Shown here: positions 1 to 64,000 of the stretch, piece after piece
Position numbering within the stretch: the first letter of the stretch is position 1
How the letters are laid out: the number at the start of each line of letters is the position of its first letter
Source: Enterobacter sp. 638
GTDB lineage: Bacteria; Pseudomonadota; Gammaproteobacteria; Enterobacterales; Enterobacteriaceae
NCBI RefSeq assembly: GCF_000016325.1
Contig: NC_009436.1
Coordinates: forward strand, 3,038,001-3,102,000
Direction: 5' to 3'
DNA: 64,000 nucleotides
Position numbers and translations under genes: made by a program
Notes under the pieces: model-generated
The model's input: the letters and a program-made list of their open reading frames with translations, nothing else
What the model was told of the DNA's origin: nothing
The model's database searches: none

Positions 1-74
1 TGGCGTTTATCAACGAAGGGGAAATTTTGCCCTGCTGTTGCCGGGCAAAAGGCGATATCGAAATCGAAATGTAA
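1..74 (+). CDS. yfaE: YfaE 2Fe-2S ferredoxin, 3' end only
   Basis: Only the last 23 codons are present, read from base 3 and ending at TAA 72-74. The residues run from AFINEGEILPCCC to EIEM and match the C-terminus of E. coli YfaE as I remember it. YfaE is the small ferredoxin that maintains the diferric-tyrosyl cofactor of ribonucleotide reductase NrdB, and it normally follows nrdA-nrdB. The final cluster cysteine lies in the CCC stretch. In E. coli inaA and glpQ lie between yfaE and glpT; here glpT follows at once, convergently. Confidence 0.85.
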   Translation, partial: AFINEGEILPCCCRAKGDIEIEM

Positions 75-99
75 TGCCCGCTTTCGCGGGCATTTTTTT
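74..99 (+). terminator. Rho-independent terminator of the nrd-yfaE transcript
   Basis: A GC-rich hairpin (ATGCCCGC, loop TTTC, GCGGGCAT) is followed by seven T residues, immediately after the yfaE stop codon. The T tract runs into the glpT stop codon at 98-100, so the convergent genes have almost no intergenic space. On the minus strand there is no T run after the stem, so it should mainly stop plus-strand transcription. Confidence 0.85.
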
Positions 100-1450
100 A
101 GCCTCGTTTCTGCATCATTTCCGCATGATGACGTTTTTCGCCAATCATGACGACGATCAGCAGCAATACCGCCATAATGCTGCCGCCAATCATCACCATA
201 AAGCCGCCATCCCAGCCGAAGAAGTCGACCGTGTAACCCACGATGGCGCTCGCTGCAACCGAACCACCGAGATAACCGAACAGACCGGTAAAGCCCGCGG
301 CAGTCCCTGCGGCTTTTTTCGGCGCGAGTTCCAGCGCGTGCAGGCCAATCAGCATCACCGGTCCGTAAATCAGGAAGCCGATCACAATCATGCAGGCCAT
401 ATCCACGCCCGGATTTCCCGGAGGATTCAGCCAGTACACGATAGTGGCGATGGTCACCAGCGTCATAAAGAACACGCCCGTTGCACCACGGTTACCTCTG
501 AACACTTTGTCCGACATCCAGCCGCAAATTAGCGTCCCTGGAATACCGGCGTATTCATACAGGAAATAGGCCCACGACGACTTATCCAGTGCGAAATGCT
601 TCACTTCTTTCAGATAGGTCGGCGACCAGTCAAGGATGCCGTAACGCAGCAGATAAACAAACACGTTGGCAATAGCGATGTACCACAACAGTTTGTTGGG
701 CAGGACGTACTTCATGAAGATCTGTTTTGCCGTCAGTTCTTCTTCATGCTGCTCGTTATAATCGTCCGGGTAGTCGTTTTTATACTCTTCAATCGGCGGA
801 AGGCCGCACGATTGCGGGGTATCACGCATCAGAGCAAAAGCAATGATCGCAATAACGATGGCCCCAAAAGCAGGCATGTACAGCGCCGCTTTCCAGTCGT
901 TAAACCACGCCATCCCCAGCAGGAACAGCAGCGGAGGAATACCCCCCCCGACGTTATGCGCGCAGTTCCACACTGACACAATCCCGCCGCGCTCTTTCTG
1001 CGACCACCAGTGCACCATGGTACGCCCGCACGGCGGCCACCCCATTCCCTGGAACCAACCGCACAGGAACAGCAGAACAAACATGATGGCAATACTGGAC
1101 GTTGCCCACGGCACAAAGCCCATAAACAACATCACCGCGGACGCGAGAATCAAACCGGCGGGCAAGAAGACGCGCGGGTTCGAGCGATCCGAAACGGACC
1201 CCATAATGAATTTGGAAAATCCATAGGCAATCGAAATGCCCGACAGCGCGAAACCTAAATCACCGCGTGAAAATCCTTGTTCAACCAGATACGGCATCGC
1301 CAGCGCAAAGTTCTTACGCACCAGATAGTAAGCGGCGTAGCCGAAGAAAATACCGAGGAAAATCTGCCAACGCAGGCGACGGTACAGCGGGTCGACTTCT
1401 GCCTCTGACACGCGCGCCTGATGCGGCGCAGGTTTGAAGATACTGAGCAT
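98..1450 (-). CDS. glpT: Glycerol-3-phosphate:phosphate antiporter GlpT
   Basis: This inner-membrane major facilitator protein imports sn-glycerol 3-phosphate in exchange for inorganic phosphate, and is also a route of fosfomycin entry. The 450-residue product is nearly identical to E. coli GlpT (452 aa) and has twelve predicted hydrophobic segments. The substrate-binding residues Arg45, His165 and Arg269 are at exactly the family positions. The ATG at 1448-1450 follows a GGAGG ribosome site by seven bases; the frame is open for 34 codons upstream but those do not align with the family. It is divergent from glpABC with a shared regulatory region. No glpQ (periplasmic glycerophosphodiesterase) follows it, unlike in E. 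coli. Confidence 0.97.
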
Positions 1451-1702
1451 TAGAGCCTCCGTGGCCATGTCATAAATTTTCGAGGTCGTGTAGCCCCCCG
1501 ATTCCAGAGGCCGCGATGTTAAAAAATCACAGCGATTGTTACTGTGAATCAACGCACAGATTGTTACAGAAATATGACAGCGTGAGCAAATAAGCGCATG
1601 AGATCACGCTTTAGTTTCGTATTGCGCTCGATTATGTTCGAAATCAAACAAACCACACTATTAATGTGGCTGAATAGTAAAAAACGAACATGAGGGAAGA
1701 TA
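1451..1702. promoter_or_regulatory. Divergent glpT / glpABC control region with CRP-like and GlpR-like sites
   Basis: This 252-bp region separates the two divergent glp operons. A CRP-like site, TGTGAATCAACGCACA, lies at 1543-1558 and matches nine of ten consensus positions. Two GlpR-like half operators with the core ATGTTCG lie at 1634-1640 (plus) and 1685-1691 (minus strand, read as CGAACAT), flanked by A/T-rich bases as in known glp operators. A small inverted repeat, CCACA/TGTGG, lies at 1653-1669. Control by GlpR and CRP is established for these operons in E. coli; the individual sites here are assigned by eye. Confidence 0.7.
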
Positions 1703-3331
1703 ATGACACTCCGCGATCCTCGTTATAGCGATGTGATTATCATCGGCGGCGGCGCAACAGGTGCTGGTATCGCACGAGACTGCGCCTTGCGCGGGCTAAA
1801 GGTTACGCTGCTGGAACGTCATGATATCGCCACCGGTGCGACCGGGCGAAACCATGGCTTATTGCACAGCGGGGCGCGCTACGCGGTGACCGACAACGAG
1901 TCCGCCCGCGAGTGCATCGCAGAAAACCAAATTCTCAAACGCATCGCCCGTCACTGCATTGAGCCTACCGACGGCCTGTTTATTACCCTGCCCGAAGACG
2001 ATCTCGCGTTTCAGCAGACCTTCGTCCATGCCTGCACCGAAGCGGGTATTCGCGCCGAAATGCTCGATCCCGCGCTCGCCAGACGTCTTGAGCCTTCGGT
2101 AAATCCCGCGCTCATTGGCGCAGTGAAAGTGCCCGATGGAACCGTCGATCCGTTCCGCCTGACCGCCGCCAACATGCTTGACGCGCGCGAGCATGGCGCA
2201 ATCGTTCTGACGGCGCATGAAGTCACCGGTCTTATCCGCGAAGGTGATACCGTGCGGGGTGTGCGCGTCTATGACACGCTTTACGGCGAACATAGCGAGC
2301 TGTATGCCGACGTGGTGGTCAACGCCGCCGGAATTTGGGGTCAGCGCATCGCAGAATATGCCGACCTCTCCATCCGCATGTTCCCGGCCAAAGGCTCGCT
2401 GCTGATCCTCGATCACCGCATCAACAATCACGTCATTAACCGCTGCCGCAAGCCGTCCGACGCAGACATTCTGGTGCCTGGCGATACCATTTCGCTGATT
2501 GGTACCACATCCATGCACATCGACTATAACGATATCGACTGCAACCGCGTCACTGCCGAAGAGGTGGATACCCTGCTGCGTGAAGGCGAAAAACTGGCTC
2601 CGATCATGGCGCAAACGCGCATTCTTCGCGCGTATGCCGGCGTACGTCCGCTGGTAGCCAGCGATGATGACCCCACCGGGCGCAACGTCAGCCGTGGGAT
2701 TGTCCTGATGGATCACGCCAAACGCGACGGAATGGAAGGTTTTATTACCATCACCGGCGGCAAATTGATGACTTATCGATTGATGGCCGAGTGGGCGACA
2801 GACGCCGTGTGCCAGAAGCTGGGCAACACGCAGCCCTGCTCCACGGCGCAACGCCCTCTGCCAGGCTCGCAGGAATCCAGCGAAAAAACGCTGCAAAAAA
2901 TTATCTCGCTCCCCGCACCACTGCGCGGTTCGGCCCTCTACCGGCATGGCGATCGCACGCCAGCCTGGCTCGGCCAGAGCCGTCTCAGCCGCAGCCTGGT
3001 GTGCGAATGCGAAGCCGTAACGGCGGGCGAAGTGCAATATGCGGTTGAAAATCTGACGGTCAATAATCTGCTCGATTTACGTCGCCGGACTCGAGTCGGC
3101 ATGGGGACCTGTCAGGGCGAACTGTGCGCATGTCGCGCTGCCGGGCTTTTGCAGCGCTTCAACGTCACCACATCAGCACAATCGCTCGCGCAGTTGAGCG
3201 AGTTTCTCAACGAACGCTGGAAAGGCGTGCAGCCTGTCGCTTGGGGCGATGCGCTGCGCGAAAGCGAATTCACCCGCTGGGTATACCAGGGATTATGCGG
3301 ACTGGAAAAGGAGCAGCACGATGAAGTTTGA
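1703..3331 (+). CDS. glpA: Anaerobic glycerol-3-phosphate dehydrogenase, subunit A
   Basis: Catalytic FAD subunit of the anaerobic dehydrogenase that oxidises glycerol 3-phosphate to dihydroxyacetone phosphate and passes electrons via GlpC to menaquinone. The 542 residues equal the E. coli length. The N-terminal dinucleotide-binding motif ([10 protein letters not shown]) lies at about residues 13-22. A C-terminal BFD-type iron-sulfur domain has Cys434, Cys436, Cys470 and Cys475. The ATG lies behind GAGGGA, and the end overlaps glpB by 11 bases, showing a translationally coupled glpABC operon. The neighbouring men operon would supply its quinone acceptor. Confidence 0.97.
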
Positions 3332-4580
3332 TACGGTGATTATCGGCGGCGGTCTGGCAGGGATCCTGTGCGGGCTTAAGCTTACGCAGCGCGGTCTGCG
3401 ATGTGCGATTGTCAGTCGTGGCCAAAGCGCTCTGCATTTTTCTTCCGGATCGCTGGATTTGCTGGGCGCGCTTCCTGACGGCTCCGCGGTAGACACACCG
3501 TTAATGGCATTGCAAAACCCGGATGCATTGCCCGCAGAGCATCCCTACCGGCTAGTGGGCACGGACAACATCGCGCGTCTTGCCGATGAGACTGAAACGT
3601 TGCTCGCCACGTGCGGGCCGCGACTGCGCGGCCATGCGCGTCAAAATCATCAGCGCGTCACCCCGCTCGGCATGCTGCGTCCGGCGTGGCTCAGCCCTGA
3701 AGAGGTTCCCGTCGCCCCGATTCAATCGCAGCGCGTATGTGTGGTCGGTATTAGCGGTTTTCTGGATTTTCAGGCGCATCTTGCCGCCGCATCGCTGCGT
3801 AATCAGGGCATCAGCGCCGATACCGCAGAAATAGAATTGCCGGAACTGGACGTACTGCGCGATAACGCCAGCGAGTTTCGCGCGGTTAATATCGCCCGTT
3901 TTCTTGATAACGATGACAAATGGCCGCTGCTGTTCGACGCCTTACAGCCGCTCAGCCAGGGTTGTGATGCGCTGTACATGCCGGCCTGTTTTGGTTTGGC
4001 GGATAATCGCCTCTGGCGTTGGCTGTCTGACCGGCTCGCGTGCGCACTCTATTTACTGCCGACCCTTCCGCCTTCGGTGCCGGGCATACGCTTGCACAAT
4101 CAACTCCAGCGCCAGTTTATTGCCCAGGGCGGCGTCTGGATGGCAGGTGATGAAGTCAAAAAAGTGACGCTCGACAACGGCGTCGTGAGTGCCCTTTGGA
4201 CGCGAAATCATGGCGATATCCCGCTACGCCCACGGTTTGTGGTGCTGGCGAGCGGCAGTTTTTTCAGCAACGGCCTTATCAGCACACGCGAAGGAATACG
4301 CGAAGCCGTGCTGGGTCTGGATGTGCGGCAAAATCCCTCCCGAGCGGACTGGTATCAAAGTGATTTCTTCGCTCCGCAGCCGTGGCAGCAGTTTGGCGTC
4401 ATCACAGACAACACCCTACGGCCGCAGCTTTCCGGCTCGCCCGTCGATAATCTTTACGCTATCGGTTCCGTGCTGGGCGGTTTTGATCCCATCGCACTGG
4501 GCTGCGGTGGCGGCGTGTGCGCTATCACCGCCCTGTATGCCGCAGAACAGATTTGCCAGCGTGCAGGAGGCGAGCAATGA
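3321..4580 (+). CDS. glpB: Anaerobic glycerol-3-phosphate dehydrogenase, subunit B
   Basis: Second flavoprotein subunit of the GlpABC complex, 419 residues as in E. coli. An N-terminal Rossmann FAD motif (VIIGGGLAG) begins at residue 6. The start is the ATG at 3321-3323, preceded by AAGGAG and lying inside the end of glpA; this start gives the exact family length and places the FAD motif at the N-terminus. It ends in an ATGA overlap with glpC. The family role is to work with GlpA in the soluble catalytic dimer, which GlpC anchors at the membrane. Confidence 0.96.
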
Positions 4581-5767
4581 ACGACACCCGTTTTGAAAGC
4601 TGCATTAAGTGCACCGTGTGTACCACGGTTTGCCCGGTCAGCAGCGTGAATCCGCATTATCCTGGCCCGAAACAGGCGGGACCAGATGGCGAGCGCCTGC
4701 GTCTGAAAGATGGCGCTTTGTACGATGAGGCGTTGAAATACTGTATCAACTGCAAACGTTGCGAAGTCGCGTGCCCTTCCGATGTCAAAATCGGTGACAT
4801 CATTCAGCGTGCGCGGGCGCAATACAGCAAACAGACGCCAAAACTGCGCGATATCATTTTGAGCCACACGGACCTGATGGGCAGCGTTTCAACCCCGTTT
4901 GCGCCACTGGTGAATGCAGCAACTTCACTGAAGCCAGTGCGTCAGCTGCTCGACGTGGCGCTTAAAATCGATCATCACCGCAGCCTGCCAAAATATTCAC
5001 ACGGCACCTTCCGCCGCTGGTACAAATCGGTCGCCGAGGCGCAGGCAACTTACGCCGATCAGGCGGCCTTTTTCCATGGCTGTTACGTGAACTATAACCA
5101 CCCGCAGCTGGGCAAAGATCTGATCACGGTGTTAAACGCGATGGGCACCGGCGTACAGCTATTGAATAAAGAGAAGTGCTGCGGCGTGCCGCTGATCGCC
5201 AACGGCTTTACCAACAAAGCGCGTAAACAGGCGCAAAGCAACATGTCGTCTCTTCGAGAAGCGATTGTAGGGAAAGGCATTCCGGTACTCGCCACCTCAT
5301 CTACCTGTACCTTTACGCTACGCGATGAGTACCCGCATGTTCTGGATGTGGACAACAGCGATCTGCGCGAGCACATTGAGCTGGCGACGCGTTTCCTGTG
5401 GCGCAAACTGGATAACGGCCAGACGCTGCCCTTGAAACCGTTGCCGCTGAAAGTGGTGTATCACACGCCCTGTCATATGGAAAAAATGGGCTGGTCGATC
5501 TACACGCTGGAATTGCTGAGGCTGATTCCGGGTCTTGAGCTGACGGTTCTGGATTCGCGCTGCTGCGGGATTGCGGGTACATACGGTTTTAAAAGCGAAA
5601 ACTACCCGACGTCACAGGCAATCGGTGCGCCCCTGTTCCGCCAGATTGAAGAGAGCGGCGCAGACATCGTGGTGACCGACTGCGAAACCTGCAAATGGCA
5701 AATTGAGATGTCCACCAGCAAACGCTGCGAACATCCCATCTCTCTACTCGCCAAAGCGCTGGGGTGA
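4577..5767 (+). CDS. glpC: Anaerobic glycerol-3-phosphate dehydrogenase, subunit C
   Basis: Membrane-anchoring electron-transfer subunit, 396 residues as in E. coli. Two ferredoxin-type 4Fe-4S motifs are visible: Cys9, 12, 15, 19 and Cys56, 59, 62, 66. Two later CCG motifs (EKCCGVP and SRCCGIA) are typical of the heterodisulfide-reductase-like domain shared by GlpC proteins. The start ATG overlaps the glpB stop (ATGA) behind GGAGG. It is the last gene of the operon and is followed by a strong terminator. Confidence 0.97.
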
Positions 5768-5771
5768 TCAC

Positions 5772-5800
5772 TATCGGGGCCTTTTGGCCCCGATATTTTT
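5772..5800 (+). terminator. Terminator of glpABC
   Basis: Stem ATCGGGGCC, loop TTTT, GGCCCCGAT (5773-5793), followed by ATTTTTA. It sits four bases after the glpC stop. The convergent yfaY ends at 5799, so the hairpin may also serve that gene. Confidence 0.85.
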
Positions 5801-6998
5801 ACTCAATAAACAGCGTATCCACCACGTTAATCCAGCCGTGTTCGCTGGCAACATCTTTGCCATTCAGCCAGCGGCGCAGCATGTTCAGCGCCATCATCGC
5901 GCACACTTCCTGACGCACCTGCAGACTGTGACGGGTTATGCTCATCTTGACCCGTAATGCGTGGGTTCCCTGCGGTGTCGCCAGCGCAAAGTTAAGATGC
6001 TCATCTTCCAGCCCTGTCACTGCCAGCGCCAGTCCGGCGAAATGTTTCACCCGACGATCGGCCGCCCAGTGCGCGGTTTGCGCCAGCGTCTCTTCCTGCG
6101 AGGGCACCACTTCGCTCGCCAGCAAGGAGGCGTTTTCACGCGATAATTGTAAGGCCAGCAAACCACTGGTGAACTGCTCGCTGAGCGTCAGGCTCAGCTG
6201 GCGTTCATTCAGGCAGCGGGCGATCTGCGCGGGTAACCCTTCAGTGCCTTCGAAAATCAGATTCTCACCCGCCACGCGCTGCACTTCAGGCCATGCCGCC
6301 AGCATCGCGGCTTTTTGCGTTGCCGGTCCGGTAAGCTTGAGCTCAATGATCGGCATCGAGGAGCGATAGCCCATCGACACGCCTTCGGGCAGCTTGAGAT
6401 GTTCGAGGCTTTGCGCCAGGTCGCTTTCTGAGCGGCCAAACGTCGTCAATCGCAGGCACAGCGGCGGCTCAGGCAGCGTAAAACGCTCGCGCAGACGCGG
6501 CAGGATCTCCTGCTCAACCATGACTTTAAATTCTGACGGAACGCCAGGCGTAAAGAACATCAGGCAGCGGTTGAGCTTGACGGCAAATCCACAGGCCGTA
6601 CCGACCGGGTTGTCGATAAGCTCCGCGCTGGCAGGGATTTCGGCCTGCTTGCGGTTGCTCGGGGCCATCACTCTGCCACGATCGTTGAAAAAGCTTTCCA
6701 TATGCGTGAGCCACGCTTCATGAAGCACCAGCCCTTCACCTTTTGCCGTTGCGGCAGCCAGCGCACTGAGATCGTCACTGGTTGGCCCGAGGCCACCATT
6801 GACGATCAACACGTCCGCATGTTCGCTCCGCTCGCGCAGAATGCTGACAAGATCATCAAGGCGATCGCCGACGGTATTGCGGCGCGTTAACGGTAATCCC
6901 TGCTCAAAGAAAAAATTGGCGAGCCAGGCCGCATTGGTATCGGTGATCTGTCCATGCAGCACTTCGTCGCCGGTGGATAACATTTCCACGTTTAGCAT
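5799..6998 (-). CDS. yfaY: CinA-like protein YfaY (NMN deamidase-related)
   Basis: 399-residue homolog of E. coli YfaY, a relative of CinA/PncC proteins. The N-terminal molybdopterin-binding-like (MoCF) domain spans about residues 1-170, with the motifs EMLSTGDEVLHGQ at the start and NGGLGPTSDD at about 66-75. The C-terminal part resembles the CinA NMN-deamidase domain but is known to be degenerate in YfaY proteins, so enzyme activity is uncertain. The start is ATG behind GGGAGAA. Orientation and neighbours (yfaZ upstream) match E. coli, but the rhm rhamnonate genes between glpC and yfaY in E. coli are absent. Confidence 0.9.
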   Translation of the reverse strand: MLNVEMLSTGDEVLHGQITDTNAAWLANFFFEQGLPLTRRNTVGDRLDDLVSILRERSEHADVLIVNGGLGPTSDDLSALAAATAKGEGLVLHEAWLTHMESFFNDRGRVMAPSNRKQAEIPASAELIDNPVGTACGFAVKLNRCLMFFTPGVPSEFKVMVEQEILPRLRERFTLPEPPLCLRLTTFGRSESDLAQSLEHLKLPEGVSMGYRSSMPIIELKLTGPATQKAAMLAAWPEVQRVAGENLIFEGTEGLPAQIARCLNERQLSLTLSEQFTSGLLALQLSRENASLLASEVVPSQEETLAQTAHWAADRRVKHFAGLALAVTGLEDEHLNFALATPQGTHALRVKMSITRHSLQVRQEVCAMMALNMLRRWLNGKDVASEHGWINVVDTLFIE

Positions 6999-7029
6999 TG
7001 TGTTCTCCCACTTCTATGGTCAAAACACT

Positions 7030-7113
7030 ATACCCTAAATCATTCGAGTTGCAGGATTCCGCGCACCGTTTACCTGAACGTGGCGCACCACCAACGTGAG
7101 GTATAACGGGTAT
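7030..7113. repeat. Short enterobacterial intergenic repeat with ATACCC / GGGTAT ends
   Basis: This 84-bp unit in the yfaY-yfaZ gap starts with ATACCCTAAATCATTCGAG plus TTGCAGG and ends with TATAACGGGTAT, so its termini are inverted (ATACCC/GGGTAT). I recognise these ends from dispersed non-coding repeats common in enterobacterial intergenic regions. The copy looks shortened in the middle. I found no second copy in the window, so the repeat assignment rests on recognition of the ends. Confidence 0.5.
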
Positions 7114-7152
7114 TCGCGCAACCAGAGGTGAGGAAAAAAGAAGAGTGAAATA

Positions 7153-7173
7153 GGCGCGGCAGAATACCGCGCC
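7153..7173 (-). terminator. Probable terminator downstream of yfaZ
   Basis: A seven-base-pair GC stem (GGCGCGG/CCGCGCC) starts 7 bases after the yfaZ stop. The downstream minus-strand sequence is T-rich but interrupted, so termination strength is uncertain. Confidence 0.55.
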
Positions 7174-7179
7174 AGAAAA

Positions 7180-7722
7180 TCAGAAACCGGCGCTGACGCC
7201 AACGTACGGGCCATCAGCCAGTGCGTTGTCACGGTTGCCGTCTTTACCCGCCAGATTCAGATAACGATAACCTGCTTCGACGGTGATAGGACGCATGATT
7301 GTCCAGCGTGCACCGGCGTTGGCTTCTTCATAGCTGTCGATACCGCTGGAGAGGGAATCCGGAGAATAGTAGTACTCGCCGAACAGGCCGAAGCTGTCGC
7401 CAATTTTCCACTGCAAACCGCCACCCACTGCCGCAGCGTAACCTTCGTCACCGTTGTTCGGGTTGGTATAGATACCTTTACCGCCGACGGTTGCCAGGAA
7501 AGGCCCCAGAGGAATATTCAGACCCAGACCGAGACTTGCCGCATCGCCGTCGTCATCGTTGTGCGTCCAGTTGCCGGTCATCGCCAGACCGGAAGTCTCC
7601 GTTCCCAGACCAAAACCGAGATTGGTGTAATCTTTACCCGCCTGGCCGCTCACAGTAATGGCGTTTGCCGCCGCAGAAACAAAAAACAGGCCGCTAAGGC
7701 CCAATAATGCCACTTTTTTCAT
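7180..7722 (-). CDS. yfaZ: Outer-membrane protein YfaZ
   Basis: A 180-residue protein, the same length as E. coli YfaZ, of the YfaZ family of predicted outer-membrane beta-barrels. Residues 1-21 form a clear signal peptide ending in AANA. The rest alternates polar and aromatic residues and ends in Phe, as expected for a barrel recognised by the Bam machinery. The start is the ATG at 7720-7722; upstream in-frame codons would disrupt the signal peptide. Function is unknown. It stands alone between yfaY and menE; in E. coli nudI, ais, arnBCADTEF and pmrD lie between yfaZ and menE and are missing here. Confidence 0.92.
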   Translation of the reverse strand: MKKVALLGLSGLFFVSAAANAITVSGQAGKDYTNLGFGLGTETSGLAMTGNWTHNDDDGDAASLGLGLNIPLGPFLATVGGKGIYTNPNNGDEGYAAAVGGGLQWKIGDSFGLFGEYYYSPDSLSSGIDSYEEANAGARWTIMRPITVEAGYRYLNLAGKDGNRDNALADGPYVGVSAGF

Positions 7723-7893
7723 TGTCGTGATCCCACACAAATTTATCGTCAAATGTCCCAAACCGCGTGATTCTAACGCGAGTCTGTCAGGGATCAAGTG
7801 CTATGCGTGCGCAGGGATATTAGATTGTAACGATTTGAAACTTGACCGTTTACCCAAGGTAAACAGGCGTCAAAGCGCGTCTCGGACGCAGGT

Positions 7894-9255
7894 TTAGCCT
7901 TTCAGAAAAGTATTAACCCATTGCTGTAACGCGCGGCGAGAAATTTTAATGCCCCCGTTTTTCAGCTCTGCGGGCAAAACCAGCCAGTGCAACGGCTGCT
8001 GGAAGCGAGCCAGCTTATCGCGCACCCACTCGGGAAAAGCGGTGATATCGGTGCCGGTTTCACACTCAACCACGGCGACAGGCCGTTGACCAAACTCAGC
8101 GTCGTCAAGCGGAACCACAAACACCTGATGGATAAGCGGATGCGCCCCGATAACGCGTTCGAGCTCTTCCGGCTGTATCCCTTCTCCCCCGCTAAAAAAC
8201 AGGTTATCCATGCGCCCGAGAATCGTCAGAGATCCCTCGACAAGTTCACCGCGATCGCGGGTGGCAAACCAACCTTGTTCGTTAATCAGTGGGATGATGT
8301 TGTTGTCACGCCAGTAGCCGCGAGCCATGCTCTGCGCTTTGAGCCAGATTTCACCGTCGACAATTTTGACTTCCCTTCCAGGAAGTGGACTGCCAACATC
8401 CGGTTTCCCGTCAGCCTCTTTTGCGCAGACCGTCGACGCAAATTCGGTGAGACCGTAGCCACACCAGCAGCGAATACCTTGCGCTTTCGCCTTTTGCGTG
8501 AGTTCTACCGGGATTGCCGCGCCGCCGAGCAGGACAGCTTTGAGGGCGACAGGCTCAGAATGATTCAGTAAACGCCAAAGCTGCGTTGGCACCAGCGATG
8601 CATGCGTACAGCCCTGCAGCATCTGCTCAAGCGGTTGCTTATCACGCACGGTTAACCGCGCACCGGCAAACAGCCAGCGCCACAAAATCCCTTGCCCGGA
8701 GACATGGAACAGCGGCAGCGACAGCAGCCAGTCGTCCTGGGCGCCATAAGGCATCAACAACAACACCCCTTCCGCGCTGGCGAGATGCGCGGCAGGCGTA
8801 TGGACGGCGGCTTTTGGCAACCCGGTTGAGCCGGAGGTGAGCGTCATCGACGCCAAGCGTTCTGGCTGCCAGGCAACTGAATGGCTGCCCGGCACGTACT
8901 GCATGGCGAGAGGCATTAGCCCATCAAATTCGCCGTCCAGTACCAGCGCAAAACGCAGCGTCATTTGCGGGATCAGTACATTGAGGAGCGGGCGCGGAAG
9001 CTGCGGATTGACCGGTAAAATGCGCGCGCCGCATTGCAGTAGCGCAAGCCATGCCTGCAGCGTGGTGGGGTGATTTTGCGCCATCAGCATCACACCATCG
9101 CCTTCTTGAATGCCCTGCCGCTGGAATCCGTTCGCCAGAGCATCCACTCGCTGACAAAGCTGCTGCCAGCTCAGGATTTCCTGGTTTATCTGCACGGCAG
9201 GCTTAGCCGGATGACGCGCGCACCAGTGCTTCCATGGCCAGTCGGTAAAACTCAT
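7894..9255 (-). CDS. menE: o-Succinylbenzoate--CoA ligase MenE
   Basis: Adenylate-forming enzyme that activates o-succinylbenzoate to its CoA ester in menaquinone synthesis. The 453 residues are close to the E. coli length (451). Visible motifs are the phosphate loop TSGSTGLPK at about residue 140, the adenine-binding GYGLTEFA near 268, and the C-terminal hinge region after GRMDNLF. It is the last gene of the men operon. Its ATG overlaps the menC stop (ATGA), showing coupling. Confidence 0.96.
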
Positions 9256-10217
9256 AGCAGCGGCTCCAGCGCCTCAATATCCAGATACGGGAGCGGATTG
9301 CCAGGCCAACGACGCACCAGTTGCGATTGCATCAGGTTAAGCGTGTCCAGTCCGGGGATAGTCTGCGGCGTCAGCCACGCGGCAATGCGCGCAAGCTGCG
9401 TCAGACCAAGACTGGATTCAATCGATGAACTGATCACCGCCGTCAAACCCAGCGCATGCGCAGCGGCAACCTGCTCACGCACTTTATCCAGGCTGCCCGT
9501 GAGCGTGGGTTTGATCACCAGCGCCGTCACGCCAGGTTCAGCGACAAATTCAAAACCTGCTTCGCGTAAACTTTCGTCCCATGCGATGGCGATCCCGGTT
9601 TCCTGCGCAAAAGCGCGGGAATCATCACGGCTTTTACACGGCTCTTCGAGAAAGGCTATACGATCGCGATAATCAGGATTGACGTATTTCGCAAACTGCT
9701 GCGCTTTGAGCGGCGTCCAGGCACGGTTGGCGTCCAGACGCAGGCGCAGATCCGGAATCGCTTCCAGCAGCAGATTGACCACCATCCCATCGCGTACCGC
9801 TTCGTACAAACCCACTTTCACTTTGGCGATTTTTTCACCCGGCATCGCTGCCAGCGATTCAAACAGCTCATCTGGATCGCCTGAACAGAGCGGCGCAGCG
9901 CGGTAATCCGCTGCCTCCGGTAAAGTGCCGTCAAGCTCAGCGAGCGCGCAGCTAATCCCGAAAGCGGCAGACGGAATAGCCGGCAATGCCGGTGATTCCC
10001 CTATCCGCCAGGCGTTGACCCACGCCAGCAGCGCCGCTTCGGCCTCAGCCAGCGATTCCAGACTGAAGCCCGGCAGAGGCGAAATCTCGCCCCAGCCCTG
10101 GCGATCATCCTGCTGCAGATGGACAAACAAGCCGTCACGGGTTTTGAGCCGCCGATCGCGCAGCACCACACCCGCGTCCATGGGGATCTGCCAGCGGTAA
10201 ACCTGCGCGCCGCGCAT
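9252..10217 (-). CDS. menC: o-Succinylbenzoate synthase MenC
   Basis: Enolase-superfamily dehydratase that converts SHCHC to o-succinylbenzoate. The product has 321 residues; E. coli has 320. The catalytic set is intact one position later than in E. coli: the KVK lysines at 132 and 134, metal ligands Asp162, Glu191 and Asp214, and Lys236 in VIKPT. The ATG shares its A with the menB stop codon (TAATG), so the two are tightly coupled. Confidence 0.97.
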
Positions 10218-11074
10218 TACGGGTTACGCTTGTATTTGCTGAAGTCCGGCTGGCGTTTTTCATTAAACGCGTTGCGGCCTTCCTGACCCTCTTCCGTCAT
10301 GTAGAACAGCATGGTCGCATTACCGGCCAGCTCCTGCAGACCCGCCTGACCATCGCAGTCGGCGTTCAGCGCCGCTTTCAGGCAACGCAGCGCCATTGGG
10401 CTGTTTTGCAGCATTTCACGACACCAGCGAACGGTCTCTTTTTCCAGATCGGCAATCGGCACAACGGTGTTGACCAGACCCATATCCAACGCTTCCTGTG
10501 CATTGTACTGACGGCACAGGAACCAGATTTCACGCGCTTTTTTCTGACCCACGATACGCGCCATATAGGATGCGCCCCAGCCGCCGTCGAAAGAACCCAC
10601 TTTCGGGCCGGTCTGGCCGAAAACGGCGTTTTCAGCAGCAATGGTCAGGTCACACATCATGTGCAATACGTGACCGCCACCGATGGAGAAACCGGCCACC
10701 ATCGCGACAACGGGTTTTGGACAGGTGCGGATCTGGCGCTGGAAGTCGAGCACGTTCAGGTGATGGGTGCCTGAATCATCCTGATATCCGCCGTAGTCGC
10801 CGCGAACTTTCTGATCGCCGCCAGCACAGAAGGCTTTATCGCCCTCGCCGGTCAGGACGATGACGCCGATGTTGTCGTCGTAACGCGCGTCAGCCATTGC
10901 CTGAATCATCTCTTTAACGGTCAACGGACGAAATGCGTTACGCACCTGTGGACGATTAATGGTGATTTTGGCGATACCGTCGGCGGACTTGTGATAACGA
11001 ATATCCGTGTAACCTTCGGAGCAGTCTTGCCATTCAACCGGTGCGTACAGCATTTGTTCATCAGGATAGATCAT
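10217..11074 (-). CDS. menB: 1,4-Dihydroxy-2-naphthoyl-CoA synthase MenB
   Basis: Crotonase-family enzyme that closes the second ring of the naphthoquinone. It has 285 residues, the same as E. coli and nearly identical. Family motifs [17 protein letters not shown] (about 84-100) and [19 protein letters not shown] (about 128-146, oxyanion hole) are present. The start is ATG 11072-11074 behind AAGGAC; the open frame extends 14 codons further upstream into menH but those do not align. It overlaps the end of menH by four bases. Confidence 0.97.
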
Positions 11075-11847
11075 GGAATGTCCTTTATTCGAAGACGCAG
11101 TATCTGAGCCAGACATGCAGCAACCGCAGCGGGGTTTTCCCGGTGGGCGTTGTGTCCGGCATTGGGAATCACATGGCGTTGGGCAGTAAGTTCAGTCGCT
11201 ATTGCGCCAAACTTATCGTCGTGTTCGCCATACACATAATGGAATGGATAGTCGTGGGCGCGCAGAGCCGCTCGCAGATCGGGCTGCTGTGCAAGCGAGG
11301 TCGCCTGCAACATTGCGCCAAGCGCCGCGCCGTTATTTTGACTGCGCAGCGCGACCAGCGCGTCACGCTCGGTCTCCTGTAAAGCGGCAAAAACCGGTTG
11401 CTGATACCAGGCGCTGAAGACATTTTCTAAGGGTTCGCGCCGGAAGCGCTCCGCCCACTGGGCGTCCGATTCTGCCCGCGCTTTGCGGGTCGGTTCATCG
11501 TGCAATCCGGGATGTCCGCCTTCAACGATCAGTCCAATTAATCCCGCGGGATGCTGGCAAGCGTGAAACATCGCAATGCGGCCGCCGAGGGAGTATCCCA
11601 CCAGCCAAAACTTAAGTATGTTGTAACTAACAAGCGTATCGGCGAGTAATTGGCTCACCTCGTCAAATCCGGCGACGGCAATATTTGCGGAATCACCGTG
11701 TCCGGGCAAATCGAGATGCAACTGCGGATAATCGGGCAGTTGCGCACCCACATCCTGCCATTCCCGACTGTCACCGGAAAAACCGTGCAGGAAAACCAGC
11801 CAGGGAAAGCCCGGTTTTCCTGCGCGCGTTTTACCGTTCAGGATCAT
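11071..11847 (-). CDS. menH: SHCHC synthase MenH
   Basis: Alpha/beta-hydrolase-fold enzyme that eliminates pyruvate from SEPHCHC. The catalytic triad is exactly placed: Ser86 in GYSLGG, Asp210 in YGEHDDKF and His232 in NAGHNAH. With 258 residues it is six longer than E. coli MenH, mainly at the C-terminus. Its ATG overlaps the menD stop (ATGA). Confidence 0.96.
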
Positions 11848-13514
11848 AGATGGCTCACCTGCGCGAGGAGATGTTGCAGCTTTTGTGCCCCGTCAGAATC
11901 ATTCACCACCAGCTCAATGAGCGTGGCACCCGGCTGCCGCCAGGCGGTGCTCATGGCATCGTCCAGCTCTGACCAGCTTTGCGGGCGATGATATTTGAGG
12001 CTGAACATCGCGGCCGCATGCTCGAACTGCACATTTTGCGGCATCAGGTAGAAACGTTCGCGCTCACTTTGCGGCGTCGGCAGCAGAGAGAAAATTTGTC
12101 CGCCGTTATTGTTGACCACAATCAGCACGAACGGTGCCGACGCCTGGCGCAGCAAGGCCAGCGCGTTGAGGTCATATAACGCGGAGAGATCACCAACAAT
12201 CGCGAGTGTTGGTTTGGTGCTGGCGCGCTGAACGCCCGCGGCGGTGGAAATCAGCCCGTCGATACCGCTGGCACCACGGTTGCTGTAAACCGGATATCCG
12301 GCTGGTAGCTTAGAAAGCGCATCAATCAGGCGGACCACCAGGCTGTTTCCGACAAAGAGCTGACCCTGGTCGGGCAGATACTGACGAATCCGATGCGCCA
12401 GTTCCGCCTCGCCAAAACGCTCGCATTGCTGTGTGGTGAGGTCCCACGCCAGGCGAGAAAGCTCGGGGATGTCCGTCGCCCAGGCTTGACGTTTTTCCGC
12501 TGGGTGATCTTCCAGCCAGTCGCCAATGGTACTGACCAGGCGACGCCCACGATGATGAGCCGGATCGAGCCGCCCTTCCAGCGAGTCAACCAGCCAGTAC
12601 TCTTCCGGCTCGCAGGTGGATTGCCATTGCAACACGCGTTTTCCGGTGAGGCTTGAGCCTAACTGAATCACAATTTGCGCCCGTGCAAGTTCGGTAACCG
12701 CTTTTGCGTTGCCCAGCCATAAATCTGCGCACGGCAGCGGCTGACCGGTTTGCGAAAGTACATCGCCAATCAGCGGCCAACCCAGCGTTTTGGCCCATTC
12801 AGCGACCTGTTTACCCTCAGCGGCAGTCATACGCCCGGCGAGGATCACGCCGCGCTTCTGTCGCCAGTGGAACCAGTCGCGCTGCTGTCCGCTTTGCAGA
12901 TGCGTTTGTGCGCGCAGCCACGGTTTGTCGCTTTGCCACCAGTCGCCAAGGGTTTGCTGCCATTCAACGCCGGTATCGTTCAGCTCGCCATACAGCGGTT
13001 CAGCAAACGGGCAGTTGATGTGCAGCGCGCCGTGACGGAGTGTGCCCATGGCATGATCAAGCGTTGAAACCAACCAACTGGCAGGAATGTCCTGAGTGGG
13101 ACGCGGCAATGAAAGTGCCTCTGCAGGGTGCGAGGCAAAAATACCGGGCTGACGAATCGCCTGATTGGCGCCGCAGTCAATCAGCTCAGGCGGTCGGTCT
13201 GCGGTGAGCAGCACCAGTTTTTCGCCCGTTAACCCCGCCTCAATCAGCGCTGGATAGAGATTCGCGACGGCCGTACCGGACGTGACAATGACCGCCACGG
13301 GCGCTTTGCTGACTTTCGCCAGCCCCAGAGCCAGATGGCCAAGGCCACGTTCATCAAAATGGGTGTGATGAATAAACGCGCGGTTTTCCGCCGCCGCAAG
13401 CGTTAGCGGCGTGGAGCGTGAGCCCGGTGCAATACACACATGCCTGACGCCATGGCGAGTCAGGGCTTCAAGAATGACCGCCGCCCAGCGTCGGTTAAAA
13501 GAACTTACTGACAT
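11844..13514 (-). CDS. menD: SEPHCHC synthase MenD
   Basis: Thiamine-diphosphate enzyme joining 2-oxoglutarate and isochorismate in the first committed menaquinone step. It has 556 residues, equal to E. coli. The N-terminal motif [11 protein letters not shown] contains the catalytic glutamate. The ThDP/Mg motif runs from [12 protein letters not shown] to NNNGG near residues 440-475. The chosen ATG is 13512-13514 ([10 protein letters not shown]); six upstream in-frame codons do not align. An 88-bp gap separates it from menF. Confidence 0.97.
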
Positions 13515-13602
13515 GAAATTGTCCGGTATCAATATTAAGGCACAGTATAAATAATAGAGACAGATTGAATTTTGATATGAATCGGGAATGTGCGACTCAG
13601 TA

Positions 13603-14898
13603 TTAATCCATAAGGAGCAATGTTCTCAGCCCTGCGGCTTTGTTTTCTATCTCCTGCCACTCTTCCTCGGGAACGGATCCGCTAATAATCCCGGCTCCCG
13701 CATAGAGTCTTACCGCGGTGTGACTCACGCGCGCACAGCGCAACGTGACGCAGAATTCGCTTTGCTCCGGGGAAAGATAACCCGCTGAACCGGCATACCA
13801 CTCGCGCTCAAAGGGCTCGTTACGCTGAATAAACGCGCGCGCGGAATCACGGGGTAATCCTGCAACGGCCGCGGTTGGCTGCAATAAATGCAGGCATTGC
13901 TCATCGTCGGCGAGGTTAAGTTCCGTCCAGATACACCGGCGCAAATGTTGCACCTTTCTCAGGCGCACGACTTGTGCGGGAAGCACCTCCAGCGCCTGAG
14001 TATGATGCTGTAAACGCTCGCAAATATCTTCTACTACCAGCATGTTTTCGCGCTGATTTTTGTCGTCGTTGAGCAACCATTCACCCAAACGATGACTCTG
14101 CGCGTCATCAGCATGGCTGGCAACCGTTCCGGCAAGCGCTTCGGTACGCAAAAGTGTGCCACGTCGGCGCCACAGACGCTCCGGGGATGACCCCATGAAA
14201 GCGTTCTGCGCATCAAAAATCATGCAGTAATGGTAACAGTTGTGATTGATACGTCGGCTGGCTGCCATCAGTGCAATGGCATTGACGCGTTGGTCAAAGT
14301 GCAAATCGGTTGCCCGCGCCAGCACCACTTTTTCAAACTCACCGTGTGCAATGGCGTCCGTCGCCTGCGAAACCAAACTCAACCATTCTGGCCGTGCGGG
14401 CAGATGCGTTTCACGCACGATCTGGGATGAGAGCGTAGTTATCGGTCTGATGGTCTGCAGCTGCTGCAAAAACTCGAGGGCACGCCGGGCATCGTCTTGC
14501 AAAGAGACATTGCTCGACAGGTTTAGCCGTAAACTTGCCATACCGCCCGTGCGCTGCCATAGCAGGCGCGGCAGAAAGAGATGACTCTGTTCAGGGGTAA
14601 ATGCGTTGAGGCCGCAAATTCGGGTTTCGGCGCAGGCGTGGCGGTTATTTAAAAACTGACGAGCGGCCGACAGCGTTGAAAAGTGTTCTGCTGCACCTAG
14701 TGCCGCCAGTTCTTCATCACCATTGCGCTGTTGCCAGTAAAACTGGGGATATGCGATCTGCGCGCCCAGCCAGGCAAGAGGATCAAAAGCATCGTTTAAG
14801 GGGAAGGAGACGTCGAAATGACGCAGACCGGGTGTGGCGGGAATATCTTGCTGCATAAAGTCGCCAAGACGTTCTAGCGCGATGGAAATCGAGTGCAC
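13603..14898 (-). CDS. menF: Menaquinone-specific isochorismate synthase MenF
   Basis: Chorismate-utilising enzyme that makes isochorismate for menaquinone. The 431 residues match E. coli. General-base Lys190 (EFEKVVLAR) and Glu240 (SSPERL) are at the family positions, and the C-terminal YAGSAGYL and RLYAGAGI motifs are intact. The start is GTG at 14896-14898, seven bases behind GGGGGAGAA. A minus-strand TATAAT at 14926-14931 could be the operon -10, but no good -35 accompanies it. Confidence 0.96.
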
Positions 14899-14933
14899 GC
14901 GGTTCTCCCCCTATAAAAACCTCATATTATACG

Positions 14934-14960
14934 GGGTACTGGCAATAAAAAGCAGTACCC
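14934..14960 (-). other. Hairpin between elaB and menF
   Basis: A seven-base inverted repeat GGGTACT/AGTACCC with a 13-base loop lies just after elaB in the minus-strand direction and immediately upstream of the TATAAT of menF. There is no T run after it, so it is a weak candidate terminator or a regulatory structure. Confidence 0.4.
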
Positions 14961-14995
14961 ACGTATAGGGAGGGGTCAACCGGTGGTGCGTAATC

Positions 14996-15301
14996 TTAGC
15001 GGCGGGCGAGCAACAGCCCCAAAACCAGTCCCGCAGCGGCGCCTACGCCGATGCCTTGCCACGGTTTTTCATGCACATAATCATCAGCACGATACACCGC
15101 TTTCTTGGCGCGATAATAATAATTATCGGACGCATGACTCACGCGATTTTTCACGTCCTCCAGCGCCTGTTCGGCACGAGCCTTAAGCTCAATGTATTTT
15201 TGATCGGCCGGATCGCCCGAAGAACGCAGCACTTCTTCCAGCGTCTCACTTAGCAGCGCCAGATCGTCATCGATACGGGTATCCCAGGATTGAAATGACA
15301 T
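14996..15301 (-). CDS. elaB: ElaB, membrane-anchored ribosome-associated stress protein
   Basis: A 101-residue DUF883-family protein of the same length as E. coli ElaB, which associates with stationary-phase ribosomes at the inner membrane. The N-terminal 80 residues are charged and helical. The C-terminus is a single glycine-rich membrane segment (GIGVGAAAGLVLGLLLARR). The start is ATG 15299-15301 behind GGAGAA. Confidence 0.94.
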   Translation of the reverse strand: MSFQSWDTRIDDDLALLSETLEEVLRSSGDPADQKYIELKARAEQALEDVKNRVSHASDNYYYRAKKAVYRADDYVHEKPWQGIGVGAAAGLVLGLLLARR

Positions 15302-15351
15302 AGTTTTCTCCATATGAGTGCATTAGTTCGGTAACTATAGACAACGACAAC

Positions 15352-15816
15352 TCATTGCGCCTGTTTCGTTTCTCTCGCCATGCCGACGTGCGGAATGCCA
15401 TCTTCGTCGTACACGGGAGTGACAGGCACAAACCCAAAGTGAGCATAAAATGGCTGGAGATGGGCCTGCGCACCGAGATATAACGCCTTGTCAGGCCACT
15501 GTTTTTCGCATACTGAGAGCGTTTTCTCCATCAGCGCATAACCCAGTTTTTCGCCGCGCGCTTTACTGCTGATAATCACGCGGCCAATCACCACCGGCTC
15601 GCAATCCTCTTCACTTTTCAGAATCCTCGCATACGCCACCAGCTCGTTATCCTTCCAGCCGAGAATATGGCGGTTCTCGCCGATCAGGTCATCGCCATCA
15701 ATATCCTGATACGGGCAGGTCTGTTCGACGACAAACACTTCACAGCGCAATTTGAGGATGTCATACAGGACCGGGACGGTCAGCTCGCTGTGATGTAAAT
15801 CTTGCCACTGGATCAT
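15352..15816 (-). CDS. elaA: GNAT family N-acetyltransferase ElaA
   Basis: A 154-residue GNAT protein aligned over its whole length with E. coli ElaA (153 aa). The acetyl-CoA loop region around [21 protein letters not shown] is visible at about 75-95, and the typical GIPHVGMAR end is present. The start is ATG 15814-15816 behind AGGAG. The physiological substrate is unknown. It is divergent from rbn across 71 bases. Confidence 0.93.
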
Positions 15817-15887
15817 GTCAGGCTCCTTATTGGGTATCATCCCGTTATACTAAACACTTTCTCGTTAGCAAAGAGTCTGATGGCGTT

Positions 15888-16805
15888 ATGGAACTGATTT
15901 TTCTCGGCACGTCTGCTGGCGTGCCAACCCGATCGCGAAACGTGACGGCAATACTGCTGGATTTGCAGCATCCCACGCGTGCGGGCCTGTGGCTTTTTGA
16001 TTGCGGTGAAGGCACGCAGCATCAGCTGTTACACACGGCTTATCACCCCGGTAAGCTCGATAAGATTTTTATCACCCATTTGCATGGCGATCATGTGTTC
16101 GGTTTGCCTGGATTGTTATGCAGCCGGTCAATGGCCGGAAACGTCAATCCGCTGACTATCTTCGGCCCGGCGGGGATTCGCGAGTTTACGGAAACGGCGT
16201 TGCGTTTAAGCGGTTCCTGGACCGATTACCCACTTGAGATCGTAGAAGTTAGCGAAGGCGTAGTATTCAAAGATGAGCAGTATACCGTAACCGCAGGGGC
16301 GCTAAATCACCCTGTGGAATGCTACGGCTATCGCATTGAGGAACATGACAAACCCGGTGCGCTGGATGCCGCTGCGCTGATCGCCGATGGCATAAAGCCC
16401 GGTCCTCTTTTCCAGCGTCTGAAGCACGGCGACACGGTGACACTGGAAGACGGGCGCATTGTGAACGGTCAGGATTACCTTTCAGCGCCACAGCCGGGTA
16501 AAAAGCTGGTGATTTTTGGCGATACGGCCCCCTGCCCTGCGGCGCTTGCGCTGGCCAGAAATGCGGATGTGTTAGTCCATGAAGTCACGCTGGAAGCGGC
16601 GATGGAGGAGAAGGCAAACAGTCGCGGTCACAGTTCCACACGCCAGGCCGCTCAGCTCGCCCGAGACGCATCTGTGGGTAAACTGCTCGTCACTCATATC
16701 AGCTCGCGCTACGACGCACAGGGTTGCGAATCGTTGCTGAAAGAGTGCCGGGCGGTGTTCCCGGAATGCGAACTGGCGCAAGATTTCATGCAGGTTTGCG
16801 TTTAG
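15888..16805 (+). CDS. rbn: Ribonuclease BN/Z
   Basis: Metallo-beta-lactamase-fold tRNA 3'-processing endonuclease/exonuclease (ElaC), 305 residues. The zinc motif HLHGDH is present with His64, His66, Asp68 and His69. Further ligands are in ALNHPVE (about 141), FGDTAPC (about 212) and VTHISSRY (about 270). The phosphodiesterase signature HSSTRQAA is present near 248. It is followed by cheV after a short gap holding a separate flagellar-type promoter. Confidence 0.96.
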
Positions 16806-16808
16806 CCC

Positions 16809-16835
16809 TTCACTTTTCCCTCCGCGTGCCGATAA
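16809..16835 (+). promoter_or_regulatory. Probable sigma-28 (FliA) promoter of cheV
   Basis: A perfect GCCGATAA -10 element lies at 16828-16835. Eleven bases upstream is TTCACTTT, matching TAAAGTTT at five of eight positions. This is the flagellar class 3 architecture (TAAAGTTT-N11-GCCGATAA), placed 34 bases before the cheV start codon. The -10 match is strong and the -35 is weak. Confidence 0.7.
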
Positions 16836-16869
16836 CGATTAAAAGGCAAGCATCTCACTTGAGGGTAGA

Positions 16870-17862
16870 ATGGATAATTTCCAGAAAGATATTGATGACA
16901 GGGCGAATCTCACCCTGTCAAACCGATTCGAACTTTTGCTGTTCCGTCTTGGTACGTCGTTGAATGAAAATAAGTCTGAGCTGTTTGGCATTAACGTTTT
17001 CAAACTGCGCGAAATTGTTCCTATGCCTGAATTCACCAAACCTGCGGGCATGAAATCGCCGCTGATGGGAATGGTCAATATTCGCGATCAGGTGATTCCC
17101 GTTATCGATTTAGCCGCCGTGGCGGGTTGTAAACCAGCTACCGGGCTGAATATTCTGCTCATTACCGAATACGCGCGCAGCGTGCAGGCGTTTGCTGTGG
17201 AATCCGTTGAGAACATTATGCGTCTCGACTGGAAACAAGTTCATGCTGCGACGGCCGTCAGCGGCCGCTATATCACCAGCATCGCGTGTCTTGATGAAAA
17301 TACAGATACGAACGATCTGGCTATGGTGCTCGACGTTGAGCAGATCCTGTATGACATCACACCATCCAATCACGATCTGCATGCGACCAACCTGAAAACA
17401 ACCAAATTCAATATCAAGCCTGGTGCTGTCGCGATTGTTGCGGAAGATTCAAAAGTCGCTCGTTCTATGCTGGAGAAAGGGCTGGAAGCGATGAACATTC
17501 CTGCCGAAATGCATATCACCGGGAAAGAAGCGTGGGAAAAAATTGGCGTTCTGGCCGCGCAAGCGCAGGCAGAAGGCGTACCGATCACCGATAAAATTTC
17601 ACTGGTCTTAACCGACCTTGAGATGCCGGAGATGGATGGTTTCACGCTGACGCGCAAAATCAAAACCGACGAAATCCTCAAGCACATTCCGGTGGTTATC
17701 CACTCATCCCTTTCAGGAAACGCCAACGAAGATCATATTCGTAAGGTGAAAGCGGATGGCTATGTGGCTAAGTTCGAACTGAACGAACTGTCCGCAGTGA
17801 TTGAAGAAGTGCTGGATCGCTCAGCGAAGAAAATAGACGGGCCGCTGATTAGCCGCAAGTAG
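16870..17862 (+). CDS. cheV: Chemotaxis coupling/response protein CheV
   Basis: A CheW-receiver fusion that links chemoreceptors to the CheA kinase and adapts by phosphorylation. Its 330 residues contain a CheW-like domain (about 17-165) and a response-regulator receiver (about 186-315). The receiver has the acidic pair Glu192/Asp193, phospho-acceptor Asp249 in LTDLEMPEMDG, Ser279/Ser280 and Lys301. Salmonella carries cheV at this locus and E. coli K-12 lacks it, so the gene implies flagellar motility. The start is ATG behind GAGGG. It converges with nuoN across a shared terminator. Confidence 0.96.
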   Translation: MDNFQKDIDDRANLTLSNRFELLLFRLGTSLNENKSELFGINVFKLREIVPMPEFTKPAGMKSPLMGMVNIRDQVIPVIDLAAVAGCKPATGLNILLITEYARSVQAFAVESVENIMRLDWKQVHAATAVSGRYITSIACLDENTDTNDLAMVLDVEQILYDITPSNHDLHATNLKTTKFNIKPGAVAIVAEDSKVARSMLEKGLEAMNIPAEMHITGKEAWEKIGVLAAQAQAEGVPITDKISLVLTDLEMPEMDGFTLTRKIKTDEILKHIPVVIHSSLSGNANEDHIRKVKADGYVAKFELNELSAVIEEVLDRSAKKIDGPLISRK

Positions 17863-17900
17863 CTGGCTTCGTTGCGGTGTGGGCTCGTCTCTCACCGCGT

Positions 17901-17923
17901 CCCTTTCCCACGGGGAAAAGGGG
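17901..17923. repeat. Palindromic repeat unit, CCCTTTCCCAC...GGGGAAAAGGG type
   Basis: This imperfect palindrome lies between cheV and the terminator. It resembles a second unit at 54703-54725 (GCCCTCTCCCACAGG then AAGAGGGC); the two share CCCT-TCCCAC and a purine-rich complement. Such units recur in intergenic regions of Enterobacter-like genomes. The function here is unknown. Confidence 0.45.
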
Positions 17924-17931
17924 CAAACCAT

Positions 17932-17959
17932 AAAAAAACCCGCCGAAGCGGGTTTTTTT
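17932..17959. terminator. Bidirectional terminator between cheV and nuoN
   Basis: Seven A residues, stem ACCCGC, loop CGAA, GCGGGT and then seven T residues. It has a U tract in either direction, so it can terminate both cheV (plus) and the nuo operon (minus). Confidence 0.9.
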
Positions 17960-17973
17960 GTTTCATGCATCGC

Positions 17974-19431
17974 TTACATCAACGGCATCGCGTGTTGCAC
18001 AAGCGTGATCAGCGGTTGCGGATAGATACCGAAGATCAGCACCAGCAGCGCAGAAATCAGCACTACAATACCGCCCGCGCTGTATTGCCAATTGGTTGGG
18101 GCATCGCGGTTAAGCTGTTGCGGCGCGCTCAGATACAAGCTGACCGCTACACGCAGGTAGTAGTACAAACCAATTGCGGAACCGATAACCACCGCAGCGG
18201 TCAGCCACCACAGACCCGCCTGTACACCGACTGCCAGCACGTAGAATTTACCGATAAAGCCCAGCGTCATCGGGATACCGGCCAGAGACAGCATCATGAC
18301 GGTCATGACCGCAGACAAAATCGGACGGTGCCAGAACAGACCACGGTAGGAGAACAGTGAATCAGCATCCGGGCCACGGTACGGGCTGGACATCAGGCTG
18401 ACCACACCGAACGCGCCGAGGCTGCTGAACAGGTAACCTGCCAGATAAACACCGACTGCTTCCATCGACATTGAACCGTTTTGCAACGCGATCAATGCCA
18501 CCATCAGGTAGCCCAAATGGGAGATAGAGGAGTAACCGAGCAGACGCTTGATATTAGTCTGGCTCAGCGCCATCAGGTTACCGAAGATGATGGAAGCGAA
18601 TGCAATCACGCCCAGCACCACACGTACGGCTTCACTGTCACCCACTGGAGCGTACAGGAACAGACGCATCACCACGCTGAAGATAGCGATTTTGCTCGCC
18701 GTCGCCAGGAAGGTGGAAACCGGAGCCGGTGCGCCCTGGTATACGTCTGGCGTCCACAGGTGGAACGGAACCAGAGAAAGCTTGAAGCCCAGACCCACAA
18801 TCATCATGCCCAGACCCGCCAGCAGCAGCGGTTCATGCAGCATGTTGTCGCCAAGACTCTTACCCAGTGCGACGAAAGAGAGATTACCAGACTGTGCGTA
18901 CAGCAGCGCAATACCAAACAGCAGGAAGGACGAGGCCGCAGCAGACAGAATCGTATACTTGATACTCGCTTCCAGAGAGCGCTTCTGACGGTACGCGTAA
19001 CCAATCAGGCCGAACAGCGGCAGAGAGATCAGCTCAATACCGAGGAACAGCGCCGCCAGATGGTTGGCGTTTGCCAGCAAAATACCGCCCAGTGAAGCGA
19101 TCAGTACCAGCAGATAAAACTCTTCTTTGTTGTCGTAATAGCCTTCGAGCCACGGGTACGCAAAAGTACAGGTTGCCAGGCTCGCCAGAAGCACCAGGCC
19201 GGTGTAGAGCATGGCAAAGCCGTCAACACGCATCAGCGGGGTGACATCCATGGCGCCCGCCTGGCCAACAAACCAGAGAGAGACTAACGCAGCGTTCAGA
19301 CCCAGAACCGACAGCGTGGCATTCAGGAAGTGATTGCGTCGCCACGCAATGGAGAGCATCACAACCACCACCGTCAATCCGACGATCAGCAGCGGTAGCA
19401 GCGCGATCAGTTGTTGTGGAGTTATTGTCAT
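17974..19431 (-). CDS. nuoN: NADH-quinone oxidoreductase subunit N
   Basis: Antiporter-like proton-pumping subunit of complex I, 485 residues as in E. coli. It is strongly hydrophobic with about 14 membrane segments. The conserved Glu of [16 protein letters not shown] and lysines of [25 protein letters not shown] mark the proton channel. It is the last gene of nuoABCEFGHIJKLMN and starts six bases after nuoM. Confidence 0.97.
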
Positions 19432-19437
19432 GGCGAT

Positions 19438-20967
19438 TTACGGCCTTGTAGTAGAAGCAGAATTAACAAACCACTGCTGGATGTTACCCATCGCAGAATG
19501 CGAGGTATCCAGAATTGGCTGCGGATATAAGCCCAGCAGCACCAGCAGTACGACCAGCAACAGAACGATGGACAGCTCGCGCAGCGACATCCCCGGCAGT
19601 TCTTGCGCCGCGATTTCACTCTTCGCTTTACCGAAGTAAGCGCGGTGCAGCATCGCCAGCGAGTAAACGGACGCGAAGACCAGGCCGAAAGTGGAGACAA
19701 CCGTGATAACCGGAACCACTTTGAAGCTGCCGAACAGAATCATGAATTCGCCGACAAAGTTACCGGTGCCCGGCATACCCAACGTCGCAACCGCGAAGAA
19801 CATGGACAGCGCTGGCAACCATTTAATTTTGCTCCACAGACCGCCCATCATGCGCATGTCACGGGTATGCAGACGTTCGTACAGTTGACCACACAGAATG
19901 AACAGACCTGCCGCAGACAAACCGTGTGCAATCATCTGGATAACCGCACCCTGGTACGCAAGCTGGCTGCCGGTGTAGATCGCAATCAGTACGAAGCCCA
20001 TGTGGGAAACGGAGGTGTACGCGATAAGACGTTTGATATCGTACTGCGTGAATGCCATCCATGCGCCGTAGAAAATTCCGATCACACCGAGCCACATCGC
20101 AATCGGTGCGAACTCAGCAGAAGCGTTCGGGAACAGCGGCAGTGCGAAACGCAGCAGGCCGTAGGCCGCGGTTTTCAGCAAAATCCCCGCCAGGTCAACG
20201 GAACCTGCCGTTGGTGCCTGGGAGTGCGCATCTGGCAGCCAGCCGTGCAGCGGAACAACCGGCATTTTCACTGCAAACGCAATGAAGAAACCGAGCATCA
20301 GCAGGTATTCAACACCGTGTGACATTGGCGTTTTCAGCAACTCTTCGTAGTTGAAGGTCCAGACGCCAGTCGCATTGTGATGCACAAAGACCAGCCCCAG
20401 GATCGCAATCAACATCACCAGACCACTCGCCTGGGTGTAGATGAAGAACTTGGTTGCCGCCGTGATACGCGTTTTACCGTCGGATGCCTTGTGGCCCCAC
20501 AGCGCGATCAGGAAGTACATCGGCACCAGCATCATTTCCCAGAAGAAGAAGAACAGGAACATGTCGATGGCCAGGAACACGCCGATGACGCCGCCCAAAA
20601 TCCACATCAGGTTCAGGTGGAAAAAGCCCTGGTATTTTTCGATTTCTCGCCAGGAGCACAGTACCGCCAGAACACCGAGCAGACCCGTCAGCACCACCAT
20701 CAGCAGCGACAGACCGTCGATTGCCAGATGAATTGTGATGCCAAAACGTGGGATCCACGGCAGGATAAATTCAGATTGCCACTGCGGAAGGCCCGCAGAT
20801 TGGGTCAAAGAATAGCCGCCCTGCAACCAGAGTTGCAGGCCAAGCAGAAACGTCAATCCCATGGTGATCAGCGCAATCCAGCGCGGCATCTTCACGCCAA
20901 AGCGTTCAGTCTGCCAGCACAGGAATCCACCAATGAAGGGAATTAATATCAACCAAGGCAATAACAT
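19438..20967 (-). CDS. nuoM: NADH-quinone oxidoreductase subunit M
   Basis: Second of the three antiporter-like subunits of complex I, 509 residues as in E. coli. The conserved channel glutamate is visible in FFWEMMLVPMY (about residue 144). The lysine region AFAVKMPVVPLHGWLPDAH is present near 228-250. It overlaps no neighbour: 152 bases separate it from nuoL and six from nuoN. Confidence 0.97.
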   Translation of the reverse strand: MLLPWLILIPFIGGFLCWQTERFGVKMPRWIALITMGLTFLLGLQLWLQGGYSLTQSAGLPQWQSEFILPWIPRFGITIHLAIDGLSLLMVVLTGLLGVLAVLCSWREIEKYQGFFHLNLMWILGGVIGVFLAIDMFLFFFFWEMMLVPMYFLIALWGHKASDGKTRITAATKFFIYTQASGLVMLIAILGLVFVHHNATGVWTFNYEELLKTPMSHGVEYLLMLGFFIAFAVKMPVVPLHGWLPDAHSQAPTAGSVDLAGILLKTAAYGLLRFALPLFPNASAEFAPIAMWLGVIGIFYGAWMAFTQYDIKRLIAYTSVSHMGFVLIAIYTGSQLAYQGAVIQMIAHGLSAAGLFILCGQLYERLHTRDMRMMGGLWSKIKWLPALSMFFAVATLGMPGTGNFVGEFMILFGSFKVVPVITVVSTFGLVFASVYSLAMLHRAYFGKAKSEIAAQELPGMSLRELSIVLLLVVLLVLLGLYPQPILDTSHSAMGNIQQWFVNSASTTRP

Positions 20968-21077
20968 AGCTAAGTATGTCCCTTATTTTTACTCCTGCCC
21001 AGGCTCTCTCGTTCGTCATACTCAACGTCGATAAGCCTGTACTTCAGGAAAGTAATCTAAATGTATTCTTAGTTCAC

Positions 21078-21100
21078 AGGCCCGGGATTTCACCGGGCCT
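21078..21100 (-). other. Hairpin in the nuoL-nuoM intergenic region
   Basis: An eight-base-pair stem AGGCCCGG/CCGGGCCT with a seven-base loop lies about 20 bases after the nuoL stop in the transcript. No T tract follows, so it probably shapes processing or stability of the long nuo mRNA rather than ending it. The rest of the 152-bp gap (20968-21119) shows nothing else that I recognise. Confidence 0.5.
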
Positions 21101-21119
21101 ATTCACACAACCATCAAAC

Positions 21120-22961
21120 TCAACGCAACACCATCAGCAGAGCCAGCACCACAACCGCGCCGATACTCATCGATGCGACATACCAGCGCAGATAACCGTT
21201 CTCGCTCAACAGCAGGCCTTTGCCTGCAAAGCGGGAAAGAATCGCCGGGATGTTCATCATTGAGTTCATCGGGTCACGTTTGAGCAGCCATGCAATACCC
21301 AGGAATGGCTTGACGAAAATCTTGTCGTACAGCCAATCGAAGCCCCATGCGTTGTACCACAGGGTACTCAGCAGACGCCCTGGCGCACTGTTGGCAATCG
21401 ACGTCACCAGAGTACGTTTGCCCAGCCACAGCCATGCAGCAATCAGGATGCCCGCAATCGCGACCACACCCGAGGTGATTTCAAGCGTCAGAACGCGGCC
21501 GTGCTCAAGCTCGGTGGTATCTGGCAGTACGCCCTGCAATGGCGGAACAATCATTGCGCCGACGAAAGTAGACAGCACCAGCAGCACAATCAGCGGCAGA
21601 TGGTGGGTAATCCCCTTCCCTGCATGCGCGTGAATTTGTTCTTTGCCGTGGAAGACGATGAAAATCATACGGAAGGTGTACAGAGAGGTCATGAACGCAC
21701 CGACCAGACCTGCCACCATCAGATTGATGTGACCGTTCGCCATAGCACCAGCAAGGATTTCGTCCTTACTGAAGAAGCCCGCCGTAATGATTGGCAACGC
21801 TGACAACGCCGCGCCACCCACCAGGAAGCAGAGATACACCAGCGGAATGGATTTGCGCAGACCGCCCATCTTGAAGATGTTCTGCTCGTGGTGGCAGGCC
21901 AGAATCACCGAGCCAGACGAGAGGAACAGCAGCGCTTTAAAGAACGCGTGCGTCATCAGATGGAAAATCGCCGCATCCCACGCCTGCACACCCAGCGCCA
22001 GGAACATATACCCGATCTGGCTCATGGTGGAGTACGCAAGAACGCGTTTAATGTCGGTCTGAACCAGCGCGGCAAAGCCCGCCATTACCAGCGTGACCGC
22101 ACCCACGATACCGACCAGATGCAGAATTTCCGGCGTCATCAGGAACAGGCCGTGCGTACGGGCAATCAGGTAGACACCTGCAGTTACCATGGTAGCAGCG
22201 TGGATCAGCGCGGAGACTGGCGTTGGACCGGCCATCGCGTCGGCAAGCCAGGTCTGCAACGGCAGCTGCGCGGATTTACCCACAGCACCACCGAGCAGCA
22301 TCAGCGTCGCCCACGTCAGCATGTTGTTACCTGCTTCGAAGTGAGCCGGAGCCAGTTCCACCATTTCGCGGAAGTTCAGCGTGCCCAGTTCGTTGTAAAG
22401 AATGAACAGCGCGAAAGCGAGGAACACGTCACCCACACGGGTCACGACGAACGCTTTCATGGCTGCCGCGCCATTCTTCGGATCGGTGTAATAGAAACCG
22501 ATCAGCAAGTAGGAACAAAGCCCCACGCCTTCCCAGCCGAGATACATCAGCAGCAGGTTATCGCCCAGCACCAGAATAACCATGCTCGCAATGAACAGGT
22601 TGGTGTAGGCGAAGAAGCGGGAGTAACCCTCTTCACCGCGCATATACCAGGAGGCGAACATGTGGATCAGGAAACCGACGCCAGTGACAACCGACAGCAT
22701 GGTCAGTGACAGACCATCCAGGACCAGGTTGAAACCAATGTTGAAATCACCGACCGACATCCAGGTCCACAGCGGGACGCTGAAGGCCTGCTTGCCGTTG
22801 TTAAAGAAGTCAATTCCCGCATACGCAGTGACCAGCGCAGCAAGTCCGATTGAGCCAATGCCCACCGTTGCGGACACGTTTTCCGACCACCGGCCGCGGG
22901 AGAATGCCAGCAGCACAAAGCCAATCAATGGAAAAATAATGGTTAAGGCAAGCATGTTCAT
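21120..22961 (-). CDS. nuoL: NADH-quinone oxidoreductase subunit L
   Basis: Distal antiporter-like proton-pumping subunit, 613 residues and nearly identical to E. coli NuoL. Visible hallmarks are [19 protein letters not shown] (channel glutamate near residue 144), [34 protein letters not shown] (about 226-260), and a C-terminal amphipathic lateral helix before the last membrane segment. The start MNMLAL overlaps the nuoK stop by four bases. Confidence 0.97.
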
Positions 22962-23260
22962 CCACGCAACTCACTTACTGAATCGATGTTCAGGTTCTGG
23001 CGGCGACGATGGAGCTGCAGCAACAGCGCCAGGCCAATACTCGCTTCTGCAGCCGCAAGGCTGATCGCGAGAATGTACATAACCTGACCATCAGGCTGAC
23101 CCCAATAGCTACCGGCGACCACAAAGGCCAGCGCGGAAGCATTAATCATGATTTCCAGACCGATCAGCATAAACAGCAGATTGCGGCGGATAACCAGACC
23201 CGTCAGCCCGAGAACGAATAAAATCGCGGCGAGGATCAGTCCATGTGTTAAAGGAATCAT
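22958..23260 (-). CDS. nuoK: NADH-quinone oxidoreductase subunit K
   Basis: A 100-residue, three-helix membrane subunit homologous to MrpC, of standard length. The two buried glutamates used in proton translocation are visible in [12 protein letters not shown] (Glu36) and [15 protein letters not shown] (Glu72). It overlaps nuoJ and nuoL by four bases each, showing translational coupling. Confidence 0.97.
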
Positions 23261-23811
23261 GCGCGCTCCTCCGTTTTTCTTTTCGCGCGATCGTCAGTAC
23301 GGTTGCTCAGCACTTCGCCAGCACGCTCTTCGCGGCCAACGTGGAATGCCACAACCAGACCCGCCAGCAGCAGCATCGATGCCAATTCAACCGCCAGAAC
23401 GTACGGGCCGAACAGCGCAATACCGACTTCTTTAGCGCTGATTGGCGTACCGTCAATACCCTGGTCGTTAACACCCAGAATGGCGTAAACGATAACCACC
23501 AGCATGATGGCCGACAAAATAGCCGGACCAATCCACACCTGCGGTTTCAACCACTGACGTTCCTGTTCGATTTCAGCACCGCCCAGGTTCAGCATCATCA
23601 CGACAAACACGAAGAGAACCATAATGGCACCCGCGTAGACGATGATTTCCAGTGCACCTGCGAAGTGTGCGCCAAGCGCAAAAAACACCCCGGAAATAGC
23701 CAACAGCGAAATGATTAAGTAAAGCAGCGCATGCACCGGGTTGGTGTGCGTGATCACTCGCAGCGTGGCCAGGATGGCGATGAGGCCACAGATATAAAAA
23801 GCGAATTCCAT
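23257..23811 (-). CDS. nuoJ: NADH-quinone oxidoreductase subunit J
   Basis: A five-helix membrane subunit of complex I, 184 residues as in E. coli. The third helix has the conserved [17 protein letters not shown] stretch containing the pi-bulge tyrosine region. The C-terminal tail is charged and cytoplasmic. It lies between nuoI (11-base gap) and nuoK (four-base overlap). Confidence 0.97.
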
Positions 23812-23822
23812 TGCCCTTCTCC

Positions 23823-24365
23823 TTACGGTAACAGGCTCTTGACGTCGATAGGCTTAGCTTCGTTCTCTGCTTCGCCTTTATCTTTGCCGTCGATTGCCAT
23901 ACCCGCCATCCGGTAGAAGTTATATTCCGGGTATTTTCCCGGACCGGAAATCAGCAGATCCTCTTTCTCGTACACCAGGTCCTGGCGCTTGTACTCACCC
24001 ATTTCAAAATCGGGAGTCAGCTGAATCGCCGTGGTTGGGCACGCTTCTTCACACAGACCGCAGAAAATGCAGCGCGAGAAGTTGATGCGGAAAAACTCCG
24101 GGTACCAGCGGCCATCTTTGGTCTCTGCTTTCTGCAGAGAGATACAGCCTACCGGACACGCTACCGCACACAGGTTACAGGCAACGCAACGCTCTTCGCC
24201 GTCCGGATCGCGAGAAAGCACGATACGGCCACGGTAGCGCGGCGGCAGATATACCGGCTCTTCCGGATACATCTGGGTTTCGCGTTTAGCAAACGCGTGT
24301 AGCCCGATCATCCAGATACTGCGGATCTGGGTGCCGGCGCCTACGAGTAATTCTTTCAAGGTCAT
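23823..24365 (-). CDS. nuoI: NADH-quinone oxidoreductase subunit I
   Basis: Ferredoxin-like subunit that carries clusters N6a and N6b between the peripheral arm and NuoB. It has 180 residues as in E. coli. Two classic CxxCxxCxxxCP motifs are visible: [12 protein letters not shown] at about 60-71 and [12 protein letters not shown] at about 99-110. An amphipathic N-terminal helix rests on the membrane. It starts 13 bases after nuoH. Confidence 0.97.
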
Positions 24366-24378
24366 GATCTATTCGCCC

Positions 24379-25356
24379 CTATTGCGCCTGCCAGAGAATG
24401 ACAGCCGCCGTTACCAACAAGTTGACTAGCGTCAGCGGCAGGCACACTTTCCAGCCGAAGGACATTACCTGGTCATAACGCGGACGCGGTAATGAGGCGC
24501 GAATCAAAATGAACATCATCATGAAGAACGCGGTTTTCAGCGCGAACCAGATGAACGGCGGTAAGAACGGACCGTGCCAGCCACCAAAGAACAGCGTGAC
24601 CATCAGCGCAGAAATGGTGACGATACCGATGTATTCGCCCACGAAGAACAGACCGAATTTCATACCGGAATATTCAATGTGGTAACCGTCGGCCAGTTCC
24701 TGCTCGGCTTCTGGCTGGTCAAATGGGTGACGGTGACACACAGCCACACCCGCGATAGCAAAGGTGACAAAACCAAAGAACTGCGGGATCACGTTCCAGA
24801 TGTCGGCCTGGTTGTTGACGATGTCGGTCATGTTGAATGAACCGGCCTGCGCCACCACGCCCATCAGGGAAAGTCCCAGGAACACTTCGTAGCTCAGCGT
24901 CTGCGCGGAAGCACGCATCGCACCCAGCAGCGAGTATTTGTTGTTACTGGACCAACCGGCGAACAGCACCGCGTAAACCGCCAGGCCAGCCATCATCAGG
25001 AAGAATAAAATCCCGATATTCAGGTCAGCCACAACCCAGGTTGGGCTAACCGGAACGATGGCGAATGCCAGCAGCAACGACGTGAACGCGATCATCGGTG
25101 CAAGGGTAAAGATGACACGGTCCGAGAATTTCGGAATCCAGTCTTCTTTAAAGAACATCTTGATCATGTCCGCGACCAGCTGGAGTGAGCCACCCCAGCC
25201 AACACGGTTCGGTCCGTAACGGTTCTGGAACAGACCGAGCAGACGACGTTCGCCAAAGCTCATGAACGCACCGCAGGTGACAACCACCAGCAGAATGACC
25301 ACCGCCTTGAGAATGCTTAACAGAATGTCGATAAGATCCGGCGTTAACCAACTCAT
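24379..25356 (-). CDS. nuoH: NADH-quinone oxidoreductase subunit H
   Basis: Membrane subunit that forms the quinone tunnel and the junction between the two arms, 325 residues as in E. coli. The loop with acidic residues [22 protein letters not shown] (about 205-225) is fully conserved, as is [19 protein letters not shown] near the N-terminus. Its ATG overlaps the nuoG stop (ATGA). Confidence 0.97.
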
Positions 25357-28079
25357 GCTTGTGCCTCCTGCAGATTATCAAGACGCGCACCCGCCAGGAC
25401 CGGTGCAATACCCGGTAATCCCATCGGCAGACCCACCTGCCCTGCTGTCAGACCTTCGGCGATAATCAGCGGCAAGCTGATTGTCTGGCCTTCGTAGCTA
25501 AAGGAGATTTGGCTGCCCGCGTTTACGCCAAGCTTCGCGGCATCCGCCGGATTGAGTTTGATGTAGGGCTGCGGCATGCGCGTCTGGAACACAGGGGAAC
25601 GCTGGGACATCTCATCGCTACCAAACAGATGGTAGTACGGCGCGATACGCCAGTTGCCTTCCTGAGCCTCAAAGCTTGCCGGAACGGTCGTGTAGTAATC
25701 CAGACCTGTTTCGCTAGCTTCTATCAGACGTACGCCTGGATCGCCGTGGCGCAGAGAACCGCCCACTTCAGACTGGAATTTGTTCCATGCCTGCGGGGAG
25801 TTCCAGCCCGGTGCCCATGCAAATGGAACCTGAGAGCGCGGAGCAGACGGCTGGTTGTTCCCTTCCATTGAGAAGGCAAACATCGTGTCTTTATCCTGCG
25901 GCTGACGCGGTTCATGCACGCTGATATTGGCGCGCATCGCAGTACGGCCACTGTAACGGTGTGGCTCACGGGCCAGTTTCTGACCGCGAATACGGAAGCT
26001 TGCATCTGGTGCAGCTTCTTTAATGCCAGCCAACTGAGGTAGTTTTTCCACAACCGCATCGATAACGTGGTCAAGCTGCGTCCAGTCCACTTCGCGGCTC
26101 TGAACGGTGCTGTGCAGCGAGTGCAGCCAGCGCCAGCTTTCCAGCATCACGATGTTGCTGTCGTAATATGACGGGTCATAAACCTGGAAGAAACGCTGTG
26201 CGCGGCCTTCGTTGTTGATGACCGTACCATCGCTTTCAGCAAAGCTTGCCGCAGACAGCACGAGGTGTGCTTTGTCCATAATCGCCGTACGCTGATGGTC
26301 GATAACCATCACCAGCGGCGCTTTGGAGAGTGCAGCATCAACGCGTGCAGCAGAGGCATGACGATGCAGGTCGTTCTCAAGCACGATGACGCCATCAGCG
26401 GCACCGGTTTCGAGTTCGCTAAGGGCCTCTTCCAGAGAACCGCCGCCGATCATACCCAGACCCATGCTGTTGACCGCGCGAGCAATCATGGTCACGCCAA
26501 CGTCAGCACCACGGCCTTTCAGGGCTTTCGCAACGTTTGCTGCAGCCTGTATCACGTCAGCACTCCCGGCGTTGGTACCGGAAATAATCAGTGGTTTCTT
26601 CGCACCCGCCAGCGCCTGCACGATCACGTCGATCTTGTTCTGCAAATCGCGATCCAGACCGTCAACGGCCGGCGCGCTGTTATCCAACGCATGTGCGATT
26701 GCAAAGCCAAGACGCGCCTGATCTTCAACCGGCGCGCGATAGGTCCACGCAGCGATATCGTCAAGACGCGTGCTGTCGACGTTGGTGACAAACAGCGGAT
26801 GTTTCGCGCGCTGGCCGATGTTCATGATCGCAGCAATCTGCCAGTCAGCCACTTTCTGGGCTGCTGCCATTTCACGTGCTTTACCTTTCACTGCCTGACG
26901 AACCGCTAAAGCAACGCGCGCGCCCGTTTGCGTCAGATCTTCACCCAGCACCAGCACGGCATCGTAGGATTCGATTTCGCGCAGCGCAGGGGTACGAATA
27001 CCGCCTTCACGTAGGACTTTTAGCACCAGTTGCAGACGTTCTTGCTCACCGTTAGCAATGCCGGTGTAGAAGTTTTCTGCACCCACCAGCTCACGCAGCG
27101 CAAAGTTACTTTCAACGCTGGCACGTGGAGAACCGATACCGATCACTTTCTTAGACTGACGCAGAATGTCTGCCGCGCCCTGCATTGCCTGTTCGGCGTT
27201 CAGGGTGATCACATCGTCGCCACGGCGTTGAACCGGCTGACGTGGACGGTCTTTCAGGTTCACATAGCCATAGCCGAAACGACCACGGTCGCACAGGAAG
27301 TAGTGGTTAACGGTACCGTTGTAACGGTTTTCGATACGACGCAGTTCACCGTAACGCTCGCCCGGGCTGGTGTTACAGCCAAGGGAACATTGCTGGCAGA
27401 TGCTTGGTGCAAACTGCATGTCCCACTTACGGTTGTAGCGCTCGGAGTGTGTTTTATCAGTGAACACGCCGGTCGGGCAGATTTCTACCAGGTTACCGGA
27501 GAATTCGCTTTCAAGCGTACCGTCTTCCGGACGACCAAAATAGACGTTGTCATGTGCGCCATAGACGCCCAGATCTTCGCCATCTGCGTAATCTTTGTAG
27601 TAACGCACGCAGCGGTAACAGGCGATACAGCGGTTCATTTCGTGAGAGATGAACGGCCCCAAATCCTGATTACGGTGGGTACGTTTGGTAAAACGATAGC
27701 GACGGAAACTATGACCCGTCATCACGGTCATATCCTGAAGGTGGCAGTTACCGCCCTCTTCGCAGACCGGACAGTCGTGCGGGTGGTTGGTCATTAACCA
27801 TTCCACCACGCTTTCACGGAACTGTTTCGCTTCTGCGTCGTCGATAGAAATAAAGGTGCCTTCGGTTGCTGGTGTCATACAGGACATCACCAGGCGACCA
27901 CGCGTGTCTTCCGCGTTTTGATATTGCTTCACCGCACACTGGCGGCAAGCACCGACGCTTCCCAGCGCCGGATGCCAGCAAAAATACGGAATATCAAGGC
28001 CAAGAGACAGACAAGCTTCTAGCAGGTTGTCCGCCCCGTTGACTTCGTATTCTTTGCCGTCTACATGAATCGTAGCCAT
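25353..28079 (-). CDS. nuoG: NADH-quinone oxidoreductase subunit G
   Basis: Largest peripheral-arm subunit, 908 residues as in E. coli. The N-terminal 2Fe-2S ferredoxin domain includes Cys34, Cys45 and Cys48. The HxxxCxxC-type N5 site follows ([14 protein letters not shown]), then 4Fe-4S motifs ([11 protein letters not shown] and the extra N7 site CQQCSLGC), and then a molybdopterin-oxidoreductase-like body. The start is [10 protein letters not shown] at 28077-28079; two in-frame upstream codons are not in the family. Confidence 0.97.
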
Positions 28080-28135
28080 TAGCATGCTTCCAGTTGGCTC
28101 GAATAAATCCGAGCGTTAATCAAAATTCAATATCG

Positions 28136-29473
28136 CTACCAGCGCGCTTTTAGCAGGTTCGGCTGAATCCCGTTTATTGCATGGGTATTGCTGAACTGCT
28201 GCTTGATGCCTGCTTCGAATTCTTCGCGGAAATATTTAATCGCGCTTTGCAGAGGCTCAACGGCGCCAGGTGCGTGGGCACAGAAGGTTTTGCCCGGACC
28301 AAGGAATCGACACAGTTGCTCAAGTGTCTCGATATCACCAGGCTGGCCTTCGCCACGCTCAAGAGCACGCAGGATCTTCACGCTCCACGGCAAGCCATCG
28401 CGGCAAGGTGTACACCAGCCACAAGACTCGCGAGCGAAGAATTCTTCCAGGTTGCGGACCAACGGCACCATCCCAATTTCATGGTCAACGGCCATCGCCA
28501 GCGCAGTACCCAGACGGCTACCCGCTTTACCAATGCTTTCAAATTCCATTGGCAGGTCAAGATGTGCTTCGGTCAGGAAGTCTGTACCTGCGCCGCCCGG
28601 CTGCCAGGCTTTGAACTTGAGTCCATCGCGCATACCGCCAGCGTAGTCTTCAAGGATTTCGCGCGCGGTGGTACCGAACGGTAATTCCCAAAGACCTGGA
28701 TTTTTGACGCGACCAGAGAAGCCCATCAGCTTTGTGCCAGCGTCTTTACTGGTAGAGATGTTTTGATACCACTCCACGCCGTTAGCAAGAATAGCCGGGA
28801 CGTTACACAGGGTTTCGACGTTGTTCACACAGGTCGGTTTACCCCACACGCCGGAACTTGCCGGGAACGGTGGCTTGGAGCGTGGATTCGCACGGCGGCC
28901 TTCAAGGGAGTTAATCAGCGCGGTTTCTTCACCGCAGATATAACGGCCTGCCCCGGTGTGCACGAACAGTTCGAAGTCAAAACCGGTGCCGAGGATATTT
29001 TTGCCAAGCAGACCCGCTTCGGTAGCTTCGGCAATCGCACGACGCAGGTTTTCTGCCGCTTCGATGTACTCACCGCGCAGGAAGATGTAGCCACGGTAAG
29101 CTTTCAGTGCAAACGCGGAGATCAGCATACCTTCCACCAGCAGGTGTGGCAGTTGTTCCATCAGCAGGCGGTCTTTATAGGTGCCGGGTTCCATTTCATC
29201 GGCGTTACACAGCAGGTAACGGATGTTCATGGATTCGTCTTTCGGCATCAGACTCCACTTAAGACCCGTGGAAAAGCCCGCGCCGCCACGCCCTTTCAGG
29301 CCAGCGTCTTTCACCGCATTCACGATTTCATCCGGCGCCATGCCAGCAAGGGCTTTGCGAGCACCTTCGTAACCGTTTTTGCTTTGATATTCATCGAGCC
29401 ATACCGGCTGTTTGTCATCGCGCAGACGCCAGGTCAGCGGATGAGTTTCAGCAGTACGAATTACCGTTTTCAT
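28136..29473 (-). CDS. nuoF: NADH-quinone oxidoreductase subunit F (NADH/FMN)
   Basis: NADH-oxidising FMN subunit, 445 residues as in E. coli. The NADH/FMN loop [13 protein letters not shown] is at about 62-74. The N3 cluster motif [12 protein letters not shown] lies near 350, with a further cysteine in KTFCAHAPG near 398. Its ATG overlaps nuoE, and 56 bases separate it from nuoG. Confidence 0.97.
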
Positions 29474-29970
29474 TTGTACTGCTCCAGCAGGTCAGGAATC
29501 GCTTCCGGCGTCAGATGGCTGTGAGTGTCCTCATCAATCATCATGCTCGGCCCCTTGTCGCAGTTACCCAGGCAGCAGGTCGGCAGCAGGGTAAAACGAC
29601 CGTCGAACGTCGTTTGTCCTGGCTTGATATCGAGTTTTTTCTCGAGCGCGGCCTGAATTCCCTGATAACCCGTAATATGGCAGACCACGCTGTCGCAGTA
29701 GCGGATCACGTGACGGCCAACCGGCTGGCGGAAGATTTGGCTGTAGAACGTAGCCACCCCTTCCACATCACTTGCCGGAATGCCGAGCACTTCAGCGATC
29801 GCATAAATCGCGCCATCTGGCACCCAACCGCGCTGTTTCTGAACGATTTTCAGCGCTTCAATGGACGCCGCACGCGGGTCTTCGTAGTGGTGCATCTCGT
29901 GCTCAATCGCCGCACGTTCTGCCGCACTCAGCTCAAAAGCCTCGGTTTGTGGTTGTTGATTCTCGTGCAT
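29470..29970 (-). CDS. nuoE: NADH-quinone oxidoreductase subunit E
   Basis: Thioredoxin-fold 2Fe-2S (cluster N1a) subunit, 166 residues as in E. coli. Cluster cysteines are in CDSVVC (about 92-97) and [11 protein letters not shown] (about 132-142). It pairs with NuoF in the NADH dehydrogenase module. It lies two bases after nuoC and overlaps nuoF. Confidence 0.97.
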
Positions 29971-29972
29971 AA

Positions 29973-31772
29973 TTAGCGGTCCACATCTGACATAACAAAA
30001 TCGATACTACCCAGATGGACGATCAAGTCGGACACCAGGCTGCCGCGTACCGCCACCGGAATTTGCTGCAAATGCGCAAAGCTCGGGGTACGAATACGAG
30101 TACGGTAGCTCATGGTGCTGCCATCGCTGGTCAGGTAATAACTGTTGATACCCTTGGTCGCCTCAATCATCTGGAAGGATTCGTTGGCCGGCATAACCGG
30201 ACCCCACGAAACTTGCAGGAAGTGGGTGATCAGGGTTTCGATATGTTGCAGCGTACGCTCTTTCGGTGGCGGCGTAGTCAGCGGGTGATCCGCCTTGAAC
30301 GGGCCTTCCGGCATGTTGTTGAGACACTGCTCAAGAATGCGCAAGCTTTGGCGCAGCTCTTCCACTTTCAGCATCACGCGGGTGTAGCAGTCAGAAACAC
30401 CGCCGCCAACCGGGACTTCAAAGTCGAAGTTTTCATAGCCTGAGTATGGACGCGCTTTTCGCACGTCGAAATCAATCCCTGTCGCACGCAGCGCAGCACC
30501 GGTACAACCCCAATCCAGGGCTTCTTTTGCACCGTAGGCAGCAACACCCTTAGAACGGGCAATCAGAATGGTGTTACGCAGCGCGGCTTTCTCGTAAGAG
30601 TCCAGACGCTTTGGCATCCAGTCGAGGAAATCACGCAGCAGCTTATCCCAGCCGCGCGGCAGATCGTGTGCAACACCGCCGATACGGAACCAGGCCGGGT
30701 GCATACGGAAACCGGTAATGGCTTCGACGACATCGTAGATTTTTTGACGGTCAGTAAAGGCGAAGAAGACCGGCGTCATCGCACCGACGTCCTGAATGAA
30801 CGTAGAGATATACAACAAGTGGCTGTTGATGCGGAACAGTTCGGAGAGCATGACACGAATGACGTTCACGCGATCCGGAACGGTAATACCCGCCAGTTTC
30901 TCAACCGCCAGCACGTAAGGCATTTCGTTCACGCAGCCGCCGAGGTATTCGATACGGTCGGTGTACGGAATGTAACTGTGCCAGGACTGACGCTCACCCA
31001 TCTTCTCAGCACCACGGTGGTGATAGCCGATATCAGGAACGCAGTCGACAATCTCTTCGCCATCAAGCTGAAGGATAATACGGAATGCACCGTGTGAAGA
31101 TGGGTGGTTTGGACCGAGGTTGAGGAACATGAAATCCTCGTTTTCGGTGCTGCGCTTCATGCCCCAGTCTTCAGGCTTGAACGTCAGTGCTTCCATCTCC
31201 AGATCCTGTTTGGCTTTGGTGAGCTCAAACGGATCGAATTCGGTCGCACGCGCCGGATAATCTTTACGCAGCGGGTGGCCGGTCCACGTTGGCGGCATCA
31301 GAAGACGCGTCAGATGCGGGTGACCGTCGAAGGTCATACCAAACATTTCCCAGGTTTCACGCTCATACCAGTTAGCGTTCGGGAAAAGTTTTGTGAACGT
31401 TGGCAAGCGCATGTCGTTTTCAGACAATGCCACCTTGAGCATGATATCCCGATTGCGGTCTATTGAGATCAGGTGGTAGAAAACGGAAAAATCCGCCGCG
31501 GGTAAACCGTGACGGTGCGTGCGTAAGCGCTCATCCATGCCGTGGAGGTCAAACAGCATGACGTAAGGTTTTGGCAGTTTCTTTAAGAAATCGCCCACTT
31601 CCAGTAATTGTTCACGCTTAACCCAAACGACGGGTACCCCGGTGCGGGTGGCCTGAACAGTAAAGGCATCCGGCCCAAAACGGTTGCGCAGTTCGCCGAT
31701 GACCGGGTCATCCAGATGGTCCCGGGTAAGGCAAGCGGCTTGCGCGGTTAAGTCGGTCATATTGTTCACCAT
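29973..31772 (-). CDS. nuoC: NADH-quinone oxidoreductase fused subunit C/D
   Basis: Fused NuoC-NuoD connecting subunit; the fusion is typical of enterobacteria. The NuoC part covers about residues 1-190 and the NuoD (hydrogenase large-subunit-like, quinone site) part about 210-599. The motif [16 protein letters not shown] starts the D part and ends with FVMSDVDR. I chose MVNNMTDL at 31770-31772 (599 aa) because E. coli starts there or four codons later; neither has a strong ribosome site. An in-frame ATG at 31800-31802 would add ten unaligned residues. Confidence 0.94.
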
Positions 31773-31804
31773 TGCAAATGGTCCGTGGTGACTGTCGGGC
31801 ATGG

Positions 31805-31835
31805 CTTCGCGCTATTTGTATAGTGATATGCGAAG
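31805..31835 (-). other. Hairpin between nuoB and nuoC
   Basis: Inverted repeat CTTCGC/GCGAAG enclosing an inner CTAT/ATAG in the 90-bp nuoB-nuoC gap. It may be an mRNA processing or stability element, and there is no terminator-like T run. If translation began at 31802 it would sit just before that start. Confidence 0.4.
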
Positions 31836-31862
31836 GGTTTCTCCACTGCCCGCAGGCGTAAA

Positions 31863-32537
31863 TTAAATTTCGTCAGGCGTACGCAGGTTAGTCACTGCAA
31901 TACGTTCGCCGCGTTTACGCTCGCGCTCTGATTGCATATTGGCGCGATACACGCCCTGATCGCCAACCACCCAGGAAAGCGGACGGCGCTCTTTGCCGAT
32001 CGAATCCTGCAGCAGCATCAGTGCCTGCATGTAAGCTTCCGGACGTGGCGGACAGCCAGGAATGTAAACATCCACTGGGATAAACTTATCGACGCCCTGT
32101 ACGACGGAATAAATGTCGTACATACCACCGGAGTTTGCACATGCACCCATGGAAATGACCCATTTCGGCTCGAGCATTTGATCGTAAAGACGCTGAATAA
32201 CTGGCGCCATTTTAGTGAAGCAGGTTCCCGCAACCACCATCAGGTCAGCCTGACGTGGTGACGCACGCAGTACCTCGGCACCAAAACGCGCAACGTCATG
32301 CACCGCAGTGAATGACGTCACCATTTCAACGTAGCAGCAAGAAAGACCAAAGTTGTATGGCCAGATTGAGTTCTTACGACCCCAGTTGACCATATCGTGC
32401 ATGGCATGTTCGAGCTTGCCCATGTACACGCTTTTGTTGATTTCTTGCTCCAGGGGGTCGGTTACGATCTCCTGTTTTTGCAGGGGGTAACGGTCATTCT
32501 CACCGTTAGGATCTATGCGGGTGAGCGTATAATCCAT
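31863..32537 (-). CDS. nuoB: NADH-quinone oxidoreductase subunit B
   Basis: Subunit carrying the terminal N2 4Fe-4S cluster next to the quinone site, 224 residues. Ligand cysteines are visible in GLSCCYVEM (about 67-68), VAGTCFTK and PGCPPRP. Compared with my recollection of E. coli NuoB (220 aa) there are four extra residues (EHAM) after MGKL at about residue 42. I recall the same longer form in other Enterobacter and Klebsiella proteins. It starts 15 bases after nuoA. Confidence 0.97.
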
Positions 32538-32552
32538 CTTATTGCCTCGCTG

Positions 32553-32993
32553 TTACTGCTGACGATTAGAGTTACTGTTTTCCGGGTTAACCAGTTCACG
32601 GCGTGAACGCGTAGGTGTCCAGTCCAGAGCGCCGATGCGCACCAGATAAACCAGACCGGCCAGTAGCACTAAAATGAAAATTGCGGCTTCGACAAAGCCC
32701 ACCCATCCGCTTTCACGAATTGAGGTTGACCATGCGAACAGGTAGAGCGCTTCAACGTCGAAGATGACGAAGAACATGGCCACCAAATAGAACTTGGCGG
32801 ACAGGCGTAAGCGTGCAGTACCTACCGAATCGATACCCGATTCAAATGGGGTGTTTTTGTGCCTTGCGCGGGCGCGACCGCCCAGGAACCAGCCGCCGAT
32901 TAACATCAGGCAGCACAGACCTATGGCAACAATAAGAAAGATTGCGAATGCCCAGTGATGAGCGACGACTTCTGTGGATGTTGACATACTCAT
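32553..32993 (-). CDS. nuoA: NADH-quinone oxidoreductase subunit A
   Basis: First gene of the nuo operon, a three-helix membrane subunit of 146 residues (E. coli 147). The conserved [15 protein letters not shown] loop and the [14 protein letters not shown] helix, with acidic residues near the quinone channel, are present. The start is MSMSTSTE at 32991-32993. A long leader region lies upstream toward lrhA. Confidence 0.97.
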
Positions 32994-33540
32994 TGCTTAC
33001 TCATCAAAAGTGATACCTTTAGCTCTGCTCTTACTGGCAGATGGACATCACATCGATTCATGGGGAGGAATAAATAACCTTACATCGACTGCCAGAAATG
33101 AGACATAGACAGCAAAATGATGTGGTTTTTTACTCCTTTCTATAACCTTTTGTCAACTTTAACAAAGGTTTCTTCACATTAAATCACACGGATCAATTCT
33201 CATTAACATTTCATGCCCTTTAACCCTGGTGGGTGGATGACTTTACGTCAACTGCAGGCTGTTGAATCGTGTCCGTTTTGCAGTAAAAGTAATATTACCC
33301 TCCTATTTTGACAGGATTTGCCGCTGATTCCTCCCCCCAAAGAGGAGTATTTTCTTGATCTGAGACACGCTTTTGTTAATCCAACCAAAAAAACAGCAAC
33401 ATTTTTACTGTTTTTTTAACATTGACGGCTAAAGCAAAATTTCAAAATCAAAATGCCCACAAATCCACCAAAATTAATTATCCAGATGAAAATAAACAGG
33501 TATTTTTAAAAGGCATAATAATAATAGTGATATTATTGTC
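32994..33540 (-). promoter_or_regulatory. nuo operon promoter and leader region
   Basis: About 550 AT-rich bases without a convincing gene lie upstream of nuoA. On the minus strand a perfect TTGACA (33151-33156) is followed after 18 bases by TAAAAA (33127-33132), a candidate promoter about 140 bases before the nuoA start. In E. coli the nuo promoter region is long and bound by ArcA, NarL, Fis and IHF. I cannot place those sites with confidence here. Nothing else is recognised. Confidence 0.45.
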
Positions 33541-33587
33541 AAAAAAAACCACTCCGCGAGAATTGCTGGCGAGTGGCCTTTTTTTAC
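33541..33587. terminator. Bidirectional terminator downstream of lrhA
   Basis: Eight A residues precede a stem of CCACTC(C)GC paired with GCGAGTGG around an 11-base loop, followed by CC and seven T residues. On the minus strand it ends the lrhA transcript and insulates nuo from it. A small perfect repeat ACAATT-ACA-AATTGT follows at 33586-33600. Confidence 0.85.
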
Positions 33588-33622
33588 AATTACAAATTGT
33601 TACGAGGATTTTAGGATATAGA

Positions 33623-34561
33623 TCACTGAAAATCCTTTTCAACGACAAGGGAATCATCCCCCCCTTCAGGAGTAAGATTCTCGTATTGCCACGGATTATG
33701 GTAGCTCACCATCGCGTCGAACACGATTTTAGCCAGTTCATTATTGCTGGCTGTGTTGTGACACAGGAGATATTCCGTGTCCGGTAGCATTGGCAGTCCA
33801 TCTGCACGGCCTAACACACGTAAATCTGGACTCATCATCTCAACAGGACGTGCCGTGACGCCCAGTCCAGCCTTAACAGCGGCGCGTACTGCTGGCAACG
33901 TAGAAGCCACATAAGCCAGACGCCATGGAATATTCGCTTCATTCAGTGCATTAAGCGCCATATCACGGAATGGACTTGGATCGTCAAGCAACACCAACGG
34001 AATTGGATCGCCTTTTTGCAGCACATATTCTGCGGCGCAGTACCAGTGCGTCGGAGACGTCCGCAGCGTCAAACAATCGAATTGTCCAGGGCGATGTGTA
34101 GTTACCACCAGATCAACTTCGTGCTCTTTTAGCATATCGATCATAAACGCATTGCGTTTTACGCTCACATCTAGCGCAAGCTTCGGATAAACCGAACTAA
34201 TGCGATTAAGCAAAAATGGCAAGATCGTATCAGCCGACTCATCAGATGCACCTAAGGTTAGCACGCCCTGAAGGTTACTAAACATTAACGACATACATGC
34301 TTCATCATTGAAGCGAAGGATCTTCCTGGCGTAACCCAGAAGCTGAATTCCATGCTCGGTTAAGAGCTTATTGCGGCCATGACGGGCGAAAAGTTCTTTA
34401 CCAACAAGCTGCTCCAATCGCTGCATCTGCTGACTAACAGCCGACTGGGTACGACACACAGCCGCAGCAGCGGCTGCAAATGTATTGAGATCAGCGACCG
34501 CAACAAAAGTTCTCAGCAGATCGAGGTCGAGATTCATTATCGGACGATTTGCATTTATCAT
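33623..34561 (-). CDS. lrhA: LysR-type regulator LrhA
   Basis: 312-residue LysR-family regulator, the same length as E. coli LrhA, which represses flhDC (motility) and affects rpoS translation and type 1 fimbriae. The N-terminal winged helix-turn-helix (about 10-68) contains [23 protein letters not shown]. An effector-binding domain follows. The start is [13 protein letters not shown] at 34559-34561, matching the family. The presence of cheV and a flagellar promoter nearby fits a genome where LrhA control of motility matters. A long AT-rich region lies upstream. Confidence 0.95.
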
Positions 34562-35447
34562 ATCTATTCACTTACTAGTTGCTCGTGCGGAGCTGCCCGA
34601 CCGGCAGACTACCTGACAGATAGTTATTGGCTGGTGTATAGCAAAAGTCAGAAACAACGTTCCATGACGATAATTTTATTCTCTTAAACGTTAAGAATAT
34701 TTAGAGGTTTTGCCGATCCAGGTAAATTCCATTAAAGAAATTTCAAATCAGCCTCATCTTTCAGGCAACACGGCTACAGCAGCAAGAGTGTCGCATATCC
34801 GTTATAACAGAGATAATTCTTACAATAACAATCAATTAATACAGTCAAAACAGAAAAAAATACACTGAAATGTAAACATTCATCCGTTTTACTGAGACAA
34901 CATCTTAACTCAAACCCACTTTATTTATAAGTATTATCGCACCATCGCTGATTAAACGATGTTGATATAGCGCTAAACTAATTTTATTAAAATTAACGAA
35001 AGTTAAGATTTAAGCGTCAATAATAAATAAACATTAATTTAGATTAGGTTTATTCATTAATACTGCTTAACATTATTTTCACACGCGTAACGTTTGTCAA
35101 AATTAAACATTTACCAAAGATAGTAAGAAGCATTCCGATTTTACGAAAGGTCACCCGAGGAAACCATTCCAGACGCATCGACTTCAGATGTTCAACCTTA
35201 ATTACAAACAGAATAAAACACAATTAAAATTTTAACAACCAACATATAACACTACAAAAAACAGTTTTATTAATCAGATTAACCACCAACAAGTCGAATC
35301 TTCAGATTAAAACAATCCACATGATTTCCGTGACTCTACAAAATCTTCTACTGCACACCCTTCAAAATGCAGCGCGGTGGGAGTACATTGTTTCGTGCTG
35401 ACTTCCACGGCAGGGAGTGGCAATAACAGCTAAAAGGTCAAAGATTC
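34562..35447. promoter_or_regulatory. Long AT-rich divergent region between lrhA and alaA
   Basis: This 886-bp stretch has no plausible gene and is markedly A/T-rich, especially at 34680-35340. It must hold both divergent promoters. Small inverted repeats are present, for example CATCG/CGATG at 34943-34961. The strong AT bias suggests binding by H-NS-like proteins and a long lrhA leader as in E. coli, but no specific site is assignable by eye. Confidence 0.5.
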
Positions 35448-36665
35448 ATGTCCCCTATCGAAAAATCCAGCAAATTAGATAACGTCTGTTACGACATCCG
35501 CGGCCCCGTTCTCAAAGAGGCGAAACGCCTTGAAGAGGAAGGCAACAAAGTTCTGAAACTCAACATTGGTAATCCTGCGCCATTTGGTTTTGATGCGCCG
35601 GACGAAATCCTCGTTGATGTGATCCGTAACCTCCCAACGGCCCAAGGCTACTGTGATTCAAAGGGGCTGTACTCCGCCCGTAAAGCGATCATGCAGCACT
35701 ATCAGGCTCGCGGTATGCGTGATGTCACCGTTGAAGATATCTATATCGGTAACGGCGTTTCCGAATTGATCGTGCAGGCTATGCAGGCGCTGTTGAACAG
35801 CGGCGATGAGATGCTCGTTCCCGCGCCGGATTATCCGTTGTGGACTGCCGCCGTTTCGCTTTCGAGCGGTAAAGCCGTGCATTATCTGTGTGATGAATCT
35901 TCTGACTGGTTCCCGGACCTTGACGATATCCGCTCTAAAATCACGCCACGCACGCGCGGTATCGTCATTATTAACCCAAACAACCCAACCGGTGCGGTCT
36001 ATTCCAAAGAGCTGTTGATGGAGATCGTTGAGATCGCCCGTCAGCACAACCTGATCATTTATGCCGACGAGATTTACGACAAAATCCTGTACGACGCGGC
36101 ACAGCACCACTCCATCGCAGCACTAGCGCCCGATCTGCTGACTGTCACCTTTAACGGCTTGTCAAAAACTTACCGCGTGGCGGGTTTCCGCCAGGGATGG
36201 ATGGTCCTTCACGGTCCGAAAAAGCACGCTAAAGGTTATATCGAAGGCCTGGAAATGCTGGCGTCGATGCGCTTGTGTGCCAACGTTCCGGCGCAACACG
36301 CGATTCAGACTGCGCTTGGCGGGTATCAAAGCATTAGCGAGTTTATCGTGCCAGGCGGGCGCCTGTATGAACAACGTAACCGCGCGTGGGAATTGATTAA
36401 TGATATTCCTGGCGTGTCGTGCGTGAAGCCGAATGGCGCACTCTACATGTTCCCGAAAATTGATGCCAAGCGCTTCAATATTCATGATGACCAGAAAATG
36501 GTGCTCGATTTCCTGTTACAGGAAAAAGTACTGCTGGTACAGGGTACAGCGTTCAACTGGCCATGGCCTGACCACGTTCGTATCGTTACCTTACCGCGCG
36601 AAGACGAGCTTGAAATGGCAATCAGCCGATTTGGCCGTTTCCTGTCCGGTTACCATCAGCTGTAA
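35448..36665 (+). CDS. alaA: Alanine transaminase AlaA
   Basis: Class I/II PLP aminotransferase making L-alanine from pyruvate and glutamate. Its 405 residues are nearly identical to E. coli AlaA (YfbQ). The PLP lysine is Lys240 in NGLSKTYRVAG. Other family residues are in INPNNPTG (about 175-182) and YADEIYD (about 205-211). A stable terminator follows, and the gene stands alone. Confidence 0.97.
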   Translation: MSPIEKSSKLDNVCYDIRGPVLKEAKRLEEEGNKVLKLNIGNPAPFGFDAPDEILVDVIRNLPTAQGYCDSKGLYSARKAIMQHYQARGMRDVTVEDIYIGNGVSELIVQAMQALLNSGDEMLVPAPDYPLWTAAVSLSSGKAVHYLCDESSDWFPDLDDIRSKITPRTRGIVIINPNNPTGAVYSKELLMEIVEIARQHNLIIYADEIYDKILYDAAQHHSIAALAPDLLTVTFNGLSKTYRVAGFRQGWMVLHGPKKHAKGYIEGLEMLASMRLCANVPAQHAIQTALGGYQSISEFIVPGGRLYEQRNRAWELINDIPGVSCVKPNGALYMFPKIDAKRFNIHDDQKMVLDFLLQEKVLLVQGTAFNWPWPDHVRIVTLPREDELEMAISRFGRFLSGYHQL

Positions 36666-36671
36666 CCTTCA

Positions 36672-36700
36672 TCAGGCTGCCCACGGCAGCCTGATTTGCA
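36672..36700 (+). terminator. Terminator of alaA
   Basis: A perfect ten-base-pair stem TCAGGCTGCC, loop CAC, GGCAGCCTGA is followed by TTTGCATCTTG. It lies seven bases after the alaA stop codon. Confidence 0.8.
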
Positions 36701-36758
36701 TCTTGCCTCCCCTCCCCGCACAATGAAATCTGTCGCAGTGAAAGACAAAAGGTAACTT

Positions 36759-37358
36759 ATGAGTCAAAGTCATTTCTTCGCCCATCTCTCCCGCCTGAAG
36801 CTCATCAACCGCTGGCCGCTCATGCGCAATGTGCGTACCGAAAATGTCTCCGAGCACAGTTTGCAGGTGGCGATGGTCGCCCATGCGCTAGCGGCGATTA
36901 AAAATCGTAAATTCAACGGGAACGTCAACGCCGAACGCATTGCCCTGCTGGCGATGTATCACGACGCGTCAGAAGTGCTAACGGGCGATTTACCAACACC
37001 GGTCAAATATTTCAACTCGCAGATAGCACAAGAATATAAAGCTATTGAAAAAATAGCCCAGCAGAAGCTGGTTGATATGGTTCCAGAGGAGTTACGCGAT
37101 ATTTTTGCGGCGCTCATCGACGAACATCAGTGCAGCGAAGAAGAAAGATTATTGGTAAAACAGGCCGATGCGTTGTGCGCCTATCTGAAATGTCTGGAAG
37201 AACTTTCTGCGGGCAACAACGAATTCTTGCTCGCGAAATCGCGCCTTGAAAAAACGTTAGAATCACGACGCAGTGAAGAGATGGACTATTTTATGCAGGT
37301 CTTTGTGCCGAGTTTTCAGCTGTCGCTGGATGAGATAAGTCAGGATTCACCGCTGTAA
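36759..37358 (+). CDS. yfbR: 5'-Deoxynucleotidase YfbR
   Basis: HD-domain phosphohydrolase that dephosphorylates deoxyribonucleoside 5'-monophosphates in nucleotide salvage and dUMP supply. It has 199 residues as in E. coli. The metal and catalytic residues are intact: Arg18, His33, His68-Asp69, Glu72, Asp77 and Asp137. It is convergent with yfbS. Confidence 0.96.
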
Positions 37359-37363
37359 AAATC

Positions 37364-37385
37364 TCGCCCGGTGACAACCGGGCGA
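37364..37385. terminator. Hairpin between convergent yfbR and yfbS
   Basis: Nine-base-pair stem TCGCCCGGT/ACCGGGCGA with loop GACA. On the minus strand it is followed by GATTTTTA, so it more plausibly terminates yfbS than yfbR. Confidence 0.65.
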
Positions 37386-37390
37386 ATGCA

Positions 37391-39223
37391 TCAGAACGGG
37401 AAAAGAACCGGGATCAGCACGACGCACACCATCATCACTAAAAGCGTAAACGGCACGCCAAGCTTAACAAAATCGCTGAATTTATAATTTCCCGGCCCCA
37501 ACACCAGCGTATTTACCGGTGATGAGACGGGCGTCATAAACGCAGCAGAAGCCGCCATCGCCACCATCATGGCAAATGGATAAGGTGACACTCCCATTGA
37601 TTTCGCCATCGCCAAAGCGATAGGTGCCATCAGGACAGCCGTTGCGGTATTGGAAATAAAGAGTCCAATCGTCGCGCACATCACGAACAGACACACCAGC
37701 ATCATATAGGGACCGTAACCCCCGCCAACGTCCATCAATCCTTTGACGACCAAATCCACGCCGCCTGTTTTTTGCAGCGCAAGCGCAAATGGCATCATCC
37801 CCACAATAAGAATAATGCTCGGCCAATGAATGGCTTTATAGGCACTTTCGGCATCGATACAGCGGAATTTCCCCATCAACAAACAGGCAACTATCGCGGC
37901 GATGGGATTGGGAATTTCGTCGGTTAGCATCAATGCCACCATGAGGACCAGACAGAAAATGGCGTGCGGAGCCTGGCTATGAGCGGGTGAGGCGTCACTC
38001 TCTTCTATAGGCATATTCAGCACCACAAAGTCGCGGCCTTTTTGCCCCAACTGGCTGATGAGCTTCCAGTTTCCGACGACCAGGAAAATATCACCCAACT
38101 GTAACGGCTCATCCACCACCGCCCCTTCCACTGCCACGCCATCACGTTTTAGCCCCACAACGTTAAGGCCATAGCGGGTACGAAAACCCATTTCGCGCAC
38201 GGTTTTGCCCAACAGTTCGGATTCCGGGATAAGTGAAACTTCCGCCATTCCTACGTCAAGCGCCTGATCGGAGAAGTATTCCCCACGCAGCACCATCGGC
38301 TCCAACAGTTGTTCAGCGCAAAACTCTCGTAAATCAACATCGGCCGTCGACATATCGATCAGTAAAACGTCTCGCGCACGGAACTCCGACACCCCGTTGA
38401 CGTTGACAATGACGCGCCGAAACCGCCGCCAGCGTTCGACACCAATAACATTCGCGCCATAACGCTCGCGCAGCTTGAGATCGTCAAGGCGCTGACCGAT
38501 CAGCGGCGAACCCGGGCGGATCGCCAGACGGCGTGCACGCCCGGTTAGACGGTACTCTTTGATCAGATCGCGGAAGGTCCGTCGACGCCAGCCATCTTTA
38601 TTTTTATGGAGGGGATCCCCTTTCAGGGCAAAACGGGTCAGCAGCATGTAAAACACGCCAAGAACCAACACGACCAACCCAATAGGCGTCACGCTAAAGA
38701 AGCTGAAGCCCGCGTACCCTTCTCGCAATAGCTCGCTGTTCACCACCAGGTTTGGCGGCGTCGCTACGAGCGTCATCATCCCGCTGATGAGCCCTGCAAA
38801 ACTCAGTGGCATCATTAACCGCGAGGGTGAGGTTTGCATACGCATTGAGACGCTCAGCACGACCGGGATAAAAATAGCGACCACGCCGGTGGAACTCATA
38901 AACGCGCCAAGACCTGCCACCGTGAGCATCAGGTAGATGAGCATCTTGGTTTCACTGCTACCCGCCACTTTAACCAGCCACGAGCCCACCACCGTCGCTA
39001 CCCCGGTTCGCACCAGCCCGTCACCAATAATAAAGAGGGCGGCAATCAGAATAACGTTGGGATCGCTAAATCCAGAGAAAGCTTCGGGAAGCGTTAGCGT
39101 ACCGCTCAGTACGAACGCGACAATAACCAGTAGCGCAACGGCGTCCATGCGTACTTTGCCAGTTGCAAAGAGAATAATGGCGATAGCGAGCAGGCTGAGC
39201 ACCCAAATCAATTCACCGTTCAC
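37391..39223 (-). CDS. yfbS: Putative SLC13-type transporter YfbS with two TrkA_C domains
   Basis: 610-residue inner-membrane protein, the same length as E. coli YfbS. The N-terminal half (about 1-200) and C-terminal half (about 400-610) are membrane domains of the ion-transporter/SLC13 superfamily. Between them are two cytoplasmic TrkA_C-like domains at about 205-385. Duplicated signature segments are [15 protein letters not shown] and [13 protein letters not shown]. The substrate is not established. The start is GTG 39221-39223 behind AAGGACA, matching MNGELIWVL of the family. Confidence 0.93.
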
Positions 39224-39264
39224 AACATGTCCTTGTCAGGGGGGAAAAGGAGAAATTTTGCCAC

Positions 39265-39289
39265 AAAAAGGCCCCAACACTGTGGGGCC
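39265..39289 (-). terminator. Terminator of the yfbU-hxpA transcript
   Basis: Seven-base-pair stem GGCCCCA/TGGGGCC with a six-base loop. On the minus strand it is followed by five T residues and lies 11 bases after the hxpA stop. Confidence 0.85.
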
Positions 39290-39300
39290 AATTCATGAGA

Positions 39301-39960
39301 TTACATTTTCAAGGAGACGGTCACATTTCCGTCTGAATTCCTGTGGACTTCAAGAGTTTCCAGCGAAGAGATCACGAAGTCGACCTCGTCCAGCCGGGGT
39401 GAACCGGTCGGCACATTGACGGCAATCACATGGCTTCCGGCGTTAAGCCCCGCCAGCACGCCGGCGGCTGCGTCTTCCACCACCACGCAATCGGCAGGGT
39501 GAAGGCCCAACAATTCCGCACCTAACAAAAAGGCGTCCGGCTCAGGTTTACCGCGTTTCACACGTTCTGCCGTAACAAAAACTTCCGGTAACGGGAGTCC
39601 CGCCGCTTTGTGGCGCGCATGCGCGACCGGAACCGAACCAGACGTCACAATAGCCCATGGAATGTGTGCTTCATTCAAATGCTGGAGCAGTTCAATTGCC
39701 CCCGGTAGCGCAACGATGCCATCGGTATCTGACGCTTCGATTTGCTCCAGATACGTGAACTCGGACTGAATTTCGTCTTCGCTTCTTCCAGGCAGAAAAT
39801 GGCGGAGAGAAGTAATGGCCTGTTTGCCATGGATAAAATTCAGCACGTCCTGATGGCCAATGCCATGTCTGTCGGCCCAATGGCACCATGAACGCTCGAC
39901 AACCGGCAGCGAATCCACCAGTGTACCGTCCAGATCAAACAGAAAACCTTTACACTGCAC
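39301..39960 (-). CDS. hxpA: HAD-type hexitol/sugar phosphatase HxpA (YfbT)
   Basis: Haloacid-dehalogenase phosphatase acting on sugar phosphates, 219 residues (E. coli 216). The nucleophile motif FLFDLDGTLVDS starts at residue 6, motif II is VTSGS, and motif III/IV is KRGKPEPD...VVVEDAAAG. I chose the GTG at 39958-39960 because a GGGGG ribosome site lies five bases before it and it aligns with the E. coli start. An ATG at 39976-39978 lacks a ribosome site. It follows yfbU closely and is probably co-transcribed. Confidence 0.93.
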   Translation of the reverse strand: MQCKGFLFDLDGTLVDSLPVVERSWCHWADRHGIGHQDVLNFIHGKQAITSLRHFLPGRSEDEIQSEFTYLEQIEASDTDGIVALPGAIELLQHLNEAHIPWAIVTSGSVPVAHARHKAAGLPLPEVFVTAERVKRGKPEPDAFLLGAELLGLHPADCVVVEDAAAGVLAGLNAGSHVIAVNVPTGSPRLDEVDFVISSLETLEVHRNSDGNVTVSLKM

Positions 39961-39970
39961 ATTCACCCCC

Positions 39971-40535
<565 letters not shown>

Positions 40536-40556
40536 TACAACCGTTTCGATGATCAA

Positions 40557-41012
40557 TCACAAGTCATCAAGGAATGTTTTGTCAAGTTGCTTAAATGCCC
40601 GCTTGAGCGTATCCGCCAGCGCCTGATAATCGGGTTTACCTTCGACCGGAGCCAGCGCTTGCCCTGCTTCCTGAAGTTTACCGCGCACTTCATAAAACCA
40701 GTTTAAAATAGTCGGTGGCAACGGCGTAACCGAGCGCTTGCCCAGCCACCACAAACCCTGCATTGGCAGACTGAGTGCAAACAGAGCCGTAGCGACAGCC
40801 GGTCCCAGTTGTCCACCCAGCGCAATTTGCCAGCACAGGGTAAAGACCGCGATCGGCGGCATAAAGCGAATCGCATAGCGGGTAATGCGAATGACCCGGT
40901 TATCTACGAACACGGGCGCAAGACGCTTTTCCAGGGGCCACGTCTTTGCATAAAGCTGGCCTCGACGAAAAAGGCTAAAGAAGCTCACGGAGGGGTTCTC
41001 AGGTGTCGACAT
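40557..41012 (-). CDS. yfbV: UPF0208 membrane protein YfbV
   Basis: 151-residue inner-membrane protein with the same length as E. coli YfbV. Two hydrophobic segments lie at about 48-66 and 70-88; the C-terminal part is soluble and helical ([20 protein letters not shown]). In E. coli it has been linked to Ter macrodomain insulation; the mechanism is unclear. It is divergent from ackA. Confidence 0.94.
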
Positions 41013-41349
41013 GGCTGTACCTCAACTTCACATATAAAAATTAAAATTTTCGTGCAAAACCACAACAAGCTATGACAACGTTCAAAATATTTTGTCATAG
41101 CTACCCAGTATCGGGTATTCTGTGCCAGCCTCACAGGGCCTTAGACGAGAATCGTTAACTCGTCAAATTATCGCATATTATGCCATTGTCTGAAAATCGT
41201 TCAAAATGGCGTAAAATCATATGGATTTCTTTCATCATGCCAGAAAGTTCGTTTGGCATGATGTTAATCATAAATGTCTGGGTCCTCATGCGCTACGCTT
41301 TGAGACTCACTGACGTTTTTTTAACCACGTATCAATAATAGGTACTTCC
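41013..41349. promoter_or_regulatory. Divergent yfbV-ackA control region with two perfect inverted repeats
   Basis: This 337-bp region holds a perfect 11-bp inverted repeat AGCTATGACAA/TTGTCATAGCT (41068-41102, 13-base spacer). A perfect 10-bp repeat CATCATGCCA/TGGCATGATG lies at 41233-41263 with an 11-base loop. The decamer CGTTCAAAAT occurs directly repeated at 41079-41088 and 41198-41207. The second inverted repeat lies about 90 bases before ackA and would form an RNA hairpin in its leader if transcription starts upstream. No GC-rich terminator is present. Confidence 0.6.
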
Positions 41350-42552
41350 ATGTCGAGTAAGTTAGTACTGGTTCTGAACTGCGGTAGCTCCTCCCTTAAA
41401 TTCGCCATCATCGATGCGATCAACGGTGAAGAGTACCTCTCTGGTTTGTCCGAGTGTTTCCATCTTCCTGAAGCACGTATCAAATGGAAAATGGACGGCA
41501 GCAAACAAGAAGCGGCTTTAGGTGCAGGCGCCGCTCACAGTGAAGCGCTGAACTTTATCGTTAACACTATTCTGGCACAAAAACCAGAACTGTCTGCTCA
41601 GCTGACGTCGATCGGTCACCGTATCGTCCACGGCGGTGAAAAATACACCAGCTCCGTCATCATTGATGAAACCGTAATTCAGGGCATCAAAGATGCTGCG
41701 CCGTTCGCTCCGCTGCACAACCCGGCTCACCTGATCGGCATTTACGAAGCACTGAAATCCTTCCCGAACCTGAAAGACAAAAACGTGGCTGTGTTTGACA
41801 CCGCGTTCCATCAGACGATGCCGGAAGAGTCTTACCTCTACGCCCTGCCGTACAAACTGTACAAAGAGCACGGTGTACGTCGCTACGGCGCGCACGGTAC
41901 CAGCCACTTCTACGTGACTCAAGAAGCCGCGAAGATGCTGAACAAACCAGTGGAAGAAGTGAACATCATCACTTGCCACCTGGGCAACGGCGGTTCCGTT
42001 TCTGCCATCCGCAACGGTCAATGCGTTGATACGTCTATGGGTCTGACCCCGCTGGAAGGCCTGGTCATGGGTACGCGTTCTGGCGATATCGATCCGGCTA
42101 TTATCTTCCACCTTCACGACACTTTGGGCATGAGCGTTGACGAGATCAACAAAATGCTGACCAAAGAGTCTGGCCTGCTGGGTCTGACCGAAGTCACCAG
42201 CGACTGCCGTTATGTTGAAGACAACTACGCAGATAAAGAAGACGCTAAACGTGCAATGGACGTTTACTGCCACCGCCTGGCGAAATACATCGGTTCTTAC
42301 ACTGCACTGATGGACGGTCGCCTGGATGCTGTTGTCTTCACCGGTGGTATCGGTGAAAACGCCGCGATGGTTCGCGAACTGTCCCTGGGCAAACTGGGCG
42401 TTCTGGGCTTCGATGTTGATCACGAACGTAACCTGGCCGCGCGTTTCGGCAAATCCGGTTACATCAACAAAGAAGGCACCCGTCTGGCGATGGTTATCCC
42501 AACCAATGAAGAGTTGGTCATCGCACAAGACGCAAACCGTCTGACTGCCTAA
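41350..42552 (+). CDS. ackA: Acetate kinase AckA
   Basis: Converts acetyl phosphate and ADP to acetate and ATP. It has 400 residues, the same as E. coli. Nucleotide and substrate motifs are visible: [10 protein letters not shown] at the N-terminus, GHRIVHGGE (about 89-97), CHLGNGGS near 209 and FTGGIGEN near 330. It is the first gene of the ackA-pta operon and is preceded by UAAUAGGU as a ribosome site. Confidence 0.98.
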
Positions 42553-42557
42553 TACCA

Positions 42558-42586
42558 CACCGCCAGCCTTGCTGGCGGTGCTGTTT
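42558..42586 (+). terminator. Hairpin between ackA and pta (attenuator-like)
   Basis: Ten-base-pair perfect stem CACCGCCAGC, loop CTT, GCTGGCGGTG followed by CTGTTTTG. It sits five bases after ackA and may partly terminate the transcript or stabilise the ackA message, giving differential expression within the operon. Confidence 0.65.
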
Positions 42587-42628
42587 TGTACCCCGCCCAC
42601 TGCGGCGGTAACCAAAAGAGGATAAACC

Positions 42629-44770
42629 GTGTCCCGTATTATTATGCTCATCCCTACCGGAACCAGCGTCGGCCTGACCAGCGTCAGCCTTGGCGTTATC
42701 CGTGCTATGGAGCGCAAAGGCGTTCGTCTGAGCGTCTTTAAGCCTATCGCCCAGCCTCGTGCGGGTGGCGATGCGCCAGACCAAACCACTGCCATTGTGC
42801 GTGCCAATTCCAATCTGCCAGCGGCTGAACCGCTGAAGATGAGTCACGTTGAATCTCTGCTCTCCAGCAATCAGAAAGACGTGCTGATGGAAGAGATCAT
42901 CGCGAACTACCACGCAAATACCCAGAACGCGGAAGTGGTTCTGGTTGAAGGTCTGGTTCCGACGCGTAAACACCAGTTTGCTCAGTCACTGAACTACGAA
43001 ATCGCTAAGACTCTGAACGCAGAAATCGTGTTCGTGATGTCTCAGGGTACCGACACGCAGGAACAGCTGAAAGAACGTATTGAGCTGACCCGCAGCAGCT
43101 TCGGCGGCGCGAAAAACGCCAACATCACTGGCGTTATTGTCAACAAGCTGAACGCGCCTGTTGATGAACAAGGCCGTACTCGCCCTGATCTGTCAGAAAT
43201 TTTCGACGACTCTTCCAAAGCGACCGTCGTGAAAGTGGACCCTGCTCAGCTTAGCGAAAGCAGCCCACTGCCAATTCTGGGCGCGGTGCCGTGGAGCTTT
43301 GATCTGATTGCAACTCGTGCAATCGACATGGCACGCCACCTGAACGCTACCGTGGTTAACGAAGGCGACATTCAGACCCGCCGCGTGAAGTCCGTTACCT
43401 TCTGTGCGCGTAGCATTCCGCACATGCTGGAACACTTCCGTGCAGGTTCCCTGCTGGTGACTTCCGCAGACCGTCCAGACGTGCTGGTTGCAGCGTGCCT
43501 GGCCGCGATGAATGGCGTAGAAATCGGTGCGATTCTGCTGACCGGTGCATACGAAATGGACGCTCGTGTCAGCAAGCTGTGCGAACGTGCTTTCGCGACT
43601 GGCCTGCCAGTATTCATGGTGAACACCAACACCTGGCAGACCTCTCTGAGCCTGCAGAGCTTCAACCTGGAAGTTCCGGTTGACGACCATGAGCGTATCG
43701 AGAAAGTTCAGGAATACGTTGCAAGCTTCATCAATGCTGAGTGGATCGAATCCCTGACAGCGACCTCTGAGCGCAGCCGCCGTCTGTCTCCGCCAGCCTT
43801 CCGTTACCAGCTGACTGAGCTGGCACGTAAAGCCGGCAAACGCGTTGTTCTGCCAGAAGGTGATGAGCCACGTACCGTTAAAGCAGCTGCTATCTGCGCT
43901 GAGCGCGGAATCGCGACCTGCGTACTGCTCGGTAACCCTGATGAAATTACCCGCATCGCCGCATCTCAAGGCGTTGAACTGGGTTCAGGTATCGAAATCG
44001 TTGATCCAGAAGTGGTTCGCGAAAGCTATGTTGCCCGTCTGGTTGAGCTGCGTAAGAGCAAAGGCATGACCGAAGCCGTTGCGCGCGAACAGCTGGAAGA
44101 CAACGTGGTGCTGGGTACGCTGATGCTGGAACAGGATGAAGTTGATGGCCTGGTTTCTGGTGCGGTTCATACCACTGCGAACACCATTCGTCCGCCGCTG
44201 CAGTTGATCAAAACGGCACCAGGCAGTTCGCTGGTTTCATCTGTGTTCTTCATGCTGCTGCCAGAACAGGTTTATGTTTACGGTGACTGCGCGATCAACC
44301 CAGATCCAACCGCAGAACAGCTGGCTGAAATCGCGATTCAGTCTGCGGATTCCGCGATTGCCTTTGGTATCGAACCACGCGTTGCAATGCTTTCCTACTC
44401 TACCGGCACTTCGGGTGCAGGTAGCGATGTAGAGAAAGTGCGCGAAGCGACACGTCTGGCACAGGAAAAACGTCCTGATCTGATCATCGACGGTCCACTG
44501 CAGTATGACGCCGCCGTGATGGCTGATGTGGCGAAATCCAAAGCGCCAAACTCTCCGGTTGCGGGTCGCGCTACCGTGTTCATCTTCCCTGATTTGAACA
44601 CCGGTAACACCACCTATAAAGCGGTACAGCGTTCTGCCGACCTGATCTCCATTGGGCCGATGCTGCAAGGCATGCGCAAACCTGTGAACGACCTGTCCCG
44701 TGGCGCGCTGGTAGACGATATCGTTTATACCATTGCACTGACTGCGATTCAGTCTTCTCAGCAGCAGTAA
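42629..44770 (+). CDS. pta: Phosphate acetyltransferase Pta
   Basis: Interconverts acetyl-CoA and acetyl phosphate. Its 713 residues (E. coli 714) have the enterobacterial three-domain form. These are an N-terminal P-loop-like domain ([14 protein letters not shown]), a central DRTGG domain (about 225-335) that senses effectors, and the C-terminal PTA catalytic domain (about 390-710, with [16 protein letters not shown]). The start is GTG behind AGAGGA. It is followed by a strong terminator. Confidence 0.98.
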
Positions 44771-44787
44771 TCTGCCTCCGGGCAATC

Positions 44788-44816
44788 AAAAAAGGCGACC
44801 TGTTGGTCGCCTTTTT
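44788..44816. terminator. Bidirectional terminator between pta and the transketolase genes
   Basis: Six A residues, stem GGCGACC, loop TGTT, GGTCGCC and then five T residues plus ATTT. It serves the convergent pta and PTS/transketolase transcripts. Confidence 0.9.
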
Positions 44817-44829
44817 ATTTACTCTGGTA

Positions 44830-45783
44830 TTACAGCAACTCTCGCGCCGCTGACACAATATCGTGCGCCGTCAGACCATACTCTTTTTGCAAGAAATCCT
44901 GCGTTCCGACCTGACCGTAACGCTCTTTTACGCCCACGCGCCGCATCGGTACCGGGCACGTTTCGACCAGCACTTCCGCCACCGCCGAACCCAATCCGTT
45001 GTGGATGCTGTGGTTTTCGCAGGTCACAATCCGGCCTGTTTTTTCAGCGTAGTTTTTCACCAGCATTCGGTCGATAGGTTTCAGGGTGAACATATCGATG
45101 ACTGCCGCGCTTACGCCCTCCTGTTCAAGCTGACGTGCTGCTTCTAACGCTTCCGCAACCATGATTCCGTTGGCGATAAGGGTAATGTCGTGCCCTTCCC
45201 GCAATACGTTACCTTTGCCGATGGTAAACGTTGAGCCCGGCGCGTAAACGCTTGGCGCTTGCTTGCGGATTGTGCGGACCCAGTAGAATCCTTCCAGATC
45301 GATAAGCTGACGCAATACATCCTCAAACATCACGGCATCCGTCACTTCCAGCACCACGGAATGCGCCAGACCACGCACAATACCCATATCCTCAAATGAC
45401 ATGTGCGTACCGCCGTTATGGCAGGCTGTAACGCCTGCATCCGAAGCGATGACCTTGACGTTATTTCGCTGATAATCCAAAGACATAAACAGCTGGTCGA
45501 AACAGCGACGGCTGGCAAAAGCCGTAAAAGTATGCACAAACGGCTTACGTCCAGTCAGCGATAAACCCGCGGCCGTGCCAATCACGTTGGCTTCCATAAT
45601 GCCGCAGTTGATGACGTGCTGTGGATAATCACGCGCTACGCCATCCATCGCCATTGAGCTCATCAGGTCCGCTTCAAGAGCAATAATATCGCTGCCCGCT
45701 TCTATCTGACTCGCCACGAAACCGGCATACACTTTACGCATCTCAACAGCGTCTTTCTGTCCTGCGGGTGCAACCTTAATCAT
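44830..45783 (-). CDS. Split transketolase, C-terminal subunit
   Basis: 317-residue protein corresponding to the pyrimidine-binding and C-terminal domains of transketolase; Salmonella carries a similar gene at this locus. The catalytic glutamate is Glu64 in GIMEANVIG, and the aromatic pocket is in HTFTAFASRR. The motif HNGGTH (122-127) replaces GEDGPTH of E. coli TktA. By my alignment the TktA residues His461 and Asp469 become Ser114 and Asn123. The first hydrogen-bonds donor phosphate and the second reads acceptor C2 stereochemistry in yeast enzyme work. Arg173 keeps the phosphate-binding arginine. The start is ATG behind GGAGG, overlapping the N-subunit gene by eight bases. It is the last gene of a five-gene operon. 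Confidence 0.88.
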   Translation of the reverse strand: MIKVAPAGQKDAVEMRKVYAGFVASQIEAGSDIIALEADLMSSMAMDGVARDYPQHVINCGIMEANVIGTAAGLSLTGRKPFVHTFTAFASRRCFDQLFMSLDYQRNNVKVIASDAGVTACHNGGTHMSFEDMGIVRGLAHSVVLEVTDAVMFEDVLRQLIDLEGFYWVRTIRKQAPSVYAPGSTFTIGKGNVLREGHDITLIANGIMVAEALEAARQLEQEGVSAAVIDMFTLKPIDRMLVKNYAEKTGRIVTCENHSIHNGLGSAVAEVLVETCPVPMRRVGVKERYGQVGTQDFLQKEYGLTAHDIVSAARELL

Positions 45784-46606
45784 TTGCGGCCTCCAGTTGG
45801 CGAATCGTCTCGTTGAGCGCGGCTTTAACTTCATCCGTCAGGCGTAAATGGTGAGAGTTGCTAAGCTGCTCCAGATACGGCACGCCCTGCCCTTTTATAC
45901 TGTCGAGGATCACCACGCGCGGCCTGGCCTGAGCCTCAGGTACTGGCGCTACGACCTCGAGCAGACCGGGAATGTCATCGCCTTTGACCGTCATCACGTC
46001 AAAACCAAATGCGCGGAATTTACCTTCCAGATCAAAGGCGCAAATGATTTCGTCCAGTTCACCATCGAGCTGTTGTTTATTCCAGTCGACGAACACGGTC
46101 AGATTATTCAGACGGTGATGGGCAATAAACTGGAACGCTTCCCAGCACTGTCCTTCATTCAGCTCACCATCTCCCACAATGCAGAAGACGCGATTTGGCC
46201 GGCCCGCCAGCTTATGCGACAGCGCCATGCCGCCCGCAATGGAAATCCCCTGCCCCAGTGAACCGGTCGTGGCATCCACACCCCGCGTCTTGAGCCGATC
46301 CGGGTGGCTCGGCAGGCGTGTTCCGTTATGATTAAGCGTACTTAGCTCCGCAACCGGGAAATAGCCTTTAATCGCCAGCGTGCTGTAAAGCGCGGGACCG
46401 GCGTGGCCTTTCGACAGCACAAAGTAATCACGCTCTGACCAGTCGGGATCGGCTGGGTCGATTTTCATCACCGAACCGTAAAGTACCGCCAGGGTCTCGA
46501 CCACCGACATACTGCCGCCATAATGCCCAAAACCCAGCTGCGTTAGCGATTTGAGCGTCGCCACGCGGATATCACGCGCCAGTCGGGTAACCTCATTCAC
46601 ATTCAT
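45776..46606 (-). CDS. Split transketolase, N-terminal subunit
   Basis: 276-residue thiamine-diphosphate-binding half of transketolase. The diphosphate/Mg motif GDGELNEGQCWEA (145-157) with Asn176 is intact. The substrate-channel histidines are His28 (GHYGGSMS), His68 (SKGHAG) and His101 (LPSHPD), and SLGQG (116-120) is present. It needs the adjacent C-terminal subunit for a complete active site. Its ATG overlaps the stop of the PTS EIIC gene, coupling sugar import to the enzyme. The substrate is not known from sequence; the linked PTS argues for an imported ketose phosphate. Confidence 0.9.
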   Translation of the reverse strand: MNVNEVTRLARDIRVATLKSLTQLGFGHYGGSMSVVETLAVLYGSVMKIDPADPDWSERDYFVLSKGHAGPALYSTLAIKGYFPVAELSTLNHNGTRLPSHPDRLKTRGVDATTGSLGQGISIAGGMALSHKLAGRPNRVFCIVGDGELNEGQCWEAFQFIAHHRLNNLTVFVDWNKQQLDGELDEIICAFDLEGKFRAFGFDVMTVKGDDIPGLLEVVAPVPEAQARPRVVILDSIKGQGVPYLEQLSNSHHLRLTDEVKAALNETIRQLEAAND

Positions 46607-47994
46607 GATTTAGCTCCGGTGTTTTCCTGCGCATTACCGCCAGCAGATTTGTTTTTAGCAAACACGTTGTAGGCCACCAGCAGGGCGAATACCGCCACGA
46701 CAAGGCCTGTAATCGCAAACGGTGAGAGATAACGCGCGAGGTTGCCCAACAGAATCCCGACAGCACCGAAGTCAGCGTCCGAGAACGTGGTGTTAGAAAA
46801 CCCGATTGCGCCGAGCACTGGCAGCAGCAGGACTGGGAGGAACGTGATCAGCAGACCGTTGGCAAATGCACCAATCATCGCGCCACGACGGCCGCCCGTC
46901 GCATTCCCAAATACACCCGCTGTCGCACCAGTGAAGAAGTGTGGAACTACGCCAGGCAGGATCAGCACCCAGTTCAACTGGCCGCAGATTAACAAGCCCA
47001 CCAGTCCACCCAGGAAGCTGAACAGGAAACCGATCAGCACGGCGTTAGGGGCGTAGGGATAAACTACCGGACAGTCCAGCGCAGGGCGCGCATTCGGTAC
47101 CAGTTTTTCCGAGAATCCGGTAAAGGCCGGAACGATTTCTGCCAGAATCAGACGCACACCCTGCAGGATGATGAACACGCCAGCGGCGAACGTAATGGCC
47201 ATGATAATTGCGTAAACCAGGTAGTTTTGCCCGCCGCTGTACGTGCTTTCTACATACTCGCGTCCGGCACTCACCGCCATGATCAGATAAATAATCATCA
47301 TGGTCAGCGAGATAGAAATTGAGCTGTCGCGCAGGAAGCTCAGGTTCTTCGGCAGATTCATCTCTTCCGTTGAACGTGAACCCTTACCGCATTTGCTGCC
47401 GATCCAACCGGAAAGCACGTAGCCCAGAGTACCGAAGTGACCAAAGGCGATATCGTCGTTACCGGTGATACGTTTCATGTAGCGCTGCGCGATCGCGGGG
47501 AAGAACGCCATCACCAGACCAAGAATCAACGAGCCGGTAAAGACCAGACCGACGCCTTCAAACCCAGCGACCGTCAGGATCACACCGATCATACATGCCA
47601 TATAAAAAGTGTGGTGGCCGGTGAGGAAGATGTATTTAAGGCGCGTAAAGCGGGCGACAATAATATTTGCCACCATACCAAAGGCCATAATCAGCGCGGT
47701 TGATGCGCCATATTTTTCCAGAGCGATGGAAACAATCGCTTCATTATTCGGGATAATCCCCTGAATATTGAATGCGTGCTCAAACATACCGCCTAATGGA
47801 TTTAATGATCCGACCAGTACGGTCGCACCACCGCCCAAGACAATAAAGCCGAGAATGGTTTTAATCGTACCTTTAACGACATCAGAAAAAGGTTTTTTCT
47901 GCGCCACCAGCCCGATCAATGCAATTAAGCCAACCAGTACCGAAGGGACTTTTAAAATATCAACAACGAAGTTCAGCGTTTCGAGGATAAACAT
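46603..47994 (-). CDS. PTS EIIC, ascorbate/Ula (SgaT) family permease
   Basis: 463-residue membrane permease of the UlaA/SgaT type (UlaA has 465). About ten or eleven hydrophobic segments are visible, with conserved glycine-rich stretches such as VLGGGATVLVGSLNPLGGMF (about 52-71), and GHHTFYMA and PHFFTGATAGVFGN. The start is the ATG at 47992-47994 behind GGTGG; twenty in-frame codons upstream look non-coding. It imports and phosphorylates its sugar with the EIIB and EIIA encoded upstream. Real L-ascorbate use would need the ula catabolic enzymes, which are absent here, so another substrate is more likely. Confidence 0.92.
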   Translation of the reverse strand: MFILETLNFVVDILKVPSVLVGLIALIGLVAQKKPFSDVVKGTIKTILGFIVLGGGATVLVGSLNPLGGMFEHAFNIQGIIPNNEAIVSIALEKYGASTALIMAFGMVANIIVARFTRLKYIFLTGHHTFYMACMIGVILTVAGFEGVGLVFTGSLILGLVMAFFPAIAQRYMKRITGNDDIAFGHFGTLGYVLSGWIGSKCGKGSRSTEEMNLPKNLSFLRDSSISISLTMMIIYLIMAVSAGREYVESTYSGGQNYLVYAIIMAITFAAGVFIILQGVRLILAEIVPAFTGFSEKLVPNARPALDCPVVYPYAPNAVLIGFLFSFLGGLVGLLICGQLNWVLILPGVVPHFFTGATAGVFGNATGGRRGAMIGAFANGLLITFLPVLLLPVLGAIGFSNTTFSDADFGAVGILLGNLARYLSPFAITGLVVAVFALLVAYNVFAKNKSAGGNAQENTGAKS

Positions 47995-48010
47995 ATCCAC
48001 CTCACTAAAG

Positions 48011-48283
48011 TTATTGTTTGTCGAACCAGGCGCGTAATTGCGCTTCGAGTTCATTAATGTCGATGATGTTGTTGATCACCACCAGCTGGCTTTCAGGCAC
48101 GCTTGCGCTGGCGGCGATATCTTTCGCCATCACGAAAACGTCGGCAGCACCCGGCGTGGCGGATGACAGATCGGAGTGCTCTACTTCAGCTTCAATATTT
48201 AATTTTTTTAGCACTTTTTTGATATTCATTTCGACCATGAAACTGCTGCCCAGGCCGGAACCACAAATCGCCATAATTTTCAT
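48011..48283 (-). CDS. PTS EIIB, lactose/ascorbate-type
   Basis: 90-residue soluble phosphocarrier. The phosphorylated cysteine is Cys7 in MAICGSGLGSSFM, the P-loop-like motif of UlaB-type EIIB domains. It lies 16 bases before the EIIC gene and 77 bases after EIIA, all on the minus strand. It transfers phosphate from EIIA to the incoming sugar. Confidence 0.9.
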   Translation of the reverse strand: MKIMAICGSGLGSSFMVEMNIKKVLKKLNIEAEVEHSDLSSATPGAADVFVMAKDIAASASVPESQLVVINNIIDINELEAQLRAWFDKQ

Positions 48284-48360
48284 TGTTATGCCTTTTTCGA
48301 GTAGAGTACATCCGCATCACGCGCAGGCGTAATGTGTTTATTTATTGGAATGCGTAATAT

Positions 48361-48804
48361 CTAGAATCGTTCGATGACGGCGTTTATTTCCTCCCGTGTG
48401 TTTGCCCTGTGCAATTCAGCCAAATCGTCATCACTGGAAAATAACTCAGCCAGCGCAGAAATCATTTCGATGTGACTATTTTTGTCAGGTGCAGCAAGCA
48501 TGATGATAATATCAACCGGATCGAATTCTCCGGCACCAAATGAAACTCCCTGTTTAAGTTTTAATAATGAGAGACCCAGTCCTTTAGCCCCTTCTTCTGG
48601 CCGCGCATGCGGCATCGCTAGCCCTGGTGCCAGCACATAATACGGTCCTAACTTATGATGTTGCTCAACGATCGCCGTAACGTATTCCGGAGCAATCACG
48701 TTCACATCCAGCAATGGCTGGGCACATATCTCCAGTGCCTGTGCCCAGTTTTCAACCCGATCCTCGAGAATGATGGTGGCATCGTTTAACCATTTATTGA
48801 GCAC
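48361..48804 (-). CDS. PTS EIIA, mannitol/fructose (UlaC)-type
   Basis: 147-residue EIIA of the PTS_EIIA_2 fold. The phosphorylated histidine is His66 in GLAMPHARPEEG, and a second conserved segment is FDPVDIIIMLAAPDKNSH. The start is taken as GTG 48802-48804, six bases behind AGGAG; the frame remains open upstream to a TTG at 48849 but without a ribosome site. It is the first gene of the operon, next to the divergent regulator and its operators. Confidence 0.88.
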   Translation of the reverse strand: MLNKWLNDATIILEDRVENWAQALEICAQPLLDVNVIAPEYVTAIVEQHHKLGPYYVLAPGLAMPHARPEEGAKGLGLSLLKLKQGVSFGAGEFDPVDIIIMLAAPDKNSHIEMISALAELFSSDDDLAELHRANTREEINAVIERF

Positions 48805-48865
48805 TGTCTTCTCCTGCCCTTGCGCCTGGAATGAGCAAACTTTATTCAACCCATGAATAGTTAGC

Positions 48866-48881
48866 TGCGATCAAGATCACA
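48866..48881 (-). promoter_or_regulatory. CRP-like site upstream of the PTS/transketolase operon
   Basis: TGCGATCAAGATCACA matches nine of ten positions of the consensus TGTGA-N6-TCACA. It lies about 70 bases before the EIIA start and two bases from the first palindromic operator, a suitable place for catabolite activation of a PTS operon. Confidence 0.6.
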
Positions 48882-48883
48882 AA

Positions 48884-48895
48884 GATAGCGCTACC
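48884..48895. promoter_or_regulatory. Candidate LacI-type operator O1
   Basis: GATAGCGCTACC is a palindrome with one mismatch. It has the central CpG dyad typical of LacI/GntR-family operators and the same core as O2, whose centre is 34 bases away. Confidence 0.6.
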
Positions 48896-48916
48896 AATCT
48901 TTAACATCCAAAATTG

Positions 48917-48930
48917 TGATAGCGCTATCA
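48917..48930. promoter_or_regulatory. Candidate LacI-type operator O2
   Basis: TGATAGCGCTATCA is a perfect 14-bp palindrome with a central CG. It lies between the divergent promoters of the PTS operon and the LacI-family gene, as expected for repression of both. A TATACT at 48979-48984 is a candidate -10 for the regulator gene. Confidence 0.65.
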
Positions 48931-49040
48931 AATTACAATCAGCGCGGGAAATCACAGTAAAAAAAGGGATTTAAGGCGTATACTGAATCAACGTGAAGCG
49001 AAGGATGAGAAGAAAATCGCGTCTGTCATCAGGAACGAGT

Positions 49041-50060
49041 ATGTCTTTAACCCGAAAACGACGTAGTACCGGCAAAGTGACGATCTCTGACGTCGCGCAG
49101 CTTGCCGGCGTGGGTACCATGACGGTGTCCCGCGCATTGCGCACGCCCGAACAGGTTTCCGATAAGCTACGAGAAAAAATAGAAGCGGCGGTGCATGAAC
49201 TGGGATATATGCCCAACCTTGCCGCTAGTGCGCTGGCATCGGCGTCATCATGGACCATCGCAATGGTCGTTCCCAATCTTGCAGAAGATGGCTGTTCTGA
49301 GATGTTTGCCGGATTGCAGCAAATCCTGCAACCTGCCGGATACCAGATCATCCTGGCTGAATCTCAACACCGCCCCGAACAAGAAGAGAAATTACTGGAA
49401 ACGCTGCTGGCATCGAATATCGCAGCCGCTATCTTACTCAGCGTTGAACATACCGACACCGTCCGCCATTGGCTGAAAAACGCGTCAATTCCGGTGATGG
49501 AAATGGGTGCGATGCGCGCCGACCCGCTCGATATGAACATTGGAATTGATAACGTTGCGGCGATGTACGAGATAACCGAACTGGTCATTCAGCGGGGATA
49601 TCAAAACATTGGTCTGCTGTGCGCCAATCAGGAACAGTGGATTTTCCAGCAGCATCTGCAAGGCTGGTATAAAGCGATGTTACGCCACCACCTTTCGCCT
49701 AACAGAGTGATCAATGCTGCGCTCCCGCCTAATTTCTCGACCGGCGCGTCACAACTGCCGGAGTTTTTACTCGCCTGGCCGGAACTGGATGCGCTGGTGT
49801 GTGTTTCGGATGAGCTGGCGTGCGGGGTGTTGTACGAATGTCAGCGCAGACGCATCAAAGTGCCTGACGATCTGGCCGTCGTCGGTTTTGGCGATAGTGA
49901 TGTGAGCCGCGTCTGTCAGCCACCTTTGACCACAATGGCTGTGCCACACCGCAAGATTGGTGTTGAAGCCGGACGGGCTTTGCTGGAACGGATGAATGGC
50001 GGCGACTGGCGCGATCAGAAACCGATCGCCTCCAGTCTGTGTCTGCGGGAAAGTTGCTAA
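49041..50060 (+). CDS. LacI/GntR-family transcriptional regulator
   Basis: 339-residue repressor of the LacI family, closest in style to GntR. The N-terminal helix-turn-helix and hinge (about 10-60) read VTISDVAQLAGVGTMTVSRALR, then LGYMPNLAASALAS. A periplasmic-binding-protein-like effector domain follows (about 65-335). The start is ATG 49041 behind AGGA; an in-frame GTG at 48993 has no good ribosome site and would add an arginine-rich tail. It is divergent from the PTS/transketolase operon with paired palindromes between, so it is very probably its local regulator. The effector is unknown. Confidence 0.9.
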   Translation: MSLTRKRRSTGKVTISDVAQLAGVGTMTVSRALRTPEQVSDKLREKIEAAVHELGYMPNLAASALASASSWTIAMVVPNLAEDGCSEMFAGLQQILQPAGYQIILAESQHRPEQEEKLLETLLASNIAAAILLSVEHTDTVRHWLKNASIPVMEMGAMRADPLDMNIGIDNVAAMYEITELVIQRGYQNIGLLCANQEQWIFQQHLQGWYKAMLRHHLSPNRVINAALPPNFSTGASQLPEFLLAWPELDALVCVSDELACGVLYECQRRRIKVPDDLAVVGFGDSDVSRVCQPPLTTMAVPHRKIGVEAGRALLERMNGGDWRDQKPIASSLCLRESC

Positions 50061-50063
50061 GGC

Positions 50064-50618
50064 CTATTCAGCCTGTTCTTGCTTTTCAGGTTTAGCGGAT
50101 TCATTTTTGGCATTGCGGCTCATCCACAGAGCCAGCGCTTTAAGTGAGTCCGGCGTAAACTCATCGCAGCGCGCGGTAATCTCTTCTGGCGTCATCCAGC
50201 TCACTTCGCTCACTTCTTCTTCCTGAAGCGCAAAAGGTCCGTGGGACACGCAGCTAAACAGGCCTCCCCAGACACGGCAGTGCGGATCTTCAAAATAGAA
50301 CTGACCGTGCTCGGCAAACGGTACGCCCGCAATGCCTAACTCTTCTTCTGCTTCGCGGCGAGCAGAGTCCAGCAGAATTTCATCTGCCTGCACGACGCCT
50401 CCTGCGGTGGCATCCAGCATACCCGGAAGAAAATCTTTTGTTTCAGTACGTCGCTGTACCAGGATCTTACCCATTCCGTCGTGGACAACGATGTAAGTTG
50501 CGCGATGACGCAGACGCTGCGCGCGCATTTGCTCGCGGCTCGCCTGGGCGATCACGTCATTGTCTTCGTTGACAATATCAACCCATTCTGTACTTGCCAA
50601 ATGACTCTGCTCCACCAT
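50064..50618 (-). CDS. yfcD: Nudix hydrolase YfcD
   Basis: 184-residue Nudix protein related to isopentenyl-diphosphate isomerases, corresponding to E. coli YfcD (180 aa). The Nudix box is complete: [24 protein letters not shown] at about 73-96, with the RE..EE metal-binding core. The C-terminal tail is charged ([12 protein letters not shown]). The physiological substrate is unknown. It ends three bases from the convergent regulator gene, with no visible terminator. Confidence 0.93.
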
Positions 50619-50672
50619 CGGGAACCCTTCTCGTTAAGCGCTCTTTTGGCGCGTTTACAGTTGAGGTGTAAC

Positions 50673-51224
50673 TTACGTATTAATGCTGACCTGCGCAATA
50701 ACTTGCTGATCATTAAGTGCGATAACGCGTAATTGATTATCGTCCAGAACACCGTAGCTGGGCGCATGCCCGCCTTTCGGTATACTGACTGAGCCGGGAT
50801 TGAAATGCATAATTTCCCCCCGCCTCTCAGCCACTGGAATATGAGTATGACCGTAAACCAGCACATCGCCAGTCGTCAGCGCGGGCAGATTATCCGGGCC
50901 GAAGAGATGACCGTGGGTCAAAAATAAACGGCAATTCTCCAGCAAAACCTGTTGCCACGGCGCGGTTATCGGGAAATGCAGCAGCATCTGGTCTACTTCG
51001 CTGTCGCAATTACCGCGAACAGCGATGATTTCACCCGCGTACTGATTAAGTTTGTCTGCTACCTGCGCGGGGGCATAACCTTCCGGCAGTGCGTTGCGCG
51101 GGCCATGATTGAGCACGTCACCCAAAATAATAAGCCACTGTGCGCCGCTTTGTTCAAACAGCGACAGTACGCGTTCGGTGGCGGGCAACGATCCGTGGAT
51201 ATCTGATGCAAACATAAGTTTCAT
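50673..51224 (-). CDS. yfcE: Metallophosphoesterase YfcE
   Basis: 183-residue calcineurin-like phosphodiesterase with activity on model phosphodiesters in E. coli. The metal motifs are in order: FASDIHG (Asp/His), ILGDVLNHG, VRGNCD, THGHLFG and YGHTHIP. I chose ATG 51222-51224, seven bases behind AGGAG; a TTG one codon earlier is the alternative and gives the 184-residue form listed for E. coli. Confidence 0.95.
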   Translation of the reverse strand: MKLMFASDIHGSLPATERVLSLFEQSGAQWLIILGDVLNHGPRNALPEGYAPAQVADKLNQYAGEIIAVRGNCDSEVDQMLLHFPITAPWQQVLLENCRLFLTHGHLFGPDNLPALTTGDVLVYGHTHIPVAERRGEIMHFNPGSVSIPKGGHAPSYGVLDDNQLRVIALNDQQVIAQVSINT

Positions 51225-51279
51225 CAATCACTCCTGACGAAAAAACACGGCCCTATGATACCTCAGTCAGCAGTCTTAA

Positions 51280-52002
<723 letters not shown>

Positions 52003-52061
52003 TTACCGCCAGCACCTATACTCGATTCTATTCGCTGAGTCATGTCACGACAGGAGTTGAA

Positions 52062-52685
52062 ATGATAGACCTCTATTACGCCCCAACCCCAAACGGTCAT
52101 AAAATCACGCTTTTTCTGGAAGAAACACAGATAGATTACCGCATCATTAAAGTGGATATCAGCAAGGGCGATCAGTTCAGGCCCGACTTTCTGACCATCT
52201 CCCCCAATAACAAAATTCCGGCCATCGTCGATACCGAACCGGCAGATGGCGGAAGACCATTCAGTTTGTTTGAATCGGGCGAAATCTTGCTGTATCTGGC
52301 TGAAAAATCAGGAAAACTGTTGAGTGATGAACTGCGTGAGCGCCACCACACGCTGCAGTGGCTCTTCTGGCAGTCAAGCGGGCTTGGGCCGATGCTCGGG
52401 CAAAATCATCATTTTAATCATTTCGCCCCGCAAACCATCCCCTATGCCATTGAACGTTATCAGTTTGAAACTCAACGGCTTTACACCGTGATGAACAAAC
52501 GGCTGGAGACGTCGCCGTGGTTGGGCGGAGAACATTACAGCATTGCTGATATTGCCTGCTGGCCGTGGATCAACGCGCATGAGCGCCAGCGAATTAATCT
52601 GGCCAATTACCCTGCGGTGAATAACTGGTTCGAGCGAATCCGTCACCGCCCCGCGACCGAACGTGCCATGCAGAAAATGCAGTAA
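52062..52685 (+). CDS. yfcG: Disulfide-bond oxidoreductase YfcG
   Basis: 207-residue nu-class GST homolog with glutathione-dependent disulfide reductase activity in E. coli. The active-site region APTPNGHKITLFLEE (7-21) contains the Thr/Asn pair used in place of a catalytic cysteine. SPNNKIPAI and LFESGEILLYLAEK bind glutathione. It is eight residues shorter at the C-terminus than E. coli YfcG. The ribosome site CAGGAG precedes the ATG. Confidence 0.94.
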   Translation: MIDLYYAPTPNGHKITLFLEETQIDYRIIKVDISKGDQFRPDFLTISPNNKIPAIVDTEPADGGRPFSLFESGEILLYLAEKSGKLLSDELRERHHTLQWLFWQSSGLGPMLGQNHHFNHFAPQTIPYAIERYQFETQRLYTVMNKRLETSPWLGGEHYSIADIACWPWINAHERQRINLANYPAVNNWFERIRHRPATERAMQKMQ

Positions 52686-52763
52686 ATATAAGCGCGTGGC
52701 GGAATGTGCGCGGCGTATTTCCTCATGTATCATGAGGCAAATAATGAACGGAGGAAGCCTGCA

Positions 52764-53126
52764 ATGTCACAGCACGACGCGATTATTCGTATAAAAAATT
52801 TACGCCTGCGCACGTTTATTGGGATCAAAGCCGAAGAGATGGAGAATCGACAGGATATCCTCATCAATGTGGTTATCCACTATCCGGCCGATAAAGCGCG
52901 CGCCAGCGAAGATATCAACGATGCGCTGAACTATCGCACCATTACCAAAAACATCATTAAGTACGTTGAAAATAACCGTTTCTCATTGCTGGAAAAATTA
53001 ACTCAGGATGTGCTCGATATCGCACGCGAACATCCTTGGGTCACTTATGCTGAGGTAGAGATCGATAAACTTCACGCGCTACGTTATGCCGACTCCGTCT
53101 CCATGACGTTGAGCTGGCGCCGCTAA
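52764..53126 (+). CDS. folX: Dihydroneopterin triphosphate 2'-epimerase FolX
   Basis: 120-residue tunnelling-fold enzyme that epimerises dihydroneopterin triphosphate to the monapterin form. It has the same length as E. coli FolX. Conserved [18 protein letters not shown] (about 19-36) and [20 protein letters not shown] (about 98-117) are visible. The start is ATG 52764 behind GGAGGA; 20 upstream in-frame codons do not align. It lies just before yfcH. Confidence 0.95.
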
Positions 53127-53145
53127 GCGCAAGCCAGGAGGTCGT

Positions 53146-54039
53146 ATGAAGATTCTGATGACAGGCGGTACTGGCCTGATTGGTCGCCATCTCGTTCCAC
53201 GCCTGCAAGCGCTGAAACATGATGTCACCGTTGTCACGCGCAGCCCGGATAAAGCGCGCCAGCTGCTCGGCAATGATGTTGGCATCTGGAAAGGACTGTC
53301 TGAACATCAGAATCTCGACGGCTTCGATGCTGTCATTAATCTTGCCGGTGAACCCATTGCCGATAAGCGCTGGACGGAACAGCAAAAACAGCGATTGTGC
53401 GATAGCCGCTGGAACATCACGCAAAAACTGGTCGATCTATTCCACGCCAGTGAAACGCCGCCATCGGTGTTGATCTCTGGTTCGGCGGCGGGTTATTACG
53501 GCGATCTCGGTGAAGTCGTTGTTACCGAAGAAGAGCCACCGCATAACGAGTTCACCCACAAACTCTGCGCGCGCTGGGAGCAAATTGCCTGCGGTGCGCA
53601 AAGCGATCGCACCCGCGTCTGTCTGCTGCGTACCGGCGTCGTGCTGGCGCCAAAAGGCGGGATTCTGGCGAAGATGATGCCCGTCTTTAAGCTGGGACTA
53701 GGCGGCCCCATTGGCAACGGACGTCAGTATCTGGCGTGGATTCATGTCGACGATATGATCAATGCGATTATTTGGCTGCTGGATAACGATCTGCGCGGCC
53801 CGTTCAACATGGTGTCGCCGTATCCGGTTCGCAATGAACAGTTTGCGCATGCGCTCGGCCATGCGCTAAAACGCCCTGCCATTCTGCGTGCCCCGGCAAC
53901 TGCCGTTCGATTGATAATGGGCGAATCGTCAGTACTGGTGCTTGGCGGACAGCGCGCTCTGCCAAAACGCCTCGAAGCGGCCGGATTTGCGTTTCGCTGG
54001 TATGACTTAGAGGAAGCGTTGGGAGATGTGGTGGGTTAA
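53146..54039 (+). CDS. yfcH: Epimerase family protein YfcH
   Basis: 297-residue extended SDR protein (DUF1731 family), the same length as E. coli YfcH. The NAD(P) motif [12 protein letters not shown] starts at residue 5, and the catalytic-type YxxxK region is replaced by the family pattern around [10 protein letters not shown] and THKLCARWE. The C-terminal domain ends [21 protein letters not shown]. The biochemical role is not established. It starts 19 bases after folX behind AGGAGG. Confidence 0.93.
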
Positions 54040-54096
54040 ATTGGCCGCGTTACGTATGGTAAAGTCACTATTCTGACTCCCTGCAATGGCGTAACA

Positions 54097-54606
54097 ATGG
54101 CGACAATCACCACTCCCCGGCTCCTTCTCACTCCTTTTGAACCCTCCGATTGGGCGTTTTTTCGTTCGCTGCGTGAAGACCGCGACATCATGCGGTTTAT
54201 GGCCAGCATCGCTTCAGAAAAAGAGACCCGCCGCGTTTTTGCCGCCCGTCTGACGGCGCAGCATACCTTTGTTATTCGCACTCATGACGATGACACCCCG
54301 TTGGGTGACATTGGCCTGCACGTTAGCGCAGAATTCCGTGAAGAGGCAGACATCGGTTATACCGTGATTCCGCAGGCGCAGGGCAGAGGTATTGCCAGCG
54401 AAGCGCTACGTGCGGTATGCGATTACGCGTTTAATCAGGTGGGTGTTAAAGCGGTAAATGCGTATGTACTGGCGGATAATGTCGGTTCGGTGCGGGTGCT
54501 GGAGAAAACCGGATTCGCACGCACGCAGGTGCTGGAGAAGGCTTACGAAATTGACGGCGTGAAGTATGACGACTGGGCGTATCGGCTTGAATGTGGTGCA
54601 GCCTGA
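54097..54606 (+). CDS. GNAT family acetyltransferase (RimJ/RimL-like)
   Basis: 169-residue acetyltransferase of the RimJ/RimL-like GNAT_3 type. The N-terminus TPRLLLTPFEPSDW, the acetyl-CoA loop IPQAQGRGIASEALR (about 90-104) and the C-terminal NVGSVRVLEKTGFAR (about 128-142) are diagnostic. E. coli K-12 has a different gene (rpnB) after yfcH, so this is accessory or lineage-specific. No clear ribosome site precedes the ATG. The substrate is unknown. Confidence 0.85.
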   Translation: MATITTPRLLLTPFEPSDWAFFRSLREDRDIMRFMASIASEKETRRVFAARLTAQHTFVIRTHDDDTPLGDIGLHVSAEFREEADIGYTVIPQAQGRGIASEALRAVCDYAFNQVGVKAVNAYVLADNVGSVRVLEKTGFARTQVLEKAYEIDGVKYDDWAYRLECGAA

Positions 54607-54648
54607 ATGCCGGACGGTACTGCGTTTGCCCGATCTATGTTTTTTGTA

Positions 54649-54674
54649 GCCCGGTAAGCGAAGCGCCACCGGGC
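54649..54674. repeat. REP-like palindrome
   Basis: GCCCGGTAAGCGAAGCGCCA then CCGGGC forms an imperfect palindrome with GCCCGGT/ACCGGGC arms. It is typical of the repetitive extragenic palindromes of Enterobacter, Klebsiella and Salmonella. It lies between the convergent GNAT and hisP genes, a common REP position. Confidence 0.7.
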
Positions 54675-54702
54675 GATGTGGTTCCACTGCGGTCTGACCC
54701 CG

Positions 54703-54725
54703 GCCCTCTCCCACAGGAAGAGGGC
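54703..54725. repeat. Palindromic unit GCCCTCT...AGAGGGC
   Basis: A seven-base-pair perfect stem with a nine-base loop lies directly after the REP-like unit and just before the hisP stop. It is related to the unit at 17901-17923. It may help terminate the his transport operon. Confidence 0.5.
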
Positions 54726-54735
54726 GAACTCTCTG

Positions 54736-55509
54736 TTACTTCAACGACCCCTTCAAAAACTGCTGCAAGCGCGGGCTTTTCGGATTCGCTAAGACGTCAT
54801 CCGGATGTCCCTGCTCCTCAATTTTACCCTGATGCAGGAAGATGACGTGGTTGGAGACGTTACGGGCAAAGCCCATTTCGTGCGTCACGACCACCATCGT
54901 TTTTCCCTCTTCAGCGAGTTGCTGCATAATGCGCAGCACTTCACCTACCAGTTCCGGGTCCAGCGCCGACGTCGGTTCATCAAACAGTAGCACTTCGGGC
55001 TCCATCGCCAGAGCACGCGCAATTGAAACGCGCTGTTGCTGACCGCCCGACAGATGCACCGGGTATTTAATCTGCTGGCGCTCGTCGATCCCCACTTTCG
55101 CCAGATATTTTTCTGCGCGGGTGCGCGCCTCTTGCTTGCTCAGACCCAGCACCTGAATCGGCGCTTCCATCACGTTCTCCAGCACCGTCATATGGCTCCA
55201 GAGATTAAAGTGCTGGAATACCATCGTCAGACGGGTACGCAGCAAACGCAGCTGATGTTTGTCCGCCACTTTTAGCTGCCCGTCTTTATCGCGCACCAGG
55301 TTAATTTGTTGCCCACTGACGACGATGGAACCTTCACTCGGTTTTTCAAGGAAGTTAATGCAGCGCAAGAAGGTACTTTTCCCCGAACCGGATGAGCCGA
55401 TAATACTGATGACATCGCCCGCGTTTGCCTGCAACGACACCCCTTTCAGCACTTCATGTTCGCCGTAGCGCTTGTGCAAGTCGATAACGTTTAGTTTGTT
55501 CTCAGCCAT
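54736..55509 (-). CDS. hisP: Histidine/LAO ABC transporter ATP-binding protein HisP
   Basis: ATPase of the HisJQMP importer, 257 residues as in E. coli. The Walker A motif GSSGSGKST is at about 38-46, the Q-loop is in MVFQHFNLW, the ABC signature is LSGGQQQR, the Walker B motif is [12 protein letters not shown], and the H-loop is VVTHEM. It is the last gene of hisJQMP, eight bases after hisM. Confidence 0.97.
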
Positions 55510-55517
55510 CTTTATTC

Positions 55518-56231
55518 TCAGTGCGTCGAAGGTTTGACATGCTGCAGCCAGCGTTTTTCCGCTTTACGGAACAGGCTAATCAGAACGTACGAAATGATTA
55601 AGTACAGCACCGCAGCGATACCAAATGCGGTAAAGGGCTGATAGGTCGCCGAGTTAATATCACGGGCGATTTTCAGCAAATCCGGTACGGTGGCGGTGAA
55701 CGCCAGCGCGGTGGAGTGCAGCATCAGGATCACTTCGTTGCTGTAGGCCGGAAGCGCAATACGCAGCGCCGAGGGCAGAATAATGCAGCGATAGAGTTTC
55801 ACCGATGAAAAGCCGTACGCCCGCCCCGCTTCAATCTCGCCGTAAGGCACGGAACGAATCGCGCCGGCGAAAATCTCGGTGGTATAGGCACAAGTATTCA
55901 GCGTGAGCGCCAGGACGGTACAGTTCAGCCCGCTGCGAAAGAACGCGTTCAGTATCTCGGTGCCTTTCACGATCTCCAGCGTGTACATGCCGGAATAGAA
56001 CACCAGCAGTTGCACATACAACGGCGTTCCACGGAACACATAGGTGAACAGCCAGATCGGGAAGCGAATGTACTTATTGTTCGAGACGCGACCAATCGCT
56101 AAAAACACCGCCAAAATCCCGCCGACCACGACGGAGGAAATCAGCAGCCACAGGGTGATTGCCACGCCTGTAAAGCGATAGCCATCTGTCCACAGCAGCG
56201 ATTTCCAGTATTCCTGAATAATCTCAATCAC
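55518..56231 (-). CDS. hisM: Histidine/LAO ABC transporter permease HisM
   Basis: Inner-membrane permease with about five helices, 237 residues (E. coli 238). The EAA-type ATPase contact loop is [30 protein letters not shown]. The start is GTG 56229-56231, overlapping the hisQ stop (GTGA), the position expected by alignment to MIEI of E. coli. Confidence 0.96.
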
Positions 56232-56914
56232 AGGTCAGCCCTCTTCACACCCACGGAGTAGCGACGTTCGAGTAGAAGCAGCACGCCATTGGAGACGGTG
56301 GTAAATACCAGATAAATCAATCCGCATACGACAGCAAAGTAGAATGGTTCCCAGGTACTTTTGCCAGCAAGCTGAGTAGCTTTGACCACATCTTCCAGAC
56401 CCAGCAGTGAAACCAGCGCCGTCGCTTTGAGGATAACCTGCCAGTTGTTGCCAATGCCCGGTAAGGCAAAGCGCATCATGGCCGGGAACATAATTCGACG
56501 GAAGATTTGCGACGCGGTAAAGCCAAACGCGGTCGCCGCTTCGATGTGCCCTCTCGGGACGGCCATATATGCACCGCGGAACGTCTCGGTGAAGTACGCG
56601 CCGTAAATAAAGCCCAGCGTAATGATACCGGCCACCATCGGGTCAATATCAATTTGCGACATACCGATAGCATCCGTCACGCTGTTGAGCGCAATTTGCA
56701 GACCGTAGAAAATCAATAACATCAACACCAGGTCGGGTACGCCGCGAATCAGCGTGGTATAGGCTTCAAAAACCAATGCCAGAATTCGATTGCTCGAAAG
56801 TTTCGCTCCCGCACCCACCAGGCCTATCAGCACTGCCAGCACCACAGAACTGAGGGCCAGTTCGAGGGTAACAAGCGCGCCTTGTAAAATAACGCCAGAA
56901 AATCCGTACAGCAT
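56228..56914 (-). CDS. hisQ: Histidine/LAO ABC transporter permease HisQ
   Basis: Partner permease of HisM, 228 residues as in E. coli. The EAA loop is HIEAATAFGFTASQIFRRIMFPAMMRFALP. The N-terminus MLYGFSGVILQGALVTLELAL matches the family. It overlaps hisM by four bases and is separated from hisJ by 88 bases containing a hairpin. Confidence 0.96.
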   Translation of the reverse strand: MLYGFSGVILQGALVTLELALSSVVLAVLIGLVGAGAKLSSNRILALVFEAYTTLIRGVPDLVLMLLIFYGLQIALNSVTDAIGMSQIDIDPMVAGIITLGFIYGAYFTETFRGAYMAVPRGHIEAATAFGFTASQIFRRIMFPAMMRFALPGIGNNWQVILKATALVSLLGLEDVVKATQLAGKSTWEPFYFAVVCGLIYLVFTTVSNGVLLLLERRYSVGVKRADL

Positions 56915-56958
56915 AACGCCTGCCCTGTCGTGTCGTGAGTGGTCAAACCGTGTCTTTT

Positions 56959-56979
56959 CCCCTCCCGAAACGAGAGGGG
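56959..56979 (-). other. Hairpin between hisJ and hisQ
   Basis: Inverted repeat CCCCTC/GAGGGG with a nine-base loop in the hisJ-hisQ gap. In E. coli and Salmonella an intercistronic palindrome here keeps the binding protein more abundant than the membrane components; this hairpin could play the same role. There is no T tract. Confidence 0.5.
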
Positions 56980-57002
56980 CCGCACGTTATTCAACAGCGC
57001 TG

Positions 57003-57785
57003 TTAGCCGCCGTATACATCAAAATCGAAGTATTTCTTTGCTAGCTTTTCGTAAGTTCCGTCAGCGCGCATTTCCGCAAAGGCCTTATTCAGCGCTTCAC
57101 GCAATTCATTATCTTCTTTACGCAGACCCATACCGGTGCCGACGCCAAAGAGTTTTTCGTCCTTAATGGACGGACCGCCAAACTTATAGTCTTTACCAAC
57201 TGACGTTTTGAGGAAACCTTCGCTGGCAGCCACTTCGTCCTGGAACGCAGCGTCGATACGACCCGCAGTCAGGTCAGCGTAGATATTTTCCTGGCCCTGA
57301 TAAGAGACGATTTCGATCCCTTTTGGCGCCCAGTGTTCATTGCCGTACGTTTCCTGAGTCGTGCCCTGCAACACGCCTACGCGCTTGCCTTTCAGGGACT
57401 CAAGTGTCGGCTGGATATCAGAGGCGTTTGCGACCACCAGACGAGAATCAGCCGCGTAGAGTTTGTCCGTGAAGGCAATCTCTTGTTGGCGTTTTTCGGT
57501 GATAGACAGAGAAGACATGATCACGTCGATTTTTTTCGCTTTCAGCGAGGGGATCAGCGCATCCAGTGGGTTCTCAATGTAGGTACATTGCACTTTGATA
57601 CGTTTGCACAGCTCATTCGCCAGATCGATATCAAAACCGACCAGTTCACCTTTCGAATTCTTCGATTCGAACGGGGCATAAGTGGGATCTGTGCCGATGC
57701 GAACTTTTTGCGGAAGGGCAGCGAATGCCGCGGTAGCGCTGGAAAACGCCAGCACCAGAGAAAGTGACAACACCAGTTTTTTCAT
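57003..57785 (-). CDS. hisJ: Periplasmic histidine-binding protein HisJ
   Basis: Solute-binding protein for histidine, 260 residues as in E. coli. The signal peptide covers residues 1-22 (cleavage after AAFA). Binding-site segments are [48 protein letters not shown] and [10 protein letters not shown]. It is a tandem paralog of ArgT and uses the same membrane components. The start is ATG 57783-57785; five in-frame codons upstream would break the signal peptide. Confidence 0.97.
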
Positions 57786-57929
57786 ATCTATCCTCAACAA
57801 ACTGTCTTATTACGGGATTTTACGACGAGGGGGTGTCGTTAATGTGCCATCAATCCCCCAGACATGGCAAAGTATAATGCCCGCTGCGTGGAGTTTTTTG
57901 CATCATAAGTGCTTAACTATGCACCTGAC

Positions 57930-57966
57930 GACCCAACATGGTGCACTTTTTGCACCATATTGGGTC
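57930..57966. promoter_or_regulatory. 37-bp inverted repeat with NtrC-like arms upstream of hisJ
   Basis: Arms GACCCAACATGGTGCA and TGCACCATATTGGGTC (16 bp each, one mismatch) surround CTTTT. Each arm resembles an NtrC site (TGCACCA-N3-TGG...), in opposite orientations. It lies about 145 bases before hisJ. The hisJ and argT promoters are nitrogen-regulated in Salmonella. In the minus-strand RNA the mismatch becomes a G-U pair, so it could also act as the argT terminator stem, but no U tract follows. Confidence 0.55.
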
Positions 57967-58028
57967 ACTCACACCCGAAGCGCACCGTGACAGGGAATCG
58001 TCATGGCACCCTTTCCCGTCATTGACGA

Positions 58029-58811
58029 TTAATCGCCGTAGACGTTGAAGTCGAAGTATTTTTTAGCCAGTTTGTCGTAAGTGCCGTCTTTGCGCAGTTC
58101 GTTAAAGGCTTTATCGAATGCGGCTTTCAGCTCGGCATCGTCTTTACGTAAGCCAATCCCGGTGCCGTCGCCAAAGTATTTTTTGTCTTTAACTGACGGG
58201 CCCGCAAACGCAAACTCTTTACCTGCAGGCTGCTTCAGGAAGCCTTCGCTCGCCGCCACTTCGTCCTGGAATGCCGCATCCAGACGACCCGCCGCCAGAT
58301 CGGAATAGATCAGATCCTGGTTCTGGTAAGCCACAACATCGACACCTTTTTCACGCCAGTCAGCGTTGGCATACCCTTCCTGAGTGGAGCCTTGCAGCAC
58401 GCCCACATGCTTGCCTTTCAGCGACTCGATAGTCGGCTGGATCGGAGAACCTTTGGCAGCAATCAGACGGGAATCCGCAGCGTACAGCTTCTCGGAGAAC
58501 GCAATTTCCTGCTGACGTTTTTCGGTGATTGAGAGAGAGGAGATAATCGCATCAATTTTTTTGGCTTTCAGCGAGGGGATCAGCGCGTCAAAGTCACTGC
58601 CCACCCAAGTGCACTTAACCTGCATACGCTTGCACATCTCATTGCCCAGATCGATATCAAAGCCGACAAAATCACCTTTGGCATCTTTCGACGAGAATGG
58701 CGCGTAGGTTGCGTCGGTACCGATACGAACTGTCTGTGGAAGTGCTGCATAGCTGCTTGCCGCCGCACTTAACCCCACCAGCAAAGACAGAGCCAGAACC
58801 GTCTTCTTCAT
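58029..58811 (-). CDS. argT: Lysine/arginine/ornithine-binding protein ArgT
   Basis: Periplasmic LAO-binding protein, 260 residues as in E. coli, with a signal peptide at about 1-22 (cleavage after SSYA). It is strongly similar to HisJ throughout, including [36 protein letters not shown] and [13 protein letters not shown]. It works with HisQMP. The gene has its own promoter and a CA-rich leader; the product is expressed under nitrogen limitation in relatives. Confidence 0.97.
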
Positions 58812-58840
58812 ACATTTACCCTCAAGTGTCGTGATTTTAT

Positions 58841-58866
58841 TATGTATTGTGTTGTGTGTTGTATTG
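58841..58866 (-). promoter_or_regulatory. CA-rich leader of argT, probable GcvB sRNA target
   Basis: The minus-strand leader begins GCAATACAACACACAACACA and then ATACAT. Such C/A-rich, G-free stretches are the known pairing partners of the GU-rich region of GcvB, and argT is an established GcvB target in Salmonella. It lies 30-55 bases before the start codon. Confidence 0.6.
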
Positions 58867-58877
58867 CAGGCGATCCT

Positions 58878-58893
58878 TGCAGGTCTTATGCCA
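58878..58893 (-). promoter_or_regulatory. Probable sigma-54 promoter of argT
   Basis: TGGCATAAGACCTGCA matches TGGCAC-N5-TTGCA at nine of eleven positions with correct GG-N10-GC spacing. The predicted transcript would start near 58867, giving a leader of about 56 bases. This agrees with the nitrogen control known for argT. Confidence 0.65.
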
Positions 58894-59046
58894 CATTGCC
58901 GTCGGGTAAAAAAATCGACGTTAAATATGTTAATAAAACGTTGCGATAATGCCTTAATGGTGAAAGATAGCAGGTCTACCGAACGAACCGCAGAGGGAAA
59001 AAGGGAAAAAACGAATTAAATGTTGAGGATTTGATCGCGGTTGCAT

Positions 59047-59069
59047 ATTTGCCCCAAAACAGGGCAAAT
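59047..59069. terminator. Hairpin between ubiX and argT
   Basis: Eight-base-pair stem ATTTGCCC/GGGCAAAT with a seven-base loop. It is 30 bases downstream of ubiX in the minus-strand direction, but there is no T run on that side; T residues follow on the plus side. It is a weak terminator candidate for ubiX. Confidence 0.4.
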
Positions 59070-59100
59070 CATTTTTTGATGCACCGACGTTGTGCGAGGG

Positions 59101-59670
59101 TTACGCGCCCTGCCAGCGGGTAAAGAGATCTTCAGGCAGGTCGATATCAAACTGATCGAGTACGCGGTTGACGGTCTGGTTAATCACATCATCCAGCGAC
59201 TGAGGACGATGATAAAACGCCGGGACCGGCGGCATAATGACCGCACCGAGTTCGGCTGCCTGCGTCATCAAGCGCAAATGCCCCAAATGCAACGGGGTTT
59301 CACGTACGCACAGCACCAGTGGACGGCGCTCTTTAAGCACCACATCCGCCGCGCGCGTCACCAACGTGTCAGTATAGCTGTTCACAACGCCAGAAAGGGT
59401 CTTGATTGAGCAAGGCAAGATAACCATGCCAGCCGTTTTATAGGAGCCGGAAGAGATGCTGGCGGCGATATCACGGGCATCGTGCACCACGTTTGCCAGA
59501 GCCTGAACATCGCGCAGAGAAAAATCGGTTTCGAGCGTCAAAGTCTGGCGCGCAGCCTGACTCATCACCAGATGGGTTTCGACCTCTGGCACGTCGCGCA
59601 GCACTTGCAGCAGGCGTACGCCGTAAATTGCGCCACTGGCACCTGAGATCCCTACGATGAGTCGTTTCAT
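59101..59670 (-). CDS. ubiX: Flavin prenyltransferase UbiX
   Basis: Makes prenylated FMN, the cofactor of the ubiquinone-pathway decarboxylase UbiD. It has 189 residues as in E. coli. The FMN/phosphate motif GISGASGAIYG is at 7-17, with SSGSYKTAGMVILPCS and the C-terminal ETPLHLGHLRLM typical of the family. The start is ATG 59668-59670 behind AAGGGCG; the upstream in-frame extension does not align. Confidence 0.97.
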   Translation of the reverse strand: MKRLIVGISGASGAIYGVRLLQVLRDVPEVETHLVMSQAARQTLTLETDFSLRDVQALANVVHDARDIAASISSGSYKTAGMVILPCSIKTLSGVVNSYTDTLVTRAADVVLKERRPLVLCVRETPLHLGHLRLMTQAAELGAVIMPPVPAFYHRPQSLDDVINQTVNRVLDQFDIDLPEDLFTRWQGA

Positions 59671-59758
59671 AATTTCGCCCTTTCTTGTATCAGGGCAGAC
59701 TTTGCAGGATTTTGCGGGGAGTTGCAAGTGAGGGCCAGCGCCCTCACTTGCGAAGGGA

Positions 59759-61276
59759 TTAGCCTTCGTTGTGCATCTCTAAACTTTCGAGATCGTTTTG
59801 CATCTGAACGGCTTTAACGTCGTCATTGCGCAGCGAATCCAGATAATCAAGATATTGCTGATCAACATCTTTGGTCACGTAAATGCCGTTAAACACGGAA
59901 CATTCAAACTGCTGAATATCCGGGTTCTCGGCACGAACCGCGTTGATCAAATCATCCAGATCCTGGAAAATCAGACCGTCAGCACCGATTATCTGACGAA
60001 TTTCGTCGACTTCACGACCATGCGCAATCAGTTCGTTCGCCGTTGGCATATCGATGCCGTACACATTCGGGAAGCGAATTTCGGGTGCTGCAGAGGCCAG
60101 GTAGACTTTTTTCGCACCGGCTTCACGCGCCATCTCAATAATCTGCTCAGAGGTGGTGCCACGCACGATGGAGTCATCCACCAGCAATACGTTCTTATCA
60201 CGGAACTCAGCGCGGTTGGCGTTCAGCTTGCGGCGCACTGATTTACGGCGCAGCTGCTGACCCGGCATGATAAAGGTACGACCAACGTAGCGGTTTTTCA
60301 CAAAGCCCTGGCGGTACGGTTTACCCAGAATACGCGCCATTTCCAGCGCGATATCGCAGGAGGTTTCCGGAATCGGAATGACCACGTCGATATCCAGATC
60401 GTCCCACTCGCGAGCAATTTTTTCACCGAGTTTGGTTCCCATGTTTACGCGCGCACTGTACACGGAAATTTTATCGATAAAGGAGTCTGGGCGTGCGAAG
60501 TAAACGTATTCAAACAGGCACGGATTGCTGACCGGGTTTTCCGCACACTGGCGGGTAAACAGCTGGCCTTTTTCGGTCACGTACACCGCTTCACCCGGCG
60601 CAACGTCGCGCAGGAATTCGAAGCCCAATGTGTCCAGCGCCACGCTCTCGGAGGCAACCATGTATTCGGTTCGGCCATCACCCAGATCGCGTTTACCCAG
60701 CACCAGCGGACGAATACCGTTCGGGTCGCGGAAGGCCACCATACCGTGGCCGATGATCATCGCGACACAGGCGTAAGCGCCACGAATCAGGCGATTCGTC
60801 GCGGCAATCGCGGCAAAAATGTTGTCTGCTTCCAGCGGATAATGGCGGAAGTTATCCAGCTCACTGGCAAAGATATTGAGCAGGATTTCTGAATCAGAAG
60901 TGGTGTTAATGTGGCGACGTTTCTCTTCGAAGAGCTTTTTACGTAGCTCATGCGCATTGGTCAGATTGCCATTGTGGGCAAGCGTAATACCGTACGGTGA
61001 GTTCACATAAAAAGGCTGTGCTTCAGAAGCGCTGGAACTGCCAGCAGTAGGATAACGAACGTGACCAACACCCATGTTGCCTTGCAGGCGCTGCATATGG
61101 CGGGCTTCAAACACATCGTTGACCAGGCCATTCGCTTTGCGTAAACGGAAGCAGTTATTTGCATCAATCGTAATGATACCCGCTGCATCCTGACCACGGT
61201 GCTGAAGCACCGATAACGCGTCATAAATAGACTGGTTTACCGGCATGAAACCGGCGATACCGACAATACCGCACAT
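59759..61276 (-). CDS. purF: Amidophosphoribosyltransferase PurF
   Basis: First committed enzyme of purine synthesis, 505 residues as in E. coli. The glutamine amidotransferase nucleophile is Cys2 (exposed after Met removal); the GTTase part is about residues 1-230. The C-terminal phosphoribosyltransferase domain has the PRPP loop [14 protein letters not shown] near 362-375. It follows cvpA after a 129-bp gap and would be under the PurR site upstream of cvpA. Confidence 0.98.
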
Positions 61277-61296
61277 TCGTCTTTTCCTCGTTAAGA

Positions 61297-61386
61297 GCTT
61301 GGTTTAGTAGGCGTCATTGTCGCAGGCAGATTGAGCGCGGAGAGCGCACAACAACCAGAGCGAACGCGTAGCCTATTAAACCAAAC
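61297..61386. repeat. 90-bp element with 16-bp terminal inverted repeats between cvpA and purF
   Basis: The ends GCTTGGTTTAGTAGGC (61297-61312) and GCCTATTAAACCAAAC (61371-61386) are inverted repeats matching at 14 of 16 positions. In the cvpA-purF message they would form a stem of 14 Watson-Crick pairs, one G-U pair and one mismatch, closing a 58-base loop. From memory the E. coli gap is only about 36 bases, so the element would account for the extra length. It has no coding capacity and is probably a small non-autonomous repeat. Confidence 0.55.
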
Positions 61387-61405
61387 TCTAAGCCACATCT
61401 CAGGG

Positions 61406-61894
61406 TTAGACCCTGGGCAAGAAACTCGACGAGCTTTGCAGATAGTCAAAGAACCATCTGATGATGAAGCTGAACTGTGGTATCAACTGCGATTTCTGCC
61501 AGTCTTCACCTTTTGAAACCCCGGTAAAGGTATCAAGGAAGAACAGTATCGCGGCCACAATCAGCACGCCTCGCAACGCACCAAAACAGATCCCCAACAC
61601 TCTGTCCGTTCCTGACAGACCGGTTTTCTCGACCAGTTGACCTATCACGTAATTGACGATAGCGCCGACGAGCAGCGTCGCGACAAACAGCACCGCGATG
61701 GCGATCCCATTTCGAACCAGTTCATCTTCAAAGCCCGTGAACCAGACGGACAGGTACGTGTAGTAATGACTGGCAACAAAGAAAGCACAACCCCAAGTCA
61801 CCAGCGATAACGCTTCACGAACAAAGCCACGGATCAGGCTAACCAGACAGGAAAAACCAATCACCGCAATGATGGCGTAATCAATCCAGACCAT
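61406..61894 (-). CDS. cvpA: CvpA, colicin V production-related membrane protein
   Basis: 162-residue inner-membrane protein, the same length as E. coli CvpA, with four predicted helices. It is required for colicin V production and bile or envelope stress resistance in relatives; its mechanism is unknown. The start is MVWIDYAII at 61892-61894; a longer open frame exists upstream but covers the PurR site and does not align. It is the first gene of cvpA-purF. Confidence 0.96.
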   Translation of the reverse strand: MVWIDYAIIAVIGFSCLVSLIRGFVREALSLVTWGCAFFVASHYYTYLSVWFTGFEDELVRNGIAIAVLFVATLLVGAIVNYVIGQLVEKTGLSGTDRVLGICFGALRGVLIVAAILFFLDTFTGVSKGEDWQKSQLIPQFSFIIRWFFDYLQSSSSFLPRV

Positions 61895-61950
61895 ATATGT
61901 CCCACGATTAAACGCCCTGTCATCCAGTTCGGGGCGAATTCTAACAGAAA

Positions 61951-61966
61951 AAGAAAACGTTTGCGT
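61951..61966 (-). promoter_or_regulatory. PurR operator upstream of cvpA-purF
   Basis: Minus-strand ACGCAAACGTTTTCTT is a full match to the PurR consensus ACGCAAACGTTTTCNT. It lies 57 bases before the cvpA start, as in E. coli, and gives purine repression of the operon. Confidence 0.9.
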
Positions 61967-61991
61967 AGGGATTTCCTTCCCCCGCGTAAAT

Positions 61992-62021
61992 AAAAAAGGC
62001 GCTGAAAAAATGTTCAACGCC
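61992..62021 (-). terminator. Terminator downstream of dedD
   Basis: Stem GGCG-TTGAA paired with TTCAG-CGCC (one mismatch) around a six-base A/T loop, followed on the minus strand by six T residues. The rest of the 62018-62147 gap is pyrimidine-rich without a gene. Confidence 0.65.
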
Positions 62022-62147
62022 GAGGGCTTCTTACGTCTCTTCGGACGGATGCCTGGACCTTCTCCTCTGACCGCCCCCCTCTTTTTAAAGGAAAAATGGG
62101 ACGGTTTTCTGCCCCTTTTTTTAGCGAGAGAGACGGATTAAAGCCAA

Positions 62148-62849
62148 TCAGTTCGCACTGTAATTCATTACCACACCGCTCAGACCGGAAATCTGCTTCA
62201 GCTCGCCAAGCGACCCTTTCAGTTTGTCTTTTGAGGCATCCGGGCCAACGAGAATTCGCGTAATTTTACCCTGCACGGGCGTCGAAGGTGAAGTGTAAAC
62301 GCGATATCCTGCGCCGCGTAATTTACCCACGACTTCATTGACTTTATCGGCATTTTTCAACGCGCCCAACTGCACAACATAAGCTTTTCCAGTTGGGGCA
62401 GGTTTTTCTTCCTGGACCGGTTTTTCCGGCGGTATTTCCGTAGCGGCAGCGATTTGCTCGCTGGCTTTGTCACGCTGCGGTTTCGGTTGAGGTTTTTCGA
62501 CAGGTTTTGCCTTCTCGACAGGCTTTGGTTGCACCACCGGTTCTGCAGCAGGATCCAGTTCATTACTGCTATTGCCGGTTAAGCGAGTAGCATCGAGCGA
62601 TGGCGCAGCCGCGTCTCCGGCGCGCACTTCTTCTGCGGCACCTTCTGGCGGCTGTGCGGGCAGCGCCTGCGTTGCCGCAGGTAACATGTCAGGTTCATCA
62701 CGATCGCCTGGTTTTGGCACCAGTGGGATTGCCGCAAACTCATCCTGATAATGTTTTTTTTGCCCATCCAACAGGCCAGGAAGAATAATCACTCCCAGCG
62801 CAACCAACACAATGGTGCCTGTCAAACGGTTCTGAAACTTACTCGCCAC
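62148..62849 (-). CDS. dedD: Cell-division SPOR-domain protein DedD
   Basis: Septal-ring protein of 233 residues (E. coli 220). A single N-terminal membrane segment (about 10-27) is followed by a long Pro/Lys/Glu-rich periplasmic linker with repeated KPVEK units (about 105-150). The C-terminal SPOR domain (about 155-230) starts AYVVQLGALKNADKVNEVV and binds denuded peptidoglycan. The start is GTG 62847-62849 behind GGAGA, within the end of folC (11-base overlap). The extra length is in the linker. Confidence 0.95.
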   Translation of the reverse strand: MASKFQNRLTGTIVLVALGVIILPGLLDGQKKHYQDEFAAIPLVPKPGDRDEPDMLPAATQALPAQPPEGAAEEVRAGDAAAPSLDATRLTGNSSNELDPAAEPVVQPKPVEKAKPVEKPQPKPQRDKASEQIAAATEIPPEKPVQEEKPAPTGKAYVVQLGALKNADKVNEVVGKLRGAGYRVYTSPSTPVQGKITRILVGPDASKDKLKGSLGELKQISGLSGVVMNYSAN

Positions 62850-64000
62850 TGGTTCTCCCCGCGTCCATCACTTCCATGACATGTGCAACGGTATGGAATG
62901 ATCCACATACCAGCACGGTATCTTCAGGTTTAGCATCGGCCATCGCCGCATGCCACGCCTGCGCCACGCTTTCGTAGGCGGTTCCTGCACTGATATGTTC
63001 CATCAGCTGTTCAGCAGTCGCACCGCGTGGCCCTTCCAGTGGAGCACAATACCAGCAATCGACAACACTCTCCATGCAGGCCAGCGTACCGCCAATATCT
63101 TTATCATGAAGCATACCGATAACCGCCAGAACGCGCCCGTTTTTTGGCAATGATTTAAGGCGTTCTGCGAGATAGCCAGCAGCGTGCGGGTTGTGTGCAA
63201 CATCCAGAATCAAACGCGGTGATTCACTCACTATCTGGAAACGTCCCGGAAGCATGGCGTTTTGAATACCGTCGCGGATAGCCTGCTCGCTGACGTTCAA
63301 CCCGCTCGCTCGAATCGCCGCCAGCGCGGTGGCGGCATTGGGCTGAGGGACATGCGGGAACGGAAGATGCTCAAGCACACCTTGCGCATCAATAAAGCGC
63401 CAGTCGTTTTCCGTCACGTCATACTGCCAGTCAACACCCCGACGCAGCAGGAGAGCGCCCTTTTCTTGCGCCACATCGGCGATGGTGTGCGGCATATCAG
63501 GCTCGCCCACGACTGCCGGTTTATTCGCACGGAAAATGCCCGCTTTCTCACGACCAATACTTTCACGGTCCGGTCCCAACCAGTCGATATGATCCAGGGC
63601 GATGCTGGTGACCACCGAAACATCGGCATCAACCATATTGGTGGCATCAAGACGCCCGCCGAGGCCGACTTCCAGAATCACCACGTCCAGCTTCGCCTGC
63701 TTAAACAGCCACAGCGCCGAGAGCGTACCGTACTCGAAATAAGATAAGGAGATCTCACCACGCGCCGCTTCGATTTCAGCAAAAGAGGCGGTATGCGCAG
63801 ACTCTGGCAACTCGGTATTTTGAATGCGAACGCGCTCGGTGTAACGCACCAGGTGCGGAGAGCTGTACACGCCGACCTTATACCCTGCGGCCATCAGCAT
63901 GGATTCCAGCGTGCGGCAGGTGGTGCCTTTACCGTTGGTGCCAGCCACGGTGAAAACGAACGGCGCTGGCTTCAACACATGAAGACGAGACGCCACCTGG
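62839..64000 (-). CDS. folC: Dihydrofolate/folylpolyglutamate synthase FolC, N-terminus missing
   Basis: Bifunctional ATP-dependent ligase that adds glutamate to dihydropteroate and folates. About 386 codons are present; alignment with E. coli FolC (422 aa) indicates that roughly 37 N-terminal residues lie beyond the window edge. The ATP-binding loop FTVAGTNGKGTTCRTLES is close to the cut. SSPHLVRYTERVR, LEVGLGGRLDATN (Mg site) and LDVAHNPHAAGYL are intact. The gene overlaps dedD. Confidence 0.97.
   Translation of the reverse strand, partial: QVASRLHVLKPAPFVFTVAGTNGKGTTCRTLESMLMAAGYKVGVYSSPHLVRYTERVRIQNTELPESAHTASFAEIEAARGEISLSYFEYGTLSALWLFKQAKLDVVILEVGLGGRLDATNMVDADVSVVTSIALDHIDWLGPDRESIGREKAGIFRANKPAVVGEPDMPHTIADVAQEKGALLLRRGVDWQYDVTENDWRFIDAQGVLEHLPFPHVPQPNAATALAAIRASGLNVSEQAIRDGIQNAMLPGRFQIVSESPRLILDVAHNPHAAGYLAERLKSLPKNGRVLAVIGMLHDKDIGGTLACMESVVDCWYCAPLEGPRGATAEQLMEHISAGTAYESVAQAWHAAMADAKPEDTVLVCGSFHTVAHVMEVMDAGRTSGE

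Follow-up and report, generated by a model that had tools for sequence, protein, structure and literature searches.

Which sugar enters the cell through a phosphotransferase system (PTS) whose operon encodes, apart from the transporter, only a transketolase (TK) split into two chains? The question is raised by a locus of Enterobacter sp. 638 lying in the window, the whole 64,000-nt stretch of DNA that we analysed. Many enteric genomes have this PTS annotated as an ascorbate (vitamin C) transporter, but its true substrate is very probably another compound. On balance we favour the reading that it imports and phosphorylates a ketose other than ascorbate, and that the dedicated TK pair draws its two-carbon unit from the product. 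No substrate assignment for this operon was found in the open-access literature searched.

Organization of the locus

The operon and its divergent regulator (Table 1) are located between the end of pta (44770) and the start of the yfcD ORF (50618, minus strand). Each of the five minus-strand genes has an open reading frame and matched its family in profile searches, so that the five-gene operon with a divergent LacI-type regulator, as originally predicted, stands. EIIC and TK-N overlap by 4 bp, TK-N and TK-C by 8 bp, and the GTG start preferred for EIIA agrees with the 444-nt ORFs found in many orthologs. As also predicted, no isomerase, kinase, epimerase or aldolase was found within the operon when the gene content of the window was inspected. 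The EIIC scored 511.7 bits against PF03611, which places it in the EIIC family of the Ula PTS, and 1010.5 bits against NF009549 (cut-off 890); its structural relatives are the UlaA structures 4rp8 (E 1.4e-50) and 5zov. For the LacI-type regulator the nearest NCBIfam names were GntR/IdnR, every match falling below the cut-off.

Table 1. Genes and candidate sites of the PTS-TK locus (window coordinates).
Feature	Position	Strand	Description
TK-C, transketolase C subunit (Pyr and C-terminal domains)	44830-45783	-	317 aa, ATG; PF02779 and PF02780
TK-N, transketolase N subunit (ThDP-binding)	45776-46606	-	276 aa; PF00456
EIIC, GAT/UlaA-type PTS permease	46603-47994	-	463 aa; PF03611, NF009549
EIIB	48011-48283	-	90 aa; PF02302
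EIIA	48361-48804	-	147 aa, GTG start preferred, ORF opens at 48849; PF00359
LacI-family regulator, divergent	49041-50060	+	339 aa, ATG preferred, ORF opens with GTG at 48993; PF00356 and PF13377
Perfect palindrome TGATAGCGCTATCA	48917-48930		likely operator of the LacI regulator
Second, weaker operator-like site AGATAGCGCTACCA	48883-48896
CRP-like site TGCGATCAAGATCACA	48866-48881		resemblance to consensus only
Terminator-like hairpin	44789-44816		between pta (+) and operon (-); consensus match only

The palindrome was present, with at most 2 mismatches, in 80/80 sequences in which both flanking genes were located (81 examined). At no more than 1 mismatch it occupies one place in the genome, which equals the count of a reversed-pattern control (once per strand) and therefore gives little information on the size of the regulon or on hidden members. 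The terminator scan returned 8 sites of the kind listed, compared with 6.2 in shuffled sequences.

Conservation of the operon and linkage of PTS and TK

The locus is not new: Enterobacterales have an orthologous locus, itself uncharacterised, and pneumococcal ula2 is similar. In 79 of 80 orthologous Enterobacterales loci the six genes are complete and uninterrupted by any other gene; the remaining locus is cut by a contig end. The gaps between core genes do not exceed 225 bp in these 79 loci, leaving no room for an apulose kinase or an apiose isomerase. Niallia and E. gallinarum have the same PTS-TK core, there associated with a BglG regulator. In a sample of 198 genomes from the family, each of the 42 TK-C genes has an EIIC match next to it, and a TK accompanies every one of the 41 EIICs that score at least 884 bits. 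These results support the part of the original prediction in which PTS and TK form one self-contained module. A class-wide survey at E <= 1e-60 gave one of 274 genomes, the window's own; among those listed, only two other genomes belong to the order, and the survey added no further context.

TK was absent from 16 of the 26 genomes that carry an EIIC of this family and were searched for TK, and 10 of these 16 have an EIIC ortholog with the 12 pocket residues identical. Either TK is dispensable, or the PTS product is already a house-keeping metabolite. At one TK-less locus (L129) deoC follows the EIIC after 198 bp; it is absent at a second one of the same family (L130).

In Salmonella, the same six genes lie beside pta, in a locus that as a whole we take to be STM2340-2345. 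Comparison of two loci from S. enterica subspecies (L047 and L048) with the window gave 88-96% identity for TK-N, TK-C, EIIB, EIIC and LacI, and 76-77% for EIIA. The two Salmonella loci keep yfcC, whereas yfcC was not found in the 64,000-nt window. STM2342 is named as the EIIC of this pta-side locus in PMC9714038, and the papers searched gave no substrate for the Salmonella system. More generally, yfcC lies beside the operon on the pta side in 11 of 81 sequences (the 80 loci and the window), examples being Salmonella arizonae/diarizonae, E. albertii, E. whittamii and Citrobacter; the proposal that the operon replaces yfcC was dropped on this account. In E. coli K-12 the operon is absent from this site.

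Among the closest described systems is S. pneumoniae ula2 (ulaR2-ulaB2-ulaA2-tktN-tktC; SPD_1957-1961 / SP2127-2131; PMC4324149, PMC3302838), which we compared by its published description. It has the same order of EIIB, UlaA-type EIIC, TK-N and TK-C and no other enzyme, but is described with a multidomain PRD-type activator containing an EIIA domain, where the window has a LacI regulator and a separate EIIA. Indeed, the PRD/BglG-type activator of ula2-type operons was not found in the window operon, whose regulator is of the LacI family.

The EIIC pocket argues against ascorbate

We then considered whether the PTS could be a second ula system importing L-ascorbate, with TK aiding pentose-phosphate steps. 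The NCBIfam name "PTS ascorbate transporter subunit IIC" was matched above its cut-off, and pneumococcal ula2 is handled as an ascorbate system and reported to be induced about 2-3 fold by ascorbate (PMC4324149). The EIIC of E. coli UlaABC has the same fold and belongs to the same family as that of the window; however, the two are only about 30% identical, no ula enzymes accompany the window's EIIC, and 7 of the 12 positions that contact ascorbate in UlaA differ (S59A, T86N, Y87E, I136H, Q139Y, Q195F and I358V), among them Tyr87, which becomes Glu. H135, H194, R288, D314 and F362 are kept; M410 was excluded from the comparison, its alignment having shifted between two runs. In this genome the best match to the UlaG lactonase had 25% identity over part of the protein (E 1.6e-4) and the UlaD decarboxylase had no match at E 0.001, although control searches in the genus detected UlaG in 20 of the 23 remaining genomes and UlaD in 4/4 UlaG-positive ones tested. 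The case of ascorbate feeding ula enzymes elsewhere in the genome, named beforehand as one that would count against the original prediction, is thus contradicted.

A P. mirabilis record bears on the same point. It carries LacI-EIIA-EIIB-EIIC beside yfcD, with an EIIC 63% identical to the window's and a pocket differing by one letter, but with no TK within the 19 kb examined. This locus is probably the "UlaABC" PMI1775-1777 that aids urinary-tract fitness; its authors suspect misannotation and raise the substrate as an explicit question, and they report that P. mirabilis does not grow on ascorbate (PMC13289894). Ascorbate is therefore unlikely as the PTS substrate and was dropped on the pocket differences, the absence of UlaG and UlaD and the published Proteus growth data; a second ula system with an auxiliary TK appears extremely improbable.

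The TK pair belongs to a distinct clade

All the residues to which we ascribe cofactor (ThDP/Mg) or catalytic roles, H26, H66, H100, D155, N185, H261 and E411 in E. coli TktA numbering, are kept in the TK pair. In the Enterobacterales group the donor and phosphate residues R358, S385 and R520 are likewise kept (R, S, R); in Bacillaceae and Enterococcus position 385 is mostly A. The difference lies in TK-C, where the motif SDAGVTACHNGGTHM stands instead of the canonical [ST]H......GEDG..H, and TktA H461, E468 and D469 become D115, H122 and N123 (D/H/N). The alignment with ChTK is ungapped here; one small alignment, in which a gap shifted, set S114 opposite H461. The nearest solved structures are those of the Carboxydothermus hydrogenoformans split TK (6yaj/6yak for TK-C, 6yak for TK-N), a two-chain enzyme like the window pair, but with a canonical H...GEDG motif (PMC7661550). 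D/H/N was found in 98/98 PTS-linked TK-C gene records as against 0/13 other split TKs, so that the transporter appears paired with a TK clade that has exchanged three co-evolved active-site positions. Asp takes the place of H461, which is phosphate-associated in E. coli TK; this is surprising if the donor is an ordinary phosphoketose and counts against the ketose-donor model, as do the TK-less genomes with a pocket-identical EIIC and the ula2 induction reported in PMC4324149.

The original prediction drew an analogy with apulose 4-phosphate. The FGGY-kinase-linked split TKs (4 loci) form a separate clade (100/100) with A358, T385, N461 and G520, and two of the four loci also have a sugar-isomerase-like gene and ABC-transporter-like genes; they look to us like an apiose route, and we presume the clade to use apulose. 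By sequence comparison the window pair falls in a distinct clade, unlike these kinase-linked, putatively apulose-using TKs, and neither clade nor active site supports the analogy. Cleavage of apulose 4-phosphate to DHAP and a two-carbon unit would be the chemically neatest one-step pathway, and one 89%-identical relative bears the UniRef name "Apulose-4-phosphate transket..."; however, the window TK keeps R358, S385 and R520, and its operon has no apulose kinase or apiose isomerase as neighbours. Import of apulose followed by this cleavage is thus quite improbable, apulose being possible but disfavoured as a candidate.

Sister operons and candidate substrates

Downstream of EIICs sharing 57-61% identity with that of the window come a transaldolase at three loci (a fourth has it after EIIA; all one genus), FSA at two loci of one genus, and AlsE, the D-allulose-6-phosphate 3-epimerase, at two loci. 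A 45%-identical EIIC with 4 of the 12 pocket positions changed precedes a full-length canonical TK at one Vagococcus locus. Between the TK-linked and most TalB- and FSA-linked EIICs, only one of the 12 positions differs (Y to F); in this operon family, TK, transaldolase, FSA and epimerase replace one another while the sugar pocket hardly changes. These partners suggest that the PTS family probably imports ketoses. They also bear on the idea that the TK uses the PTS product as acceptor, the PTS bringing in an aldose: mutation of D469 in E. coli TK is reported to alter acceptor preference (PMC3657141), but the transaldolase, FSA and epimerase of the sister operons all act on ketose phosphates, and we hold the acceptor role to be improbable.

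The model that we favour draws on gene content, operon structure, the conserved operator, the TK-EIIC linkage in the family sample, the non-ascorbate pocket and the altered TK active site, all read from the sequence. Under LacI control, EIIA-EIIB-EIIC would import a ketose and phosphorylate its far end; the TK pair would take the resulting phosphate as donor and pass its C1-C2 unit on to an aldose phosphate from house-keeping metabolism; and the shortened phosphate would enter the pentose-phosphate pathway or glycolysis, so that the pathway would require no other enzyme of its own. We infer three of these points: the ketose nature of the sugar, the terminal position of its phosphate and the role of the PTS product as TK donor. 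Direct cleavage of the PTS product by the dedicated TK, as first proposed, is favoured by the single PTS-TK module and by the sister ketose-phosphate enzymes; the part that was weakened, by the pocket-identical EIICs of TK-less genomes, is TK as the required next step.

Pocket, TK clade and partner swaps together narrow the substrate class, and heptuloses (e.g. sedoheptulose) and pentuloses (e.g. xylulose, ribulose) are the leading candidates. Bidossi et al. 2012 (PMC3302838) had already suggested a ketopentose for the homologue in the pneumococcus. Delivery of D-xylulose 5-phosphate or D-ribulose 5-phosphate, already house-keeping metabolites for which the TK pair would only add capacity, accounts for the TK-less orthologs with the same pocket and for the full-length TK beside the Vagococcus EIIC. 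However, the invariant D/H/N is unexpected for a TK acting on canonical xylulose 5-phosphate, and a transaldolase as sole partner suits a six- or seven-carbon ketose better, which leaves the pentulose reading possible but doubtful. Still less likely is that the operon by itself suffices for the use of a free heptulose: the PTS product would be a heptulose 7-phosphate, which the re-shaped TK would cleave to give a two-carbon unit plus a pentose 5-phosphate. The heptulose and apulose readings are sub-cases of the ketose-donor model and the pentulose one partly overlaps it, so that the likelihoods given here do not sum to one. If the sugar were sedoheptulose, the same product would explain the sister transaldolase, FSA and full-length TK partners as well as the TK-less orthologs. 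A C4-inverted heptulose such as mannoheptulose would have an inverted hydroxyl suited by the changed H461/D469 pair, and would yield arabinose 5-phosphate, which is a normal precursor of lipopolysaccharide.

Organization and conservation of the operon

Gene placement upheld the original observation of five partly overlapping minus-strand PTS and transketolase (TK) genes with a divergent LacI-type regulator.

Features of the operon and its flanks (window positions)
Feature	Position	Strand	Remark
TK-C	44830-45783	minus	
TK-N	45776-46606	minus	8-bp overlap with TK-C
EIIC	46603-47994	minus	4-bp overlap with TK-N
EIIB	48011-48283	minus	
EIIA	48361-48804	minus	
LacI-type regulator	49041-50060		divergent from the operon
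Perfect palindrome TGATAGCGCTATCA	48917-48930		between EIIA and LacI-type regulator
Second, weaker site			adjoins the palindrome; consensus match
CRP-like site			adjoins the palindrome; consensus match
Terminator-like hairpin	44789-44816		

Scanning genome contigs with TK-N yielded 242 relatives, the best 80 of which were kept. The five genes and the LacI gene were complete in 79 of these 80 loci (L024 ends at a contig edge), and neighbouring core genes in the 79 lay at most 225 bp apart, meaning that nothing is inserted in the operon. By record title these 80 loci belong to Enterobacterales, save one titled Chryseobacterium (L044); the latter holds a typical enterobacterial version and is probably mislabelled or contaminated. 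Both yfcD and pta were within the examined stretch at 68 of the best 80 loci. At a few loci where pta was distant or outside that stretch, same-strand genes, recognized by eye, lay downstream of TK-C: mannose-type PTS-like genes after about 700 bp (L007), ATPase-like genes (L038, L053 and L056) or a small lipoprotein-like ORF (L064). The proposal that the operon replaces yfcC proved incorrect, as yfcC adjoins it on the pta side in 11 of 81 sequences, for example in Salmonella, E. albertii, E. whittamii and Citrobacter. One TK-bearing operon (L126, genome G545) showed no EIIA ORF of at least 85 aa in the interval from EIIB to LacI.

Allowing up to two mismatches, the palindrome was present in every one of the 80 sequences, of 81 examined, for which the genes on both sides could be placed. 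With at most one mismatch it occurs at one place in the 4.68-Mb genome; since a reversed control pattern equally occurs once per strand, this count proves nothing alone and the argument is conservation.

Linkage of the PTS to the transketolase

TK-C (E <= 1e-120) was found in 42 of the 198 genomes of the family, and an EIIC match was adjacent on the same contig in all 42, this match being partial with a stop in G732 and containing one stop in G612. Among the same 198 genomes, 41 had an EIIC of at least 884 bits, and TK was present in each of them. The PTS and the TK thus form a unit. A search of 274 genomes across the class gave no match at E <= 1e-60 except in the window's own genome. Outside Enterobacterales, a Niallia taxi megaplasmid carries the EIIB-EIIC-TK-N-TK-C core alone (identities to the window of 62% for EIIC, 61% for TK-N and 54% for TK-C), preceded by a regulator of BglG type that includes an EIIA-like part. 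An E. gallinarum plasmid has the same core with such a regulator, its TK-C running past the record end. According to the accessible text of PMC4324149, the pneumococcal ula2 operon shares this gene content. The locus is a widespread ortholog and belongs to the already known ula2-like group. A PTS-TK pairing of another TK architecture was seen on a Vagococcus lutrae plasmid (L192:3646-9276), where BglG-EIIB-EIIC is followed by a full-length canonical TK.

The EIIC pocket and ascorbate

We compared 12 positions aligned to the residues through which E. coli UlaA contacts ascorbate, as listed in the accessible part of PMC6048161; M410 was left out because two alignments placed it differently. The letters are A N E H H Y H F R D V F in the window EIIC and S T Y H I Q H Q R D I F in UlaA; seven of 12 differ, in an alignment at about 30% identity. 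Counting the window, 101 EIIC rows are linked to a TK, and 100 of them have the window's letters; the sole deviation is the E. gallinarum EIIC, which has A and T at two of the positions. A single further EIIC-GAT gene, 36% identical, is present in the genome, and neither EIIA nor EIIB was seen within the 4.2 kb examined there. In this genome the best match to UlaG was a partial one of 25% and no UlaD was found, whereas the same UlaG query detected orthologs of 95-97% in 20 of 23 other genomes of the genus, and UlaD (95-96%) was detected in four of four UlaG-positive and none of three UlaG-negative genomes tested. Ascorbate was rejected as the substrate, given the changed contacts, the missing enzymes and the published Proteus growth data: the EIIC seems not to be an ascorbate transporter. 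UlaG and UlaD are also missing in three more genomes of the genus (G576, G577 and G459).

A Proteus mirabilis H110 record, listed as a plasmid, carries LacI, EIIA, EIIB and EIIC adjoining yfcD (L189:6382-10230), with no TK seen within 19 kb; its EIIC is 63% identical to the window's and its pocket differs by one letter. We infer that this locus is PMI1775-1777. In the accessible text of PMC13289894, P. mirabilis 'UlaABC' is reported as induced in mouse urinary infection, with a contribution to fitness seen in combination mutants. The species did not grow on ascorbate, a failure that the non-ascorbate pocket fits.

The transketolase active site

Compared with E. coli TktA, the TK keeps the cofactor and catalytic positions as well as R358, S385 and R520, and H461, E468 and D469 are replaced by D115, H122 and N123. 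Aligned with the split TK of the closest solved structure, this stretch is ungapped; we adopted that version in preference to one small alignment in which a shifted gap set S114 opposite H461. All 98 PTS-linked TK-C gene records, in which some genes are counted twice, carry the D, H, N motif (96 match the first pattern and two have one extra residue), as do none of 13 split TKs not adjoining this PTS. In protein lists of 120 relatives each, without gene context, D-H-N was read in 117 for the window TK (DYN, DYH and GYH once each), in 115 for the Niallia TK (DFN five times) and in 117 for the Enterococcus TK (DYN once, DQN once, one unmatched). The PTS-linked TK-Cs form one clade (support 100/100). 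As far as the accessible text of PMC3657141 goes, H461 is associated with substrate phosphates and belongs to a co-evolved network with D469 and R520, plus E468 on structural grounds; three of these four residues are exchanged together in the PTS-linked TK.

Split TKs at four loci with an FGGY kinase (L143, L146, L148 and L149; kinase nearest the glycerol kinase family, below its cut-off) form a different clade with A358, T385, N461 and G520, so that the phosphate arginines R358 and R520, kept in the window TK, are replaced. We take these loci to be a putative apiose/apulose route; L146 and L149 also have ABC-transporter-like genes and a gene whose nearest family, though far below its cut-off, is sulfoquinovose isomerase. 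The window's genome has a second split pair (L141, contig 2, 2710495-2711385; motif LASGFAMGMFGTTH) that looks biosynthetic, its neighbours being, by eye, two SDR-like genes and ligase/reductase-like genes. A further split-TK clade, beside SDR- and MFS-like genes (L144, L145, L147 and L089), has the motif LPGLTTGYGPSH; its N subunit reads Y26 and S100.

Transketolase-less relatives and the substrate class

Most likely, the PTS would import and phosphorylate a ketose, and the ketose phosphate would pass directly to two-carbon transfer by the dedicated, re-shaped TK. We are fairly confident that the substrate is a ketose other than ascorbate and somewhat less so that the PTS product is the TK donor, and any single named sugar is at best a doubtful candidate. 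Some results tell against this reading in its simplest form. PTS-type TK-C was present in 10 of 26 genomes searched, and ten of the 16 lacking it (G339, G401, G550, G373, G462 and G560 of family f196; G477, G345 and G555 of f3; G277 of f176) have an EIIC ortholog 75-79% identical with all 12 pocket residues as in the window. The families f196 and f3, which look like Orbaceae and Pasteurellaceae, each contain TK-bearing and TK-less rows in the EIIC tree; the fork joining the two Gram-positive TK-linked rows to the Gram-negative clades is unresolved, and the tree program issued a long-branch warning. The simplest reading is that TK was lost more than once. House-keeping enzymes could therefore handle the PTS product, at least partly, which favours sedoheptulose 7-phosphate or pentulose 5-phosphates. 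The other TK-less genomes have sister-clade EIICs (G529, G518 and G541) or the version with V and T at two pocket positions (G368, G289 and G538). The V/T group (Pantoea plasmid L085; L131, L132 and L136), with its two altered pocket positions, a GntR-like regulator and no TK, perhaps takes a different sugar.

The best clue to the substrate class is given by sister operons, whose enzymes act on ketose phosphates. Next to EIICs 57-61% identical to the window's, we found transaldolase downstream (L156, L157, above NCBIfam cut-offs, and L168) or after EIIA (L174) in four genomes of one genus of another family; downstream fructose-6-phosphate aldolase (FSA) in L161 (above cut-off) and L176, two loci of one genus; and downstream D-allulose-6-phosphate 3-epimerase (AlsE) in L137 and L163, the former above cut-off and the latter 83% identical to it. 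Pockets differ from the window's by Y to F alone in L156, L157, L168, L161 and L176, by Y to F plus R to K in L174, and at two positions (N to T, E to D) in the AlsE-linked EIIC. On the Vagococcus plasmid, an EIIC 45% identical, with four of 12 pocket positions different, precedes a full-length TK keeping H461 and D469. Traces of TktA lie beyond TalB in L156 (a broken tktA, matched in pieces up to residue 486 only) and directly beyond AlsE in L137 (a 42-residue remnant of the C-terminus, 7373-7498). The transaldolase operons are candidates for a sedoheptulose or fructose-type route. The literature searched, as far as accessible, holds no mention of the exchanged-trio TK clade or of TK, transaldolase, FSA and epimerase interchanging behind one pocket. 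Of 67 EIIC rows without adjacent TK-N, redundant and incomplete loci included, 55 had no downstream gene matching the reference set.

L137 is a second PTS operon in a genome of the window's genus. Several kinds per genome occurred in the enterobacterial genomes examined, three in G489. One TK-less EIIC ortholog is followed after 198 bp by deoC (L129:10055-10729), which scores above its NCBIfam cut-off and may be house-keeping.
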